NCBI RefSeq assembly: GCF_022267315.1
Contig: NZ_JAIKLE010000011.1
Coordinates: 62,001-126,000, forward strand
Length of the DNA stretch: 64,000 nucleotides
Direction: 5' to 3'
DNA from: Maribellus maritimus
Lineage (GTDB): Bacteria; Bacteroidota; Bacteroidia; Bacteroidales; Prolixibacteraceae
Shown piece by piece: positions 1 to 64,000 of this stretch. Made by a program: the position numbers and the translations under genes. The notes beneath the pieces are model-generated. The model was not told the DNA's origin. It did not search any database and saw only the letters and a list, made by a program, of their open reading frames with translations. Positions within the stretch are counted from its first letter, which is position 1. Each line of letters opens with the position of its first letter.

Positions 1-192
1 TTCGCCAAAACAGTCCTCTTCAAGCTCGATTTCGCCCGGAACTAAATCGGGATACGTTTTTACAACTGTTGACTTGTCGGCCAGACTGTCAACCACTGGT
101 TGTTCAGATTGTTTAGAGCCCGAATCTTTCGAATTGCAGGCCGAAAACAGGATTAAAAATACAAAAAGATAAAAGGCAGTTTGTTTTAACAT
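1..192 (-). CDS. Lipoprotein of unknown function, C-terminus beyond window edge
   Basis: The reading frame starts with ATG at 190-192 and runs open for 64 codons to the left edge, so only the N-terminus is visible. It begins MLKQTAFYLFVFLILFSACN, a signal peptide with a lipobox (F-S-A-C) and a likely lipidated Cys19. A Ser/Lys/Gln-rich linker follows, then an acidic stretch (EIELEED). No domain can be recognised in so short a piece. It lies 18 bases downstream of the first propeller lipoprotein on the same strand and is probably the last visible gene of that run. The function is unknown. Confidence 0.75.
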   Translation of the reverse strand, partial: MLKQTAFYLFVFLILFSACNSKDSGSKQSEQPVVDSLADKSTVVKTYPDLVPGEIELEEDCFGE

Positions 193-210
193 GGTTTTGA
201 CGTTTTAATA

Positions 211-1368
211 TTATTCTACAATTACCAAAAACGGATTCTCTTCCAATCCAATTTCCAGTTTCTGATTTCCTAATTGAATATTTGTTTTATCTGCGGTTGA
301 ATTCTTATCAAAAAAATCGGTTGGATTGGCCGCAAAGACGAGGTAGTCCTCATTGATTTCACAGGGATTCTTAAACGATTTTACCTTGGGCAAATTTAAA
401 TAGGCGGAGATTGGGCCATTAAAAAAAACATTGCTTCTATTCTTTTCATTAATAGCATAACACGAAAAATATTCATCACCAAGAATTACCAGATTATAAT
501 CATTAAAATAGAAAGAAGCTTTCATATAAGGGACATATCCGTTATTCAAAGCTGCTTTTTCAAATGCTGCCATTCTCCTTCTTTTTTCAAATTTTTCAGA
601 AAATCCTGGCGGTACTTTTCGTGTTCCCAAATCGTAGCTAATTATTTTTTCAAATTGGCCGTCTTTGAACTCATAAAGGCCAAAAACAGTAGAATTTGCA
701 AAAAATAGTCGGTTTCCTTTTTTGATAAAGTTATTGGTCATTGACCACATTAACAGTGGATAATCACTCTCTTTCGCCGGAATAAATTTTTGAGTTATAG
801 AATCTTTGCTTAAATCATATTTCCCAATAAAAAAAGGATTGCTATGTAAAGGAGAGTTGTTTTGTAAAAAAAGATATTTTTCATCAACAGGCTCAACTGT
901 GAGCATGTAAAAACTCTCTTTTAATTTATCATTTTTCAATACAGTCCCGTCATAGTCAATTATGGTAATGTAGTTAGCCAAAGCCTGATTAACAAAAATC
1001 AATTGCTGTTTTTTATCCACAGAGAAAGTTATAATATCATACAGTTCTTCAGGCCCCTTTCCTTTTTTTACTTTTGTAATAAAGTACCCTTTTGCGTCAA
1101 AAATAAACAAAGTGCCGTCCGACAAAACGAAAATCCGGTCATTCTCACTATCAACAGCAGTTTTCATAACAGAACCAAGTAGCGATTCGGGAGAAGTCTG
1201 CAGTTTTATAATTCGTGTTGGTTTTCCGAGATTAAGTTTCTCTTTATGTGTTGGTTCCAGGCTTACAACATTATTTTGTTCAGAACTGTTACAACTACAT
1301 AGAAAAACGAACACAAGTATGCTTAAATAAGAAGATAGATTTTTTGATTGATGTTCCATTTTCACCAT
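211..1368 (-). CDS. Six-bladed beta-propeller lipoprotein, copy 1
   Basis: A 385-residue exported lipoprotein. The signal peptide ends in L-C-S-C with Cys26 the likely lipidated residue. The body carries repeated blade motifs of the form RIFVLSD..LFIFDAKG..ITK followed by KKGKGPEE (residues 101-108), which resembles the KxGxGPGE turn typical of the Bacteroidota six-bladed-propeller family (DUF5128-like). No catalytic residues are evident, so binding or a scaffold role is more likely than enzymatic activity. It is the last of three tandem paralogues. Its ATG abuts the TAG stop of copy 2 with no gap, which suggests translational coupling. A second in-frame ATG at codon 4 could be the real start. 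The first 50 residues are identical to copy 2 and the last 30 nearly so, while the middle is much more divergent. Confidence 0.85.
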   Translation of the reverse strand: MVKMEHQSKNLSSYLSILVFVFLCSCNSSEQNNVVSLEPTHKEKLNLGKPTRIIKLQTSPESLLGSVMKTAVDSENDRIFVLSDGTLFIFDAKGYFITKVKKGKGPEELYDIITFSVDKKQQLIFVNQALANYITIIDYDGTVLKNDKLKESFYMLTVEPVDEKYLFLQNNSPLHSNPFFIGKYDLSKDSITQKFIPAKESDYPLLMWSMTNNFIKKGNRLFFANSTVFGLYEFKDGQFEKIISYDLGTRKVPPGFSEKFEKRRRMAAFEKAALNNGYVPYMKASFYFNDYNLVILGDEYFSCYAINEKNRSNVFFNGPISAYLNLPKVKSFKNPCEINEDYLVFAANPTDFFDKNSTADKTNIQLGNQKLEIGLEENPFLVIVE

Positions 1369-2569
1369 CTATTTAACCACAACTAAAAACGGATTCTCTT
1401 CCAATCCAATTTCCAATTTCTGATTTCCTAATTGAATATTTGTTTGGTCTGCAGTTGAATTCTCATCAAAAAAATCGGTTGGACTAGCCGCAAAAACGAG
1501 GTAGTCCTCACTTATTTCCACCGGCAAGCTAAAAGAACGAATATCAGGTAAGTTAAAATAGCTTGTGATTGGTCCGTTTTGAAAAACTTTTCCCTTGTCT
1601 TTTTTGCTGATGACATAACAACTTCTTTTACTGTCTTCGATAATTGCCAGATAAAAATTTTTATAACAAAATGAGTTGATCAAATACGGTACAAGATTAT
1701 CGTTTAAAATTTCTTTATCGAAGTAACTTTTTCCTTTTTCCGTTGTATTTTGAATTATACTTTCCGGTATCTTTCTATTCCCCAAATCATAAGAAATTAC
1801 TTTATAAAAAACACTGTCTTTAAACTCGTATAGCGCGAAAATATTTGTTGTGGAAAAAAAATATTTCCCTTCTGTAATAGTAAAAGCGTTGTTAATAATC
1901 TTTGCTATTTTGGGATAAGGGCTGTCATCCCGATGAATGAAACGTTGAGTTATTTCCTTTTTTTCAAAATTATAAATTCCAACAAAATAAGGTTCTTTGT
2001 CGTAAACACTAATGCTAACTAAAAAAACATTATCATCGTCAATAACTTGTATATTTTTTCCATAAAATTCACCTAAACGATAATCACTTTTTATATCTCC
2101 GTTATAATCAAAAACACATATCCGGTCAGAATTATCAAGAACGTAAACCGATTGGTTTTGTTTATTTAAAGAAAATGAGATAATCATTGAAATCTCCCCC
2201 GGCCCTCTTCCTTTTTTTAATTTGGAAATGAATTTTCCATTGGTGTCAAAAATAAAAATATTAAAATCTGCAAGCACAAATATCCGGTTATTTACCCCAT
2301 CGATAGCAGTTTTCATAATAAATCCCAACTGTGATTCAGCCGAGGTTTCCAGTTTTATTATTTGTATTGGTTTCCCAAGATTCAGCTTCTCTTTATGTGT
2401 TGGTTCCAGGCTTACAACATTATTTTGTTCAGAACTGTTACAACTGCATAGAAAAACGAACACAAGTATGCTTAAATAAGAAGATAGATTTTTTGATTGA
2501 TGTTCCATTTTCACCATCTATTTAACCACAACCAAAAACGGATTCTCTTCCAATCCAATTTCCAGCTGT
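1212..2569. repeat. Direct repeat at the junctions of the tandem propeller genes (1245-1420 and 2394-2569)
   Basis: A block of about 175 bases at 1245-1420 recurs almost unchanged at 2394-2569. Each block covers the 5' end of one propeller gene, the TAG/ATG junction, and the 3' end of the gene upstream. Both contain ttattttgttcagaactgtt and aaacggattctcttccaatc. The coding sequence between the blocks is much more diverged. This looks like the scar of tandem duplication by homologous recombination, or of gene conversion confined to the junctions. Confidence 0.7.
1369..2517 (-). CDS. Six-bladed beta-propeller lipoprotein, copy 2
   Basis: A 382-residue paralogue of the flanking genes with the same architecture. 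It has a signal peptide with L-C-S-C lipobox, propeller blades of the type RIFVLAD..IFIFDTNGKF, and the family turn KKGRGPGE near residue 101. Its last codons (..FLVVVK) are followed by TAG, and the next ATG (copy 1) follows directly. Its own ATG in turn directly follows the TAG of copy 3. The three genes therefore form a close-packed tandem unit. The ligand is unknown; in this family the protein is expected to sit in the periplasm or on the outer membrane. The start could also be codon 4 (MEHQSK). Confidence 0.85.
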   Translation of the reverse strand: MVKMEHQSKNLSSYLSILVFVFLCSCNSSEQNNVVSLEPTHKEKLNLGKPIQIIKLETSAESQLGFIMKTAIDGVNNRIFVLADFNIFIFDTNGKFISKLKKGRGPGEISMIISFSLNKQNQSVYVLDNSDRICVFDYNGDIKSDYRLGEFYGKNIQVIDDDNVFLVSISVYDKEPYFVGIYNFEKKEITQRFIHRDDSPYPKIAKIINNAFTITEGKYFFSTTNIFALYEFKDSVFYKVISYDLGNRKIPESIIQNTTEKGKSYFDKEILNDNLVPYLINSFCYKNFYLAIIEDSKRSCYVISKKDKGKVFQNGPITSYFNLPDIRSFSLPVEISEDYLVFAASPTDFFDENSTADQTNIQLGNQKLEIGLEENPFLVVVK

Positions 2570-3657
2570 TGAGTTCCTAGTTTAATTTTCATCTTATCTG
2601 ATTTAGAAAATAGCTTAATGAAATCAGTTGGTTTGGCAACAAAAACCAAATAGTCTTCATTTACTTCCATGGGCAAACTCAAGGAATGAACTGCCGGCAA
2701 ATCAAAATAGGAAGAAACAGGTCCATTAAGAAAAACTTTATTTCTATTTTCTTCAGGGATTGAATAACAACTTCGCTCTTTATCATCTAAAATAATCCAA
2801 TAATGACTTTTAAAGTAAAAAGAGTTTAAAAGGTATGGAACATACCCTTTTTCAAGCGCTAATTCGCGAAATTTAATTCGGTTATTGGTTGCCGTTATAT
2901 TATTGACAAAGCCAGACGGAACTTGCCTACTGCCAATATCAAAGTTTATTATTTTTTGAAAATCATTGTTGGCAAACTGATAAAGACCCCAGATATTGCA
3001 GCAGGAAAAAAAATGCTTTCCATTGGCAAACGTAAAATTTCTTCCTTTTATCATCGCCAGGTCCGGATAAAAGCTTTCACTGCGCGGAATTAGCCTGTGT
3101 GTTATTTCTTTCTTTTCAAAATTAAAAATAGCAACATACCAAGGATTAATTTCATTTGCCCTAAAATTAAACAAAAACATATTTCTGTTATCAATATATT
3201 ATATGTCAATTACGCCCGCAATATTTTTCAAATTTTGTCTGTCAATGAGGTTTCCATCGTAATCAAAAATGTAAACTCTGTTATTATTGTCAAGGACATA
3301 GAAAAGCTCCTCCTCAATAGCGAGCGAAATTGACACAACCATTGTCAGTTCTCCCGGTCCTCTTCCCTTTTTTAATTTTGTAATGAATTTGCCTTCAGAA
3401 TCAAATATAGAAACGTTGTCGTCCGACAAAACAAAGATCCTATGAGCGTCAAAATCTGTTAAAACTTTTGTAACTACCCCCAGGTTCGATTCAGCCGAGG
3501 TTTCCAGTTTTATAATTTGTGTTGGTTTTCCTGATTCAAGTTTTTCGCTTTCTGTAGGTTCAAGCGTAACGATGTTGCTTTGTTCGTTTTCCGTACAGCC
3601 AACAAAAAGAGAGACAACAACCGCAAATAAAAAGATTCCTTTGAGGTTTATTTTCAT
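2518..3657 (-). pseudogene. Six-bladed beta-propeller lipoprotein, copy 3, split by an in-frame TAA
   Basis: Two open frames, 3199-3657 (152 residues, N-terminal half with lipobox F-V-G-C) and 2518-3180 (220 residues, C-terminal half), lie in the same reading frame. A single TAA at 3199-3201 separates them. Read through, the frame is 379 residues, matching the 385 and 382 of its neighbours, and both halves align to them (KKGRGPGE before the stop, FNFEKKEIT after it). This fits a nonsense mutation in a former full-length gene. No frameshift is needed. The downstream half has an internal ATG, but without a signal peptide it would not be exported. A sequencing error is the rival explanation. Codon usage on both sides of the stop looks normal, so any inactivation would be recent. 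Confidence 0.75.
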
Positions 3658-3775
3658 TTTAAAGGACTTTGAAGTTAATTCCTGACTTGCAGCAAAATAC
3701 AGACCATAATCCTTAACACACCAATAAAACTACCGGTTTATGTTTAATTTATATTGAATCAAAAAAGTATTTTCT

Positions 3776-6700
3776 TCAATCCGATCTTTTCAGTTTTAAA
3801 AACAACGGCAGATAAACAATTATCGCAACCATTGAGAACAACAAGCCGCCCATTGCTCCTGCTGCAAACGCAAACCAAAATACCTCTTTTTGTCCTCCCC
3901 ATACAAAAGGAATTAGTCCCAATACGGTTGATAAGATTGTCAAAGTTATGGCAACAATCTTCTGGTTAAATGCTTTTAGAAAGGTTCGAACAGTAACTTT
4001 TTTGTTTTTGCGCGATACCAGATTATTAAAGTCGTTAATAATGTAAATGGCTGCGTTTACAACCAGTCCGCTTAGTAAAATAAACGAAGCAAATCCTCCC
4101 TGGTCGAAATTGAATTCAAAGAGATAAAACGTAAGAAACACGCCAATAAATGAAATCGGAATCAGGCTGATTACGGCCAGCGGTTTGAGCAGCGATTCAA
4201 ATAAAATAGCCGTAATAAAATAAATAATTACAATAATCAGCAACAAAAGATAATACTGTTTTTTATCCTTATTATCCCAGTACCAGTATCGTTCAGGCTC
4301 CTGTGCTTTATAACCCAGTGGCAGTACTTTGTTTATTGCTTCTATTTCGCGTTCCTTTACCATTTTGGAAAGCGGCCCCGGTCCCACAAAGTTGTAATTC
4401 AAATATATTTGATACACCTGATTCTTTTTAATAATGCTCTTCCCCGCCAATAACTTGTGAATTTCGCCTGCCTGCGAAAGTTTCTTTTGTCCTTCGGATG
4501 TATTAACCGGAACATTGTAAAAATCCCATTTATTATACGAATCGCTTTGATTTGAAAGCAAAACCACGGGTTGAAGTTCTGTTTCATTATAAAACGGTGC
4601 GAGGTTTTGGGAATACAGCTGGGTAAAAAGAGAGCCTGTGTAGTCGTAATAATTGAGGTTTTGTAAAGCCAGTAAGTCTTTATCCACTTCTAATTTATAT
4701 TCGTAACGTGTAGTCGAGCCCCAGGAATTGGAACTGTTTATCTCGGTGTTGTTCACCCGCGGGTTTTGCAACAGTTTTTGTTCCAGTTGCTCGGCATATC
4801 TGTACAATTGGTCGTAGTTGTATCCGGTCAGCAAAATGTGGCTGTTTTTGTAATCCATATTCAGTGCATTTGAAAAACCTTTTCCTACACCGAGAACACT
4901 CCAATCCATACCCCCCAGAGAAATGGCTTTTGATTCCACCTGGCTTTTTAGCATAAAGGGAAAAGAAGATTTCTCCGCTTCTTTTGTAAACTGGATGGTA
5001 ATGGACGAATTCCGGTAACTGGTAATGCGTGTTTCAAACTGCTCTACTTCGCTAAATTGGCTGATATATTGTTCCATTTTCCGCACTGCATCGTTGAGTT
5101 GTTGAATGGTGCATCCTTCGGGCATTTGTCCGCGTACATACAGTTTCGTTTTTCCGGGGTCAGAGTAAAAACTACCCTCAAAAACAAATTCTGTAAACAA
5201 ACGGAGTGCCCCTCCAAAAACTTTTTCAAGAACAGGTTTTATATTTGACTGAAATTTTTCTGCTCCCAGCGTTTTATTATAAAACTGTACAACTTTGGTT
5301 TCAGGGCTTGTATCGTTGTCGTTTTTTTCAATTTCGCCGGGAATGGAACCCACCGGCAGTCCAAAAGCCAGAATAATCAAAATAAAAAATGCCCACTTAT
5401 AACGTTTTTCAAAACCGATAAACCGTGAATACGCTTTTGTAATTTTTACTACTCGTTTTCGCACTCGTACCGGCGCTTTGACTTCCGATTTTTCATGATA
5501 TAGCTTCTCCATCAGCGAAGGAACCAGGAATAACGAAACGACCAGCGAAACGGAAAGGTTTATCAGCATTACATAGGTAAAATCAATTAACAATACTTTC
5601 TGATTTTCTTTTAAAAAGAATACAACTGAAAGTGCTCCCAGTGTGGTTAATGTAGCTGCCAAAAGCGAAATAAAAACACGCAAACCTTTTTGTTTCTGCA
5701 AATGGGTAACCATTAAAATGCTATTGTCAATAATTATTCCGAAGGAGACGGTGATTCCAGCCAGTGAATAGATATGAATTTCAACTTTCAGCAGATAATA
5801 AAACACACAGGCAATAAGTAAGTTGGCTATCAGAGAAACGGAAAGAATGGCCAATACGCGAAATGAGCGGCTGACAACCAGCACAAAAAGCAGTAAAATT
5901 ATTAAAGAAAAAAGTGTTCGTAAACCTATTTTTGTGAGCTCTTCGCGAATATATTCAGTACTGTCGGAGGCTACCTGTACAGAGTATCCAAAAGGTAAGT
6001 CCTCTCTTATAATATCAAGTTGATCGTAGATTTCACCTGAAAGTTTTATCTGGTTTTCACCCTGAGCCGAATAAATAACAAGATTGATTGTATTCTTTCC
6101 GTTGATCCGGTAATACGATTCAGGCGGTTTTTCTTTTAATTTTACGCTGGCAACGTCAGAGAGTTTTATGATGCGTCCGCCTTTGTTGGCAAGAGGTAAA
6201 CTTCCCCATTTTTCGGGTTTTATGTACTTTGTGGAAGCCAGCACCGGAATCGACGAACCCGATACATTTTCTTGGTTACCCAAAAAAATTTTATCCCCCA
6301 ATCGGTTTAAAGCGGTTGCGATCTCGTGGGGCGAAAGTAAAAAGTTTTCGAGCAGTTCAGGGTCGAAATTGATTTCCCACTGATAAGGAGTGGAGCCATA
6401 AAGTGAAATATCGGCAATGCCCCTGATTTTTAAAAGCGACGGGATGACCTGCTGATTAGCTACTTTTTCAATATAATGAGTGGAAGCACTGGCATTAAGT
6501 GTAAGCACCATAAAACTGACTACGTCATCGTTGTCTTCTGCATTGGTAACAATTTCGGGATAGCTCATCCCATCGGGCATGTTGCTTCGAAGCTGGCGGA
6601 TGAGTGTAGAAACCTCGTAGCGTTTTTTGTTTAAATCAACTGTTTTGTCAAATTCCAGCATAATGCGCCCGCTTCCCACCGAAGATGTGGATTCAATGCT

Positions 6701-6964
6701 TTTCACCTGTCCCACTTTCCCAAGTACGCCTTCTATTTTCGAAGTTTCTTCTTCAATTACTTTAGGTGAAGCATTTGTCCACCGAAAACTAATAGTCAAT
6801 TGTGGCAAAGTGCGATCCGGTTTGTAACTGATGTTAAGCATCGGAATAAATGCAATCCCGATAATCATCAACGCCAGGAAAACCACAATGACAGAAAAAG
6901 GTGAAAAGGCTGATTTTTCTTTAATAGCAGGTTGCATCTTGTTTGTTTCAGGTTTATTTGGCAA
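3776..6964 (-). CDS. RND-family efflux transporter permease (AcrB-like), orphan
   Basis: A 1062-residue inner-membrane protein with the RND layout: TM1 at about 24-43, a large periplasmic domain, a central TM bundle, a second periplasmic domain, and a C-terminal TM bundle. By hand alignment to AcrB, the TM4 proton-relay pair D407/D408 corresponds to D413/N414 (IIIDNSI). The TM10 lysine K940 corresponds to N970 (GLVVNAAI). Two of the three classical proton-relay residues are therefore changed, so coupling may differ or the substrate class is not HAE1. No periplasmic adaptor or TolC-like gene lies next to it: the neighbours are a sialidase-like gene and the propeller lipoproteins. A second possible start is Met10. 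The family call is firm; substrate and partners are unknown. Confidence 0.85.
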   Translation of the reverse strand: MPNKPETNKMQPAIKEKSAFSPFSVIVVFLALMIIGIAFIPMLNISYKPDRTLPQLTISFRWTNASPKVIEEETSKIEGVLGKVGQVKSIESTSSVGSGRIMLEFDKTVDLNKKRYEVSTLIRQLRSNMPDGMSYPEIVTNAEDNDDVVSFMVLTLNASASTHYIEKVANQQVIPSLLKIRGIADISLYGSTPYQWEINFDPELLENFLLSPHEIATALNRLGDKIFLGNQENVSGSSIPVLASTKYIKPEKWGSLPLANKGGRIIKLSDVASVKLKEKPPESYYRINGKNTINLVIYSAQGENQIKLSGEIYDQLDIIREDLPFGYSVQVASDSTEYIREELTKIGLRTLFSLIILLLFVLVVSRSFRVLAILSVSLIANLLIACVFYYLLKVEIHIYSLAGITVSFGIIIDNSILMVTHLQKQKGLRVFISLLAATLTTLGALSVVFFLKENQKVLLIDFTYVMLINLSVSLVVSLFLVPSLMEKLYHEKSEVKAPVRVRKRVVKITKAYSRFIGFEKRYKWAFFILIILAFGLPVGSIPGEIEKNDNDTSPETKVVQFYNKTLGAEKFQSNIKPVLEKVFGGALRLFTEFVFEGSFYSDPGKTKLYVRGQMPEGCTIQQLNDAVRKMEQYISQFSEVEQFETRITSYRNSSITIQFTKEAEKSSFPFMLKSQVESKAISLGGMDWSVLGVGKGFSNALNMDYKNSHILLTGYNYDQLYRYAEQLEQKLLQNPRVNNTEINSSNSWGSTTRYEYKLEVDKDLLALQNLNYYDYTGSLFTQLYSQNLAPFYNETELQPVVLLSNQSDSYNKWDFYNVPVNTSEGQKKLSQAGEIHKLLAGKSIIKKNQVYQIYLNYNFVGPGPLSKMVKEREIEAINKVLPLGYKAQEPERYWYWDNKDKKQYYLLLLIIVIIYFITAILFESLLKPLAVISLIPISFIGVFLTFYLFEFNFDQGGFASFILLSGLVVNAAIYIINDFNNLVSRKNKKVTVRTFLKAFNQKIVAITLTILSTVLGLIPFVWGGQKEVFWFAFAAGAMGGLLFSMVAIIVYLPLFLKLKRSD

Positions 6965-7224
6965 TTTAACAAAAAATGTGCCTTTGTGTCTTATTTTTTA
7001 TTAAATTGAAATATTTTCAAAACAAGATTATTTTCTTCGCTAAAAGAAGGTGTTTTTTCTAAGTAGTTTACTGTTTTGGTTTAGCCGGATTTTGAAAATT
7101 ATTCTTCATTTTGTCAAACGGAATAATCTCCCATCCAGTTGAAACTATGGATTAAAAATCAAATTATTGCTCCAAATACAATTTTGCTTACAGTTGTTAG
7201 CTCCAAAAAAATTAGAAAGAGCAG

Positions 7225-8412
7225 CTAATTAATTTTTTCCGGGTTTACGACCAGGTATTTAATTGATTTTTTGGTTTCACCGGTTCGCGAAGAATAGGTA
7301 ATATGAAGCAATCCATCCCGGGTTTGAATAAGACTCGGATAAGAATAACTTCCCCCACCCTGTTTTGAGTCGTTTTCCAGGTATTCTTTCCATTTCCATG
7401 TCTCTCCCTGGTCTTCAGAAAGCATCAACACCATTCGGTACCTGCCATCGTCAATATCATTTCCAACAAATGCCCAGCGACCGTCTTTTAAAACCAGAAT
7501 CTCAACACTGGCTGTGTTTGGAATATCTGTTTTTACGGAATAAGTCCAACTCTCACCTTTATCTTTCGAAATACTTTTATGAACACGTGCCGGAGCATCT
7601 CCGCTATCACGCATAAAAGCAACTATGTCACCATTCGTTTTTAAAGCAAGAGCAGGTTGAATCGGCCCTCTTCCAACTATTGGTTTTGAAGGCCGCCACG
7701 TTTCGCCGTCATCATCGGAAATCGCACAAATCGAAAAGTTATAACCATCCGAATAGAGTGGTAAAATAATCCGCCCACTTTCCAGAATAAGTGGCTTTAT
7801 CCGGGTCATCCAGCCAATGCTTCGGTTTACTTTGTTTTTACTGGCTTCAATAATCAAATTGTCATAAAGAGGAGCATAACCTGCCCACCCGTGCTCCAAC
7901 TCCGGCATTTCAGCGAACTTTTCCTCTACTTCACTTTCAAACTCCTCTCCGGGTTTTAGTAAGATATTGTCTTGCCATTCCCAAACAGGAGATCCGGCCT
8001 GATTATAATTTGTTGTGGTGCGCGTACGTATGATTGAGCCTTCCCACATGTTTCCCTGAACAGCAATCCAAACCAAAAAAAGTTTTTTACTGCTATTCAG
8101 AAAAAGAACCGGATTACAATCGGGCAAACCGGGTGTATCGGCCATTACAAAAGGTTTTCCCCAGGTTGTTTTTCCTTTTTGAAGCCGTGAGCCCATAATC
8201 CTTACATCATCCGATTTGCGTTCGCCACTTCCCTGAAACCAACATGCCAGGAAATCACCATTGGGCAATGCTACAATACTACTGCCATGTGAATGTTCGG
8301 ATTGAGGTGTAAAAATAAACTTCTCTTCCACAATCGATTTATATTGATTTTTCTGCTGTGCCACAGAAGCAAAACTCAGCAAAGCAAAAGTCAGACATAA
8401 TATTTTATTCAT
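7225..8412 (-). CDS. BNR-repeat / sialidase-fold glycoside hydrolase, secreted
   Basis: A 395-residue protein. I start it at the ATG at 8410-8412, which gives a clean signal peptide (MNKILCLTFALLSFASVAQQ); the open frame extends 16 codons further upstream without one. Three Asp-box motifs (S-x-D-x-G-x-x-W) lie at about residues 232, 282 and 332 and mark a six-bladed sialidase fold. The N-terminal segment HGSSIVALPNGDFLACWFQG is typical of the BNR_2 group. The F/Y-RIP motif of classical bacterial sialidases is not visible, so activity on sialic acid should not be assumed; relatives in polysaccharide loci act on other sugars. It is the last gene of the minus-strand operon, downstream of a sugar transporter. 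Confidence 0.75.
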   Translation of the reverse strand: MNKILCLTFALLSFASVAQQKNQYKSIVEEKFIFTPQSEHSHGSSIVALPNGDFLACWFQGSGERKSDDVRIMGSRLQKGKTTWGKPFVMADTPGLPDCNPVLFLNSSKKLFLVWIAVQGNMWEGSIIRTRTTTNYNQAGSPVWEWQDNILLKPGEEFESEVEEKFAEMPELEHGWAGYAPLYDNLIIEASKNKVNRSIGWMTRIKPLILESGRIILPLYSDGYNFSICAISDDDGETWRPSKPIVGRGPIQPALALKTNGDIVAFMRDSGDAPARVHKSISKDKGESWTYSVKTDIPNTASVEILVLKDGRWAFVGNDIDDGRYRMVLMLSEDQGETWKWKEYLENDSKQGGGSYSYPSLIQTRDGLLHITYSSRTGETKKSIKYLVVNPEKIN

Positions 8413-8485
8413 TTTAAATTCAATTTTGTTAAACAATTTTAGAAACACCTGCAATTTCATTTAAAAAAGCAGGTGTTTAACAAAA

Positions 8486-9637
8486 TTAATTCTTACGAAC
8501 ATAAAAGGATATCCACAAAATATAAAGCATACAAATACCCACAACTGCTATACTCGCCAGCGGAGAAACTGCGGTACTAACAAACCCCATTACCGGAGGA
8601 ACAAAGGCACCACCGGAAACAGCCATAATCAGCAATCCTGAAATCTCGTTAGCGCGGTCGGGCATTTTTTCCAATGCCAGCGAAAAAATAATCGGGAACA
8701 TATTTCCTGCCCCCAAGCCGACGACAAAAATAGCTACCAATGCCAAAATATAGGTTGGTGCAATAAAAACACCAATTACTCCGGCCAGCGATACAAGAGC
8801 CACCAACAAAAGGAAAGGACGCGGTTTAATCCAGTTTAAAGTAATTGCTCCTGTTAAACGAGCTATCGTTTCTCCTGCAAAAAACACGCTAATTCCAATT
8901 GCAGCTTTTTCCAGTGTTAGTCCAAACTTGGCAATTAGAACTGTTGTAATATTTGTATTTACAGCAACTTCTGCTCCTACAATTAAAAAAATTGAAAGCG
9001 CCATTAAAGCGACAAAACGATTTTTCAACAGCCCGAAACAAGAAGCAAAAGTGGCCGGGTCTCTTTCCGGCTTTGACTCTGTAATTGGAGTTGATGCCAA
9101 CCAAATTGTCGCAAAAACGGAGGCAATTCCATAAACGGCAAAAACCAATCGCCAATCACCAAACTGAACAGCTAAAAAAGTTGCAATCAGAGGCCCGGCA
9201 AAAGATACCATAGCTTTTACAAACTGCGAAGTGCTCAGAAAACTAGCCAATTTTTCAGTAGGAGAAACGTCCTGAAGCAGCGGATTTGCCGAAACCTGGA
9301 TAATGGTATTTCCAATTCCTAAAAGAATAAAGGAAGCGAACATCATTCCAAATGAATAATGCACAAAGGGCAAGCCCAGCCCTACAGCCTGCAAGGCCAT
9401 CCCTGTATTTAACATATTTCGCTTCCCTACTTTGTCCTGTAATATCCCAACAGGTACTGAAAGCACAAAAAACCATAATAGCACCATCATTGGCAGAAAT
9501 TGCGCAATAAAATCGGAAACTTCAAAATCCTGCTTCACGTAGCCCACAGCAACACCAATAATATCGATAAATCCCATTACGATAAAAGAGAGAAAAACGG
9601 GGAGCAATTTTCCCCACTGAGTTTTTTGAGTTGTCAT
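8486..9637 (-). CDS. MFS sugar transporter (FHS/FucP-like)
   Basis: A 383-residue polytopic inner-membrane protein of about 12 hydrophobic segments. Features of the fucose/galactose/glucose:H+ symporter group include an N-terminal acidic membrane segment (FIDIIGVAVGY), the loop DKVGKR between TM2 and TM3, and the helix G-N-T-I-I-Q-V-S-A-N-P (residues about 110-120), which resembles the conserved sugar-site helix of FucP-like carriers. It lies between the sialidase-fold enzyme and a metallophosphoesterase in the same transcription unit. It probably imports a monosaccharide released in the periplasm. The exact sugar cannot be read from the sequence. Confidence 0.8.
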   Translation of the reverse strand: MTTQKTQWGKLLPVFLSFIVMGFIDIIGVAVGYVKQDFEVSDFIAQFLPMMVLLWFFVLSVPVGILQDKVGKRNMLNTGMALQAVGLGLPFVHYSFGMMFASFILLGIGNTIIQVSANPLLQDVSPTEKLASFLSTSQFVKAMVSFAGPLIATFLAVQFGDWRLVFAVYGIASVFATIWLASTPITESKPERDPATFASCFGLLKNRFVALMALSIFLIVGAEVAVNTNITTVLIAKFGLTLEKAAIGISVFFAGETIARLTGAITLNWIKPRPFLLLVALVSLAGVIGVFIAPTYILALVAIFVVGLGAGNMFPIIFSLALEKMPDRANEISGLLIMAVSGGAFVPPVMGFVSTAVSPLASIAVVGICMLYILWISFYVRKN

Positions 9638-9720
9638 TGTTTGATTTTTTTTTGAATTTTAAACGGTATTTAGTTTATTTTATTTAGTAAATCCCAATAT
9701 ATCAATTACTTAAATATATT

Positions 9721-10704
9721 TTATTTAAAAGAAACCGGAAGTGTACATTCCTGCAATTTTTTACCAGTTCCTTCGCGAATCCAGGAATCGAATTCTCTTT
9801 TTCCTTCTTTCAAAACAACCACTCTGCTCCCCAGCCCCGGTTTTTTCTGGTTTCTGATTTTGGACGCCCGCCCGTAGGCAAGGGCAATATCGTAATAATT
9901 TACTACAAAATCGTTATAATGGTCGTGCCCAACAAAAGTTCCCATTACATCTCCGCATTGAACCATTGCAGCAAACATTCCGGTATTAATATCAGGACAA
10001 CAAATTGGTTCCCTCTTTTTTCCAATCTTTGAGGCTTTTTTGTCGTTCCAGGCCAAATCATATTCCGGAAGCGGTATATGAAAGTAAGCCAAGGCAGGCA
10101 AGGGTTCGCCGCCGTTCAGCATTGTATACTTTTTACTGTTTCTGATATACCATCCAATTTGCGATAAATCGAACCAGCCATAACCATCAACACGAGGCTG
10201 CAGTGTACTTCGGGAGTTTGAATCCAGACAATATAAAAGTGCTTCTGCTTTTTCCGAATCACCATAAACGGGTAGTACAAAATTGGAACTGCCGGTGACA
10301 CCCCCGTCATTGGCCACATTCAAACAAAAAGGTAACGATTCCAAAAATAAAGCAATATCTTCACGCGAAGCGCTGTCCTTTGAATCGTGATTTCCAAATA
10401 CAACAGCCCACGGAAGTTTCTCTGTTTCAAAAAGCTCTAAAAAAAAAGGATAGGCTTCTTTCCACTCATCCTCTGCAACTACATCTCCGGTAACCATCAC
10501 CAAATCCGGCTTTTCTAATTCAATAATTTTCTGAAATTGTTCAAAAATATCAAGGTTCTGCCCTTTTTGAATATTTACATGAGTATCAGTAAATTGGATA
10601 ATTTTGAATTCACCGTTTGGGTTAAATTTTAGTTTAATTTTATTTTGTGCACTTAGTATAAATTGGGGAAATACACACAATAACAGAATAAAGATACTTT
10701 TCAT
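9721..10704 (-). CDS. Secreted calcineurin-like metallophosphoesterase
   Basis: A 327-residue protein with signal peptide (MKSIFILLLCVFPQFILSAQ) and all the binuclear-metal motifs of the calcineurin fold: D40-x-H42 (FTDTHVN), D74 (TGDVV), N105-H106 (FGNHDS), a central HIPLPE histidine, and GHDH near the C-terminus. It is close to the Dcr2/purple-acid-phosphatase-like periplasmic enzymes. It should cleave phosphate mono- or diesters in the periplasm. It begins only 8 bases after the stop of a second phosphoesterase gene and precedes the sugar transporter, so it probably removes phosphate from a glycan fragment before uptake. The substrate is inferred from context only. Confidence 0.85.
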   Translation of the reverse strand: MKSIFILLLCVFPQFILSAQNKIKLKFNPNGEFKIIQFTDTHVNIQKGQNLDIFEQFQKIIELEKPDLVMVTGDVVAEDEWKEAYPFFLELFETEKLPWAVVFGNHDSKDSASREDIALFLESLPFCLNVANDGGVTGSSNFVLPVYGDSEKAEALLYCLDSNSRSTLQPRVDGYGWFDLSQIGWYIRNSKKYTMLNGGEPLPALAYFHIPLPEYDLAWNDKKASKIGKKREPICCPDINTGMFAAMVQCGDVMGTFVGHDHYNDFVVNYYDIALAYGRASKIRNQKKPGLGSRVVVLKEGKREFDSWIREGTGKKLQECTLPVSFK

Positions 10705-10712
10705 ATTTTAAC

Positions 10713-12494
10713 TTATTTCTTTAAATTTAATGAATCAATTATATTGTTCTCTGAGTCTATTGATTTATAAATCAACTGATCGTCATCTATTTTAATATAC
10801 TGATAAAATTGCCCTTCCATTCTTCTAAGTTCAGCGTAAGGCTCTTCTGTAAAATTTTCAGTTTTTGAAGGGATACCAATCGAGATAATATATGCTGTTC
10901 CATCGTTGTATGATGCAAGCACTTCGCCTTTTTTCAAAGGCTTTGAACGCATATAATAGTGGATATGGCCTCCAAAAACCATGTCAACGTGGTATTTGTC
11001 AAATACCGGCACCCATTCTTTTTGAATATCCAAATAAGGTTCCTCCCAATTGTAAGGTGGAAAATGAAATACTGCAAACGTCCAGGTTGCATCTGAATTT
11101 TTTAATTGATTCTCTATCCATGCCGTTTGTTTTTCAACTGGTGAAGTGGCATCAATCATTAAAAACAAAGAATTCTTATAGGTAAATGCATAGGTTTGTT
11201 CCGGGTTAATATCATCCGGTCCGTTGCCGGGATAACTAAACATATCTCGATACATTTTTGCACCAAGTCCGAGGCGGTTATCATGATTTCCAGGTACATT
11301 CATAAAAGGACGCTGACTGATAATGTCTTTGGAGTATGCGAACAGTTCATCCCACTGATTTCGATGCAGGCCATCGCTTACCAAATCTCCGGCAATTGTA
11401 TAAAACGTGGCATCCGGGTGATTTATGAACGCAACATTGGCCACCTTACCCCATTCAGGTGAATAATGAGTATCGCCAAACCAGATGAATGAGAATGAAT
11501 CACTTTCGTCTTCGGTTGTGAATTTATATTTTTCGTTCCATTCATTCTCAGGGCTTATCTGATATTCGTATCTTTTTCCTGGTTTTAAACCCCGGAGTTG
11601 AGCCGTAAAACGATTACAAAACCGATCGTTCATCAACCTTAAATCTTCCATCGTATATTTTTCTGCATTAACCGAAAAAAATTCACTGCTACCCTCTTCC
11701 CTGTAAACGACACTGCCACTGTTAACTGTTGTATCTGTGCGCCACTGAATATCAATACCCGTTGCCGGATTGGAACTCCAGGTCAGCATTACCTGATCAG
11801 GAATACCGGATGAAGGATAATTTGTTTTCCGAAACGCGCCAACCAAGTGCGTTTCTACGCCTCTTCCCCGTATAGTTGTTAAAAGTTTTTGTCCTTTCAA
11901 CGTAGCAGGTACATCTTCCAGCACCAGTTCATCCCAGTCGTGATAGGTAAACGCACCATTATCCATTGTTCCCACATATTGATTTTCGGGGAAAAAATTG
12001 CTCAAGATCAATTTATCGTCTTTATTCTGCGGGCCAACGGAAACAAAATAGTGCAAGCCGTAATTCCCCCAACCATTTATACCAAGCCCAACTCTCCCTG
12101 AATCAAATTCTTTTTGCCATATTTCGTAGGTGGTCATTTCATTTTTCAGGCTCATTTCGGTTTTTGTAAATCCACCATTTTCCAGCCAAAACGGAGTATT
12201 TTTTTGTTTTACACTTCGAATTACCGAAACAACAACAGGTACATTTACATCAAACATCCAGTGCTTGGATGCCAGGGTTTGCTTTTCTTCTTCTGAAAAA
12301 AGCGCGAATGCCTGTTCATTTGTCAACGCTGCCAGTTCTTCCTCACTTCGGGTTTGATACAGAACCGTAATAGCCTTATCTATCACACCTTCAACAGACA
12401 AATTGTTTTCCCGCTTTTTTGTCTCACACGCAGAGAAAACAAAAATTAAAAAGGTCAATCCAAAACTCAAATTCATCAATCGTCGCATACTCAT
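10713..12494 (-). CDS. Purple-acid-phosphatase-like metallophosphoesterase lipoprotein
   Basis: A 593-residue lipoprotein (lipobox F-S-A-C). The N-terminal 220 residues are unfamiliar. A fibronectin-III-like, purple-acid-phosphatase-type domain follows at about 225-330 (V-M-L-T-W-S-S-N.. and RGLKPGKRYEYQI). The C-terminal metallophosphoesterase domain has D341-T-H343, G-D-L-V-S-D, N403-H404-D, H-F-P-P-Y and G-G-H510-I-H512. The metal set is complete, so it should be an active phosphatase, periplasmic or surface exposed. It is organised head-to-tail with another phosphoesterase gene 8 bases downstream. Two adjacent phosphoesterases in a glycan operon suggest sequential removal of phosphate groups. 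The unusual long N-terminal region may add substrate binding. Confidence 0.85.
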   Translation of the reverse strand: MSMRRLMNLSFGLTFLIFVFSACETKKRENNLSVEGVIDKAITVLYQTRSEEELAALTNEQAFALFSEEEKQTLASKHWMFDVNVPVVVSVIRSVKQKNTPFWLENGGFTKTEMSLKNEMTTYEIWQKEFDSGRVGLGINGWGNYGLHYFVSVGPQNKDDKLILSNFFPENQYVGTMDNGAFTYHDWDELVLEDVPATLKGQKLLTTIRGRGVETHLVGAFRKTNYPSSGIPDQVMLTWSSNPATGIDIQWRTDTTVNSGSVVYREEGSSEFFSVNAEKYTMEDLRLMNDRFCNRFTAQLRGLKPGKRYEYQISPENEWNEKYKFTTEDESDSFSFIWFGDTHYSPEWGKVANVAFINHPDATFYTIAGDLVSDGLHRNQWDELFAYSKDIISQRPFMNVPGNHDNRLGLGAKMYRDMFSYPGNGPDDINPEQTYAFTYKNSLFLMIDATSPVEKQTAWIENQLKNSDATWTFAVFHFPPYNWEEPYLDIQKEWVPVFDKYHVDMVFGGHIHYYMRSKPLKKGEVLASYNDGTAYIISIGIPSKTENFTEEPYAELRRMEGQFYQYIKIDDDQLIYKSIDSENNIIDSLNLKK

Positions 12495-12526
12495 CCTTCT
12501 TTCCTTAATTTTTTGTTTTATGTACT

Positions 12527-14845
12527 TTAAAAGATTTCAGGTCTCGGTTCACCTTTGTATGGTTTAGCCCCTTTTTGTATTTCTCTGTTTCTTTTTACCG
12601 AGATAAATTCAGAATCGGTAGCAGTTGGAGCCTCAATAAAACCGTGATAACGCCCCATCCAATAATCGCGAAGAAAACCAACCGGTTCCATCACCCTTTT
12701 TCCGTTAGAACCACCATCCAAATCTATCGGACTCCGGCTGGCACGTTTAACACTCATTTCCCGTGGAGAAATTCTTTTTCTTCCTCCTTCATAAGAAAAA
12801 TAACCAGATTCAACAAACAGGTCGTCTCGATGTGAGTTTTGGTAACTGTATTCTGTACAGTCAAGCACCCATTCTCTAAGATGCTTTATCATTTTAGCTT
12901 CATCGCAATCATTACCGGTAATTGCACCGTATACAAAATTAAACCACGGGATTTGTTCCATCCGTTTTACTTCCCATGTTCGTTCCAGGCTCCGCAAATA
13001 CATGTTTCGAAGACGGGGATCTTCCGCGTAACGAAGTAATGTATAGTAGCTACGGAATGCGTGATTATCGTCCCATGTTGCAATATTTTCGGGCGGGAAC
13101 ACATTTTTTTGGCGAAGCGTGTTCTCCGGATACCCCCAATCAATCAACTGTTGATAACCTTCTTTAAACTTTTCATCACCGGTTAAAGCCCAGGCTATTT
13201 TGGTAAAAGCCAGTGCTTCCAACCCATTAATTCCCCGATCTACATAGCCATAAGGACGCAGCAAATACTCAGGGTTCCATCGTCCCCAGCGGGTTGGCTT
13301 TCCATCCATGTCATTTAAAACCCAACCACAATCGATGATATACGAAGCAATTCGTTTTAAATGCTCCTTTGCTATGTCTTTTTCTTTACCTCTTGCAGCC
13401 AGTTCGTAAAAAATAGAAACCGAATAGAAGTGAGCAATGACTTCATCGCTTGAAGTATCCCCTTTCCAAATCCATTTCCCGTCAGAAGTTTTATACCATT
13501 TGGCAGGCAAACCACCGGAGCCGTGTTTCGACATTTCGTCTTTGTCGCCGCCGGGAGAGTATATGGCCCGTGCAAAAAATCCCTCCACAGGACTGATTTG
13601 TTCCAGCCAAATCATCGCTTTAAAAGCATCAACAGCTTTTTTTCTGTCCTCTTCATCGCCGGTTACCGCATATTTATAACTCATTGCCGCCAGATAGGGC
13701 GATGTGTGTCCTCCATCGTTGTCGCTGATTTCACGTATCCATTTGCCCTCTTTTTGATACAAAGTATGAATAAATCCAAGTCTTTTATGTCCCCACTCTT
13801 CCAAATGACGTTCATAATAATCCGCTTTTTTTTGTAAGGTAAAAGGCTTGTATTTTATAATTCCTAAGCCTCCGTCGGTGGCAATATAAACCACGCTGTC
13901 ACCGGCGGCAATATCGTTTACATTGTTATCAGGAAGCCACAGTCCGGCTCCAAAATAGTGCCACTCGTTTTCCAACATTCTAACGGCTCCCCGTTGGGTT
14001 CCGATCCAAACGTCGCCATCAAAACCTTTTGTCAGACAGCTTGTGTTTTCTACCGGCAGTCCGTCTTCTCCTTTTAATGTTGCCAAAGTTGCTCCCCGCA
14101 ATACAGCCAGTCCGCGGTCGGTGTTTATAAATAACCTACTGCCCAGCGAAAGCATTTCACCCGTATTTTTTGAAGGCAAAGACCCCCAGTCAATAAAATC
14201 TTCATTAACAACCAACCCGTCAAACAATACCAGTTGTCCGGGACGCAAAACATACAATGTTCCGCTGTAAGATTCAATTTCGGTAATGGGCCCCAATTCT
14301 ACCGGATCAGCGTGAAGCTGGGTCCCATCTTCCATAACCATGGTCAGGTTACTGGAATAATATCCGTGTTCAGGTTTTGTATTTATAAATTTCTTTCCGT
14401 CAAAGCGGTAAATTTGATTTTTAGTAGCGGCATGCACAGCTTCGTTATGCGTGCAAATATCAACATATTCTTTATTGTCAATTTTTTGCCAACTACTTTC
14501 TTTCCGTAAATAGATTCCGTCAGAAGTAAGTATCCAAAGTGAATTATTTTCGTTCTGTATTTTTTGAATTCCAGAAGGAGCAGAAGGTTCAGGCGACAAA
14601 TTCCCATTATGTAGTACCTGCAATTTTCCGTCTAACACTACATAACATGTTCCGTTTAATTCAGCAACACTTTGGACAGGTTTTTTTGTGCTAATCTTTT
14701 CAGCAACTTCCTGAGGATAAACCTCGTCTTGTTGCGGTTTCCAAATATGTTGCTTTCCCCCGTACAATTGCTGTCCGGCAAGTATTTCTGAAAAAAGAAC
14801 AAAACATGTGCAAGTTAAAACTGCAATTTTGTCTCTGAACCTCAT
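12527..14845 (-). CDS. Secreted beta-propeller plus (alpha/alpha) barrel protein, copy A; candidate glycan-active enzyme
   Basis: A 772-residue exported protein (N-terminal signal ending ..EILAGQQ). Residues about 50-335 form short repeats of the two-component-regulator propeller type, for example DVWIGTQRGAVRML and VVYIATDGGLGIIKY. From about 340 to the end the sequence is helical and reads like an (alpha/alpha) toroid. The motifs it shares with the paralogue at 17609-19825 are D375-N-D-G, W-x-W-K-x-x-T-S-S-D467-E, T-x-WGRWN-x-E-Y, N670-S-H-R-x-D, DLDGGS-x-G and Y-W-x-GRY. Conserved Asp, Glu and His of this kind are what a hydrolase or lyase active site would need. I do not recognise the family by name. 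It lies between the GH172-like gene and the phosphatase lipoprotein, in line with polysaccharide breakdown. Confidence 0.6.
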   Translation of the reverse strand: MRFRDKIAVLTCTCFVLFSEILAGQQLYGGKQHIWKPQQDEVYPQEVAEKISTKKPVQSVAELNGTCYVVLDGKLQVLHNGNLSPEPSAPSGIQKIQNENNSLWILTSDGIYLRKESSWQKIDNKEYVDICTHNEAVHAATKNQIYRFDGKKFINTKPEHGYYSSNLTMVMEDGTQLHADPVELGPITEIESYSGTLYVLRPGQLVLFDGLVVNEDFIDWGSLPSKNTGEMLSLGSRLFINTDRGLAVLRGATLATLKGEDGLPVENTSCLTKGFDGDVWIGTQRGAVRMLENEWHYFGAGLWLPDNNVNDIAAGDSVVYIATDGGLGIIKYKPFTLQKKADYYERHLEEWGHKRLGFIHTLYQKEGKWIREISDNDGGHTSPYLAAMSYKYAVTGDEEDRKKAVDAFKAMIWLEQISPVEGFFARAIYSPGGDKDEMSKHGSGGLPAKWYKTSDGKWIWKGDTSSDEVIAHFYSVSIFYELAARGKEKDIAKEHLKRIASYIIDCGWVLNDMDGKPTRWGRWNPEYLLRPYGYVDRGINGLEALAFTKIAWALTGDEKFKEGYQQLIDWGYPENTLRQKNVFPPENIATWDDNHAFRSYYTLLRYAEDPRLRNMYLRSLERTWEVKRMEQIPWFNFVYGAITGNDCDEAKMIKHLREWVLDCTEYSYQNSHRDDLFVESGYFSYEGGRKRISPREMSVKRASRSPIDLDGGSNGKRVMEPVGFLRDYWMGRYHGFIEAPTATDSEFISVKRNREIQKGAKPYKGEPRPEIF

Positions 14846-14864
14846 ATTTCACTTTTCTTGTTGA

Positions 14865-16040
14865 TTATTTTGTTATTTCAAGTTCCTCGAAAGCCTGAAC
14901 TTCCGGAAATGTTTGGTGCGGTTCTGATTGATACCAATATGCGACTGATGACAATTCATCTTCCAATTGTTTATAACGTCCTTCACTTTTCCAACCCAAA
15001 CTCTGAATTGTAATTCTGATGTCTTTTTTAAAACGAACCGGGTCCATCACATGCCAGCGATACTGTCCAATCATACTTCGGTATTTTGGTCTTTCTTTTA
15101 AATCCCTGAAATAGTGAAATCCGGTGTAGGGCCCGCTAAACGGCGTATAAACTTCATAACCGTATTCATTTCTTCGGTCGTTGTATCCATATGAGCCACA
15201 GAAATAATCTTCTTCGCCGGTTCCGCATATTGTTGGAAATTCGCCGTCGCCGTCAATATAAAATTTCACTTCGCCCTCTCCAAACCATCCTGAATTAAAT
15301 GCGCCACGAGCCAGATACATTCCAACAAACTGGCCGGCTCCCTTTATGTCATCAAGAATGGTAAAAACTTTACCCTCCGGCAAAGCATCCACATGGCGAA
15401 ACTGGGCGTGAAAATACGCTGCATCTTCGGGAACATCCGTTAACGCATAATCAATCTGGTAATACAAACGCAAACCTTTTTGGTCGGTATTTTCCATGGT
15501 GATTTTGCATTTATTTCGGAAAGGCATTTGCCAATAAGAATTAAAGCCGCTTCTGGGATTCACACAAATCGCAAAAGAGTTGATCTGCGGTTCGTAGCCC
15601 GAACCCCAGCCGGAGGCAAAGAAATCGCCAACCGGAACTTCCACCGAGGGCGTTTCCTCACCATCCCAGTAAAATCGGATAACATTTCCACGGTAATCGC
15701 CGGCCGGTGTCATCCAAATATGCTGAATTACACCCTCGCCTTCAATTTCAGCTAAAACAAAAGTTTCACCCGGTTCGATTAAAACATAGGGATTAACTTT
15801 CCAGCCCTGTCCTAACTCGCGGGCTGCCCGGGCAGCACTTCCTTCTTCCAATGTTGCCATTCCTCCTTTTCCTTTTTCGCCTGTAAAATTCTCCGGGCTT
15901 ATTGATCGGGACTCGGCTTTGGAGAGACGATAGAGGTTGCCCATATTCAAATCCATTCCATTAAAATTACCCGCTTTTTGAGCTGAAGCAAAAACTGCTA
16001 TAAGCAGCATAACAATAATTAATGTAACTTTTGTTTTCAT
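14865..16040 (-). CDS. DUF2961 / GH172-like glycoside hydrolase
   Basis: A 391-residue secreted protein (signal MKTKVTLIIVMLLIAVFASA) with the jelly-roll features of the DUF2961 family, now glycoside hydrolase family 172: GVIQHIWMTPAGDYRG, FYWDGEETPSVEVPVGDFF, GEVKFYIDGDGEFPTICGTG and E276-E277-DYF. The last motif holds carboxylates that are candidates for the catalytic pair. Characterised members act on difructose dianhydride, fructofuranosyl or D-arabinofuranosyl links, so a furanoside in the target glycan is a reasonable guess. It is tightly spaced between the GH28-like enzyme (22 bases) and the propeller/barrel protein (19 bases). Length is usual for the family. Confidence 0.85.
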   Translation of the reverse strand: MKTKVTLIIVMLLIAVFASAQKAGNFNGMDLNMGNLYRLSKAESRSISPENFTGEKGKGGMATLEEGSAARAARELGQGWKVNPYVLIEPGETFVLAEIEGEGVIQHIWMTPAGDYRGNVIRFYWDGEETPSVEVPVGDFFASGWGSGYEPQINSFAICVNPRSGFNSYWQMPFRNKCKITMENTDQKGLRLYYQIDYALTDVPEDAAYFHAQFRHVDALPEGKVFTILDDIKGAGQFVGMYLARGAFNSGWFGEGEVKFYIDGDGEFPTICGTGEEDYFCGSYGYNDRRNEYGYEVYTPFSGPYTGFHYFRDLKERPKYRSMIGQYRWHVMDPVRFKKDIRITIQSLGWKSEGRYKQLEDELSSVAYWYQSEPHQTFPEVQAFEELEITK

Positions 16041-16061
16041 TTTTTTAGTTTTTTGAATTAG

Positions 16062-17387
16062 TTAGTATTTTACGTTTATAAAACTCATATTAATCACATT
16101 GTCGACGACTGAAAGTTCTCCCGATTTTTGAATGGTTACATTTTCCAGTTTTACATTTTGAATGGGCATCTCCGGTAAACCGATCATACTTATGGCTTTT
16201 TCCTGAGCTATGTTACATTTCAAATTCCGAATCAGAATATTTTCAAATGCGGTGGGATTGTTTCCGCCACTGTAACTATGATACTGGTTGGTAAAACTGA
16301 TACAGGTTTCAGCGGTGTCTATTTGAATATTATCAAGAATAACATTCTTCAGGTAGCCCCCTCGATCTTTATTTGACTTAAATTGAACACCATAGCTTCG
16401 AACCTTTTTGAAAGTAAGATTTTGGCAAATTACATTTTCAATTCCGCCGGAAAGTTCACTCCCAAAGGAAATACCGTGCAAACAGTTTTCCGAAACACAG
16501 TTCCGGATTAAAATATTTTTACTGGGTTTATTCACTCGCCACCCGTCCTGATCGCGACCCGACTTTATTGCAACAAAATCGTCTCCGGTATTAAAATTAC
16601 AGTTTTCGATGAGCACGTTCGTATCCGAATCAATATCAACACCATCGTTATTTATAAAGCGACTGTCAACTTTTACACCCCTAACTGTAATGTTATCGCA
16701 ATAAGTTGGCTGAATGAGCCAAAATGCCCCGTTTTTAATTGTAATATCTTCGAGCAAGATATTTTTACAATTCAAAAGATGGATCAATTGCGGCCGCAAA
16801 AAATGGCCTTTGCCAAAAATCCGTTCATCTACCGGAACGCCATTTTTCCCCATTTCGCGCAGTTTGTTCTGGTCTTTTTTCTGTAACGACCTCCATTCCC
16901 TAAAACTCCCTTCAGCAGAGCCATTTCCATCAATACCCCCCTTACCTGTGATGGCAATATTTTCAACATCTTTGGCATAAATAAAAGGTGAATAATTCCA
17001 GGCTTCTGTTCCTTCCCAACGAACCAAAACCACTGGCAAATAGTCTTCCGGATTCTGGCTGAAAACAAGTTTTGCATTCTTTTCCAGGTGAAGGTTTACA
17101 TTATCTTTCAAAATAAGCGAACCTTCACAAAAATACTCTCCCGATGCCAAAACTACTTTGCCACCTCCGGCTTTGGAACATTCGTCTATTTTCTTGTTAA
17201 TTACATCCGCAACATTTTCTTTTTTTACAGTTTCTGAACTTATTTTAAAGATTCTGTCAGGGAACTCAGGTTCACTTATCTTTTCCAGAATTTCAGAAGC
17301 ATCAACTTTCCAATCCAGTTGTTGTGATTTTGCGCTAACTGTCGCCAAACAGAGAAATACAATTCCTGTAAAAACTTTTATGTTCAT
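16062..17387 (-). CDS. GH28-family (polygalacturonase-like) beta-helix hydrolase
   Basis: A 441-residue secreted right-handed beta-helix enzyme. The signal peptide ends near residue 21 (..ATVSAKSQ). The GH28 signature is present: N-N-D248-G-V-D, G-D269-D270-F-V-A-I-K-S-G, a histidine in C-L-H304-G-I-S-F-G, and a downstream F-K-S-N at about 338 in place of the classical R-x-K. Together these give the three catalytic aspartates and the conserved histidine. The family cleaves alpha-1,4 galacturonosyl bonds, but members also act on rhamnogalacturonan and xylogalacturonan ends. It is the first gene after the terminator at 17532-17568, so it probably heads a second transcription unit of the locus. 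Confidence 0.85.
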   Translation of the reverse strand: MNIKVFTGIVFLCLATVSAKSQQLDWKVDASEILEKISEPEFPDRIFKISSETVKKENVADVINKKIDECSKAGGGKVVLASGEYFCEGSLILKDNVNLHLEKNAKLVFSQNPEDYLPVVLVRWEGTEAWNYSPFIYAKDVENIAITGKGGIDGNGSAEGSFREWRSLQKKDQNKLREMGKNGVPVDERIFGKGHFLRPQLIHLLNCKNILLEDITIKNGAFWLIQPTYCDNITVRGVKVDSRFINNDGVDIDSDTNVLIENCNFNTGDDFVAIKSGRDQDGWRVNKPSKNILIRNCVSENCLHGISFGSELSGGIENVICQNLTFKKVRSYGVQFKSNKDRGGYLKNVILDNIQIDTAETCISFTNQYHSYSGGNNPTAFENILIRNLKCNIAQEKAISMIGLPEMPIQNVKLENVTIQKSGELSVVDNVINMSFINVKY

Positions 17388-17531
17388 CGATTTATTTTTT
17401 TTTCAGAAAACACATAAAATTAATGTTTAATTCGAAGAAAAACCTGTAAAAATCTTTGTTAAACCTGCACTTAAGAACTCTTGTTAAAATCACTCATGTT
17501 TCGATAATTTATTACTAAAGTTTAGAAAAGA

Positions 17532-17568
17532 AAAGACGTACCGCAAATTTTCTTATTGGTACGTCTTT
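17532..17568 (-). terminator. Intrinsic terminator after the propeller/barrel gene copy B
   Basis: An 11-base perfect inverted repeat (aaagacgtacc at 17532-17542 with its complement at 17558-17568, 15-base loop) lies 41 bases beyond the stop of the minus-strand gene at 17609. Read on the minus strand it is followed by a T-rich run (TTTTCTTTTC). It divides the locus into an upstream operon (30497 to 17609) and a downstream one (17387 to 7225). About 145 bases remain for a promoter of the second unit; I could not point to a good box there. Confidence 0.75.
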
Positions 17569-17608
17569 GTGTTTAACCAAACCAGAAAAACACAGTTGTA
17601 ACTAAAAA

Positions 17609-19825
17609 CTATTTTTGAACAGGTTCTCCAATAACGCCTAAATAGCGCCCGATCCAATAAGGAAGCAACCAAATATCTCCGGCGCTGTATTCCGAACGGC
17701 CATCACTGCCACCATCCAAATCAAAACGATTGGCGTTATGGCGTGAAATTCGCAGTTCATCAGGCGGAAGAACCTCTTTTATTGTTTGTTCTCTAAAATT
17801 TTCAGGAATAAGTTCAATGTCCTTTCTGTGGCTGTTTTTCACTGTCCAGTTCACCAAATCGAGCGGGTATTCCTGCAAATACCAGATTGCTTCTTCAAAA
17901 TCATAATCATCGTCACCAACAATCGCTGTCATAATGTTCCATAAGCCTTCTTTTTCCGGTCGCTCTGTTTCCCAATGATCAACAATTGCTTCTTTGTATT
18001 TTGCTTTTAATTCATCGTTAAACGCATAACGGTACAAGCCCCAGTATCCACAGTAATACATTTCATCATCGGAGTGATTCCAGCTTTCAGACAACATTCT
18101 GCTCCAATCGTCAGCAGTTTCCGGAGCTCGGCTGATTTCGCTCATGGGTCGCACGAGATTTTCCAGATAACCATGTTGATCCATCAAACCGAACGCTGTC
18201 TTTTTGTATTTTTCTTTTCCTGTAAAATGATATGCTGTCTGGAGCATGCCGATGTAATTCGATGAATTAATTTTGCGGTCACCCACCATAATCGGGCGCG
18301 CGTTAACATATTCCTGGTTCCAGCGTCCCCAGGTTGTTGGTTCATCGTTCCAGTCAACCAGATAATGATCATTTTTTATTGTTGTTGACATTAAAGTGTC
18401 AATTAATAAAATGGCCCTACTTTTTAATTCGGCATCATCAACCAATTCGGCAATGGCCCCAAATACAAAAATGTGACCGATGGCTTCGTCACTGCTCGTT
18501 GTGGATTTCCAATCCCATTCCGGATCTTCGGTTCTTCGCCACTTTTTATCGTGATATTTATAGCCGCGGCGTTCAAATGAACGTGATGGAAAGCCCGGAA
18601 TTTCGTTGATTGTATATAAACGTTCCATCGCATCGAGCGACTCCCTGATATTTTGCAAGGCATCCTCCGATTTTGTCACTGCGTAGCGAAAAACCTCACC
18701 TGCCAGGTACATCGAGGTCCACAAGCCATCATTATCCGAAGTTTCCATACTTCCACTTGTAACATCACCCTCTGTCATACCTGAAACAGTAGCATTAAAA
18801 CCGTTACGGATATGACGTTCACGAACCTGCTTTTCAAAAAACATGGCTTTGTCAAACAATGTCATTTCTTTTCTGCAAATTCTTGCCAAACCGGCATCGG
18901 TTAAAATCAAAACTGAATTTTCAGGGCCTTTTGAAATATCAATCACATTATCAGAAGGGAGCCACCTTTTGGAGGCGTAATAGCTAAATTTATCGTTTTT
19001 TTCAAATTTAAAAGCCCCATGTGTTGAGCCAAACCAGATTTCGCCATCCACCGACTTTATGGTTGTTATTTCAGGCCATGGTAACTTTATTTCAATCTCA
19101 CTGATTTGCTTTTTCGATTTAGCATCAAATTCAAAAAAACCGTCAGAAGTTCCGGCTAAAACTTTTTCACCTGCCACTTCAATACAGGTTAATTTATCGT
19201 TTTGAAGAACAAGTTCCAGTTTATTCTTTTTAGGTGAGAATGAATAAATTTCTCCTGTACTCAATATAAAAAACTGGTCATTTTCCGAATCATATTTTAT
19301 GTCTTGAATTTCAGTATTTAAACTTCCTTTCCACAGTGTTTCCGAATCTTTTAACAAGTTCAGTTTCATTTCGTCGGCTATCAGAAATTTAAAATCCTGA
19401 CCTGCGGAAACTAATTTTGCATTAGGTAAATCATGTCGGGAATATAAATTCCCTGCCCACGCATTACTCAAAACCGCTTTATCATCAATGTATATTATTT
19501 GATTTTTATAAATATCTGCGTCTGTAATTCCTTTGTCTGATGTTGGGCGATATTGCACATCATTTACCAATTCTCCCGGAAACAGAAATTGCCCCGCTTT
19601 TGGACGCAACAATCCGTGAGAGGAAAGTACCTGTATGTATCCATTACGATCGGACACAACACTGTTTAATGTTACGCGCTCATTCGTAAAATTGTATTTT
19701 ATACTATATTCCTGAACAAAAGGTTTATCAGCGATGAAAATAGTTGAACGTTGTCCAAAACAGAAGGTTGTTCCCAATGCAGCAACCAGCAACAGTGTAA
19801 ATATTATTTTCAATTTTGTATTCAT
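17609..19825 (-). CDS. Secreted beta-propeller plus (alpha/alpha) barrel protein, copy B; candidate glycan-active enzyme
   Basis: A 738-residue exported paralogue of the protein at 12527-14845. A signal peptide (MNTKLKIIFTLLLVAALGTT..) is followed by propeller-type repeats to about residue 325 (GEIWFGSTHGAFKF, VLILTDAGLARI) and a helical C-terminal domain. Shared motifs are SD364-N-D-G, W-D-W-K-S-T-T-S-S-D446-E, TTWGRWNQEY, NSH666RKD, DLDGGSDG and YWIGRY. Outside these the two copies differ widely, so they are old duplicates with probably different specificity. The gene follows the PHP lipoprotein by one base and precedes a terminator. The motif-rich helical domain is the likely catalytic part; the propeller may bind substrate. 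Confidence 0.6.
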   Translation of the reverse strand: MNTKLKIIFTLLLVAALGTTFCFGQRSTIFIADKPFVQEYSIKYNFTNERVTLNSVVSDRNGYIQVLSSHGLLRPKAGQFLFPGELVNDVQYRPTSDKGITDADIYKNQIIYIDDKAVLSNAWAGNLYSRHDLPNAKLVSAGQDFKFLIADEMKLNLLKDSETLWKGSLNTEIQDIKYDSENDQFFILSTGEIYSFSPKKNKLELVLQNDKLTCIEVAGEKVLAGTSDGFFEFDAKSKKQISEIEIKLPWPEITTIKSVDGEIWFGSTHGAFKFEKNDKFSYYASKRWLPSDNVIDISKGPENSVLILTDAGLARICRKEMTLFDKAMFFEKQVRERHIRNGFNATVSGMTEGDVTSGSMETSDNDGLWTSMYLAGEVFRYAVTKSEDALQNIRESLDAMERLYTINEIPGFPSRSFERRGYKYHDKKWRRTEDPEWDWKSTTSSDEAIGHIFVFGAIAELVDDAELKSRAILLIDTLMSTTIKNDHYLVDWNDEPTTWGRWNQEYVNARPIMVGDRKINSSNYIGMLQTAYHFTGKEKYKKTAFGLMDQHGYLENLVRPMSEISRAPETADDWSRMLSESWNHSDDEMYYCGYWGLYRYAFNDELKAKYKEAIVDHWETERPEKEGLWNIMTAIVGDDDYDFEEAIWYLQEYPLDLVNWTVKNSHRKDIELIPENFREQTIKEVLPPDELRISRHNANRFDLDGGSDGRSEYSAGDIWLLPYWIGRYLGVIGEPVQK

Positions 19826-19826
19826 T

Positions 19827-20903
19827 TCAATCTGCTTTTTTTATTCCAAAAGGCTGTGTTCCGGTTACAGACTCCGGTCCAAAAATCTCAGCACGCACAT
19901 AACCCGATAGATTTGGAATTTCAGAGAGACTTAATTTTCCACCTCGCCCTACTACATTATTTCCTGAAATCCAACGAATTGAATCTTGTCCGGAAGACAC
20001 GATTTCGATTGTTGCTTTTTTGGAATTCACTTCAATCGATTTAATATCAGGCACCTCAGGACCATTGTGCCCATTAACCGCATAAACATAGAAAAAACGT
20101 CCTTCAAGCATTCCTATCCGAATCCACTCTTCGTTTAATTCCGGCAAAATAAATACGTTCCAATTACGTCCCAACCTTTCCATTCCTACATGGAAATCGT
20201 CGTTTGAGTAACCCCAAACATTCCTCCCGGGCATCGTTTTTTTCAAAACTTCGTCCCAAAATTCACGGTCATGCGGATACCGATCCCCTTGATTATAGAC
20301 TTCCATTCCTGTAAGAAAATCATAACTATTAAATATGTCAACATACCAGTTAACATTATATTTTTCAGGATTTCGGGTTGTGTAGCGCCCCGGATGATTT
20401 AAAAGTGCAAGCCCGTTCTTTTTACCAATTTCCCCTAATACGACATTCTCTTCTCCGGGTTGCTCCTGATAATCAGTAAAATAACTTCCTGTATGATGTG
20501 GAGCTGATACTTCGTTTCCCTGAATAGCAAACATTTCCATTTCCCCGGGATTGCGGTTTTCGAAAACCAGTTCATCTGATGTTATATCTCCCCGCTCAAG
20601 TCGCTCATGAGCGGATTCACTGGGCAACAATTCAGAAAAGTTTGTCCAGGGATAGGTAACTTCATTATGATCTGTAATCGCCAGTATTTTATACCCTAAA
20701 CTGTGATAACTATCCACCACTTTTTGGGGACTCATTCTTCCATCGCTCCGTGTAGTGTGGGTATGCAAATTGGCCTTATATTTCGTGTGATTTTCCCAAT
20801 CCACATTTTCGTACGGATTATTAATTTCCCATTTTGATGAACATCCAGAAAAAATAAATCCGGATGTTAGTACCATTATTAAAACCTGAAATAAGCTTTT
20901 CAT
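19827..20903 (-). CDS. PHP-domain metal-dependent hydrolase lipoprotein
   Basis: A 358-residue lipoprotein when started at the ATG at 20901-20903. The open frame extends 16 codons upstream but would overlap the preceding gene and lack a signal peptide. Cys21 (F-S-G-C) is the lipidation site. The PHP motifs are clear: N-L-H47-T-H49..S-D54-G, I-T-D-H-N, G-N-E-V-S, N-H-P-G and D-D-F-H. PHP proteins are trinuclear metal phosphoesterases, here exported, with a C-terminal Ig-like tail (residues about 280-358). In a locus with three calcineurin-type phosphatases this may be a fourth phosphoester-cleaving activity. It starts 22 bases after the DUF3748 gene. Confidence 0.8.
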   Translation of the reverse strand: MKSLFQVLIMVLTSGFIFSGCSSKWEINNPYENVDWENHTKYKANLHTHTTRSDGRMSPQKVVDSYHSLGYKILAITDHNEVTYPWTNFSELLPSESAHERLERGDITSDELVFENRNPGEMEMFAIQGNEVSAPHHTGSYFTDYQEQPGEENVVLGEIGKKNGLALLNHPGRYTTRNPEKYNVNWYVDIFNSYDFLTGMEVYNQGDRYPHDREFWDEVLKKTMPGRNVWGYSNDDFHVGMERLGRNWNVFILPELNEEWIRIGMLEGRFFYVYAVNGHNGPEVPDIKSIEVNSKKATIEIVSSGQDSIRWISGNNVVGRGGKLSLSEIPNLSGYVRAEIFGPESVTGTQPFGIKKAD

Positions 20904-20925
20904 AATATAAATTCTCTTGGTTTTT

Positions 20926-22323
20926 TTATTTTTGAATATTAAAAATATCATTTAGTTCATCCATAGCCAGTTCCATCACAAATATTTGCATGAAGCCGCG
21001 TTCTTTACCCGTATTTTTATTGGGCTGAAAGATGTTGTATGCCAACATTTCTCCATTTCCTGAGACCACCAGTTGATTTCTGTCCTGTTTGTCGTTTGTT
21101 AACATTACACTTTTTCCAAAATTATTCCCAGGCTTTGTACATGAAGCAGCAATATTTCCGTTAACTATCGAAAGAACCCAGTTACCGGATGGGTGCCAGC
21201 GCACACAGGAAGCGTGGTTGGAAAAATGACTAAGCTGCAAAGGTTGTTTTCTTTTGTCAGAAGAAAGTTCTGAACCATCAGCGTCGATAAGAAAAATCTG
21301 CTTAACTCCTTCTTTATCGCCGGCCAGGTAAGCAATCTTTTTTCCATCTGCAGATCCTCTTACAATATCTGAAACTGATCCGGAATAAGTTAAACGGCGA
21401 ATCTTAATACCTTCCGGTGGCTTCGGATAAGTGTCTGAATCACCGGAAAATGCTGTTGTTATATCCACATTATCGGGAATATCAGCAACAAAAAGAGAGG
21501 TGTCATAGTCCAGACCATTCCCGGCCCGTACCTTTCCAATAAACGCACGCATTGTTCCTGCAGAATCGACCCATGAATCTCCATATGCTTTTTCAATCTG
21601 TCCGGCTTTTGACCTACCTTTCCCGGCAGGTTTAACAATTACTGAAAAATAATGCGAGTACCCCTCAGGCGAATCTTGATTTTTTTCCATATAACCAATA
21701 GTCCGGTCAATATTAGTTACCAAAAAATCATCGTAAGTAAATCCAATTCGTTTTCCGTTTCGGGAATATTCATGGCGATGTGTTCCTCCCCGTTGTGCCC
21801 CCGGAATGGTTGGCCCTTCGGTTGAAACATCACGCATATCAACTTTTGTTATTGCTCCTTTTCCATCAGTGCTGACTTCCACACCCGTTCGGTTTTGCTT
21901 GCCATAATATCCTCTCTCTTTAACTTCCTCAAGCAGAGGACCTTGAATAAAAATAACTTTTTCTTCCGACGGATGCCATGACACCGCCCCAACGCCGGGT
22001 GCTGCCTGCTCGCCTGTTATCGATTCAGGTTCATACAAAATAGTTTCTCTCCCTGTTGCAATCTCAATCTTTTCAATGGTTTTACAATTGCCAATATCTT
22101 CATTAAAAATGGTGCCCCGGGTATCGTAACATAAAAAATTACCATCGGGGGAAAAATTATCGTTGTTGTCCAGTACATGGTTTTTATCCGAAAAAGATAT
22201 TTGTTTTTCTTTCATTACTATTTGTGAAGCTTCATTTTGATTTTCTGTAAAGCATCCGGCAAGCGCCAATAAGGCAAGCCATAAATATGCGTTTATACTG
22301 TTATATTGTCGTTTTCTTTTCAT
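20926..22323 (-). CDS. DUF3748 (YidR-like) TolB-type propeller lipoprotein
   Basis: A 465-residue lipoprotein with lipobox L-A-G-C24. It aligns by eye with E. coli YidR: Q-I-S-F-S-D-K-N-H-V-L-D-N near the N-terminus, F-S-P-D-G-N-F-L-C-Y-D-T-R, I-A-T-G-R-E-T-I-L-Y, S-W-H-P-S-E-E-K-V-I-F-I-Q-G-P, and P-G-A-Q-R-G-G-T-H-R-H. Such TolB-like propellers are related in fold to oligogalacturonate lyase, and here lie in a locus that also has a GH28 enzyme. No biochemical function is established for DUF3748. A metal-binding or lyase role through the HRHE segment is possible but is inference. It is 12 bases downstream of the metallophosphoesterase gene. Confidence 0.75.
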   Translation of the reverse strand: MKRKRQYNSINAYLWLALLALAGCFTENQNEASQIVMKEKQISFSDKNHVLDNNDNFSPDGNFLCYDTRGTIFNEDIGNCKTIEKIEIATGRETILYEPESITGEQAAPGVGAVSWHPSEEKVIFIQGPLLEEVKERGYYGKQNRTGVEVSTDGKGAITKVDMRDVSTEGPTIPGAQRGGTHRHEYSRNGKRIGFTYDDFLVTNIDRTIGYMEKNQDSPEGYSHYFSVIVKPAGKGRSKAGQIEKAYGDSWVDSAGTMRAFIGKVRAGNGLDYDTSLFVADIPDNVDITTAFSGDSDTYPKPPEGIKIRRLTYSGSVSDIVRGSADGKKIAYLAGDKEGVKQIFLIDADGSELSSDKRKQPLQLSHFSNHASCVRWHPSGNWVLSIVNGNIAASCTKPGNNFGKSVMLTNDKQDRNQLVVSGNGEMLAYNIFQPNKNTGKERGFMQIFVMELAMDELNDIFNIQK

Positions 22324-22335
22324 TTATTCAGCTGG

Positions 22336-23871
22336 TTATTTCACCCTGAAAATACGGTTTTCCTTCCAGATTTGGTTAAACATATCTGTAGTTTTAACGG
22401 TAAGGGTGTATGTTCCCGGATCTAAACCATTGGGTAGTTTCCCCTGCCACATATGATGACAAATGCTGGGGTAATCCATCGCATAGCCAAACACTTCGTC
22501 AAGCGGCTGATTATCTACTATTCTTTTTAGAAAGCTGCTTTTTTTATACATCTCAAAACATGCCGGATCAACAGTTTGAACTGTATCCATTCGAATCCAG
22601 TTTTTATCCTGGTTGACTGACATCTCTACTTTTGAACGGAATGAACCGGCAAAAATATTTACCAAGACCTTTGTTTTTTCCAAAGCGTCTGTTTCTATCT
22701 CTTCCGGAATATAAATATTCATCTGATAATCGGTGGGGCGCCGGGCAGCTTTAAACCGAACGCTATATGTATTTCCATCGAAAGTAATAATGGAATACCC
22801 ATTTGGTGCTCCGTCATTCATAGTAGCATGCGGAATACCTCTTTCATCTTTTAAACCACACCACCAGCTTCCACAAACAGTAGCATTGATAAGGTGATGA
22901 TGCATTGCTTTCCCCTGCCACCCCATTTCACTATCTACAAAAACATTAATTTGCTCGTGTACATGTCCGGAAATCGAAAATGTATGCTCCCTGTTTTGAA
23001 TTAGCTGATACATTTCCTTCTGGTTATCACAGGCAATAATTGGTGCGTGCATCATTAACACGACGAGTTTATCCCTGGGAACAAATTGCAGGTAATTTTT
23101 TATAAAAGTTAGTTGCTTTCTGGTGAAGTGAGGATGATATTTCCCCTTCTCGTCAAAATAAATATTATTTATTGAAATAAAGGCAACCTGCCCGTATTCA
23201 AAAGCATAGGTGCTTGGGCCAAAAAAATGTTCAAACGTTTTGTCTCTTTCCCGGTTGGTTTTTGCATTACGATCGTTGTCATGATTTCCAAAAACGTTGT
23301 ACCAGGGGATTCCTATTTGCGCTATTCCCTGGCTGACATCATCCATCAGCCCGGGATCGTCTGCGACAATATCTCCCAAAGAAACGCCAAAACTTGCGTC
23401 AGTTGTCCCAATCAGCTCTTCCGCAACGTCATGAAATACATAATTAACTTCCTTCATTCCCCGCGCCTGCGGATCTCCAAAAAACAAGGCAGAAAAAGTA
23501 TTCTTTTCTGCTTGCTGAACCAAAGGAAAATTAATTGATTTTACATCTTTTCTGTTCAATTCATCACCTGTTTTGAAATAGTATTTTGGCGAATTAAAAG
23601 AATTTAAAGGAACCTGATATCCTGAAGGTTTTATTATAAAGATTGTAGCTCTTTCATTGGTCTCCAACTGCCATTTTCCATCCTCGTCTGTTAAAACAAC
23701 TTCTTCACCATTTGTTACACAAACATTTTTTACACCGATCTCTCCTTTGTCAAAAACTCCGTTATTATTAAAGTCGATATAAACTTTACCAGTGGTACTG
23801 CCTGTGGTTGCAAATAAAATGTTCGTTACAAATACAAAAAGAAAGAACAAAAAACTTTGGAAATATTGCAT
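22336..23871 (-). CDS. Three-domain secreted metallophosphoesterase (MetallophosN-catalytic-MetallophosC)
   Basis: A 511-residue protein from the ATG at 23869-23871. The longer open frame adds 13 codons that precede, and spoil, the signal peptide. Residues 28-100 form an SdrD/CarboxypepD-like beta domain (YIDFNNNGVFDKGEIGVKNV). The central calcineurin domain has GDPQ, S-L-G-D-I-V, G-N196-H197-D-N, M-M-H-A-P and S-G-H-V-H. The C-terminal about 130 residues form a beta-rich domain. The layout is the MetallophosN/Metallophos/MetallophosC type common in Bacteroidota. It is the first enzyme gene after susD, separated by a hairpin, and should hydrolyse phosphoesters in the periplasm. Confidence 0.85.
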   Translation of the reverse strand: MQYFQSFLFFLFVFVTNILFATTGSTTGKVYIDFNNNGVFDKGEIGVKNVCVTNGEEVVLTDEDGKWQLETNERATIFIIKPSGYQVPLNSFNSPKYYFKTGDELNRKDVKSINFPLVQQAEKNTFSALFFGDPQARGMKEVNYVFHDVAEELIGTTDASFGVSLGDIVADDPGLMDDVSQGIAQIGIPWYNVFGNHDNDRNAKTNRERDKTFEHFFGPSTYAFEYGQVAFISINNIYFDEKGKYHPHFTRKQLTFIKNYLQFVPRDKLVVLMMHAPIIACDNQKEMYQLIQNREHTFSISGHVHEQINVFVDSEMGWQGKAMHHHLINATVCGSWWCGLKDERGIPHATMNDGAPNGYSIITFDGNTYSVRFKAARRPTDYQMNIYIPEEIETDALEKTKVLVNIFAGSFRSKVEMSVNQDKNWIRMDTVQTVDPACFEMYKKSSFLKRIVDNQPLDEVFGYAMDYPSICHHMWQGKLPNGLDPGTYTLTVKTTDMFNQIWKENRIFRVK

Positions 23872-23933
23872 GGTATTTTTATTATCGAAAAAGAAGAGTT
23901 GAACTTCCACCTGTAAAAGAATATAGAAAAATA

Positions 23934-23963
23934 AAGAAGACAGGGAGACTCCCCTGTCCTCTT
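23934..23963 (-). terminator. Intercistronic stem-loop between susD and the phosphoesterase gene
   Basis: Twelve bases at 23934-23945 pair with 23952-23963 with one mismatch around a six-base loop. On the minus strand the stem is followed by TTATTTTTC, so it can act as a partial terminator or as a barrier that stabilises the susCD part of the message. It lies just after the susD stop. Confidence 0.55.
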
Positions 23964-23985
23964 ATTAATATATTGTTTATGAGAA

Positions 23986-25656
23986 CTAATATGGTTCTCC
24001 GGTTCCTTGCAAAAGCCATGTTTTTGAATAAACGCTGTTTTTACCAATAAGCCCTGAATACTCTGTTGTTTCGAGTCTTTCAATAGCAGCATTCACATTT
24101 GACGTGTTATTATTGAGTTCATCACTCCCGTACCCAAAACGAAGTGCAGGGTATGGCGCCCGCGCGATTTCATCAGAAAGAGTAAACTGAGGGTACCCAG
24201 TACGTTTATAGTCGTTCCATGCTTCTGTTGCATTACAAAAACTGGCAACCCATTTCTGCGTTAAAACCTGGTCTTTAGTACCATTAAAGGAAACTTCCGT
24301 AATAAAAGCATCATAGTCATCCTCAACTCCCCAGGTTTCAAGAGATGCTCTGACACCTTCATTGTAGTGGTTTTCAGCATCTCCTACATTCCATCCATCC
24401 AAAGCCATTTCAGCCAGGGTAAAATGCATTTCGGCAGCAGAAAGAATCCGTGCCTGGAGTAAATCTCCGGGTTCAGGACTTCCATCCATAAATATGGAGT
24501 TCAACATCGAAACGTGATAATTATGTCTTCCCTGTGCTCCGTTTTCACATCCGTTAAAAGAATGAATATCGGCTTGTAGCAGTCCAGGTGGGACTCCAAC
24601 GTATTCGCTGTCGTTACGCTCTACATCGTTGGGGTTATACAATCTTGTATATTCAACCTCTGTTCCCTGATAATCAATCCAATCAGGTAATATTGGCGTT
24701 GGAACTCCGTCGGCCAACATATCTGAAGCCTCTCCTTCAATATTAGTATCAGCAACCCATTTTACTGCAACAGGTGCAAACCAGACACTTTTCCGGGGGT
24801 CATTGGTGACATTCAATTGATCAATTATGGTAGAACACGACAAGTTGCGGGTTGAACTTGTTTCGCTATCATAAACCAATGGCCATGTATCGTCTGAGCC
24901 TCCTGTATAATCCATGGTAGCATCTTCCGATGCTGATTTTATATACATTCCGCCTGCAACAATTGCCTCAACAGCTGCCTGAGATTCGGAAGTTTTATTT
25001 GAAATACGAACGTAATAACGAATCAACAACGAATTCGCAAATTTTTCCCAGGCTTCAGGATCACCACTAAAATACAAATCAGCATTTCCGTCAACAGAAG
25101 TTACGTCTCCCGAAGCAAAAAGAGTTACTGCCGTTTCCAAATCAGAAATAATCCCACTATAAATGGTTTCCTGTGAATCGTATTCCGGATACAGATAATC
25201 AATTTCACCAGTATTTCCCTGCAATGCCATGGTATAAGGAGCATCTCCCCAATAATCAGCAATCTGGCCAAATAAAAATGCTCTCATGGTCAAACCAACT
25301 CCTTCGTGAAAAGCTAATCCATTTTTGTTCGCATTCTCTATAAGTAAAGCATTTGTGCGTAAAATATCGTAATAGCTTTCCCAGCCTTCGTTATCCCATT
25401 CAAAATAATTTGTTCCTCCAGCCCATCCTGATTGTTGTATAAACTGCATAGCACCAGCCATGTTTCCAATACCTAAATTCAAATAATTTTTTGCCGCTGG
25501 TCCTAAAACAGATGGCATTAAAAGATTAACGTTACCATCTTCAGCATTTATAGCATTTGGATTTTTATTTAAATCTGTTAAATCCTCACACGCAGAAAAA
25601 ATTCCGATTGCAAAAATTAAAACCAACAGCTTTATATAATAGTTTCTATTTTTCAT
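23986..25656 (-). CDS. SusD/RagB-family glycan-binding lipoprotein
   Basis: A 556-residue lipoprotein (F-S-A-C23) with the features of the SusD-like_2 group: DLTDLNKNPNAI after the lipid anchor, AGAMQFIQQSGWAGG, the helix segment G-Q-I-A-D-Y-W-G-D-A-P-Y with the conserved W-G-D-x-P, W-E-K-F-A-N-S-L-L-I-R-Y-Y, and the C-terminal W-N-D-Y-K-R-T-G-Y-P. It is expected to cap the SusC channel encoded 18 bases upstream and to deliver glycan to it from the cell surface. It is homologous to the second SusD at 35833-37494, with similar length but clearly diverged, so the two pairs probably take different oligomers. Confidence 0.92.
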   Translation of the reverse strand: MKNRNYYIKLLVLIFAIGIFSACEDLTDLNKNPNAINAEDGNVNLLMPSVLGPAAKNYLNLGIGNMAGAMQFIQQSGWAGGTNYFEWDNEGWESYYDILRTNALLIENANKNGLAFHEGVGLTMRAFLFGQIADYWGDAPYTMALQGNTGEIDYLYPEYDSQETIYSGIISDLETAVTLFASGDVTSVDGNADLYFSGDPEAWEKFANSLLIRYYVRISNKTSESQAAVEAIVAGGMYIKSASEDATMDYTGGSDDTWPLVYDSETSSTRNLSCSTIIDQLNVTNDPRKSVWFAPVAVKWVADTNIEGEASDMLADGVPTPILPDWIDYQGTEVEYTRLYNPNDVERNDSEYVGVPPGLLQADIHSFNGCENGAQGRHNYHVSMLNSIFMDGSPEPGDLLQARILSAAEMHFTLAEMALDGWNVGDAENHYNEGVRASLETWGVEDDYDAFITEVSFNGTKDQVLTQKWVASFCNATEAWNDYKRTGYPQFTLSDEIARAPYPALRFGYGSDELNNNTSNVNAAIERLETTEYSGLIGKNSVYSKTWLLQGTGEPY

Positions 25657-25674
25657 TTCTATTCGGATTTTATA

Positions 25675-28600
25675 TTAAAAATTGAAATTAAGCTTAATAC
25701 CACCTGATGCAGACCAGGGCATTACGTTCTGGCGTTCAAAACCTTGTTTGAACTGACTAACCGTATTTCCTTGTGAGCCTCCATTTGCCTGAAAAGCTCT
25801 CTCTGGGTCGATTCCGATATCAGCAGCGGTCCAGAGCATCAGGTTGCGCGTATATAAAGCAATTGTTGCATTTTTTATTCCTTTAATATCAGGTAACTTG
25901 TATGAAATTGACAACTCACGAAGTTTAATAAAAGAAGCATCGAAAGTTATGTTTTTGTTGTAACTCCAAGGGTATGTGTCAACAATGGGAATAACTGCAG
26001 TTCCTTCTCCGCCAAGATGTTCAACATAAACATCATCACTATAATCGTCAGGCGTATCCTGTCCGGCAGTTTGCACAACTCCGGGAATAAAAGCACCATC
26101 ATAGTTTCCATCCTCCAGAGGCATTCCACCAGTTTCCTGGGTGTGGCCTCCTACCCTGGGGTAATTTCCTCTTCTCGGAATAATATACCTTTCGGGGTCT
26201 GATTTCAACAGAGCGATTAATTCTTCTTCTGAATAAAGGCCTCCGGGAATTAAATCATCTATCTGACGTTGGGATTTCCAGTCTGATTCTCCGTAACGAT
26301 ATGTATAAGAAACAAATTCTCCCCCTTGTCGCCAATCAATACTTGCACTAATTCCCCATCTGCCCATACTAAGGCTTGTTTGCATACCGAGCATAAAATC
26401 AGGATTAAAGTTACCTACTTTTTCCCAATCTTCGGTATTCTCAAGTCCAACCCACTCGGTTCCCTCAATAATAGGCCATTTATAATAAGGTGAGTTTGGA
26501 TCTTCTACCTGCGCTATACCATAGCTGTAAATATCTCCAATTTTATCTCCAATAAAAGAATATGCTCCCGCATTCTCTCTCCATATCTGAATAAATTCCA
26601 GGTCATCAGTAAGTTCCTCAACAGTTGTGCTGTTGTTGGTGAAATTAAAATTAATATCCCAGTTTAGACCTCCTACATTAGAAATGGGTGTGCCTCCGAT
26701 TGATACCTCCCATCCTTTACTTCGAATTAATCCAGCATTAATTAACTGACTGCTGTATCCGGAAGATCTTGGCAACGGTACTGAAAATATCTGATTTACA
26801 TTATCAACGGTATAATAAGTTCCGCTAAACCTGAGTCGATTGTTATACATGTTTAGATCAATACCGCCCTCAACAGAAGTTGCTTCTTCCGGTTTCAAAT
26901 TTGGATTCAGCAATGTACCTGTTACAGATTCGGTTGTGAGTGAATTCCAGGTTCCTGTGACTAATGTTGGTTCCAAACGATATGGTTGAGTGTCGTTACC
27001 AACTTTCGCCCAGCCTCCTCTCAGCTTAAACAAACTAACTGATTCGGGTAGCTCAAATGTATTATTCACCAACCAGCTCAAAGAAGCTGATGGATAAAAA
27101 TAAGACCGATTTTCTTCAGGCAATGTACTTGACCAGTCGTTACGACCTGTAATATCAATATAAACAGTGTTTTTAAATCCGATTGATGCCAGGGCATACA
27201 AACTATAAATTGCTTTTTCTAAAGTATTGCTGTTTACGCTAATATTTGACAAAGGAATATTACTCACCGTATATAATCCCGGAATAACCAATCCATTTCT
27301 TCTGTCGCTACCTGAACCAACAAACGAGTCTGCGTTATCGCGATTCATAATGTTTCCTCCGCCAGAAATACTTACATCCCAATTTTCAATTTTCTTTGAA
27401 TAGGTTGCGAGGATATCAGCATTATATTCCTGAAATGTCAGATTTTGAAGAGAATAATTTCCCTTTGGCATTCTCAGTGCGCTAAACGGTATTTTTGTTT
27501 CCCTTTTTTCATTATATCGATCTAATGAATAGCGCGCCTTTACAGAAAAATCTTTGGAAAATGTGTAAGTTAAAGCAGCATTTCCGTAAACTCTGTCGCG
27601 TGAAAATGAGTTAGACATAGCATAAGCAATAAAATAGGGATTATCAGAATCAGGAAGAGCATTTTGCTGAACGCCTTCCTGTCCGGGCAACCAGTATTGT
27701 TTCATTCGTGAAACAGGTATGTGCGACACTGAATAAACAGCCTGTAAAGGATTATTATTCCGGTCGCCGGTACTGGGAATGTCATTCGAATGTGTCCGGG
27801 CAATTGTTACATTCGAAGAAAAAGTCAAATTATCAAGCAAATTGTAATTAATGCTTGTTTTCAAACTATTGTTAAATCGATCATGATTTGGTATCATTCC
27901 CTGCATCGACATATTGTTATACGAAACCCTAAAGCTCCCTTTATCTCCGCCGCCAGTTAATGCTATATTATTGGTTGACGTAACTCCGGTATTTAGAAAG
28001 TCTCTCATATTGTCGGGATAAGACTTAAGTTCAGCAGGCTCATCCAGGCCCCACTGTTCAGAAATAATCCCGGCATCAAGCTCCGGCCCGGCCCAGTATG
28101 CTGAACCTTCCGTTAAAACATGGTTTCTTTCACCGTTTGCATATTTATAGTGAAAATCCAAGAGTTTTGTAGGAACTTCAAATAAAGTATTGGATGAAAA
28201 TGAAACCCCCAGTTCTTTTGATTTCTTTCCCGATTTAGTGGTAATTAATATAACCCCGTTACCAGCCCTGGTTCCGTAAAGAGCCGCTGCACCCGGCCCC
28301 TTTAGCACTGTCATTTCTTCAATATCATCGGCATTTAAATCAGATATTGCATTTCCATAATCCACCTGATTACCACTTCCCATTTCTGAGACGTTATTAA
28401 GCGTATTATTCATGGGGACGCCATCAATTACAAACAGGGGTTGATTGTCGGTAGTTAAAGATGTTGCACCTCTAATGACTACACTTACAGACGACCCCGC
28501 AGTACCTGTTTGATTGATTTGAACTCCGGCGACTTTTCCAGCCAGAGAATTAATCACATTATCCTGCGAAACCGATGATAATTCTTCTCCACCTACCTCG

Positions 28601-28974
28601 CCGACAGAATATCCTAACGACTTTTTCTCTCTTGAAATTCCTAAAGCCGTTACCACTACTTCGTCAACGCCTATGGTGCTGGTTGCCAATGTCACATCTA
28701 TAACCGATCTGCCATCAATCCGAACCTCTTGTGTTTGCATTCCCACAAAAGAAAAAATCAAGGTTGCTTGTTCGTTTGGCACAGAAATAGAGTAGTTCCC
28801 GTCAAGATCGGTAACGACTCCGTTATTTGTACCTTTCTCTACAATAGATACACCGGGCAACAACTCACCCTCATCGCTTTTTACAGTACCCGTAACATTT
28901 ACCTGAGCAAATGACGTTACAGCAAAAAGTAAAAACATACCTAAAAAGAATGTTTGCAAAATACTTTTTTTCAT
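25675..28974 (-). CDS. SusC-family TonB-dependent outer-membrane transporter
   Basis: A 1099-residue outer-membrane receptor with signal peptide (..LFAVTSFAQ). It has a carboxypeptidase-regulatory-like beta domain (VNVTGTVKSDEGELLPGVSI at 25-44, then NNGVVTDLDGNYSI), a TonB-box-like stretch VDEVVVTALGISREKKSLGY, and a plug domain with the SusC signature VIDGVPMNN and GPGAAALYGTRAGNGVILI. A beta-barrel follows that ends in an aromatic residue (..KLNFNF). There is no N-terminal STN signalling domain, so it should not drive an anti-sigma cascade. It imports large glycan fragments with its SusD partner. A 13-base-pair hairpin lies 23 bases upstream of its start codon. Confidence 0.95.
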   Translation of the reverse strand: MKKSILQTFFLGMFLLFAVTSFAQVNVTGTVKSDEGELLPGVSIVEKGTNNGVVTDLDGNYSISVPNEQATLIFSFVGMQTQEVRIDGRSVIDVTLATSTIGVDEVVVTALGISREKKSLGYSVGEVGGEELSSVSQDNVINSLAGKVAGVQINQTGTAGSSVSVVIRGATSLTTDNQPLFVIDGVPMNNTLNNVSEMGSGNQVDYGNAISDLNADDIEEMTVLKGPGAAALYGTRAGNGVILITTKSGKKSKELGVSFSSNTLFEVPTKLLDFHYKYANGERNHVLTEGSAYWAGPELDAGIISEQWGLDEPAELKSYPDNMRDFLNTGVTSTNNIALTGGGDKGSFRVSYNNMSMQGMIPNHDRFNNSLKTSINYNLLDNLTFSSNVTIARTHSNDIPSTGDRNNNPLQAVYSVSHIPVSRMKQYWLPGQEGVQQNALPDSDNPYFIAYAMSNSFSRDRVYGNAALTYTFSKDFSVKARYSLDRYNEKRETKIPFSALRMPKGNYSLQNLTFQEYNADILATYSKKIENWDVSISGGGNIMNRDNADSFVGSGSDRRNGLVIPGLYTVSNIPLSNISVNSNTLEKAIYSLYALASIGFKNTVYIDITGRNDWSSTLPEENRSYFYPSASLSWLVNNTFELPESVSLFKLRGGWAKVGNDTQPYRLEPTLVTGTWNSLTTESVTGTLLNPNLKPEEATSVEGGIDLNMYNNRLRFSGTYYTVDNVNQIFSVPLPRSSGYSSQLINAGLIRSKGWEVSIGGTPISNVGGLNWDINFNFTNNSTTVEELTDDLEFIQIWRENAGAYSFIGDKIGDIYSYGIAQVEDPNSPYYKWPIIEGTEWVGLENTEDWEKVGNFNPDFMLGMQTSLSMGRWGISASIDWRQGGEFVSYTYRYGESDWKSQRQIDDLIPGGLYSEEELIALLKSDPERYIIPRRGNYPRVGGHTQETGGMPLEDGNYDGAFIPGVVQTAGQDTPDDYSDDVYVEHLGGEGTAVIPIVDTYPWSYNKNITFDASFIKLRELSISYKLPDIKGIKNATIALYTRNLMLWTAADIGIDPERAFQANGGSQGNTVSQFKQGFERQNVMPWSASGGIKLNFNF

Positions 28975-28997
28975 ACAACAATAATTTGGTTAAATAT

Positions 28998-29026
28998 TTA
29001 CTAACGATTTTTGAAATCGTTAGTAA
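28998..29026 (-). promoter_or_regulatory. Perfect 13-bp palindrome in the susC 5' leader
   Basis: The arm ttactaacgattt (28998-29010) and its exact complement (29014-29026) flank a three-base spacer. The element ends 23 bases before the susC ATG. A weak promoter-like box (GAACTTTG on the minus strand, 29027-29034) abuts it upstream. It may be an operator for a dimeric regulator or a 5' hairpin that controls stability or translation of the susC message. No copy of it was noticed before the second susC. Confidence 0.5.
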
Positions 29027-29210
29027 CAAAGTTCTGTAATGAGCTGTATTTAAACCAGTGGAATTTTATTACATATACATTAAATATTAACCCAATATCC
29101 TATACGAGAAATAAAAAAAATACAATTATGTTAATATTTAATTAATTATAATTTAGCCTCTTAATGTCTCTTTTGTGGAAGCTAATATGTTTTTAAAATA
29201 AACTGGTAAA

Positions 29211-30497
29211 TCAACCAAACCGATTATGGGCTCCGGCCATCTCTCCATGAATACTAACAGAAATCAGTGATAAAATTGACACAACAAATAGTATTGCAAT
29301 CAAATATTGTATATAATAATTACTCTTCTTCTTATTTACTATTGTCACAGGAAATTTTATAAAACTATTTTTCAGCAGCATAAGAATTACAACCAAATTT
29401 GCGATATATAAAATATGATTTAGCATAACTTTACCGGATATTATTCCTGTTACAAGAAAACTTAAAACAATATATAAACCAAAATAGATGGTTGTAACCC
29501 ATCGTACCTCCCGTCGTTCAGCTTTGAAGTTTAGCTTTCTAATTAGCAACCATATAAACAGAGCAGCCAAAACGATAAAAAATGCTGATAAAATTGCACT
29601 AATAAGCGAGATATCTCCTGATTTATCAAAAATCTGAAATCTGGAAACAAAATTTTTCATTTGCAACGACTCACGAAAAATGATTAATGGAATACAAACA
29701 AAAACCGCAAGAAATGAAATATTATTTTCCCATTTTTTTGTTTTTTTTTCAGATACCGGCCATTCAGAAGTAAATATCGCATATGCCATTGAGCCACCTC
29801 CAAAAAAACCTATACTATACTCCATCACATTCCACATGTTAAAAGGGATTTCGAGAACAGTTCCCACAGTTTGTAAAAAATTACCAAAGGCAAAGCCAAA
29901 ACCTGCTCCCAATGAAGTATACAGGGCCACCCGAAAAGAATTTACAAAACCGTTTCTCAACATATACCAAACCATGGCAAGCCCCGCCCCTAAACTCAAT
30001 GCCCAGGCCTCAGAACGAGGAGGAGTCATCAAAACTTCTAATTGAACAACAAGAAGTCCGTAAACAATTAGTGCGCCCGCAGTCATTTCAACAATTAAAG
30101 ACGGCCAGATAACTTTTTTATTTGTTGTTGAATCAAGGGAAAGCGCAGTTAAACCGCCTCCAATCAAACCAAATAAACCACCAATTACAAAAAGCATAGA
30201 CAAACCGTAGAAGGCATTGACAAAATCATCGCTTCGTCCATAGCCTACTACCCTTCCGTAACTTATCATTCCTGTTAATCCCCACCCCAAAGCTGAACTT
30301 AACGTAACCGGAAGCATTTTTGAGTACCAGTCTTTTCTTTGTGCAACTAATATAAGGACAAGAGTTCCAATTCCTCCTGCCCAGGCAGCTCCCTGCTCAT
30401 GACCGAATTGCCCGCGAATCGCCCAGGAAGTTCCTAAAGCCATTGCAACCACAAGAACGGCAATCCAGCTATCTGTTTTATTTTCTTTCAACCCCAT
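29211..30497 (-). CDS. Multi-pass membrane protein of unknown function
   Basis: A 428-residue hydrophobic protein with about 11-12 predicted membrane segments and many Gly-rich helices (LGTSWAIRGQFGHEQGAAWAGGIG near the N-terminus, GLFGLIGGGLTALSLD). A conserved-looking polar motif RGQFGHEQG after TM1 and a C-terminal GEMAGAHNRFG may form a functional site. I do not recognise the family; it has none of the hallmark motifs of MFS, GPH or SSS carriers. As the first gene of the minus-strand operon, 236 bases before susC, it could be an inner-membrane transporter for the sugar or phosphate released by the locus. That is inference from position. Confidence 0.65.
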   Translation of the reverse strand: MGLKENKTDSWIAVLVVAMALGTSWAIRGQFGHEQGAAWAGGIGTLVLILVAQRKDWYSKMLPVTLSSALGWGLTGMISYGRVVGYGRSDDFVNAFYGLSMLFVIGGLFGLIGGGLTALSLDSTTNKKVIWPSLIVEMTAGALIVYGLLVVQLEVLMTPPRSEAWALSLGAGLAMVWYMLRNGFVNSFRVALYTSLGAGFGFAFGNFLQTVGTVLEIPFNMWNVMEYSIGFFGGGSMAYAIFTSEWPVSEKKTKKWENNISFLAVFVCIPLIIFRESLQMKNFVSRFQIFDKSGDISLISAILSAFFIVLAALFIWLLIRKLNFKAERREVRWVTTIYFGLYIVLSFLVTGIISGKVMLNHILYIANLVVILMLLKNSFIKFPVTIVNKKKSNYYIQYLIAILFVVSILSLISVSIHGEMAGAHNRFG

Positions 30498-30566
30498 TTA
30501 ATCCGTCGGAAGCTATAAATATCCTACTACTTCTTTCAATTTATATATTGCAAAAAACAAATTAAA

Positions 30567-30600
30567 AAGTAAGGTCTTGCGATGTGCGGCAACCTTACTT
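30567..30600 (-). promoter_or_regulatory. Leader hairpin, terminator-like, upstream of the minus-strand glycan operon
   Basis: The arms aagtaagg (30567-30574) and ccttactt (30593-30600) pair over 8 bases and continue with ttgc/gcaa after a two-base bulge. The loop is gatgtgcg. On the minus strand the stem is followed by TTTTTAATTTG. It lies 69 bases before the first gene of the operon and just downstream of a TAAATTTG box, so it could be an attenuator or a stabilising 5' hairpin. Confidence 0.45.
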
Positions 30601-30618
30601 CTGATTAACTAAACCATT

Positions 30619-30626
30619 CAAATTTA
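30619..30626 (-). promoter_or_regulatory. Candidate promoter -7 box (TAAATTTG) for the minus-strand glycan operon
   Basis: An exact match to the Bacteroidota TAnnTTTG box on the minus strand, about 120 bases before the start codon at 30497. No good TTTG -33 element is visible at the expected distance, so the assignment is tentative. Confidence 0.35.
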
Positions 30627-31377
30627 ATGTTGCCATTATGCATTTTCATTTTATTAAAAACGAATTTTATTTTTTACAATAAGCATCTGATAACAACAAT
30701 AAATCATGCGCTTTTTGATACCAGTAAAATTATGAAATTTACAAAAAAAGAGTTTCTTATATTTTAGGCAATACACATTAAATTTTAACCAAAACAAATA
30801 GAAACAGACAAATCAAAACTAAATTTAAATCAATATAATTTACATATTAAGAAAAACGCTGAATCGTAGGCAGGATAAGCGTTTTAGTGCTAAATCCTTT
30901 TAGCTGTTTGCGCTTAAATTGCTAAATTTGAGACAAAAAATAACCAACAAAGATGCCATTAAAAAAAATAATGATATTTATCCGACAGATATGCCTTAGA
31001 AATATATTTTACAAGGACACTGACTGCAGTTCCTGCAACAGATCGTCTAAAAAAACCACTATCGCCGATAAAATTCCAATCATAATCTTTAAAGCTTTTA
31101 AAACTTTCAATGTTCTGTTGTATCAAAATAAATCGATTTTAAAAGTTAAAATTTCATAAAACAGAAACAAATTTCTATTTGTTTACCATTTTACACTTCC
31201 TTAATTTTAAAGACGAAAAGTTAAAATAATACAATAGCGATATAAAAGAGAGAAGCGTTTTTATGACTTTAAAGAAGGCTAATGTTCTCTGATATTTTCT
31301 AAATCATATCTTCAACACATTTATTCTTAAAATGATAACACAACTATTTGGAATTACTTTAATCTAACTTTATTACT

Positions 31378-32391
31378 ATGAAGAAATTAATCCGTTATTT
31401 ATTTTTTTGTTGTACAATTGGAACTTTTATAGTACTTCAATCGTGCGAAGAGGAAGCTGAGCTACAGGTATTTCCGTTATCTGCCGACATTTTTCACAGT
31501 GTAAGCGATAAACAGGTTGCTTTTACAGCATTAACGCACAGTGCAGTAACCTGGTCGTGGGATTTTGGTGACGGGCAAACCAGTAACGAAGAAAATCCGG
31601 TACATATTTATGATGAAGGAGGTTATTATGTTGCCACACTTACTGCGACAGATAGTGAAGGAAATACGGCAACGGCTGACGTAAATCTTGCAATTGCCCT
31701 AACTCCTTATGCTCTGCTAACAGGTGATCATACAAAACCTGATTACGATGGAAAAACATGGAAATTATCTCAAGCTCATTCGCTTAACGATAAACTTGTA
31801 AACCCGGATGCTAATTTTACCTTACTGGATGAAGATATCGAATATTTGCCAACCGGAGCCTTTGATTTATATCTCGGATTAAAGGAAGCTTATAACGACG
31901 AGTTTACCTTTTATAATGATGGCAGTTACAGGCACGACACCAAAGATGGCTCTTCTTTTGGAGGGATTGTTTTTGCCATGGTTATGCAACAGTTCGGACT
32001 TTCAACTATTACAGAAACAGGAGGAGAAGCTGTTTTTGGTGCCGATGCATTTGCTTTATCAACATATACACCTGAAGAAAATGCGACATTCACATTTGTC
32101 GAAAACGAAGACTTTTCCATTCCTACCATTCCAAATTTTGCAACCGGTGTTAATTCATTGAATATACCGATAGTTACGTATCCCGGCGTAATGACCATTG
32201 ATTTTCAAAACTCAACAGAATTTGTGGGGATTAAGGATTTCCATCGGAAAGTTATTGTAGAAGAAATAACAGATAACTCAATGAGACTGGTCATGTTTCT
32301 TACGCTCAGTCCCGATGCCATAGTCAGTCAGGATCCATTAATTGCTTTGAGCACAACTGCAATGATTCTCTCATTTGAAGTAGTAGAATAA
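31378..32391 (+). CDS. PKD-domain lipoprotein, probable surface glycan-binding protein
   Basis: A 337-residue lipoprotein (L-Q-S-C23, followed by acidic EEE, a usual surface-export signal in Bacteroidota). Residues about 32-106 are a PKD domain with the diagnostic W-S-W-D-F-G-D-G-Q-T-S and N-P-V-H-I-Y-D-E-G-G-Y-Y. The remaining 230 residues, starting with GKTWKLSQAHS, resemble the C-terminal domain of SusE-like accessory proteins but carry no motif I can name. It is the first gene of the plus-strand operon, 18 bases before susC. A place ahead of susC rather than after susD is unusual for a SusE/F-type protein. Confidence 0.7.
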   Translation: MKKLIRYLFFCCTIGTFIVLQSCEEEAELQVFPLSADIFHSVSDKQVAFTALTHSAVTWSWDFGDGQTSNEENPVHIYDEGGYYVATLTATDSEGNTATADVNLAIALTPYALLTGDHTKPDYDGKTWKLSQAHSLNDKLVNPDANFTLLDEDIEYLPTGAFDLYLGLKEAYNDEFTFYNDGSYRHDTKDGSSFGGIVFAMVMQQFGLSTITETGGEAVFGADAFALSTYTPEENATFTFVENEDFSIPTIPNFATGVNSLNIPIVTYPGVMTIDFQNSTEFVGIKDFHRKVIVEEITDNSMRLVMFLTLSPDAIVSQDPLIALSTTAMILSFEVVE

Positions 32392-32409
32392 AACACCAAA
32401 ATAACAGAC

Positions 32410-35400
32410 ATGAAATATAAAAATTCATTATATAAAACGGCAAAGAACTTTGTTTTTATTGTTCTTTTATTCACATTTACTCAAAGTGTTTTTGCCTCTT
32501 CAACAGAAACTAAATTAGATGATGCCCGGCAAAATATGACAGTAACAGGAACGGTTACATCTGCAGGCGACGGACTAGCACTTCCGGGATTGAGTATTTT
32601 GCAACAGGGAACAAACAACGGTACAGTAACTGACATTGATGGAAAATACAGCATAGAAGTTCCTCAAAATTCTACTTTGGTATTTTCTTTTATTGGATTC
32701 AGAACACAGGAAATCGATGTTCAGGGAAGAAATACCATAAATGTAAGCATGGAAGAAAACATTGAATCTCTTGATGAAGTTGTGGTTACAGCACTTGGTA
32801 TAAAACGCGAAGAAAAATCGTTGGGATTCTCTGTGGGCAGAGTTGCCGGAGAGGAATTAACCCGCGTTGCACAGGAAAATGTTTTGAACTCCATGGCAGG
32901 TAAAGTCTCAGGAGTAACAATAAGCTCAACAGGTGGAACCGGTTCCACCGTTAACATGGTTATTCGCGGTGCCACTTCACTGAGTACCGACAACCAGCCA
33001 TTGTTTGTTGTAGATGGTGTACCGATGAATAATACAGCAGATAATGTGGGTGGTTTTGGGTCAGATAACCGGGTCGATTATGGAAATGCCATTGCCGACC
33101 TTGATCCGGAAAGTATTGAAAGTGTATCCATTTTAAAAGGGCCCAGTGCAGCAGCACTATATGGAACACGGGCCGGTAACGGAGTCGTACTCATCACTAC
33201 AAAAAAAGCCCAGGCGAATCAAGAATTAAAAGTAACTGTTACATCAAATACCGTATTTGATATTCCTTCTCGCTTTTTAAATGTGCAAAAACAATTCTCC
33301 ACAGGATTTTTCTCTTTTCGTCCGGAAGACGTTGGCAGCAACATTCTGCCTGAAATTACGGCAGGTGATGCAACAGGTTCGGGGCCGGAAACGGACAAAG
33401 GTTACTGGGCAGTACAATGGCAGTCTCCTGTTGATGCAAATGGTGTTCGTGTGCCAGTGGAGGTTGTCTCCTACCCCAACAATGTAAAGAATTTTATTGA
33501 TGATTTTGCAATTACAACTACAAATGGAGCTTCGATTGCAGGCAGCAGTTCAAATTTAAATTACCGTTTGGGAGTGACCAACATGACACATAGTGGGCTG
33601 GTTCCCAATTCCGACTTAAACAAAAATAGCGTGTCTCTTTCTGCTAACTCGCAGGTTCGAAAAAACTTTAACGTAAGCACTGATGTCAATTTCACAAACA
33701 GCTGGGCTAAAAACAGGCCTGCATCCAACCGGGGAACCAATCCAATGCAATGGGCATACAACCATCCGCTAAATACCGATATCAGAGATTTACGTGATTA
33801 CAATACACCCGACGGAGTTCTTCGGGTTTCCGGAAATCACGAAAATCCGTATTTTCTGGCTTACGATGTAAACAACAGTTTCAACCGGTATAGAATTTAT
33901 GGTAATATCACAGCTACGTGGGACATAACTTCTCACTTTAGTTTAATGGGAAGATATTCGTTAAATAAAACTGATGAAGTACGTGAAACAAAAATCGCTC
34001 CGGGCTATACCAACGAGCCTAACAATGGAGCATATGGGATAGTAAGTGCAAATGGTCTGGAACGAAACATGGATTTTTTAGCCACCTATACCAATAAATG
34101 GGGCGATTTCGATGTATCTGTTTCCGGAGGAGGAAATATTTTGTATTCCAGATCTTCCAACATAAGCAATTCGTCAAAATCAGGCTCGGGATTAAATGTT
34201 CCCAATGTATTTACCGTTCAGAATATTAGTTCAGGAGCATTAAATTACACCAACTACAGAAACGAACGTGAAATTAATAGCTTGTATGCTATGGCAAATC
34301 TCAGTTGGAAAGAAATTGCATATCTTGATCTGACTGCTCGTAATGATTGGTCGAGTACATTACCCGCCGAAAACCGCTCCTACTTTTATCCTTCGGCCTC
34401 ATTGAGTTTAATGGTTGACCAGATATTTGATTTGGGTAACAAAGTTAACATGTTCAAAATAAGAGGTGGCTGGGCGCAAGTCGGAAACGACACAAATCCG
34501 TACCGTCTCTATCCCGTATATCAGGATGCGGGACAATGGGGTGAGGCAGTCAGATTATCCAAACAAGGTAAACAGTATACTTCAAACCTTTTACCGGAGG
34601 AAGCTACTTCCTTTGAGATAGGTACTGAAATCAGATTGTTTTCTAATCGTTTGCGCTTTGACGGAACATATTATAAAGTCGATAACAAAAACCAAATCCT
34701 TGATGTTCCATTAGCGTCATCGACTGGCTTTAGCGAGGTCCAAATAAATGCAGGCCTTTTACAAAGCAAAGGTGTTGAGTTTTTAATTGGGTTTACTCCT
34801 GTAAGAACGAGCGATTGGAACTGGGATATAAATATAAACTTTTCCAAAAACGAAACCCGGATTCTTGAACTTTCTGATGGAGTTGAGTTTGTTGAATTCT
34901 GGGATGAGGCAAGGGTTAAAAATATCGCCTACGTAAAAGATGGAACACACGACGGATTGATAGGAAATTTGTATTCCAGAAAGGTAACGCGGGTTGAAGA
35001 TGAAACCTCACCGTATTACGGTTATCCAATTTTGGGGAGCGGACTCGATGCCGAATGGGTAGCAGAAGAAGAATACTCTAAAGTTGGAAATTATAATCCC
35101 GACTTTATTATGGGGATGCAGACCTCCCTTTCATACAAAAATTTCTCACTAAGTATGACTTTCGACTGGCGTTCAGGAGGCCAATATGTATCACAAACCT
35201 ACCGTTATCTTTCAGAATCGGTGATGACGCAAACCTGGCTTGATGAATTGGTACATCCCGGAGATTTAGGTGGCGGAGCAAGCCAGGAGTTACGTGATTG
35301 GGTCGTGGCAAATGCTGACCAATTGCTGCTGGCAGACCGCCTACGCCCGGTAGGTGGACCTACACCGGCCTATGGAGGTTTTCCCGAAAGTTTTAGTGGT

Positions 35401-35823
35401 TTTACTGTATATGATGGAACGTTCGCTCCGGGTGTAATGGGAGAGTATGATGAGAATGGGAAATTTATTCTGGAACAGGAAAACCTTGGTGGAGAGGGAA
35501 CAGTATTCCTTCCTTATGTAGTTAGTTATCCGTGGGATATCGGTGAAGCAAACCTTTTTGATGCAGATTACATAAAACTTCGGGAAATTTCGCTTAGTTA
35601 CAGGCTTCCCAATCGATATTCGGAAAGACTGGGTATGCAAGATGTGAACTTCTCCATTTACAGTCGTAATATTATGCTTTGGACAAAAGATGCAGACCTG
35701 GGGATTGATCCGGAAAGGGCTTTCCAGGCAGAAGGAAATGGAAAATTTAGTCAGGGAGTTGAAAGGTATAATGCCGATCCCTGGGTAGTTCCGGTAGGAT
35801 TTAAACTAAATTTCTCCTTCTAA
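32410..35823 (+). CDS. SusC-family TonB-dependent outer-membrane transporter (second)
   Basis: A 1137-residue outer-membrane receptor: signal peptide (..TFTQSVFAS), carboxypeptidase-regulatory-like domain (MTVTGTVTSAGDGLALPGLS, NNGTVTDIDGKYSIEV), TonB-box-like LDEVVVTALGIKREEKSLGF, plug signature VVDGVPMNNTAD and GPSAAALYGTRAGNGVVLI, and a barrel ending ..KLNFSF. It is homologous along its length to the SusC at 25675-28974, so the two operons probably arose by duplication of a susCD unit. Like the first, it has no STN domain. It forms a transporter with the SusD encoded 9 bases downstream. Confidence 0.95.
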   Translation: MKYKNSLYKTAKNFVFIVLLFTFTQSVFASSTETKLDDARQNMTVTGTVTSAGDGLALPGLSILQQGTNNGTVTDIDGKYSIEVPQNSTLVFSFIGFRTQEIDVQGRNTINVSMEENIESLDEVVVTALGIKREEKSLGFSVGRVAGEELTRVAQENVLNSMAGKVSGVTISSTGGTGSTVNMVIRGATSLSTDNQPLFVVDGVPMNNTADNVGGFGSDNRVDYGNAIADLDPESIESVSILKGPSAAALYGTRAGNGVVLITTKKAQANQELKVTVTSNTVFDIPSRFLNVQKQFSTGFFSFRPEDVGSNILPEITAGDATGSGPETDKGYWAVQWQSPVDANGVRVPVEVVSYPNNVKNFIDDFAITTTNGASIAGSSSNLNYRLGVTNMTHSGLVPNSDLNKNSVSLSANSQVRKNFNVSTDVNFTNSWAKNRPASNRGTNPMQWAYNHPLNTDIRDLRDYNTPDGVLRVSGNHENPYFLAYDVNNSFNRYRIYGNITATWDITSHFSLMGRYSLNKTDEVRETKIAPGYTNEPNNGAYGIVSANGLERNMDFLATYTNKWGDFDVSVSGGGNILYSRSSNISNSSKSGSGLNVPNVFTVQNISSGALNYTNYRNEREINSLYAMANLSWKEIAYLDLTARNDWSSTLPAENRSYFYPSASLSLMVDQIFDLGNKVNMFKIRGGWAQVGNDTNPYRLYPVYQDAGQWGEAVRLSKQGKQYTSNLLPEEATSFEIGTEIRLFSNRLRFDGTYYKVDNKNQILDVPLASSTGFSEVQINAGLLQSKGVEFLIGFTPVRTSDWNWDININFSKNETRILELSDGVEFVEFWDEARVKNIAYVKDGTHDGLIGNLYSRKVTRVEDETSPYYGYPILGSGLDAEWVAEEEYSKVGNYNPDFIMGMQTSLSYKNFSLSMTFDWRSGGQYVSQTYRYLSESVMTQTWLDELVHPGDLGGGASQELRDWVVANADQLLLADRLRPVGGPTPAYGGFPESFSGFTVYDGTFAPGVMGEYDENGKFILEQENLGGEGTVFLPYVVSYPWDIGEANLFDADYIKLREISLSYRLPNRYSERLGMQDVNFSIYSRNIMLWTKDADLGIDPERAFQAEGNGKFSQGVERYNADPWVVPVGFKLNFSF

Positions 35824-35832
35824 TTTTAAATT

Positions 35833-37494
35833 ATGAATGTCATGAATAAAATAAAAAATAGCTTTATTATCGGTTTAACTATCGTTTTTACTTTAGTTGT
35901 TTCATGTAAAGATTTGGATGACTTAAATATTAATCCAAACGGAGTAGACCCTGAAAATGCTGACCTTAATTTGTTATTGCCAACGATTATTACCGGCATA
36001 GGGCAAACTGTAGTCAATTTGGGTTTTGGAGACATTGCCGGAGTCATGCAACATACACAGTACGATGGATGGTCGAGCGGACACAATGATTATGACTGGG
36101 ATAACCAGGATAAAAGCTGGTCAGGATATTATTCCATTTTGCGAAACGTTGACGAATTTTACCAAAAGGCCGTGGAAGGAGGATATGAATTTCATCAGGG
36201 AGTAGCGCTGATAATAAAAGCCTACACATTCGGTCTCATCGCTGATCTTTGGGGGGACGCACCTTATGCGGAGGCGCTTAAAGCAGAAGAAGGATCAGAA
36301 TATTTTAATCCTGTTTTTGATGATCAAAAAACAATTTATGAAGGAATTCTCGCTGATTTGGAAGTGGCCAATACCCTATTGTCTGGCGCCAGCAGCTCTT
36401 ATGAAAATATAAATGATACGCAAGACGTACTTTATGCAGGAGACGCAACAAAATGGAGAAAATTTGCAAATTCTCTTGCATTGAGGTATTATATGAGATT
36501 ATCGGCAAAAGAACCTTCTCTTGCTGAACAAGGCATAAGTAAAATTACTTCTGCACCAGACACTTACCCAGTGATTACATCTGCAAATGACGACGCAAAT
36601 GTTGGTTATGTTGGTAATTCTTCTTCTGATTCATGGCCAAGTACTATGGAATTTGAAGAAGATCCAAGTGGAACATACATGCGTAACAAATTATGCGCAA
36701 CGTTGGTTGATGCTCTTCAGGAGTTAAACGACCCCCGTTTGGGAGTTTGGGCGAACAAAATAGAAATTCCGTTGGTTTTAGTTAGTGGCGAAAAAGTCGA
36801 CAGGATTGTGGATGGCAAGCGCGAAATTTCACAGGATATCGTTGACGACTATGAAGCAGCCTGGGGCGTTGGAATCGATTACGATGAAGATTTTGTAGGG
36901 ATTCCTCCGTCTGTTTTTGCAGCTTCTCAATATAATTTAAATCCAAATCTCGATCAGGGAGTATATAACCCCCACTGTTCTCAATTGAATGATATCTACA
37001 AAGAAAGTGACGGGCCGCTTTTACTTATGCGATTGATGTCGGCAGCCGAGGTACATTTTATTCTTGCTGAAGCTGCATCCTACGGATGGGTGTCCGGTAC
37101 GGCAGAAGAACATTACATGGGGGGAATTCAGCAATCATTTAACGCATGGGGAGTTGGAGACCAGTTTAGTGCATATATTGATGGCGCTCCTTATGACGGA
37201 TTGGAGAGTATTATTAAACAAAAATGGATTGCCAGCTGGACAGCTGCGGCAGAATCGTGGTTCGATTATAGGAGAACCGGACTACCCGAGCTGCAAACAG
37301 GTGAATCGGCCAAGCGGCAAGCTTTACCTTTGCGTTTTTATTATCACTATGATGATGAAATTTCAAAAAACACTGAAAATGCGGAAACTGCGATTGCAAA
37401 ACTGGAACCCACCCAATATAAGGGTACTGATGTGAGCAACAACAGTGCATGGTCAAAATTCTGGTTATTGCAGGGAACAAATAAACCCTATTAA
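35833..37494 (+). CDS. SusD/RagB-family glycan-binding lipoprotein (second)
   Basis: A 553-residue lipoprotein (V-V-S-C25) of the SusD-like_2 group: DLDDLNINPNGVDPENADLN, IAGVMQHTQYDGWSSG, L-I-A-D-L-W-G-D-A-P-Y, W-R-K-F-A-N-S-L-A-L-R-Y-Y and the C-terminal W-F-D-Y-R-R-T-G-L-P. It matches the first SusD motif for motif, with many substitutions between them. It serves as the surface lid and binding subunit of the SusC encoded directly upstream. The ATG at codon 4 is an alternative start. Confidence 0.92.
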   Translation: MNVMNKIKNSFIIGLTIVFTLVVSCKDLDDLNINPNGVDPENADLNLLLPTIITGIGQTVVNLGFGDIAGVMQHTQYDGWSSGHNDYDWDNQDKSWSGYYSILRNVDEFYQKAVEGGYEFHQGVALIIKAYTFGLIADLWGDAPYAEALKAEEGSEYFNPVFDDQKTIYEGILADLEVANTLLSGASSSYENINDTQDVLYAGDATKWRKFANSLALRYYMRLSAKEPSLAEQGISKITSAPDTYPVITSANDDANVGYVGNSSSDSWPSTMEFEEDPSGTYMRNKLCATLVDALQELNDPRLGVWANKIEIPLVLVSGEKVDRIVDGKREISQDIVDDYEAAWGVGIDYDEDFVGIPPSVFAASQYNLNPNLDQGVYNPHCSQLNDIYKESDGPLLLMRLMSAAEVHFILAEAASYGWVSGTAEEHYMGGIQQSFNAWGVGDQFSAYIDGAPYDGLESIIKQKWIASWTAAAESWFDYRRTGLPELQTGESAKRQALPLRFYYHYDDEISKNTENAETAIAKLEPTQYKGTDVSNNSAWSKFWLLQGTNKPY

Positions 37495-37515
37495 AGCATA
37501 TTTATCCCATTTTTT

Positions 37516-37552
37516 TAATAAGCAGGCAATTTATGCAGTTGCCTGCTTATTA
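37516..37552 (+). terminator. Intercistronic 14-bp stem-loop after the second susD
   Basis: The arm taataagcaggcaa (37516-37529) pairs perfectly with 37539-37552 across a nine-base loop, 22 bases after the susD stop. There is no good T-run on the plus strand, so partial termination or protection of the susCD message is more likely than full termination. A similar stem-loop follows the first susD. Confidence 0.5.
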
Positions 37553-37580
37553 TTGTATCAAATTCAAATAAAATATTTAA

Positions 37581-38945
37581 ATGAAAAAACTGATAATAAT
37601 TTTTCTTACTACACTTTGTACAGCGGGCTTTGTATTTGCAGGAGAAAATGATCCGGTAACACCCGAGAATGCACTTCAATCGTATTTAAATAACGGAGAT
37701 AAATCTTTTGCTTGGGAAGTTGAAGAAAAAATGGAAGCAGATGGCGTTACGCTTTACAGAATCATATTCACGTCTCAAAAATGGCGCGAATTGATTTGGA
37801 AACATGAACTTACTGTTATGGTGCCTGATGATTTAAAATACCAGGATGCTCTCCTGTTTATTACAGGAGGAAGTATTAAAAACGGCGAGCCCAACATTCA
37901 CGAATGGGATAAGGACGAAATCATTTTATTTAGTCAAATTGCAAAAACCAATAAAGCCATAACAGCAATTGTATGGCAAATTCCCAATCAACCAATTTTT
38001 GACGGAAAAACAGAAGACGAAATTATTTCATACACTTTCCACAATTTTCAAAGCGACAATGACTATACCTGGCCCCTTTTATTTCCAATGACAAAAAGTG
38101 CAATCCGCGCAATGGATGCTATCCAGAAATTTGCAAGCTCCGATTTACAAACCAAAGTCAATGAGTTTGTTGTTTCGGGTGCCTCAAAACGAGGATGGAC
38201 AACCTGGCTAACAGGGGCAAGTGATAAACGCGTAAAGGCGATTGGCCCGATGGTTATCGACATGTTAAATATGCCCGTAAATATTCCTTATCACAAAACT
38301 GCGTGGGGCGAATACAGTATCCAGATTGAAGACTATGTAAAATTAGGTGTTGCGCAGCAGGTAGGCTCTGAAGAGGGAAATGCCCTGGTAAAAATGATTG
38401 ATCCCTATTCGTACCGAAAAGCACTTACAATGCCTAAAATGATTTTTAACGGCAGCAACGACGAATACTGGCCTGTTGACGCAATCAAAAACTACATCGA
38501 CAGTATACCGGGCGATAATCATCTTTGTTATGTACCTAATGCCGGTCACGGACTTGGAGATAAAACAAAAGCGATAAACACCCTCAGTGCATTTTTTGGC
38601 GAAGCCATTACAGGAAATGGTCATCCAAAATGTGATTATACTGTTAATGAAGAAAATGGAACGGTTAAACTGAAGATAAAAGCTAATGAAAAAATTCTGA
38701 AAGATGCTGTGTTGTGGAGTGCCGAATCTGATGATCGTGATATTCGCGATGAAACATGGAAAGAAAAAAGCCTTGGGGAAAAAGGGAAAAAGGAATTTAC
38801 GGTAACTGTAAAATATCCTGAATCAGGGTTCAAAGCATTTTATGTTGATCTTGTTTATCAACCTCCTTTTGGAAACGATTATACACAAAGTACCCGCATA
38901 TTCTTGATGAATGATAAAGAAATACTCCTGGGCCGCGGAGAGTAA
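37581..38945 (+). CDS. PhoPQ-activated protein (PqaA)-type secreted alpha/beta hydrolase
   Basis: A 454-residue exported protein (signal ..CTAGFVFA) of the PqaA/PhoPQ-activated pathogenicity-related family. The alpha/beta-hydrolase triad is visible: nucleophile S202 in V-S-G-A-S-K-R-G-W, acid D294 in N-G-S-N-D-E-Y-W-P-V-D, and H323 in N-A-G-H-G-L-G. A beta-rich C-terminal segment (residues about 345-450) follows. The substrate is not known for the family; within a glycan locus an esterase or de-acylase role is plausible. The gene follows susD after the stem-loop and runs into the ceramidase-like gene with a 10-base gap. Confidence 0.8.
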   Translation: MKKLIIIFLTTLCTAGFVFAGENDPVTPENALQSYLNNGDKSFAWEVEEKMEADGVTLYRIIFTSQKWRELIWKHELTVMVPDDLKYQDALLFITGGSIKNGEPNIHEWDKDEIILFSQIAKTNKAITAIVWQIPNQPIFDGKTEDEIISYTFHNFQSDNDYTWPLLFPMTKSAIRAMDAIQKFASSDLQTKVNEFVVSGASKRGWTTWLTGASDKRVKAIGPMVIDMLNMPVNIPYHKTAWGEYSIQIEDYVKLGVAQQVGSEEGNALVKMIDPYSYRKALTMPKMIFNGSNDEYWPVDAIKNYIDSIPGDNHLCYVPNAGHGLGDKTKAINTLSAFFGEAITGNGHPKCDYTVNEENGTVKLKIKANEKILKDAVLWSAESDDRDIRDETWKEKSLGEKGKKEFTVTVKYPESGFKAFYVDLVYQPPFGNDYTQSTRIFLMNDKEILLGRGE

Positions 38946-38955
38946 AATCACTAAA

Positions 38956-40233
38956 ATGAAAAAAAGTATAATAATTGTCTTTGTATTGTTCTTTGCAGCA
39001 ATACAAGGACAAACACAATCGTTTAAAGCCGGTGCTGCAATGCGTGATATAACCCCGGAAAATCTTATCCCAATTTCCGGAGGAATGGGAACTCCGGTTA
39101 TGCCTGATGATTTCCGGGGAAAACTTACTGTCCGTGCACTGGTTCTGGAAGAAGGTGATACAAAAGTTGCTATTGTTGGAATAGACAATATTGGCTGGCC
39201 CGCATATTTGGGAGATCGTTCCCGAAAATTGATAAAAAACATTGCGCCCGAAAATATAATGATTGGTGTTACTCACACCCATAGCGCTCCGGATGCTTAT
39301 GGATTTCCAGATGAAAACGGGAATACAGGTGCTGATTTAGATTATCTGAACTGGTGTGTTGTACAAATTGCCGATGCTGTAAATGATGCGGCAAAGAACC
39401 TCCAACCAGCAGAATTAAAAACAGCCGTTGCCAAAGCAGAGGGAAAAATTGCCTACAACTATTATGCTCCACGCCTGTACGATCCGCGAATGGGTGTAAT
39501 ACAGGCCGTTGCAACAACAGGAAAAAACAAAGGAAAAACAATTGCTACGTTGGTGAATTATGCTACTCACCCGGAAATTCTGGGAACAAAAAGTAAACTA
39601 ATTAGTCCTGATTTGTGTGGCCCGTTATACGACCGCATTGAATCAAAAACAGGTGGCGTTGCCATTTATATAAACAGCGCCCAGGGAGGAATGGTTACTG
39701 CTGATAATCGAAGAGAAAACGGAGAAGAAGCAAACGACTGGCAGGAATGTATGCGGATTGGAAACCTGATGGCAGATGAAGCTTTACGTATTATTCAAAC
39801 CGCTCCTGTTCAAAAAAAACCACAACTTTACTGTATTTCCAAAATAATTGAATTGCCAGTTGACAATGAAGCAATGCAATTTGTATTTCAACACTCACCC
39901 GTTGCACAACTGGGCAAAAAAAGGGTTGACGATTTTAGTAAAGTTTCAACACAAATAAATCTGGTAAATATCGGAACAGCACAGGTTTTAACTATTCCCG
40001 GAGAAGCATTGCCCAATATTGGCTTTTATTTGAAGCGATATATGAAAACAGAGCAACCTTTTCTCTTTGGTCTAACGAACGATGCTTTTGGGTATATACT
40101 TACTAAAGAAGATTTTAATAGTTTTGAAAGATACAACTATGTTTCAAGGACATCGTTGGGCGAAATGACAGCTGAAATATTGGAAAATGAGGCTTTAAAA
40201 CTCATCAACGAAAATCCGGCTGCCGGAAATTGA
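38956..40233 (+). CDS. Neutral/alkaline ceramidase-like secreted hydrolase
   Basis: A 425-residue protein started at the ATG at 38956, which gives the signal peptide MKKSIIIVFVLFFAAIQGQT. The frame is open 15 codons further but would overlap the preceding gene. Motifs of the neutral ceramidase N-terminal family are present: A-G-A-A-M-R-D-I-T-P, G-V-T-H-T-H-S-A-P (zinc ligands), N-Y-A-T-H-P-E, and N-S-A-Q-G-G. The last stands where the classical enzyme has a G-D-V-S-P nucleophile segment. It lacks the C-terminal Ig-like domain of full ceramidases. Short homologues are frequent in Bacteroidota and Planctomycetes sugar loci, where they may be amidases of other substrates; true ceramidase activity is not shown. 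It is the last gene of the plus-strand operon. Confidence 0.75.
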   Translation: MKKSIIIVFVLFFAAIQGQTQSFKAGAAMRDITPENLIPISGGMGTPVMPDDFRGKLTVRALVLEEGDTKVAIVGIDNIGWPAYLGDRSRKLIKNIAPENIMIGVTHTHSAPDAYGFPDENGNTGADLDYLNWCVVQIADAVNDAAKNLQPAELKTAVAKAEGKIAYNYYAPRLYDPRMGVIQAVATTGKNKGKTIATLVNYATHPEILGTKSKLISPDLCGPLYDRIESKTGGVAIYINSAQGGMVTADNRRENGEEANDWQECMRIGNLMADEALRIIQTAPVQKKPQLYCISKIIELPVDNEAMQFVFQHSPVAQLGKKRVDDFSKVSTQINLVNIGTAQVLTIPGEALPNIGFYLKRYMKTEQPFLFGLTNDAFGYILTKEDFNSFERYNYVSRTSLGEMTAEILENEALKLINENPAAGN

Positions 40234-40246
40234 TAATAAATTTTCG

Positions 40247-40981
40247 CTACCCTACTTGTACATTTCCCTGGCTGTGTAAAACCTCCAAAACCGAATTTTT
40301 GTAGCTTCTTCCTATCGGAAGTTCTTTTCCGGGTAATTCTATACTGCTTGATGTAAAAGCTTCTATTTTTTGCACCGATACGATATATGATTTATGAATA
40401 CGTATAAATCCCGAATCCGGTAATTTTTCTTCCATATTTGTCATACTCGTTTTTGTAATTATCTTCTTACTATCGGTATAAATCTGGACGTATTCACTCA
40501 ACCCTTCAACATACATTATTTCATTTAAATGAATTTTAATTACTTTTTTATTTTCCTTCACATAAATAAAGGCTTCTTCATTTTGAACGTTTGCATTCAC
40601 CGGCTGCTCTGCGATCAAATCTTCCTGTGAAACCTGGTAATACTTATTAACCGATTTTAAAAATCGCTCAAAAGTTATTGGCTTTAGAAGATAGTCAACC
40701 ACATCCAACTCAAAACCATCAAGCGCGTACTCGCGATATGCAGTAGTTATTATTACTTTAGGCGGGTGTTTTAATGTTTTTAAAAATTCGATACCAGTAA
40801 TTTGTGGCATTTGAATATCCATAAACATTAAATCAACGGAGTACTTTTGCAACGCATTAAGTGCTTTCATTGCGTCGCTGCATTCTTCAACTATTTCAAA
40901 ATTTTCCAACTTCTCAATGTGGCTTCGCATCAAATCACGCGCGAGGGGCTCATCATCAATTACGAGACATTTTGTTTTCAT
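40247..40981 (-). CDS. LytTR-family response regulator
   Basis: A 244-residue cytoplasmic regulator. The receiver domain (1-120) has D9-D10-E, the phospho-acceptor D55 in F-M-D-I-Q-M-P, T79/T80 and K100 in L-L-K-P. The LytTR DNA-binding domain (140-240) has the usual Y-V-E-G-L-S-E-Y, F-I-R-I-H-K-S-Y-I-V and L-P-I-G-R-S-Y. It is encoded downstream of three LytS-type kinases on the same strand and is presumably phosphorylated by one or both intact ones. Its targets are unknown; the neighbouring glycan operons are candidates, as they lack their own regulator. Confidence 0.93.
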   Translation of the reverse strand: MKTKCLVIDDEPLARDLMRSHIEKLENFEIVEECSDAMKALNALQKYSVDLMFMDIQMPQITGIEFLKTLKHPPKVIITTAYREYALDGFELDVVDYLLKPITFERFLKSVNKYYQVSQEDLIAEQPVNANVQNEEAFIYVKENKKVIKIHLNEIMYVEGLSEYVQIYTDSKKIITKTSMTNMEEKLPDSGFIRIHKSYIVSVQKIEAFTSSSIELPGKELPIGRSYKNSVLEVLHSQGNVQVG

Positions 40982-41054
40982 GGCAAAAATGGGTTAGCTT
41001 TTGTTATCTGTAGCTATTAAGTTAGTAATATTTAAAATCAAATCATTACATCTT

Positions 41055-42092
41055 TTAATGAAACAATTCAATACTAAACTCTCTAAAATTATCATCAATG
41101 TTTTCAATTATTCTGAATTTCCCGGGAAAACTATAATTCAATCGTTTTCTCGTAATTTCAGCATTTTTGTTTCCTGTTAATCCAAACTGTTTCTCGCTCC
41201 AAAACGAGAAAGAAAAAAGTAAGTATTTCTTTTCTCCTTTTATAAGGACGGTACTTTCGAACGATTCGTTACACGAATAACCTAATTTTATCGCATCATT
41301 TAAAAACGGCAACAACAAAAAAGGCGGCACCAGATACGACTTGAGGTGGCCACTAACAAAAAAATTACTGATCAATCTATCTCCCAATCCCAATTTATGA
41401 ATTTCAAGAAATTCCTCAATAATCTTGATTTCCAGTTGTAAAGGAATTAATTCATCGTCGCCTTCGTATAAAAAACGATTCAGAAAATTGGAGATTTTGA
41501 TAATCATATTTGGTGTATGTGCTTCCTTAGCCTGCGATATCTCTTCAAGCTCCTCCATTAACGACAGGATAAGTATGGGTTGCAGTTGATAACGATAAAT
41601 TTCAAGCTCCGTTTCCATATTCGACTGCATCAGGTCTTCCTGTTTGGTTTTTGAAGTATACCAAGACCTCCCCGCTTTTATTGCCAAAAAAACAAGAATA
41701 ATATAATGATTTCCGATACCGCTGATAATGATATTTTTTATATTCAGGTAGTTGGGAGCAAATACTTTAGAAGAATCAAAAGGCTTAAAAATTAACTCAT
41801 TGCTGATTACCAGCTCAATAATTGAAAACACAATAAGAAAGACAAAAAGGGCAAAAACAAACAAAAAATAACTACCTCTGAAAAAAGTTTGCGGTATAAG
41901 CAAATAAGCAATTAAATAGGTATGAACCATAAAAACGGGAAGTGTAACAATGTAATACATAAACCAGATAAAATACTCATCTACACCGAATCCAAGACTC
42001 TGAATCAGAGTAAATGAAACAACCCACGAAAGCCAAAAAATGGCGTGCAGCATTATTTCCGATCTAGCGATATTTTTTCCGGCTAACTTCAA
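41055..42092 (-). CDS. Degenerate LytS-type membrane sensor (phospho-acceptor His missing)
   Basis: A 345-residue protein with four N-terminal membrane helices (residues about 10-145) and a His_kinase-like segment. Where its neighbours read Q-x-x-P-H-F-L-F-N, it has Q-L-Q-P-I173-L-I-L-S, so the histidine is replaced by Ile. The C-terminal ATPase part is also eroded: F-L-N-D-A-I-K-L-G stands where N-S-F-K-H-G is expected, and the glycine-rich lid is gone. It overlaps the upstream kinase by 29 bases. It cannot autophosphorylate in the usual way. A regulatory partner in a heterodimer or a pseudo-kinase is the likely role. The frame is intact, which argues for selection. Confidence 0.8.
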   Translation of the reverse strand: MKLAGKNIARSEIMLHAIFWLSWVVSFTLIQSLGFGVDEYFIWFMYYIVTLPVFMVHTYLIAYLLIPQTFFRGSYFLFVFALFVFLIVFSIIELVISNELIFKPFDSSKVFAPNYLNIKNIIISGIGNHYIILVFLAIKAGRSWYTSKTKQEDLMQSNMETELEIYRYQLQPILILSLMEELEEISQAKEAHTPNMIIKISNFLNRFLYEGDDELIPLQLEIKIIEEFLEIHKLGLGDRLISNFFVSGHLKSYLVPPFLLLPFLNDAIKLGYSCNESFESTVLIKGEKKYLLFSFSFWSEKQFGLTGNKNAEITRKRLNYSFPGKFRIIENIDDNFREFSIELFH

Positions 42093-43158
42093 CTTCTTTT
42101 TCTTTTAAAAATAAATCAACTTTAAAAGAATCATTTTTGCTTACGATATCAAGTTCATAACCTTGTTTTGAATAAATTAAATCGAGGCGCTTTTTAAGAT
42201 TCGTATATCCCCTACCCTCCATCTCATCGTTTTCTTGCTTTAAATGGACTTTAGGCCTGCTGTTTTCTACTGTCAGGAAAATTTTTCCAGGTTCAACTGT
42301 AATTTTAATTTTAATCCACGGAGTTCCCGCATCCAAACTACTTCCGTGCTTAAAACTGTTTTCTACAAGAAAAAACAAAATCATTGGGGGTATCTTAAAA
42401 TATTTTACTTCTCCTTCTTGCTTAAAATCGATTTTCAAACGTTTTCCGTAACGCAATTCCTCAAGTTGAATATAATTTTTAACCAGTACAATTTCATCCT
42501 CTAATTCAACAAACTCTTTTTGGCTTTCATCAATTATATAAATCAATACCGTTTTAAACCGGGCAATAACATCGAGTGTTTTTGCCGGATTAAGCAATGA
42601 CAGCGCATAAAGGTTATTAATTGTATTAAACAGAAAATGAGGATCAAATTGCGACTGAAGAAGTTTTCCCTGGGCCTCCTTATTTTGCTTCTCAAGCTTT
42701 TTATGGAGACTCTCGGTGTATAAATAGTCCTTTACATATTTTCCAATACAAAACAATGCCACAATAAATGTCATGTCTTTTGTATTCACAATGATAAATC
42801 GAAAATTTACAATCCCCTCTCTTTCAATATTCTCAGGAGAAATTGAAGAATAAAATATATTGTTTGACACCACCAGTTTCAACGCTGAAAGCGCAACTCC
42901 AACCAGAATAAATAAAAGTATAAACCACCAAATGTTTCCTTTTAAAAGGTACTCGGGAATCAATAAAAAAATGGTAATGTATGCATAACTAAAAAAGAAA
43001 AAAGCGTTTATAAGCGTTACCCAAAATGAATGCAATAAATTGTCGGTTTTGTTCTGAACATGCAAAATGATGGTAAAAACAAAAACAGTAACAAGGAAAA
43101 AGATAACATGTCTTACCGCCCGATACTTAAAACTATTTTCAAAAAACAGCTTATTCAT
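42064..43158 (-). CDS. LytS-type membrane histidine kinase
   Basis: A 364-residue protein with four membrane helices (about 15-145), a short coiled coil (150-170), the His_kinase motif F-D-P-H174-F-L-F-N-T-I-N-N-L, and an ATPase domain with V-E-N-S-F-K-H-G and a lid resembling G-x-G-x-x-N (E-G-R-G-Y-T-N-L). These are the working residues of a LytTR-system sensor kinase. There is no extracellular sensor domain beyond the membrane loops, so the signal is probably sensed in or at the membrane. It begins 2 bases after the stop of the first kinase. Confidence 0.9.
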   Translation of the reverse strand: MNKLFFENSFKYRAVRHVIFFLVTVFVFTIILHVQNKTDNLLHSFWVTLINAFFFFSYAYITIFLLIPEYLLKGNIWWFILLFILVGVALSALKLVVSNNIFYSSISPENIEREGIVNFRFIIVNTKDMTFIVALFCIGKYVKDYLYTESLHKKLEKQNKEAQGKLLQSQFDPHFLFNTINNLYALSLLNPAKTLDVIARFKTVLIYIIDESQKEFVELEDEIVLVKNYIQLEELRYGKRLKIDFKQEGEVKYFKIPPMILFFLVENSFKHGSSLDAGTPWIKIKITVEPGKIFLTVENSRPKVHLKQENDEMEGRGYTNLKKRLDLIYSKQGYELDIVSKNDSFKVDLFLKEKEVEVSRKKYR

Positions 43159-43160
43159 TT

Positions 43161-44192
43161 TTAATTTTCAATGCCTAAATACACTTTAAATTTAGTTTTT
43201 TCTTGTGTTATTTCAAGCTGATATTTTCCTGAATAGAGAATATCCAGTCGTTTCTGAACGTTCTGTAAGCCAATTCCTCCTGCCCTGTTTCTTTTTTCAA
43301 CTCTATTTTTAGGAATACTGTTCTCAATCGAAAATTCAGTTTTTGTATTTGAAATTTTTAAATCAATAAAAATAAAAGGATTCTCGGGGTCGTTACGGCT
43401 CCCGTGCTTAAAACTATTCTCAACAAAGGTAAAGAGCATCATTGGCGCTATTTTCTTTTCACTGGCTTCGCCTGAAATATTAAACTGAAAATTCAATCTG
43501 TTTCCATATCTCATTTTCTCCAGATCAATATAGTTTTTTATGAGATTCACCTCCTTCTGCAGGCTGATTTCTATTTCATTACATTCATATAAAACAGAAC
43601 GGAGTAATGCTGAAATTTTTGCAATTCCCTCCGATGTTTTTGATGATTTCTCAAGTGAAAGGGCATACAAATTATTCATTGTATTAAACAGAAAATGAGG
43701 GTGCAACTGTGCTTTCAATAAATTAAGTTCAGTTTGCAAAGTACGTTTTTCCATTTCCAGTTTTTCTTTTTGCTGCTCAATCCACTTTTTCACAATTTTT
43801 ATGGCAAAAGCGATGCCTATCATAAAATTGGTTTCCAATAAAAGATACAGGAAAGTAATCCCAAAAATACTATCAACTGTTAAGGGCAAAGAATTTAGTT
43901 TCCGAAGAAAGATACGTTCACCTAGAGTCACCAAAAACAATAGAAGAATTAATAAAAAAACAGATAAAACAAGTTTTCTCTTTTTTAGATAAAAAGGTAA
44001 AATACCATAAATAGTTCCGTAAGTAGCTATCATTACAAAAGGCAACATACAAAGCGATTCAAGAAAATACCATTTGTAATCGTTGCCGTATTTACCATAA
44101 ATCATTCCAAAAAAAAAGACATAAAAAAGCCAGAAAAATACATGGGGGAAAAACCGCTTGTGAATTGCTTTGTCAATAATCTTAAAACTCAC
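43161..44192 (-). CDS. LytS-type membrane histidine kinase, first of three
   Basis: A 343-residue sensor kinase starting at GTG (44190-44192). It has four membrane helices (about 13-140), a linker helix, L-H-P-H166-F-L-F-N-T-M-N-N-L, and an ATPase domain with V-E-N-S-F-K-H-G and A-G-G-I-G-L-Q-N-V. It is a complete, probably active kinase. Being first in the unit and most canonical, it is the best partner for the response regulator at 40247. The signal is unknown. No clear promoter was found in the upstream 100 bases. Confidence 0.9.
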   Translation of the reverse strand: MSFKIIDKAIHKRFFPHVFFWLFYVFFFGMIYGKYGNDYKWYFLESLCMLPFVMIATYGTIYGILPFYLKKRKLVLSVFLLILLLFLVTLGERIFLRKLNSLPLTVDSIFGITFLYLLLETNFMIGIAFAIKIVKKWIEQQKEKLEMEKRTLQTELNLLKAQLHPHFLFNTMNNLYALSLEKSSKTSEGIAKISALLRSVLYECNEIEISLQKEVNLIKNYIDLEKMRYGNRLNFQFNISGEASEKKIAPMMLFTFVENSFKHGSRNDPENPFIFIDLKISNTKTEFSIENSIPKNRVEKRNRAGGIGLQNVQKRLDILYSGKYQLEITQEKTKFKVYLGIEN

Positions 44193-44337
44193 CCGATAGA
44201 TTTTTCTTTAAATATAGTCTATAAATCATCTCCGGGAAAACGGAATATGCAAAAAAAATAAATCAAACACCTGAAAAACAAGGTTTTTGGCAGACTAAAT
44301 TAAGTCGTTGGCAGATATTTTATTGTTGTTAATTGAA

Positions 44338-44367
44338 AAACCCTGCATGAATTAAAATGCAGGGTTT
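44338..44367 (-). terminator. Intrinsic terminator, 11-bp stem
   Basis: The arm aaaccctgcat (44338-44348) pairs exactly with 44357-44367 across an eight-base loop. On the minus strand it is followed by more T (CAGGGTTTTTC). It is the second of two strong hairpins downstream of the gene at 44519 and may end a small RNA made from the sequence between them. Confidence 0.65.
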
Positions 44368-44437
44368 GAATTGAAATTCAAAAATTCACGGCTCCTCATA
44401 CCGTGTTGTTTTGTTCTCTTTCGCAAAGGGAATGAAA

Positions 44438-44463
44438 AAGCTCCTGTCCTCTGACAGGAGCTT
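44438..44463 (-). terminator. Intrinsic terminator of the 163-residue protein gene
   Basis: A perfect 11-base-pair stem (aagctcctgtc at 44438-44448 with 44453-44463) around a four-base loop. On the minus strand it is followed by TTTTT. It lies 55 bases after the stop codon at 44519. Confidence 0.8.
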
Positions 44464-44518
44464 GTATTTTTCATATCTCTATGAAAAAAATTGCGCTGTT
44501 TTAGTATCTATCTAATTC

Positions 44519-45010
44519 TTAAAATGAAGCCTGATATTCATCGTTGATAAGGTTTGGAAAGTAGCAGGCAATCAATCCTAAAAGTTCGTCTTCGGTTTTT
44601 GGATTCTGGCAAATTACACGTTGAGCGTAATAACTCACTTTATTTAGTTTTTCGTTATTTGAAGCAGTTGGTAAAGTCTGGAACTTTTTGTCTATTTTTT
44701 TTACTCCAAATACATGTTTGTTACACTCGTACATTACTTCAAATTCATCAGAACGAACAACAAAACTGGTACAATCTTTTTCCTTTAAAACTCCAATCCG
44801 AACACTGCCGTTTACGTCGTCGTACATTAAATCATAGGTTTTTACCACTTTGTTATCTATTACCATTGGAGCGTCGGAATTTACAATGGTATATTTTCCA
44901 AATTCGGTTAGTGAATTTCCTGATAATGCTTTTCCGTCTCTGATTTTTGCATTGGCACCCAGGCTTAGAAGTGCAACACAAACGATTAAAAATAATACTC
45001 TTGCTTTCAT
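44519..45010 (-). CDS. Small secreted protein of unknown function
   Basis: A 163-residue protein with a clear signal peptide (MKARVLFLIVCVALLSLGANA). The mature part is about 140 residues, mixed beta and charged, with four cysteines (in EKDCTSF, MYECNKH, VICQNP and LIACYF). It shows no family I recognise. It is monocistronic: a TAAATTTG promoter box lies about 30 bases upstream and a strong terminator 55 bases downstream. It may be a periplasmic stress or envelope protein; that is only a guess from export and isolation. Confidence 0.7.
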   Translation of the reverse strand: MKARVLFLIVCVALLSLGANAKIRDGKALSGNSLTEFGKYTIVNSDAPMVIDNKVVKTYDLMYDDVNGSVRIGVLKEKDCTSFVVRSDEFEVMYECNKHVFGVKKIDKKFQTLPTASNNEKLNKVSYYAQRVICQNPKTEDELLGLIACYFPNLINDEYQASF

Positions 45011-45038
45011 CTTTTTTAATTTAATTGTTTTACTATCT

Positions 45039-45046
45039 CAAATTTA
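45039..45046 (-). promoter_or_regulatory. Promoter -7 box (TAAATTTG) for the small secreted protein
   Basis: An exact TAnnTTTG match on the minus strand, 28 bases before the start codon at 45010, which leaves a leader of about 20 bases. The -33 element is weak. Confidence 0.5.
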
Positions 45047-45351
45047 CGTAAGCCCCTGGTCAATAAATTCTTATTTCAATTAATGACCTTCCAATAACGA
45101 CAAAAATGTCTTTTAACTCTATCAACTGTATTTCGTGTCGTTTGCAGACCCAAAAGCGCTGTACACAGGCGATTTTTTGTTTTCACTGATAAAAAGGTGC
45201 ATTTTACAGCTTAATGAATTGTTCTTAGAAATAAATCTCCCAAACAGATTATGTAATTGAAATTTGTATTTATGCAGACTACACAAAAGAACAAGAAAGA
45301 AATGGGTAGCTTATGTCACTTTTGATTTTCCTTACACAGAAACAATAAAAA

Positions 45352-45489
45352 ATGAAAGCGGAAACATTATTTACAAGTATCGACAATGCAAGGGAGATTC
45401 TTACTATCGAAATCCCTGACAAAAATTTTGAAGAAATATTAGCAAAACATGAAAACATATGGAACGAACTTCCGGGAAAAAAGAAATGA
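45352..45489 (+). CDS. Possible 45-residue small protein
   Basis: An ATG-to-TGA frame coding MKAETLFTSIDNAREILTIE followed by an acidic-to-basic tail ending LPGKKK. The composition is that of a soluble helical peptide, and codon use is normal for this genome. It has no signal peptide and no recognisable family. It might be a small regulatory protein or a fragment of a lost gene. A poly-A-rich stretch precedes the ATG, as is common for starts here. Confidence 0.3.
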   Translation: MKAETLFTSIDNAREILTIEIPDKNFEEILAKHENIWNELPGKKK

Positions 45490-45668
45490 AACGCGGCATA
45501 CTCAATTTTCTAATAAAATGATCAGCTGAAGTATCTCAATGATGCACAAGCTATTTCTATCGGGAAATCTATAGAATTATGAATGAAAATTAGCTATAAT
45601 TAGGTATTTCAAATGAGGTAGAATTGCGATAAGTTTGAATTTATCATATAATATTAATACCCAATCGT

Positions 45669-46256
45669 ATGAAACCTGTAAAAAACTTTGTTTTAATTGG
45701 CCTTACACTATTTATTGTAACTGGCTGTGATGAACTAATAAAAAAAAATGTTGATGTTCCAATTACTTTTGAAGTTTTTCAAGAGATAGATAAACAAGAA
45801 ACGAATGAGCAAAATCCCACTTTTAGTTTTGAGGGATATTTCGATATTCTATCGCATCCTGATGTTGCCAATGCAATAGGAACACCCGATAAAATAAAAA
45901 AGATAAAAATCACTAAAATACAATACGAGTTCCGAAATTTTGAGGGAGATGTAGATGCGGTGATTAACGGAAAAATTTATTTACCGGAAGAGAAATCAGT
46001 TTCAGATCCGAGTCCTGAATACTATACATATTCAATACCACCTGTAAAGGTTGCAGAATCTGTCTTACTTAAAGAACTATATACACTCGACGGATATTTC
46101 AACAAGGTAAATGATTATCTTACAGAAACTACTGTTTTTGAATACTCTTTTCATGGTTACTCATCTCATTATCCGGTCAATTTTTATATGGTTTTGCATG
46201 TTTCTGCCACAGTTTCTGTTGAAGCCAGTATTGACTATAAGGGAAACTACAATTAA
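45669..46256 (+). CDS. Lipoprotein of unknown function
   Basis: A 195-residue lipoprotein: signal peptide with V-T-G-C20 followed by DELIKKN. The mature part is beta-rich with alternating hydrophobic residues (YEFRNFEGDVDAVINGKIYL, VFEYSFHGYSSHYPVNFYMV), suggesting a single beta-sandwich domain. No family is recognised. It is convergent with cysH, 32 bases away, and probably transcribed alone. Confidence 0.7.
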   Translation: MKPVKNFVLIGLTLFIVTGCDELIKKNVDVPITFEVFQEIDKQETNEQNPTFSFEGYFDILSHPDVANAIGTPDKIKKIKITKIQYEFRNFEGDVDAVINGKIYLPEEKSVSDPSPEYYTYSIPPVKVAESVLLKELYTLDGYFNKVNDYLTETTVFEYSFHGYSSHYPVNFYMVLHVSATVSVEASIDYKGNYN

Positions 46257-46288
46257 ACTGAATAAAATTCAAAATGCAGCTTATTTAT

Positions 46289-46999
46289 TTACTTTGATGA
46301 ATGTAACCCACATTCTTTTCCTGAATTTTGTTCCCACCACCACCGACCTGCACGGAAATCTTCACCAGGCCTGATAGCACGGGTACAGGGAGCGCAGCCA
46401 ATACTTACAAATCCTTTATCGTGTAAAACATTGTATGGTACGTGATTTTTGTATACATATACCTTCACATCTTCCAAACTCCATTCCAACAGTGGGTTGT
46501 ATTTGATAATCTGGTTGCCCTCATCCCACTCAAATTCCCTCATATCACTGCGGTTATCCGACTGTGAAGCACGCAGACCCGTAATCCAGATTTCATTACC
46601 GTTTAAAGCGCGTTTTAATGGAATCACCTTCCGGATAAAACAACACTCTTTCCTGTTTTCCAACGATTCGTAAAAACTAAAGGGTCCCTTCTTTTCCAAA
46701 AGTTCCTCCACCTTCTCAGCGGGTGGGAAATATGCCTTAATTGGCTTTTTGTATTTTTCTACTGTACTGCGATAAACTTTGTATGTTTCTTCAAACAAAC
46801 GCCCGGTATCAAGCGTAATTACCTTAATCGGAAAATTATGCGCGAAAATATAATCAGTTATCACCTGATCTTCGTAACCAAAACTGGTTGTAAAAACTAT
46901 TTTCTCCGTATATGTTTCAGCCAGATATCTCATTTTTTCAATCACCGACATCTGATGCAATTCTGTATTTAAAAACTCTGCTTTATCTAAACCGTTCAT
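46289..46999 (-). CDS. cysH: Adenylyl-/phosphoadenylyl-sulfate reductase (assimilatory), [4Fe-4S] type
   Basis: A 236-residue cytoplasmic enzyme of the PAPS reductase family. It has the P-loop-like T-T-S-F-G-Y-E-D-Q, the substrate-binding L-D-T-G-R, and R-A-S-Q-S-D-N-R. The cysteine pattern is K-E-C-C-F-I-R-K, then G-C-A-P-C, then the C-terminal E-C-G-L-H. The C-C...C-x-x-C set ligates a [4Fe-4S] cluster and marks an APS-type (thioredoxin-dependent) reductase rather than the cluster-free PAPS enzyme of E. coli; the C-terminal cysteine is the catalytic one. It reduces activated sulfate to sulfite. The usual cysD/cysN genes are not in this window. Confidence 0.9.
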   Translation of the reverse strand: MNGLDKAEFLNTELHQMSVIEKMRYLAETYTEKIVFTTSFGYEDQVITDYIFAHNFPIKVITLDTGRLFEETYKVYRSTVEKYKKPIKAYFPPAEKVEELLEKKGPFSFYESLENRKECCFIRKVIPLKRALNGNEIWITGLRASQSDNRSDMREFEWDEGNQIIKYNPLLEWSLEDVKVYVYKNHVPYNVLHDKGFVSIGCAPCTRAIRPGEDFRAGRWWWEQNSGKECGLHSSK

Positions 47000-47023
47000 A
47001 ATTTTATCTTTAAGTTTACCAGA

Positions 47024-48211
47024 CTATTCAACATATAAAACCAGCCCTTTTAAATATTCGCTTTCCGGATGATAAATATTTACCGGATGATCAACGGGTT
47101 GAGTGAGCTGATGTAAAATGCGCACTTTTCGCCCCGAAATGGCTGCTGCCGAAAAAACAGCTTCTCTAAACCTATCTTTCGAAACCACCTGCGAACATGA
47201 AAATGTAAATAAAATGCCTCCGCTCCTGATTTGTTCAAAAGCACGTGTATTTATTCTTTTGTATCCCTGAAGTGCCTGGTGTAACGAATTCCTATGTTTC
47301 GCAAATGCGGGTGGATCAAGAATAATTAAATCATATTTGTTTTGAATATCTTTTAAGTATTCAAAAGCATCAGCGGCAAAAGCATCATGACGTGAATCTT
47401 TTGGAAAATTTAATTCCACATTCTCTTTCGTCAGGTCGATTGCCTTGGCTGAAGCATCAACCGAATGAACCAGTTTTGCCCCTCCTTTCATGGCATAAAA
47501 TGAAAAACCACCGGTATAACAAAACATATTTAAAACCTCACGACCTTCTGCATATTTCTGAACCAACAGCCGATTCTCCCGTTGATCAATAAAAAATCCT
47601 GTTTTTTGCCCGGTTTCCCAGTCAACTTTAAATTTCAGCCCGTATTCCAGAACTTCCGTTTCGTTGCTTTCGCCAAAGAAAAAACCATCCTCAGGTTCTA
47701 TTTCAGCTTTAAATGGCAATGTTTTGGCGCTCTTATTATAAACTGCTTTTAAATGGTCACCCAAAACATCCTTCATTACCTTAACCAACTCTTCACGAAT
47801 AAAATACATTCCTATAGAATGCATTTGCATCACAGCTGTTCCATTGTAATAGTCAACTATTAATCCGGGCATTCCATCTCCTTCAGCATGTATCAGACGA
47901 AAAACATTGGTTTCGGAGTGCTCAACAAACCCCATTTTTTTTCTGAGTTCCCAGGCACTTTCTATTTTACTTTTCCAAAAATCGTAATTGGGTTCTATTT
48001 CGGTGAACGAAATAATCCGAACAGCAATGGATCCAATCTGGTAATGTCCAATTCCCAAAAACTCATCTTTGTTGGAATAAACAGACACCAAATCGCCTTC
48101 ATTCAAATTTCCATAGGTTTTTTTTATGGCTCCCGAAAATACCCAGGGGTGAAAACGCTTTAATGATTGATCTTTTCCTGATTTCAGGACAATTCTCGTC
48201 TTTTCCGCCAT
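47024..48211 (-). CDS. PUA-domain SAM-dependent rRNA (cytosine) methyltransferase, RlmI-like
   Basis: A 395-residue protein started at the ATG at 48209-48211. The open frame goes 21 codons further but those overlap the upstream gene and look non-native. An N-terminal PUA domain (1-75; K-R-F-H-P-W-V-F-S-G-A-I) is followed by an EEHEE-type domain and a Rossmann methyltransferase domain with V-L-N-M-F-C-Y-T-G-G-F-S, the SAM loop, and the catalytic L-I-I-L-D-P-P-A-F-A. Members methylate C5 of a 23S rRNA cytosine. It follows the exonuclease gene by 4 bases. Confidence 0.88.
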   Translation of the reverse strand: MAEKTRIVLKSGKDQSLKRFHPWVFSGAIKKTYGNLNEGDLVSVYSNKDEFLGIGHYQIGSIAVRIISFTEIEPNYDFWKSKIESAWELRKKMGFVEHSETNVFRLIHAEGDGMPGLIVDYYNGTAVMQMHSIGMYFIREELVKVMKDVLGDHLKAVYNKSAKTLPFKAEIEPEDGFFFGESNETEVLEYGLKFKVDWETGQKTGFFIDQRENRLLVQKYAEGREVLNMFCYTGGFSFYAMKGGAKLVHSVDASAKAIDLTKENVELNFPKDSRHDAFAADAFEYLKDIQNKYDLIILDPPAFAKHRNSLHQALQGYKRINTRAFEQIRSGGILFTFSCSQVVSKDRFREAVFSAAAISGRKVRILHQLTQPVDHPVNIYHPESEYLKGLVLYVE

Positions 48212-48215
48212 ACAA

Positions 48216-48797
48216 TTAATTGTTTGAAAAATTCTCAAATATCTCCAAAGCCGTCCAGGCATCGGTTGCAGCATAAATCTCCTGCGCTTCGGTTAAAACG
48301 TCAGCTTCCCAATTTGAAAGCTGTTGTGATTTTGAAATTCGAAATCCCAGAGCAATGGCAGCCAGTTTTTTGAGACTAAAATTCTGAATTCCCAATTCTT
48401 TGGCATAATCCTGTAATTCGATAAACCCACCAGGTTTAAAATAAGAAAGACTTTGCAGCCCTTTTATATCGTCGCGAATAGCAACGCCTGGTTTTATAAT
48501 ACCCGGATTTGCAAGAATATCAATGATTTCTTTGGGTAATCCTATTTTATTTAAACGAAAAAGGAAAGCTTGTTTTTTTGTAGAGAGTTGAAGAAGAGCA
48601 ACTTTATTCACCACACCTTTTTTAAATGACGGCCTTGTTTCGGTATCAAAACCGATAACCGATTGCCCGGCTAAAACAGTTGCGGCATAATTTATTTTTT
48701 CTACATCGTCAACCAGAAAAATATTACCTTCAAACCATTTTAAAGGCAAATCCGTCATTTCTTCTTTTGAAATACTTTCTTTAAACATATTATTCAT
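48216..48797 (-). CDS. RNase D / DnaQ-like 3'-5' exonuclease
   Basis: A 193-residue protein from the ATG at 48795-48797, whose ATGAATAA overlaps the stop of the preceding gene by 8 bases and so indicates coupling. The longer frame starts inside that gene. The DEDDy motifs are present: G-F-D-T-E-T (Exo I, about residue 50), I-R-D-D-I (Exo II) and Y-A-A-T-D-A-W (Exo III, tyrosine type). It degrades RNA or single-stranded DNA from the 3' end. It is a single-domain form without the HRDC tails of full RNase D. Confidence 0.85.
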   Translation of the reverse strand: MNNMFKESISKEEMTDLPLKWFEGNIFLVDDVEKINYAATVLAGQSVIGFDTETRPSFKKGVVNKVALLQLSTKKQAFLFRLNKIGLPKEIIDILANPGIIKPGVAIRDDIKGLQSLSYFKPGGFIELQDYAKELGIQNFSLKKLAAIALGFRISKSQQLSNWEADVLTEAQEIYAATDAWTALEIFENFSNN

Positions 48798-49410
48798 CCT
48801 CGTCGGTTCCGGTTCCCCAAAATTCGTCAAGCCATTTCGGATTGCCGCTTCCCGGTTTTATTTTTTCTTTATCATCTGCCTCGTCAAAATCAACTTCTCC
48901 GTAAACCAGCTGATGAACCGCACGCAAAACATTCACAAGATTTTGTCCCCAATATTCCTCGAAACTATAACTACACTGAAATAATGCATCATTCATCACC
49001 TCGTCATTTCCCATGCTGTAAGCCATCAGAAAATCTTTTAACGATTGATAAATATCCATTAAATTTTCAGCAATGCTGGCAGTCATTGTTTCCTGTCCGA
49101 ATTGTATTGAAGGATCAAAAACTTCATAAAAACTATCGTGCTCGCCCAATGCCTGTAGCCATTTCTGGTGAAGGACATTATAATCCAACTCGCTTACATA
49201 TTTCTCCAATTCATCATCCTGCACACGTTCTGTTTTGGGGAGCATAGTAGTTTTCAGATATAAAAGTGGTAATATTTTCTGAACTTTCTGTAGATTCTCC
49301 ATCACCGGAAACCTGTTAACCGCCTCAATCGCTTTGCAAAATTCATTTGCAACGGTAACAAATTCAATCACAGCTTTTGAATAAACCAATTCGTGTATTT
49401 TATCCTCCAT
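48790..49410 (-). CDS. DUF5063 family protein
   Basis: A 206-residue, mainly helical acidic cytoplasmic protein. The sequence V-Y-S-K-A-V-I-E-F-V-T-V-A-N-E-F-C near the N-terminus and E-Y-W-G-Q-N-L-V-N-V-L-R-A-V-H fit DUF5063, a family found mostly in Bacteroidota with unknown function. It is the first gene of a tight unit with the 3'-5' exonuclease, the rRNA methyltransferase and cysH, which might place it near RNA metabolism. A promoter box precedes it by about 25 bases. Confidence 0.75.
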   Translation of the reverse strand: MEDKIHELVYSKAVIEFVTVANEFCKAIEAVNRFPVMENLQKVQKILPLLYLKTTMLPKTERVQDDELEKYVSELDYNVLHQKWLQALGEHDSFYEVFDPSIQFGQETMTASIAENLMDIYQSLKDFLMAYSMGNDEVMNDALFQCSYSFEEYWGQNLVNVLRAVHQLVYGEVDFDEADDKEKIKPGSGNPKWLDEFWGTGTDEDE

Positions 49411-49433
49411 TTTTTTTATCTCGAAAACCGATG

Positions 49434-49470
49434 CAAAAATATAAAAAAGATTTTATGAATATACCACAAA
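49434..49470 (-). promoter_or_regulatory. Promoter of the DUF5063-exonuclease-methyltransferase-cysH unit
   Basis: On the minus strand TATTTTTG (49434-49441) matches the TAnnTTTG box exactly. A TTTG -33 element lies at 49467-49470, with a 25-base spacer, slightly longer than usual. The start codon is 24 bases further on. Confidence 0.5.
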
Positions 49471-49502
49471 GAAAACAGCTGTATAAATACCTACATAACA
49501 CT

Positions 49503-51407
49503 TTAATTTTCAATCCATTCAATTTTATTATCAACTCTAAAAACAATTTTATTGTTATCAAGAAGCCACTTTACCGTTTGGCGCATTTTTTCCTGATTGC
49601 CGGTAAGTTGCAATAACAAATTCTCATAAGAACAGGGTTCTTTTATTATTTTTTTTATCTTTTTTGAAATCTCTTCAAATTCGATATTACTTATTTCAAG
49701 CATTTCAACCGATTTGCAAACATCGCAATGTCCGCATCGAATAGAATCCTTTTCCCCAAAGTATTCTAGCAAAAGCTGACTGCGGCATTTTGTTTTGCTG
49801 CTTGCGTAATGAATTACAGCGTTTACCCGGTTTAGAAAATCCTTTTTACGTAAATCGTAATTTTCTTTCGAAACCTTCAGGCGCTCAAGCTTTATTCGTT
49901 CCCGGTTAAAATAAATAAACGGCGTTTGGCTTCTGGGAATGTAATCGATTATTTTTGATTTCCGCAAGTGTTTAAGATAATTGTATACCTTTTCGCGGTC
50001 AAGTTCTGCGCGTTTGGCAAGAAGTTCTTCGTCGATGGCAACGTATCCTGAAAACAGCCCTGTGTACGACCGAAGGATTAGTTTTATAAACCCATCAAAA
50101 CCCGCATTCGCTACCTGGAATTTATACAAATCATCGCGTGAAACCATAAAATAAACCCGCGAGGGATTATCTACTTCTTCTGTATACTCAAGATAGCCCT
50201 CACGTTGTAAAATCCTGAGGCTGTTGTACACCATAGCCTGCTGATATTTGAAGGCCTGCGCAAAACTTTGAAGACTAAATTCAAACACCTGAGATTTTCC
50301 GTAACCTTCGGCAATTTGAAGAAAGTTACAGAGCGACTGGTAAATCTTTTTTATATTTTCAATTTCCGGGAAAGCAACTGTAACGTGTTTTTTTAGTTTG
50401 GTTGTATCCGCGTTATTAAATAACAAAACTGCAGCTGCCTTTTTCCCATCGCGGCCTGCCCTTCCTGCTTCCTGGTAATATGCTTCCAGCGAATCCGGTG
50501 CATCCCAATGAATTACAAAACGTACATTTGCCTTATCGATACCCATTCCAAATGCATTGGTTGCCACAATTACCCTTGTTTTTCCCTCAATCCATAAATC
50601 CTGTTTATAACTTCTCACCTGGTTACTCAATCCGGCGTGATAAAAATCAGCTGAAATCTTATGCTTTCTAAGTTCATCCGAGATTTCGCGCGTAGCTTTT
50701 CTGCTACGTACATAAATGACGCCCGATCCCGAAACTTTCCGCAAAGTATCCAATAGGTAACCAGCCTTATTCTCCACACTCCTAACAAGATAATTCAGAT
50801 TCTCGCGGCGAAACGACATTTGTAAAAGATTCTTCTTTTTAAACCCAAGCTTTTCTTGAATATCTTCCGCAACTTTAGGGGTGGCTGTAGCTGTTAAAGC
50901 CAAAAATTTAACATCGGGTAAAACTTCACGTAATTTTATTATTTGCAGGTAGCTTGGACGGAAATCGTATCCCCACTGTGAAATGCAATGTGCTTCATCA
51001 ATGGTGACTAAATTAACATCCATCTGTTTCAGTCGTTCCAAAAAACGTTCTGAACTCAGCCTCTCAGGCGATACATATAAAAACTTATAATCGCCCCAAA
51101 CAGCATTATCGAGAGATATCTTAATTTCAAGCGACGACATTCCGCTATGAATTGCGAGTGCTTTTATTCCCCGGCGGTTCAGATTTTCTACCTGATCCTT
51201 CATTAGAGCAATCAGTGGTGTAACAACAAGACAGATTCCTTTTGTTGAAAGTGAAAATATCTGAAAGGTAATGGACTTTCCCCCACCTGTTGGCATTAAA
51301 CCAAGTGTATCTTTGCCATCGGCAACTGATTCAATAATCTCAAGCTGCAACGGACGAAACCGCGAATACCCCCAATGTCGTAATAATATCTGCCTGAAAT
51401 CTTCCAT
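49503..51407 (-). CDS. recQ: RecQ-family ATP-dependent DNA helicase
   Basis: A 634-residue superfamily-2 helicase. Motif 0 and Walker A are W-G-Y-S-R-F-R-P-L-Q and P-T-G-G-G-K-S (39-45); Walker B is I-D-E-A-H (136-140). Motif III (L-A-L-T-A-T-A-T) and motif VI (Q-E-A-G-R-A-G-R-D-G) are present, then the RecQ zinc-binding region with C-R-S-Q-L-L..C-G-H-C-D-V-C. The C-terminus ends shortly after the winged-helix part and has no clear HRDC domain. It unwinds DNA with 3'-5' polarity in repair and replication restart. It is divergent from guaB. Confidence 0.93.
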   Translation of the reverse strand: MEDFRQILLRHWGYSRFRPLQLEIIESVADGKDTLGLMPTGGGKSITFQIFSLSTKGICLVVTPLIALMKDQVENLNRRGIKALAIHSGMSSLEIKISLDNAVWGDYKFLYVSPERLSSERFLERLKQMDVNLVTIDEAHCISQWGYDFRPSYLQIIKLREVLPDVKFLALTATATPKVAEDIQEKLGFKKKNLLQMSFRRENLNYLVRSVENKAGYLLDTLRKVSGSGVIYVRSRKATREISDELRKHKISADFYHAGLSNQVRSYKQDLWIEGKTRVIVATNAFGMGIDKANVRFVIHWDAPDSLEAYYQEAGRAGRDGKKAAAVLLFNNADTTKLKKHVTVAFPEIENIKKIYQSLCNFLQIAEGYGKSQVFEFSLQSFAQAFKYQQAMVYNSLRILQREGYLEYTEEVDNPSRVYFMVSRDDLYKFQVANAGFDGFIKLILRSYTGLFSGYVAIDEELLAKRAELDREKVYNYLKHLRKSKIIDYIPRSQTPFIYFNRERIKLERLKVSKENYDLRKKDFLNRVNAVIHYASSKTKCRSQLLLEYFGEKDSIRCGHCDVCKSVEMLEISNIEFEEISKKIKKIIKEPCSYENLLLQLTGNQEKMRQTVKWLLDNNKIVFRVDNKIEWIEN

Positions 51408-51483
51408 TAATACAAATTAAGAAATGATTTTAAGGTTTAACAATTTTTATTGTTCAAAATGGTCTCAACAAAAAAAATATTCC

Positions 51484-51513
51484 TTAGTAGTACGCTATTT
51501 TTTTGTAGTTTTG
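51484..51513 (+). promoter_or_regulatory. Promoter of guaB
   Basis: TAGTTTTG at 51506-51513 is an exact TAnnTTTG match, with TTAG (3 of 4 to TTTG) 18 bases upstream. The start codon lies 33 bases downstream. Confidence 0.5.
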
Positions 51514-51525
51514 CGCATTATTTAA

Positions 51526-53022
<1,497 letters not shown>

Positions 53023-53112
53023 ATTTACTGATTGGGTGTGGTTAACATTTTTTAGAAAATTAAAACATACGATTTAGCCTGAAATGTTGTTTTAACAACT
53101 AAATAGTTTGAA

Positions 53113-55002
53113 ATGGTTAAAACATTAAGTTCATTATTCTTTTTATGTTTTTCGTTTATTGTGGTTTGGGGACAAAAAAGCGAAACCCTTCTTACCATTG
53201 ATACAACAAAGATAAGTCTTGATGAATTTGAACGTATTTATAAAAAAAACAACAGCAATTTACAAAACGATAATGATAAAAAGTCTCCCAAAGAGTATTT
53301 GGAGCTTTTTATCAATTTTAAATTAAAAGTTATTGAGGCACAAAGCCTGAAAATGGATACCAGTGCTTCCTTTATAAATGAGCTTTCCAGTTACAGGAAA
53401 GAACTTGCAGCACCCTATTTAACCGATATTAATTTTGAACAGGAATTGGACAGAAAAATGTATGACCGCATGTTGCAGGAAGTGAATGCGAGCCATATAC
53501 TTTTTATGTTAGACAAAAATGCCTCTCCTGAAAAAGAAAAAGAAGTATTACAAAAGGCACTAAAAGTACGACAGGAAATTCTTGACGGAAAAGATTTTAA
53601 TGAAGCTTCTGTTGAATATTCAGAAGATCCGTCGGCAAAAACAAATAAGGGAAATCTGGGGTATTTTTCTGCTTTTACAATGGTAGCACCTTTTGAAGAT
53701 GCCGCATATACCACTCCGGTTGGCCAGGTATCAAAACCTGTTCGTAGTTCTTTTGGTTATCACCTAATAAAAGTTCACGAAAAGAGAAAAAACAGGGGGG
53801 AAATAAAGGTTGCCCATATTATGAAAATGTTCCCTCGGTCGGGACTAACTGAATCGGTAAAAAAACATTTAAAATCTGAAATAGATTCCATTTATAATCT
53901 TCTTGAAAACGGAGCTCAATTTTCAGAGCTTGCGAAAAAGCTTTCCGACGATAAACGCTCCGGTCAACAAGAAGGCGAAATGCCATGGTTTTCGGCTGGA
54001 AGAATGCTCCCGGCTTTTTCAGATCCCGCTTTTGCAATACAGAATATTGGCGACTATACCAAACCGGTTGAAACTCCTTACGGGTTTCATATCATAAAAA
54101 AACTGGATGAAAAGCCAATTGGTTCATTTGAAGAACTTCAACCTGAAATTGAGGCACGTATAAAAAAAGATCCTCTTCGGAGCACCTCCAGTAAAAAAGC
54201 CTTTATCGAAAAGCTAAAAAAAGATTACGGGTATCAGGAAAATTTTGGCCCAATTGGCTCATTAAAAACAGGAACCAAACCGGAAAATACATCCATGGTT
54301 TTGTTTACCATCGATGACCGCGAGTTTACTTTTAAATCATTCTTCGATTATCTGGAAGAGAGGAATATTAAAAACAGCAAATATGGTGATTATCTGGAAG
54401 AATGGACCGAGTATGAAATTACCAAACTGGAAGATTCAAGACTGGAAGAAAAATACCCTGAATTCAGGTATTTAATGAAAGAATATCACGATGGTATTTT
54501 ACTTTTTAATATTTCGGAAAAAAAAATATGGAATTTTGCTGCAAAAGATACCACGGGACTAGAGAAATTTTACAGCGACAATCCCAAAAAATACTCTTGG
54601 GAGGAACGTTTTAAGGGCTATATTATCCAATGTAACGACCAGGCCACAAGGGAAGAAGCTGAAAAATATTTTGCTGCCGGAATGTCGGACGAAGAAATTT
54701 CCGATATGATAAGTGCAGAGGGGAAAAAAATTACAATAACCAAAGGTGCCTGGGAAAAAGGAAACAATCCGGTGGTAGATTATTACGTATGGAATGGCAT
54801 TGAACCAGAAGACTTTAGTACAGAAACAACTTTCATACGTGGAGACAAAATTCCACCCGAGCCTAAAAAACTTGATGAAGCCAGAGGGTTATATATTTCA
54901 GATTATCAGCATTATCTGGAAGAAGAGTGGATAAAGAGTCTAAAAAGGAAGTATAAAATAAAAGTAAACAAAAAACTATTGAAAAAAATACAAGGTGTTT
55001 GA
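53113..55002 (+). CDS. Parvulin-type peptidyl-prolyl isomerase, exported, two PpiC domains
   Basis: A 629-residue periplasmic protein (signal ..FIVVWGQ). A SurA-like helical N-terminal part (30-130) is followed by two parvulin domains: E-V-N-A-S-H-I-L-F-M..G-Y-H-L-I-K-V (about 133-225) and E-I-K-V-A-H-I-M-K-M..G-F-H-I-I-K-K (about 230-335). A long C-terminal region follows that repeats the helical type. It is a folding catalyst for outer-membrane proteins. Its stop overlaps the GTG start of the next gene, and three such proteins follow one another here, which implies a chaperone relay at the outer membrane. Confidence 0.85.
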   Translation: MVKTLSSLFFLCFSFIVVWGQKSETLLTIDTTKISLDEFERIYKKNNSNLQNDNDKKSPKEYLELFINFKLKVIEAQSLKMDTSASFINELSSYRKELAAPYLTDINFEQELDRKMYDRMLQEVNASHILFMLDKNASPEKEKEVLQKALKVRQEILDGKDFNEASVEYSEDPSAKTNKGNLGYFSAFTMVAPFEDAAYTTPVGQVSKPVRSSFGYHLIKVHEKRKNRGEIKVAHIMKMFPRSGLTESVKKHLKSEIDSIYNLLENGAQFSELAKKLSDDKRSGQQEGEMPWFSAGRMLPAFSDPAFAIQNIGDYTKPVETPYGFHIIKKLDEKPIGSFEELQPEIEARIKKDPLRSTSSKKAFIEKLKKDYGYQENFGPIGSLKTGTKPENTSMVLFTIDDREFTFKSFFDYLEERNIKNSKYGDYLEEWTEYEITKLEDSRLEEKYPEFRYLMKEYHDGILLFNISEKKIWNFAAKDTTGLEKFYSDNPKKYSWEERFKGYIIQCNDQATREEAEKYFAAGMSDEEISDMISAEGKKITITKGAWEKGNNPVVDYYVWNGIEPEDFSTETTFIRGDKIPPEPKKLDEARGLYISDYQHYLEEEWIKSLKRKYKIKVNKKLLKKIQGV

Positions 55003-55861
55003 TTTTATTAAAAAATATGGGCTTGTAATACTTGTCGGCTTATTCATTTTCAGTTGTAATGAGAAGGCTGACAAAGGGAAAAAAGTCATTGCCGAAGTAG
55101 GTGATAAAAAACTTTATCAAAGTGATATCGCGTCAGTTGTTCCCGGCGGGATTGAAAAAGAGGATAGTACTGTGATTGCTGACGATTATGTCCGAAAATG
55201 GGTAAAAAAAGAACTGTTGATTCAAAAAGCAGAAGAAAACCTGAGCCAGGAACAAAAGAATCTGAACCGCGAAATTGAAGATTACCGAAACTCACTGATA
55301 ATATACAAATACAAAAATGAGTTGATAAAACAGCGGATGGACACCCTGGTTACTGATATGCAGATTGAGGAATACTACCAAAACCATCAGGAAAATTTCA
55401 ATCTCAGCCAAAATATTGTAAAAGCTATTTTTATCAAAGTTCCTGCAGAGTTTGCAAATCCGGATCAAATAAAACTACTCTGCAGCAATACTGCGGTTGA
55501 AGGATTGAATGAACTTAGAGAATACTGTTTGCAGTATGCCAAGGGGTTTGATATTTTTACAGATAACTGGGTTGATTTTGAAGCAGTATTGAAGAATATC
55601 CCTCATGATATTGCTGAACCAGGAGAATTTCTAAAACGAAACACCTTATTTGAATTGACAGATGCGGATTATTATTATCTTGTCAGCATTCTGGATTATA
55701 AACTGAGAAATGAAATAGCACCTGTTGATTTTGTATATGAAAATATAAGAAACCTGATTTTGAACCGCAGAAAGATTGATTTTCTGAAACAAATGGAAGA
55801 AAACGTGTATACAGAAGGAATACGTAATAATAAATTTAAAATATATAAGGAAAACAGATGA
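54995..55861 (+). CDS. SurA-like chaperone lipoprotein without parvulin domain
   Basis: A 288-residue lipoprotein (F-S-C21, then NEKADKGKK) that starts at GTG and overlaps the preceding stop by 8 bases. The sequence has the SurA-N type pattern (V-I-A-E-V-G-D-K-K-L-Y-Q-S-D-I, W-V-K-K-E-L-L-I-Q-K-A) and a helical C-terminus, but the G-Y-H-I-I parvulin motif is absent. It may be a chaperone-only partner of the flanking isomerases, anchored to a membrane. The next gene starts in an ATGA overlap. Confidence 0.75.
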   Translation: MFDFIKKYGLVILVGLFIFSCNEKADKGKKVIAEVGDKKLYQSDIASVVPGGIEKEDSTVIADDYVRKWVKKELLIQKAEENLSQEQKNLNREIEDYRNSLIIYKYKNELIKQRMDTLVTDMQIEEYYQNHQENFNLSQNIVKAIFIKVPAEFANPDQIKLLCSNTAVEGLNELREYCLQYAKGFDIFTDNWVDFEAVLKNIPHDIAEPGEFLKRNTLFELTDADYYYLVSILDYKLRNEIAPVDFVYENIRNLILNRRKIDFLKQMEENVYTEGIRNNKFKIYKENR

Positions 55862-57216
55862 AACTAAAGAATATGACAAAATTTTGGATTGTCCTGATGA
55901 TCATGGGGGTAACAACCTCAGCATTAGCACAGGATAAAATAGTTGACCAAATAGTTGCAATCGTTGGTGGAAATATAATTTTGAAGTCAGACGTCGAATA
56001 TATGACCATCCAGCAACAAGCTTCCGGTATAACATCAGAAGGAGACATGAAATGTGAAATTTTAGAAAATCTGCTCATCGATAAATTATTGGTTGCAGAG
56101 GCTGAACTCGATACTTTGATTGAAGTAACCCCCAGTCAGGTGAACCAGCAAATGGATGCGCAAATCCAGATGTATATCTCACGTATAGGTTCGGAAAAAG
56201 CAGTGGAGGAGCATTTTCAAAAACCCATTGCAATCATCAAGTCTGATATGCAGGAAGGAATCCGTAATCAGTTATTGAGTTCACAGATGCAAAACAAAAT
56301 TGTTCAGGATGTAACTGTTACACCCTCCGAAGTAAGATATAATTACAGAAATTTGAAACAGGATGAAATTCCATCCATTCCAACAAAATATGAATATGCT
56401 CAAATTACCTTAAAACCTCAGATTTCAGTTGAAGAAGAGAACCGGGTAAAAGCACAGCTTAGGGATTATAAAAGAAGAATTGAGGAAGGAACCAGTTTCA
56501 CGATGCTGGCAGCAATGTACTCTGAAGAACCCGGAGCCAGCAGAAGCGGTGGGGAAATCCCCTATTACGGACGTGGTGAACTTGATCCTTCATATGCAGC
56601 GGCTGCATTTAATTTAAAACAAGACAGGGTTTCAAACGTCGTGGAAAGTGAGTTTGGATACCACATTATCCAGCTTATCGATAAGCGTGGAGAAAAAGTA
56701 AAAACACGGCATATTCTAATGAAACCAAAACCGTCGGTTGAAGCTAAGGAACTAGCTTATGAAAGATTAGACAGTTTGGCAAATATTCTCAGAAGAGGAG
56801 AAATTCCTTTTGATGAAGCCGCAATGATGTTTTCCAACGATAAAAATACCCGCAACAGCGGAGGGGTAGCCATAAACCCAAATACAATGTCATCGAAATT
56901 TTCGGTTGAAGAATTAGATAGTGACGTAAGTAAGTTGTTAACAACCATGAATATTAATGAAATTTCAAAACCTTTTGAAACAATAGATCCGGACACTCAA
57001 CAACCTATCTATAAAATAATCAAATTACTGGATAAAGTTGAAGAACACAAAGCAAATATTCAGGACGACTACAAACAACTGGCCGACATGTATTTAGCAA
57101 AAAAGAAAGAAGGGGTTCTTCAGGAATGGATCTCCGAACGTCAGTCGGAAACTTATATCCGGATTGACGATACTTATGCCAACTGTAATTTTAAATTCAA
57201 TAACTGGATAAAATAA
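55858..57216 (+). CDS. SurA-type periplasmic peptidyl-prolyl isomerase
   Basis: A 452-residue exported protein with the SurA layout. After the signal peptide come D-Q-I-V-A-I-V-G-G-N-I-I-L-K-S-D-V-E (the diagnostic start of SurA), an N-terminal helical domain to about 165, PpiC domain 1 (S-G-G-E-I-P-Y-Y-G-R-G-E-L and F-G-Y-H-I-I-Q-L at about 220-285), and a second, more degenerate domain (K-T-R-H-I-L-M-K-P to about 385). It assists folding of beta-barrel proteins on their way to the outer membrane. It is translationally coupled to the lipoprotein before it. Confidence 0.9.
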   Translation: MKLKNMTKFWIVLMIMGVTTSALAQDKIVDQIVAIVGGNIILKSDVEYMTIQQQASGITSEGDMKCEILENLLIDKLLVAEAELDTLIEVTPSQVNQQMDAQIQMYISRIGSEKAVEEHFQKPIAIIKSDMQEGIRNQLLSSQMQNKIVQDVTVTPSEVRYNYRNLKQDEIPSIPTKYEYAQITLKPQISVEEENRVKAQLRDYKRRIEEGTSFTMLAAMYSEEPGASRSGGEIPYYGRGELDPSYAAAAFNLKQDRVSNVVESEFGYHIIQLIDKRGEKVKTRHILMKPKPSVEAKELAYERLDSLANILRRGEIPFDEAAMMFSNDKNTRNSGGVAINPNTMSSKFSVEELDSDVSKLLTTMNINEISKPFETIDPDTQQPIYKIIKLLDKVEEHKANIQDDYKQLADMYLAKKKEGVLQEWISERQSETYIRIDDTYANCNFKFNNWIK

Positions 57217-57256
57217 TTTATAAAAAGCCGCAAAACAATCTGAAAAAAGAAAACGG

Positions 57257-58219
57257 ATGGATTTTAAAAACGATGTTCAAGCATTGGATGCACTCCAGAA
57301 AAAATTTGAAGAACTTAAAACAGAAATATCACGTGTTATATATGGTCAGGATGAAGTAGTAACCCAGGTTTTAGTTACTCTTTTTAGCCGCGGGCATGTA
57401 TTGCTGATTGGTGTTCCGGGACTGGCAAAAACACTGCTTGTGACCAGTATTGCAAAAATTCTTGGACTAAAATATAACCGCATCCAGTTTACTCCCGATT
57501 TAATGCCATCTGACATTATCGGAACTGAAATTCTTGACAAGGAACGCCAGTTTAAATTTATTCAGGGGCCGCTTTTTGCCAATATTATTTTGGCTGACGA
57601 AATAAACCGGACTCCTCCCAAAACACAGTCGGCTCTTTTGGAAGCTATGCAGGAAAGGGCAGTTACTGCCGCTGGGCAAAGATTTGAACTGGAAAAACCC
57701 TTCTTCGTTTTGGCTACTCAAAACCCGATTGAGCAGGAAGGAACATACCCACTTCCGGAAGCTCAACTCGACAGGTTTATGTTTTCTGTGTGGCTTGATT
57801 ATCCCAAATTTGATGATGAAATTACAATCGTAAAAAATACTACTTCAAATTTGAATGTCGAATTAAAACCGGTGATCTCAGGTAACGAAATAATTTATTT
57901 CCAGGAATTGATACGTAAAGTTCCGATTAACGACAACGTCTTAAAATACGCTGTCAACCTGGCTGCCAAAACAAGACCAGGAAATGATTTGTCGGCCACT
58001 GTTTCAAACCAATATTTGAAATGGGGGGCTGGCCCCCGTGCTTCGCAATATTTGGTGCTTGGCGCAAAAACAAATGCGGCTTTACATGGAAAATATTCCC
58101 CCGATATTGAAGATGTAAAAGCTGTTGCACCTTCAATTTTGCGGCATAGGATTATTAAAAATTACAAAGCTGAAGCTGAAAACATTTCCGTTGAGGAAAT
58201 CATTTCGAAATTGTTTTAA
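57257..58219 (+). CDS. MoxR-family AAA+ ATPase
   Basis: A 320-residue cytoplasmic ATPase. Walker A is G-V-P-G-L-A-K-T, Walker B is I-L-A-D-E-I-N-R-T, with sensor A-T-Q-N-P-I-E-Q-E-G-T-Y-P-L-P-E-A-Q-L-D-R-F typical of MoxR/AAA_3. These proteins act as chaperones for metal-cofactor or envelope protein assembly, commonly with a DUF58 and VWA-domain protein. Here neither partner follows; instead an OstA-like gene comes 25 bases later. It therefore probably belongs to an envelope-biogenesis unit. Length and motifs are standard. Confidence 0.92.
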   Translation: MDFKNDVQALDALQKKFEELKTEISRVIYGQDEVVTQVLVTLFSRGHVLLIGVPGLAKTLLVTSIAKILGLKYNRIQFTPDLMPSDIIGTEILDKERQFKFIQGPLFANIILADEINRTPPKTQSALLEAMQERAVTAAGQRFELEKPFFVLATQNPIEQEGTYPLPEAQLDRFMFSVWLDYPKFDDEITIVKNTTSNLNVELKPVISGNEIIYFQELIRKVPINDNVLKYAVNLAAKTRPGNDLSATVSNQYLKWGAGPRASQYLVLGAKTNAALHGKYSPDIEDVKAVAPSILRHRIIKNYKAEAENISVEEIISKLF

Positions 58220-58244
58220 TGTATCTGCAAACTTTAGCATTGAA

Positions 58245-59816
58245 TTGAAATACACTATTTTAAAATATAAACTGATTGCTTTTTTTTTACTCTTGATTTT
58301 TACTGCAAATGCACAGGAAAAGAAAGAAATCCAGATTTTAAATACTGAATATGGAGAATCAGTTGAAAACAATAAGAATGCACAGCGTTTGGTCGGAAAC
58401 GTAAAAATTCAACACAAAGATATTTTTATGTGGTGCGATACTGCCTATACTTATTCCGGGACAAACCGGGTTGATGCATTTGGCCATGTTCACATTAATC
58501 AGGGCGACACTTTACACCTCTATGCCAGGAAAATATTTTACGACGGCGACATCAGTTTTGCTCAAGCGGTTGATTCGGTAAAATTTGTGAACAAAACAAC
58601 AACTTTATATTCCGATACGCTTGATTATGATTTGGAAACCAACATTGGCTATTACGACGATTACGGAAAAATTATTGACAGCACAAATGTTTTAACCAGT
58701 CTGATAGGAAAATATTTTGTTGACGAAGATATTGTTCATTTTTATAAGGATGTAGAAGGATACAGCGACGATTATACGCTGGCCGGCGATACCTTGTATT
58801 ATAATACAGTTAACGGCCGAATTACCATAGTAGGGCCGACAACTATTCGTGATTCGGCAAATACCTTATATGCAGAAGGGGGCTGGTATGATACAAATAC
58901 AGGCGAAGCAGAACTGCAGAAGAATCCGATAGTCTCGAATCAGAAACAGATGTTAAAAGCAGATTACATTGAATACAACGACGAAAATGGTGATGGGAAG
59001 GCAAAAGGAACTGTTCAAATTGAAGATTTTGAAAACCAAATTATTGTGACAGGTTTAAAAGCGGATTACAACGAAACAATTGAAATTGCAACCGTTACCG
59101 ACTCGGCAGTTTTTATGATGTATTCCGACAATGATACTTTATTTATGCATGCCGATACATTAAGAACAATTCCGGATACAATTGAAGGAGAAAAAATTGT
59201 CAAGGCATTTTACGGTGTTCGTTTTTACAGAACAGATATACAGGGAATTTGTGACTCTCTTGTTTATTACAGCAGAGACTCACTGGTACAAATGCACAAC
59301 AATCCGGTAATCTGGTCAGAAATTCATCAGTTAAGTGCAGACATGATTGAAATGCAACAAAAGCAGGATGCACCCGATGAATTGCATCTTACAAATAACA
59401 GTTTTATTATCTCAAAGCAGGATTCCAATCGGTTTGATCAGATCAAAGGTAAAAATATGACGGGTTTTGTTATTAACAAAGAACTGAATAACATTATTGT
59501 GGATGGGAATGGGCAAACCCTCTACTATGCAAGAGAAAAGGAAGAAGAAATAATTGGATTAAACCGGGCAGAAAGCAGTAATATTGCGATTAAGTTCAGA
59601 GAAGGGGAGATTTTTAAAATAATTTTCCTTAAACAACCAGAGGGCCAATTAAAACCTACGGATCAACTGAGTGAAGAAGAAAGACGTCTGAGCGGATTTG
59701 ACTGGAAAATAAATTTGCGTCCACTTAACCGGTACGATATTTTCCAACGTGAGATTCCCAAAAATGAAGAGGAGACAAAAAACCTTGCTGAAGAAGAAAG
59801 TCAAAGCCCTAACTGA
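58245..59816 (+). CDS. OstA/LptA-like lipopolysaccharide-transport protein
   Basis: A 523-residue exported protein. The frame is open far upstream into the MoxR gene, but only the TTG at 58245 gives a normal signal peptide (MKYTILKYKLIAFFLLLIFT..ANAQ), 25 bases after the MoxR stop, so I take that start. Repeated beta-strand pairs such as L-V-G-N-V-K-I-Q-H-K-D-I-F-M-W-C-D-T-A and E-A-E-L-Q-K-N-P..M-L-K-A-D-Y-I-E-Y are the OstA/OrgA beta-jellyroll type. It should form part of the periplasmic bridge or receiver for LPS. Its stop overlaps the convergent flavoprotein gene by 16 bases. Confidence 0.8.
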   Translation: MKYTILKYKLIAFFLLLIFTANAQEKKEIQILNTEYGESVENNKNAQRLVGNVKIQHKDIFMWCDTAYTYSGTNRVDAFGHVHINQGDTLHLYARKIFYDGDISFAQAVDSVKFVNKTTTLYSDTLDYDLETNIGYYDDYGKIIDSTNVLTSLIGKYFVDEDIVHFYKDVEGYSDDYTLAGDTLYYNTVNGRITIVGPTTIRDSANTLYAEGGWYDTNTGEAELQKNPIVSNQKQMLKADYIEYNDENGDGKAKGTVQIEDFENQIIVTGLKADYNETIEIATVTDSAVFMMYSDNDTLFMHADTLRTIPDTIEGEKIVKAFYGVRFYRTDIQGICDSLVYYSRDSLVQMHNNPVIWSEIHQLSADMIEMQQKQDAPDELHLTNNSFIISKQDSNRFDQIKGKNMTGFVINKELNNIIVDGNGQTLYYAREKEEEIIGLNRAESSNIAIKFREGEIFKIIFLKQPEGQLKPTDQLSEEERRLSGFDWKINLRPLNRYDIFQREIPKNEEETKNLAEEESQSPN

Positions 59817-61489
59817 CCTCCGGGATTCATAATATTATTCGGGTCAAAATGTTTTTTTAAAGCACGTAAAACATTCATTTGGTTTTTGCCAAGATGCTTT
59901 TCCATTAAAAATCCGGTCATCTTCCCCACACCATGATGATGTGACAAAGTTCCGCCACTTTTTACAATGGTTTTGATAATTCCTTTTTGAAAATCGTTAT
60001 ATGCCTTTAAATCATTTTCCTTCAAAATAAAAATAAAATACAGGTTGGTTCCCTGCGGATAAAAGTGTGATGCATGTGACAAACAGATTGTTTTTGGCCG
60101 CGCTTTGATAAATTGCCTCACTTTTTGGTGCACATCAAACAAGTTATCCCATTTCACACTGGTTTCCAGCGTATCAATCAGAATACCATAATCCATTAAA
60201 TCTTCTTTCAAGTATGGATCTTTATAACGCCCGGGCTCCCATTTTTTTGCCGGAAATGAAGTCAGGTACATTCCACCGCTTTTGCGTGCGATTTTTTTAA
60301 CCTGTCGTTTTACATTTTTTGTAAAACTTCGGGAGCCATCAGAAGTGGCAATAAACAGACATCTTTCTTTGGCTTTAAACCCTCGAAACGACATCAGTTT
60401 GTCGAAAACGGTTCCCTCAATTCCATACAATTTCAACCCGTGATGTGTCTCTTCAGCGTCGGAAATTCGAAAAACAGCCGGCATTCCAAATTCACCCTGA
60501 CTAATTTCACGACTGGCCTCCACAGCCGATTTCCAATTTTTAAAAATAAAACCAAAATATTTTCGGTTTTCAGGCATGTATCTAAGAATTTTCCAGGTAA
60601 CTTCAACCACTACTCCAAAAATTCCTTCGCTTCCTTTTATCAAATCTAAAATTTTAGGTCCGGTTGCAGTAGCCGGAAAATCAAGTGTTTTTATTGTTCC
60701 TGCAGGCGTAACCATTTCAATGGCTAAAACCAAATCAGCAGCATCTCCATAATACGATGATTGCTGACCGCTGCCCAGGGTGACGATCCAACCACCTACA
60801 CTCGAATATTCAAAAGACTGAGGAAAGTGCCCACAGGTAAAATTATTTTTTGTTTGAAATTTCTCTTTTGAGTTGTTAAGTGCATTTTCAAGTTGTGGCC
60901 CCAAAATTCCGGCTTCAACCCGAACCGTTTGGTTGGTTTCATTCAGTTCAATAATTTTGTTCATGTGTGTAGACAAAACCAAAGTTACCCCTCCAATCGC
61001 GGGATACAAACCAAAATTTACGGACGAACCACCGCCATAAACAATTATCGGAATTTTCTCATTATTACAATATTTAATAATTTTCTCAACCTCACTTTTA
61101 TCTCGCGGATGGACAACCAAATCACAAATCTTCTCCACTATTTTTCGGCGCAGTTTCATGTGCTCTACCAATGTTTGCCCGGTTGAATATTTTAATCTTT
61201 CATATTCATCTGCCGAAACATTCGCTTTTCCGGAAATATTTTGAAAAATACCGACCTGTTCAGCTGAAAGTTGTAATGGAATTTTAAAATCAACAATTTC
61301 ATCTCCCGTGCTTTCCTTTTTTGTAAAATCAATATCTGATAACCCAAAGGTATTTTTCAACTCTTCAACCAGCCTTTTGTTGGGATGTTTAAATCCTTCC
61401 GGGTCGCCGTATTTAAAGATCGAACGAAACGAATTTGCCTTAGGAGCAGTATTTCTCCATTTGGGTTGAAATGTATTTTTATTTGTCAT
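59801..61489 (-). CDS. Alkyldihydroxyacetonephosphate-synthase-like FAD-linked oxidase
   Basis: A 562-residue VAO-family flavoprotein. The FAD-binding part has V-V-H-P-R-D-K-S-E-V, I-V-Y-G-G-G-S-S-V-N-F-G, and F-P-Q-S-F-E-Y-S-S-V-G-G-W. The C-terminal part has the G-R-Y-K-D-P-Y-L segment and S-H-H-H-G-V-G-K, the histidine cluster typical of alkylglycerone-phosphate synthases. In eukaryotes this enzyme makes the ether bond of ether lipids; bacterial members are mostly uncharacterised. It is encoded directly after glpD (3-base gap), whose product is DHAP, the backbone of the AGPS substrate. No obvious acyl-DHAP-forming gene is present in the window. Confidence 0.8.
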   Translation of the reverse strand: MTNKNTFQPKWRNTAPKANSFRSIFKYGDPEGFKHPNKRLVEELKNTFGLSDIDFTKKESTGDEIVDFKIPLQLSAEQVGIFQNISGKANVSADEYERLKYSTGQTLVEHMKLRRKIVEKICDLVVHPRDKSEVEKIIKYCNNEKIPIIVYGGGSSVNFGLYPAIGGVTLVLSTHMNKIIELNETNQTVRVEAGILGPQLENALNNSKEKFQTKNNFTCGHFPQSFEYSSVGGWIVTLGSGQQSSYYGDAADLVLAIEMVTPAGTIKTLDFPATATGPKILDLIKGSEGIFGVVVEVTWKILRYMPENRKYFGFIFKNWKSAVEASREISQGEFGMPAVFRISDAEETHHGLKLYGIEGTVFDKLMSFRGFKAKERCLFIATSDGSRSFTKNVKRQVKKIARKSGGMYLTSFPAKKWEPGRYKDPYLKEDLMDYGILIDTLETSVKWDNLFDVHQKVRQFIKARPKTICLSHASHFYPQGTNLYFIFILKENDLKAYNDFQKGIIKTIVKSGGTLSHHHGVGKMTGFLMEKHLGKNQMNVLRALKKHFDPNNIMNPGGQLGL

Positions 61490-61492
61490 TTT

Positions 61493-63136
61493 TTAATTTT
61501 CAGGAATTTTAAAAATCTCTTCAACTTCCTTTAATTCGGTTTCTTTTCTTTTTTCATCCCAGTTCAACAACGTAGCAGCAATATTTAGAACTTTCGCCAG
61601 TGTTTCTTCTCCCGGATGACCAAGCGTTCCGATTCCGGTTCTTCTGAATAAAATATCACTCAATTTTATTGACATCTCATTTTGAATGGCGTAAACAACC
61701 TGAGCTTCAATTTCGCCATCAGCATTTAACCTTGCGGAAAGTCCTTTTTCTTTCGCCAAAAGCAAGAGGGAATCAATCTCGGTTCCATACATCTTGCAGA
61801 GAAAATCAATTTGTTCTCCTTCAAATTCAGGATTCTCTTCTGTTTTCTCATCAGCAAAACGTTGAAAATTTTCAATATCACTTCCTCTTAAAAATTTTGA
61901 AGTTGAAATTGACACAATAGGTTTCTTTCCTTCCTTTTTAAAAAGATAGTTAACTACATTTTCCGCCAGGCTGCGGCTCGTGGTATATTTTCCCCCTTCA
62001 ACGGTAATAACACCGGGGATTCCGTCTTTTTCGTGATCAACAATTTCATATTTCCGCGATGATTCGTATACATCTTTTGTTTGATCTTCTACAAGCGGTC
62101 GTAACCCCCCGTATACAAACTGAACATCGGAATATTGTAATTTTTCTTTCTCTCCAAACACTTGATTTACCTCTTCAAGAAAATCGTTGACGGTACTTTT
62201 TGCTACTTTATATTCATCGGGTTTTCCAATAAATTCCTTGTCGGTTGTACCTATTAATGTGCGATTTCGCCAGGGAACAATAAAACAATGACGCCCGTTA
62301 CGGGTAGTTGCAGTTACGATATAATTGTTCACCAGTTTTTTGGTTATAAAATGAATTCCCTCGGAACGACGCAACACTTTTATTGAGTCCTTTTGTAAAG
62401 CTTTATTTACAATAACATCTGCCCACGGCCCGGAACAGTTGATCACATACCTTCCTAAAACATTATATTCATTGTTTGCAACTTTGTCGAAAACTTTACA
62501 TCCATAAACCTTTTTTTTATGTGACTTCTTTTCGAACAGGAAATCTTTCACTTCCGCATAATTTAGCACTTTTGCTCCTGCTTCAACCGCCGATTTAATA
62601 AATGCAAGTGTTAATCTTTCCGGGCTAAAGCTGATACAGTCGTAATATATTTGTGAGTATGATAATCCATCAGAGATTAAACCGGGTTCCAGATTCAAAG
62701 CATTGTTTCTCGATATTGTTTTGTGCTTTGGCATTCTTTTACTTTTATCGCGCAACCAATTTTTATCAAACGAAAGTAAATCGTACAGGATCATTGCTGC
62801 TTTCAGCATCCATCCCGGAGTTTTGCCATTTTTATACCCCGTTAAAAGATAGGGTGCAGGATGTACAAAATTTGGTGCAATATTGGTTAAAATCCTTCTC
62901 TCACGAAGTGATTCCCGAACCAGCTTCAATTCCATTTTTGCCAGATAACGTAGTCCGCCGTGGATCATTTTGGAAGTCGCCGCTGATGTTGCTCCACCAA
63001 AATCATCTTTCTCAAATAATGCCACCGAAAAACCCCTGGTTACAGCTTCATAGGCAATTGCGGCGCCCGTGATTCCGCCTCCAATAATCAAAACATCAAA
63101 ATGATTGTCTTTTATAAAACTTGTTGTTCTTTTCAC
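61493..63136 (-). CDS. glpD: FAD-dependent glycerol-3-phosphate dehydrogenase
   Basis: A 547-residue flavoprotein: N-terminal FAD-binding D-V-L-I-I-G-G-G-I-T-G-A-A-I-A-Y-E-A, then A-T-S-A-A-T-S-K-M-I-H-G-G-L-R-Y-L, the GlpD signature. The substrate part has I-V-P-W-R-N-R-T-L-I-G-T-T-D and V-E-G-G-K-Y-T-T-S-R, and a C-terminal helical domain follows (450-547). It oxidises sn-glycerol-3-phosphate to DHAP and passes electrons to quinone at the membrane. It is paired with the AGPS-like gene. No glpF or glpK is adjacent. Confidence 0.92.
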   Translation of the reverse strand: MKRTTSFIKDNHFDVLIIGGGITGAAIAYEAVTRGFSVALFEKDDFGGATSAATSKMIHGGLRYLAKMELKLVRESLRERRILTNIAPNFVHPAPYLLTGYKNGKTPGWMLKAAMILYDLLSFDKNWLRDKSKRMPKHKTISRNNALNLEPGLISDGLSYSQIYYDCISFSPERLTLAFIKSAVEAGAKVLNYAEVKDFLFEKKSHKKKVYGCKVFDKVANNEYNVLGRYVINCSGPWADVIVNKALQKDSIKVLRRSEGIHFITKKLVNNYIVTATTRNGRHCFIVPWRNRTLIGTTDKEFIGKPDEYKVAKSTVNDFLEEVNQVFGEKEKLQYSDVQFVYGGLRPLVEDQTKDVYESSRKYEIVDHEKDGIPGVITVEGGKYTTSRSLAENVVNYLFKKEGKKPIVSISTSKFLRGSDIENFQRFADEKTEENPEFEGEQIDFLCKMYGTEIDSLLLLAKEKGLSARLNADGEIEAQVVYAIQNEMSIKLSDILFRRTGIGTLGHPGEETLAKVLNIAATLLNWDEKRKETELKEVEEIFKIPEN

Positions 63137-63284
63137 AGACTATTGTTTGCCTAAATTTAGTTTTTATTCAAATGATAAAAAACTATTCGCCATAATGATT
63201 GTTAAATAGACAAATGAAATTAAAAACGATAAAATAGCAGAGTATCTCATCTTATTTTTAAAGTTTCATAAATAAAATCGTTTA

Positions 63285-63319
63285 TTTGTTTTCATTTTAA
63301 AAAAATATTTTCATATTTG
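63285..63319 (+). promoter_or_regulatory. Promoter of the leuA operon
   Basis: TTTG at 63285-63288 and CATATTTG at 63312-63319 (7 of 8 to TAnnTTTG), with a 23-base spacer. The start site would be near 63326, which gives a leader of about 220 bases with the attenuator elements. Confidence 0.55.
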
Positions 63320-63341
63320 CAGCAAATCGTAAGCAAAACGA

Positions 63342-63413
63342 ATGAAAAACACGATTAACATATCAATTCTTAGCCTAATTCTAGGTATTATTCTTCTAAT
63401 TAAGAAGAAATGA
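63342..63413 (+). CDS. Leader peptide of the leucine operon attenuator
   Basis: A 23-codon frame, ATG to TGA, encoding MKNTINISILSLILGIIL then LIKKK. Seven Ile and five Leu codons (all Leu codons CTA or CTT) occupy residues 5-20. There is no Val codon. Its stop codon overlaps the 5' arm of the antiterminator. A ribosome that reaches the stop would block that arm; one stalled for Ile- or Leu-tRNA would leave it free. This is the layout of a branched-chain amino-acid leader peptide. A short membrane peptide is a less likely alternative. Confidence 0.8.
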   Translation: MKNTINISILSLILGIILLIKKK

Positions 63414-63462
63414 GAATGGTGTGTTATTAAAAGATATTTGGAAAAAGTGAAGCCATTCTCAT
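63410..63462 (+). promoter_or_regulatory. Antiterminator hairpin of the leuA leader
   Basis: The arm 63410-63419 (atgagaatgg) pairs perfectly over 10 bases with 63453-63462. The 3' arm is shared with the 5' arm of the terminator at 63451-63477, so only one of the two can form. Confidence 0.75.
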
Positions 63463-63482
63463 CATAAGAGGGTGGCTTTTTT
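63451..63482 (+). terminator. Intrinsic terminator (attenuator) before leuA
   Basis: The arm agccattctc (63451-63460) pairs with gagggtggct (63468-63477) over 10 bases, two of them G-T pairs, with a seven-base loop. A run of six T (63477-63482) follows. It lies 66 bases before the leuA start and should stop transcription when Ile and Leu are plentiful. Confidence 0.85.
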
Positions 63483-63547
63483 CATGTGAAGCATTTGACA
63501 GAGAAATTAAAGAAAAATAAATTTCAAATAATAAATTACAGATTACC

Positions 63548-64000
63548 ATGAGTGACAGACTTTACATTTTCGACACAACTTTGAGGGACGGAGAACAGGT
63601 TCCGGGTTGCCAGTTGAACACAGTGGAAAAGATTGAAGTCGCCAAAGCATTGCAGGAGTTGGGAGTCGACATTATTGAAGCAGGATTCCCCATCTCAAGC
63701 CCTGGTGATTTCGAATCGGTAGTTGAGATTTCAAAAGCGGTTACATGGCCAACAATTTGTGCCCTGACCCGCGCAGTAAAAAAAGATATTGATGTTGCTG
63801 CTGAATCACTAAAATACGCAAAAAAAGGACGTATTCACACAGGGATTGGAACATCAGATTTTCACATCTACCACAAACTAAACTCGAATCCGGAACAAAT
63901 AATTGAACGGGGAGTTGAAGCTGTAAAATATGCAAAAAAGTTCGTTGAAGATGTTGAGTTTTATGCTGAAGATGCAGGCCGAACAGAAAACGAATACCTG
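63548..64000 (+). CDS. leuA: 2-isopropylmalate synthase, C-terminus beyond window edge
   Basis: An ATG at 63548 opens 151 codons that run off the right edge. The product begins with the HMGL-like TIM barrel: [15 protein letters not shown] at about 7-21 with the metal-binding Asp and Arg, [10 protein letters not shown], and [10 protein letters not shown]. It condenses acetyl-CoA with 2-ketoisovalerate, the first step of leucine synthesis. The T-L-R-D-G-E-Q-x-P-G motif is shared with citramalate and homocitrate synthases, but the Ile/Leu leader upstream supports leuA. It is controlled by the attenuator described above. Confidence 0.85.

Follow-up and report, generated by a model that had tools for sequence, protein, structure and literature searches.

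Results

The window (the whole stretch of DNA analysed, 64,000 nucleotides of Maribellus maritimus) ends within leuA, the first gene of an operon which, in the annotated contig, has the order leuA-leuC-leuD-cimA-like-leuB, all genes after leuA lying beyond the window. The closest named relatives of the LeuA protein are from Draconibacterium and Maribellus, at 89-92% identity for about six best loci among the best 80. The upstream neighbour of leuA is a divergent glycerol-3-phosphate dehydrogenase-like gene, and the 263 bases preceding leuA contain a leader ORF, an antiterminator and an intrinsic terminator, arranged as follows.

63312..63320, + strand: probable promoter -7 element (CATATTTGC), with the conserved NATATTTGC motif
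63342..63413, + strand: leader ORF, MKNTINISILSLILGIILLIKKK, 23 codons, stop TGA at 63411-63413
63356..63372, + strand: segment 1 of a probable 1:2 helix, pairing with 63411-63426 in the MFE fold of 63321-63490
63410..63419, + strand: antiterminator 5' arm (segment 2), ATGAGAATGG, overlapping the leader stop codon
63449..63482, + strand: intrinsic terminator, stem 63449-63460 x 63468-63479, T-run 63477-63482
63453..63462, + strand: antiterminator 3' arm (segment 3), CCATTCTCAT, common to the terminator
63548..64000, + strand: leuA (2-isopropylmalate synthase; NCBIfam match), first gene of the operon, extending beyond the window end

Anatomy of the leader

A first-pass annotation had described a complete attenuator before leuA, all parts of which were found again on rereading, i.e. 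the 23-codon ORF with 12 Ile/Leu codons, the 10-bp antiterminator and the mutually exclusive terminator with its T-run. The ORF contains 7 Ile, 5 Leu and no Val codons; 12 Ile/Leu among the 22 post-start codons corresponds to p = 3.7e-5 relative to the composition of 43 window ORFs. The antiterminator (63410-63419 with 63453-63462) is a perfect 10-bp helix with a duplex energy of -12.9 kcal/mol, and the terminator hairpin (63449-63479) has -16.0 kcal/mol, with T continuing through 63482; the two have one arm in common and are mutually exclusive. The antiterminator 5' arm, originally placed as starting at the stop codon, does overlap the TGA, but its exact start is one base earlier, at 63410. 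The pattern TGAGAATGG-N20-45-CCATTCTCA occurs once in the 64-kb window and in 0/100 shuffles, and a full-architecture scan of both window strands, with a threshold of at least 6 Ile/Leu/Val in 12 codons (hereafter density), returned the leuA site (density 10) and one weak opposite-strand match (density 6).

The promoter proposed in the first-pass annotation stands as a conserved NATATTTGC motif at 63312-63320, but without a sigma-70 match; a sigma-70 scan gives nothing useful in this phylum. Bacteroidota promoters resemble NATATTTGC-type motifs. The motif lies at most 140 nt upstream in 32/33 genus leaders and 45/47 other family leaders, and is 16-25 nt ahead of the leader start in 75 of the 77 leaders that have it.

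Searches of the window against 4227 Rfam families, among them those for leader peptides and T-boxes, gave no match at gathering score, and the nine matches to 63100-63700 were all irrelevant and far below threshold. A T-box or other known riboswitch was rejected for want of an Rfam match.

Folding of the whole leader joins leader codons 5-11 to the antiterminator arm in a 1:2 helix. In the 28 distinct rows of 30 aligned genus leaders 86.8% of its cells are paired, with codon shuffles scoring nearly as well; the mean score is 21.0 versus 18.9 for the codon-shuffle control, with 9/80 loci clearly better. Because codon-shuffled leaders nearly match it, we regard this modelled protector/pause helix as only probable. 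It is one of two additions to the first-pass annotation, the other being the cimA-like gene, which would explain the Ile codons.

The product of this gene, the fourth of the operon, scores 404 bits against Leptospira citramalate synthase (PDB 3ble) and 152 bits against the best isopropylmalate synthase; its score with NCBIfam NF042433 (676 bits) is under the cut-off of 950, and the name citramalate synthase-like is thus provisional. The genome also encodes an IlvA that scores above its own cut-off, and Ile can thus be reached by another route. In 32/35 genus genomes a leuA paralogue follows leuA on its contig at a distance of about 3.4-4.3 kb, that of the window's own genome alone having been identified as CimA-like. 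Between leuC and leuD (L003:3535-3890) there is also a small protein-like reading frame that switches frame midway.

Conservation of the leuA leader in the genus and family

A full leuA orthologue was present in 35/37 genomes of the genus sample; the element is readable in 34/35 of their leuA upstreams, and 33/35 pass the detector. In one case (L038) the contig end cuts the element, with both arms and the terminator still visible. In a 2.2-Mb genome (G025, L030) the leader has decayed to a terminator remnant, without the antiterminator 5' arm or a clean Ile/Leu ORF.

In the family sample, 132 of 140 genomes have leuA, and 113 upstreams were used, i.e. 35 from the genus and 78 others (80 fetched of 97, less L209 and L210, the upstreams of which were unusable). 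The family detector asked for all three parts (ORF, antiterminator, terminator) and a density of 8 or more; its first version lost many real cases, as stems absorbed the T-run, and was revised after inspection of the misses. The full architecture was found in 80/113 upstreams, with densities of 8-10, compared with a maximum of 5 in 904 shuffles. In 28 of the 33 misses the end of another gene lies 5-277 nt ahead of leuA; named by eye from C-terminal motifs, 15 of these genes are IlvC-like, 11 IlvN-like and 2 other. The other five comprise three with an element visible by eye but a short T-run, one cut by a contig end and one decayed.

The stop codon lies -3 to +4 nt from the start of the antiterminator arm in 79 of the 80 family leaders, a position in which a terminating ribosome would mask that arm. 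The alternative frames of the leader ORF contain stops in 80/80 and 65/80 family leaders. Among 22 distinct genus ORFs, the 11 mostly-Ile/Leu positions (picked post hoc, codon 20 excluded) have Ile or Leu at 239/242 residues, the two often being swapped; N6, S8 and G15, outside the Ile/Leu block, are nearly invariant.

The comparison with relatives proposed in the first-pass annotation reveals conservation of both the Ile/Leu-rich peptide and the two pairings. In an alignment (A1) of 76 distinct cores from the 80 family leaders, the terminator has 98.4% of cells paired, with two doubly changed pairs (12 cells), and the antiterminator 99.6%, with one doubly changed pair (1 cell, in one sequence); these percentages are partly built in, since the detector requires both helices, though little so in the genus, where 33/35 pass. 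There is little covariation, given how constant the arms are, and the near-invariance of the shared arm is as expected from its need to pair in two ways. Neither the length nor the sequence of the inter-arm spacer is constant across the family. In the genus alignment (A2, 30/33 leaders; L033, L036 and L037 were omitted as their 5' ends differ), the spacer, e.g. GTATGTTGATTAACGATATT, often has the form GTTG...CGATAT, with ATAT invariant, and could form a small hairpin within the antiterminator loop.

ilvD-headed operons and codon content

All 28 genomes with a gene close upstream of leuA have ilvD, 24 on the leuA contig, and an attenuator precedes ilvD in 27 rows representing 26 of these genomes (one ilvD is split over two rows). 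Their densities are 9-11, with Val in every one; 2/280 shuffles reach 7 and none is higher. In the remaining two, ilvD is cut by a contig end with arms and terminator visible (L361) or could not be anchored (L363). Because the leuA genes that lack the element behind another gene have it before ilvD instead, the attenuator in this family appears to accompany whichever gene comes first in the transcription unit. In one genome (G139, L143), an IlvC-like gene ends 337 bases ahead of leuA with a complete Ile/Leu attenuator between; this may be operon-internal and is a possible exception to the head-of-unit rule.

Genus ilvD leaders (n = 31, from 31 of the 35 genomes with a match) have means of 3.6 Ile, 4.1 Leu and 3.7 Val, with at least two Val in 31/31, and genus leuA leaders (n = 33) have 5.5 Ile, 5.7 Leu and 0.12 Val. 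All 80 family leuA leaders have both Ile and Leu in their densest 12 codons; a single Val occurs there in 4/80, two in 0/80, and Val anywhere in 13/80. Thus, as read from these sequences, the control codons match the predicted products of the operon, being Ile and Leu for leuA-headed and all three for ilvD-headed operons. The Ile and Leu specificity proposed at first pass is strengthened by these Val-adding ilvD leaders of the same genomes and by the CimA-like operon gene; the leuA operon plausibly makes Leu and, via the CimA-like gene sharing LeuB/C/D, an Ile precursor.

The first-pass annotation had also remarked on the lack of Val and the use of only CTA and CTT for Leu; this holds for the M. 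maritimus leader, whereas CTC, CTG and some TTA occur as well in the leaders of relatives. In the genus leaders, Leu is CTN in 175/188 cases compared with 847/1680 in the 43 window ORFs, and CTA makes up 22% of Leu codons compared with 5.6%, these leader counts coming from related rows, so that p-values are inflated by kinship. The 47 leaders of other family genera have 33% CTA and 0% TTG. Among more distant named Bacteroidales, 18 leaders have 38% CTA, compared with 2% in 61 leuA genes, and TTG, at 21%, is not avoided there; the genus ilvD leaders have 25% TTA, and avoidance of TTA is therefore not general. Overall, the rare CTA is enriched about 4- to 19-fold in leaders compared with genes.

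Leaders beyond the family and before other operons

From a larger set of named leuA loci the best 80 were kept, of which 3 were too short and 77 were tested; 35/77 have a density of at least 7. Within these, L040-L058, mostly from species or genera of the family survey, pass in 17/19 cases and L059-L119 in 18/58. Several of the remaining 40 named loci (e.g. L093, L102, L106, L114) have an Ile/Leu-rich ORF and a terminator, operon position being disregarded. In 9/18 more distant named leaders, GAAGTGAG is found in the arm and pairs with its complement. A phylum sample of 29 new leuA loci gave 2 with a leader, both from the same order as the window, 15 with a gene ending at most 200 nt upstream, and 12, all outside the order, in which no gene was seen close upstream and no leader was found by the detector.

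For ilvD upstreams outside the genus, 19/70 pass a density of at least 6 (maximum of 5 in 70 shuffles), 9 of these 19 (L278-L300) looking like coding sequence and not being counted. From the other 40 ilvD upstreams, which are from class and phylum relatives, 10 pass; by eye, all of these but L335 look real, and 8 of the 9 come from outside the order of the window. Beyond Bacteroidales the distribution of the attenuator is thus patchy. Three ilvD upstreams of class relatives (L320, L324, L330) have short ORFs that are rich in Ile and Val but nearly devoid of Leu, with terminators after them (by eye in L320 and L324); their specificity may differ from that of the window's family.

Two other amino acid loci of the window's own genome have leaders. 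The hisG upstream (L121, G000:C114) contains a leader ORF encoding HHRHH together with a strong terminator, GGCTTGCC...GGCAAGCC, and is a probable his attenuator. The trpE upstream (L128, G000:C168) has two Trp-rich leader ORFs in tandem, MKKLNTIWLPWWGLLT and MKLINKNIWWWQSNFLQNREEK, the latter read by eye, and there is a separate intrinsic terminator after each, making it a possible double attenuator.

Discussion

The leuA leader is very probably a ribosome-mediated transcription attenuator. Its anatomy, its conservation and the correspondence between its codons and the operon can be read directly. At a probability of about 0.9, we propose that it is of the classic kind, tuning the leuA-leuC-leuD-cimA-like-leuB operon to the levels of charged tRNA-Ile and tRNA-Leu. 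Stalling, the order of folding, termination and the metabolic role are what we infer. RNA polymerase would begin just upstream of the leader ORF, which a ribosome would then translate. With Ile and Leu plentiful, the ribosome at the stop codon would cover the antiterminator 5' arm, the terminator would fold and transcription would end near 63482; with the stop region covered, the remainder is calculated to fold with the terminator at -17.9 kcal/mol. With either amino acid short, the ribosome would stall in the Ile/Leu block, leaving the 5' arm free, and pairing of arm 2 with arm 3 would block the terminator and so allow transcription of leuA. In an untranslated leader, segments 1 and 2 would probably pair and the terminator would form. 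This scheme assumes tight transcription-translation coupling in Bacteroidota. Computed with the usual ribosome footprint size, the whole arm stays accessible when the ribosome stalls at codons 5-18, as do 9/10 of its bases for a stall at codon 19 and 6/10 for one at codon 20; the stall at the last Ile codon, with 6/10 arm bases free, counts against the mechanism. Ile would be sensed beside Leu because the fourth gene of the operon looks like a citramalate synthase, and LeuB/C/D would serve both pathways.

The extent to which both amino acids are sensed may be questioned. If the attenuator sensed Leu alone (or Ile alone), the remaining codons would be incidental; Leu is the residue most clearly singled out by the CTA enrichment, and IlvA offers another route to Ile. 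We nevertheless consider such single-residue control rather unlikely, given that both residues occur in the densest block of all 80 family leaders, that the operon itself has a CimA-like gene and that 32/35 genus genomes have the leuA paralogue about 3.4-4.3 kb behind leuA.

The hydrophobic core and basic KKK tail of the peptide would suit a small single-pass membrane protein, with the hairpin an unrelated terminator or UTR structure, but near absence of Val, Ala, Phe and Met from the core (239/242 Ile/Leu) is hard to reconcile with this, as are the Val-rich ilvD leaders of the same genus, the enrichment of rare CTA codons, the holding of the stop codon at the antiterminator arm (within -3 to +4 nt in 79/80) and the detector's finding of no such ORF where leuA follows another operon gene; we hold a membrane protein to be highly improbable. 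Control by a trans-acting protein, or by a metabolite or tRNA riboswitch, with the ORF secondary, would give a reason for the near-invariance of N6, S8 and G15 outside the Ile/Leu block and for the invariant ATAT in the genus spacer. Against it, the window has no Rfam match at gathering score (those in 63100-63700 being irrelevant and far sub-threshold), the inter-arm spacer differs in length and sequence across the family, and the codon content follows the operon products, something not required of a ligand-binding RNA; we consider control of this type very unlikely. Ribosome-mediated attenuation responding to both Ile and Leu is the preferred reading.

To our knowledge, leader-peptide attenuators are best known from proteobacteria, as the first-pass annotation held. 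Clues from Bacteroidota are, however, already in print (PMC9723704). In that report, Flavobacterium psychrophilum has, as in Maribellus, structured 5' regions and short peptides before amino acid operons, some present in other genera and without Rfam hits; it differs in that pheA and hisG are among the conserved cases, and the section considered describes neither a leuA element nor a codon analysis nor a test of mechanism (PMC9723704). In Bacteroides thetaiotaomicron, short ORFs reminiscent of leader peptides are mentioned in another study (PMC7366714). No leuA or ilvD attenuator in Bacteroidota was found in the titles and abstracts of the literature searched, which covered few subscription papers. 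A study by Lopatovskaya et al. 2010 is said, by its title, to concern attenuation of amino acid and aminoacyl-tRNA operons across bacteria, and may include Bacteroidota.

In Salmonella and E. coli, alternative antiterminator and terminator structures precede leuA, as here. Their leu attenuator is also alike in that Leu control codons, the rare CUA among them, occur in its leader peptide (PMC1183508). In contrast to it, the Maribellus leader adds Ile codons, belongs to another phylum, is not expected to have a Shine-Dalgarno sequence and precedes an operon with a cimA-like gene. The Staphylococcus aureus ilvD attenuator likewise has an Ile/Leu-rich leader peptide, a terminator and an alternative structure, and suppressor mutants within it and a reporter response to Leu are reported; it differs in heading an ilv-leu operon and in that its antiterminator is described as pairing with the poly-U tail rather than with the terminator 5' arm (PMC5794164). 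Both the mechanism and the kind of element are therefore classic, the leuA element adding another case, one without an Rfam family and conserved in a family and its relatives in which such switches have received little study; since no Rfam family matches it, Rfam-based annotation would miss it.

The use of CTA in leaders is favoured by theory and by experiment in Salmonella, in which changing CUA to CUG in the leu attenuator lowered its sensitivity, UUA and UUG being predicted to be worse (PMC1183508). The increase in CTA and decrease in TTA/TTG in the family reproduce, in an unrelated phylum, the prediction of selective tRNA charging for E. coli (PMC1183508).

Within a single genome, the leuA leader and the ilvD leader form a natural specificity control. 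A conserved attenuator that needs a ribosome close behind the polymerase would provide a direct assay of transcription-translation coupling in Bacteroidota. Because Bacteroidota ribosomes fail to recognise Shine-Dalgarno sequences (PMC9976891), both leader translation and coupling become testable with such an element. We incline slightly to the view that ribosome-mediated attenuation is an old and general control of Bacteroidales amino acid operons, with the attenuator placed at the start of each transcription unit, formed anew as operons merge or come apart, and recoded to match the amino acids that the unit makes. If so, leader initiation without Shine-Dalgarno sequences and close spacing of ribosome and polymerase would be reliable enough in this phylum to be used for regulation.
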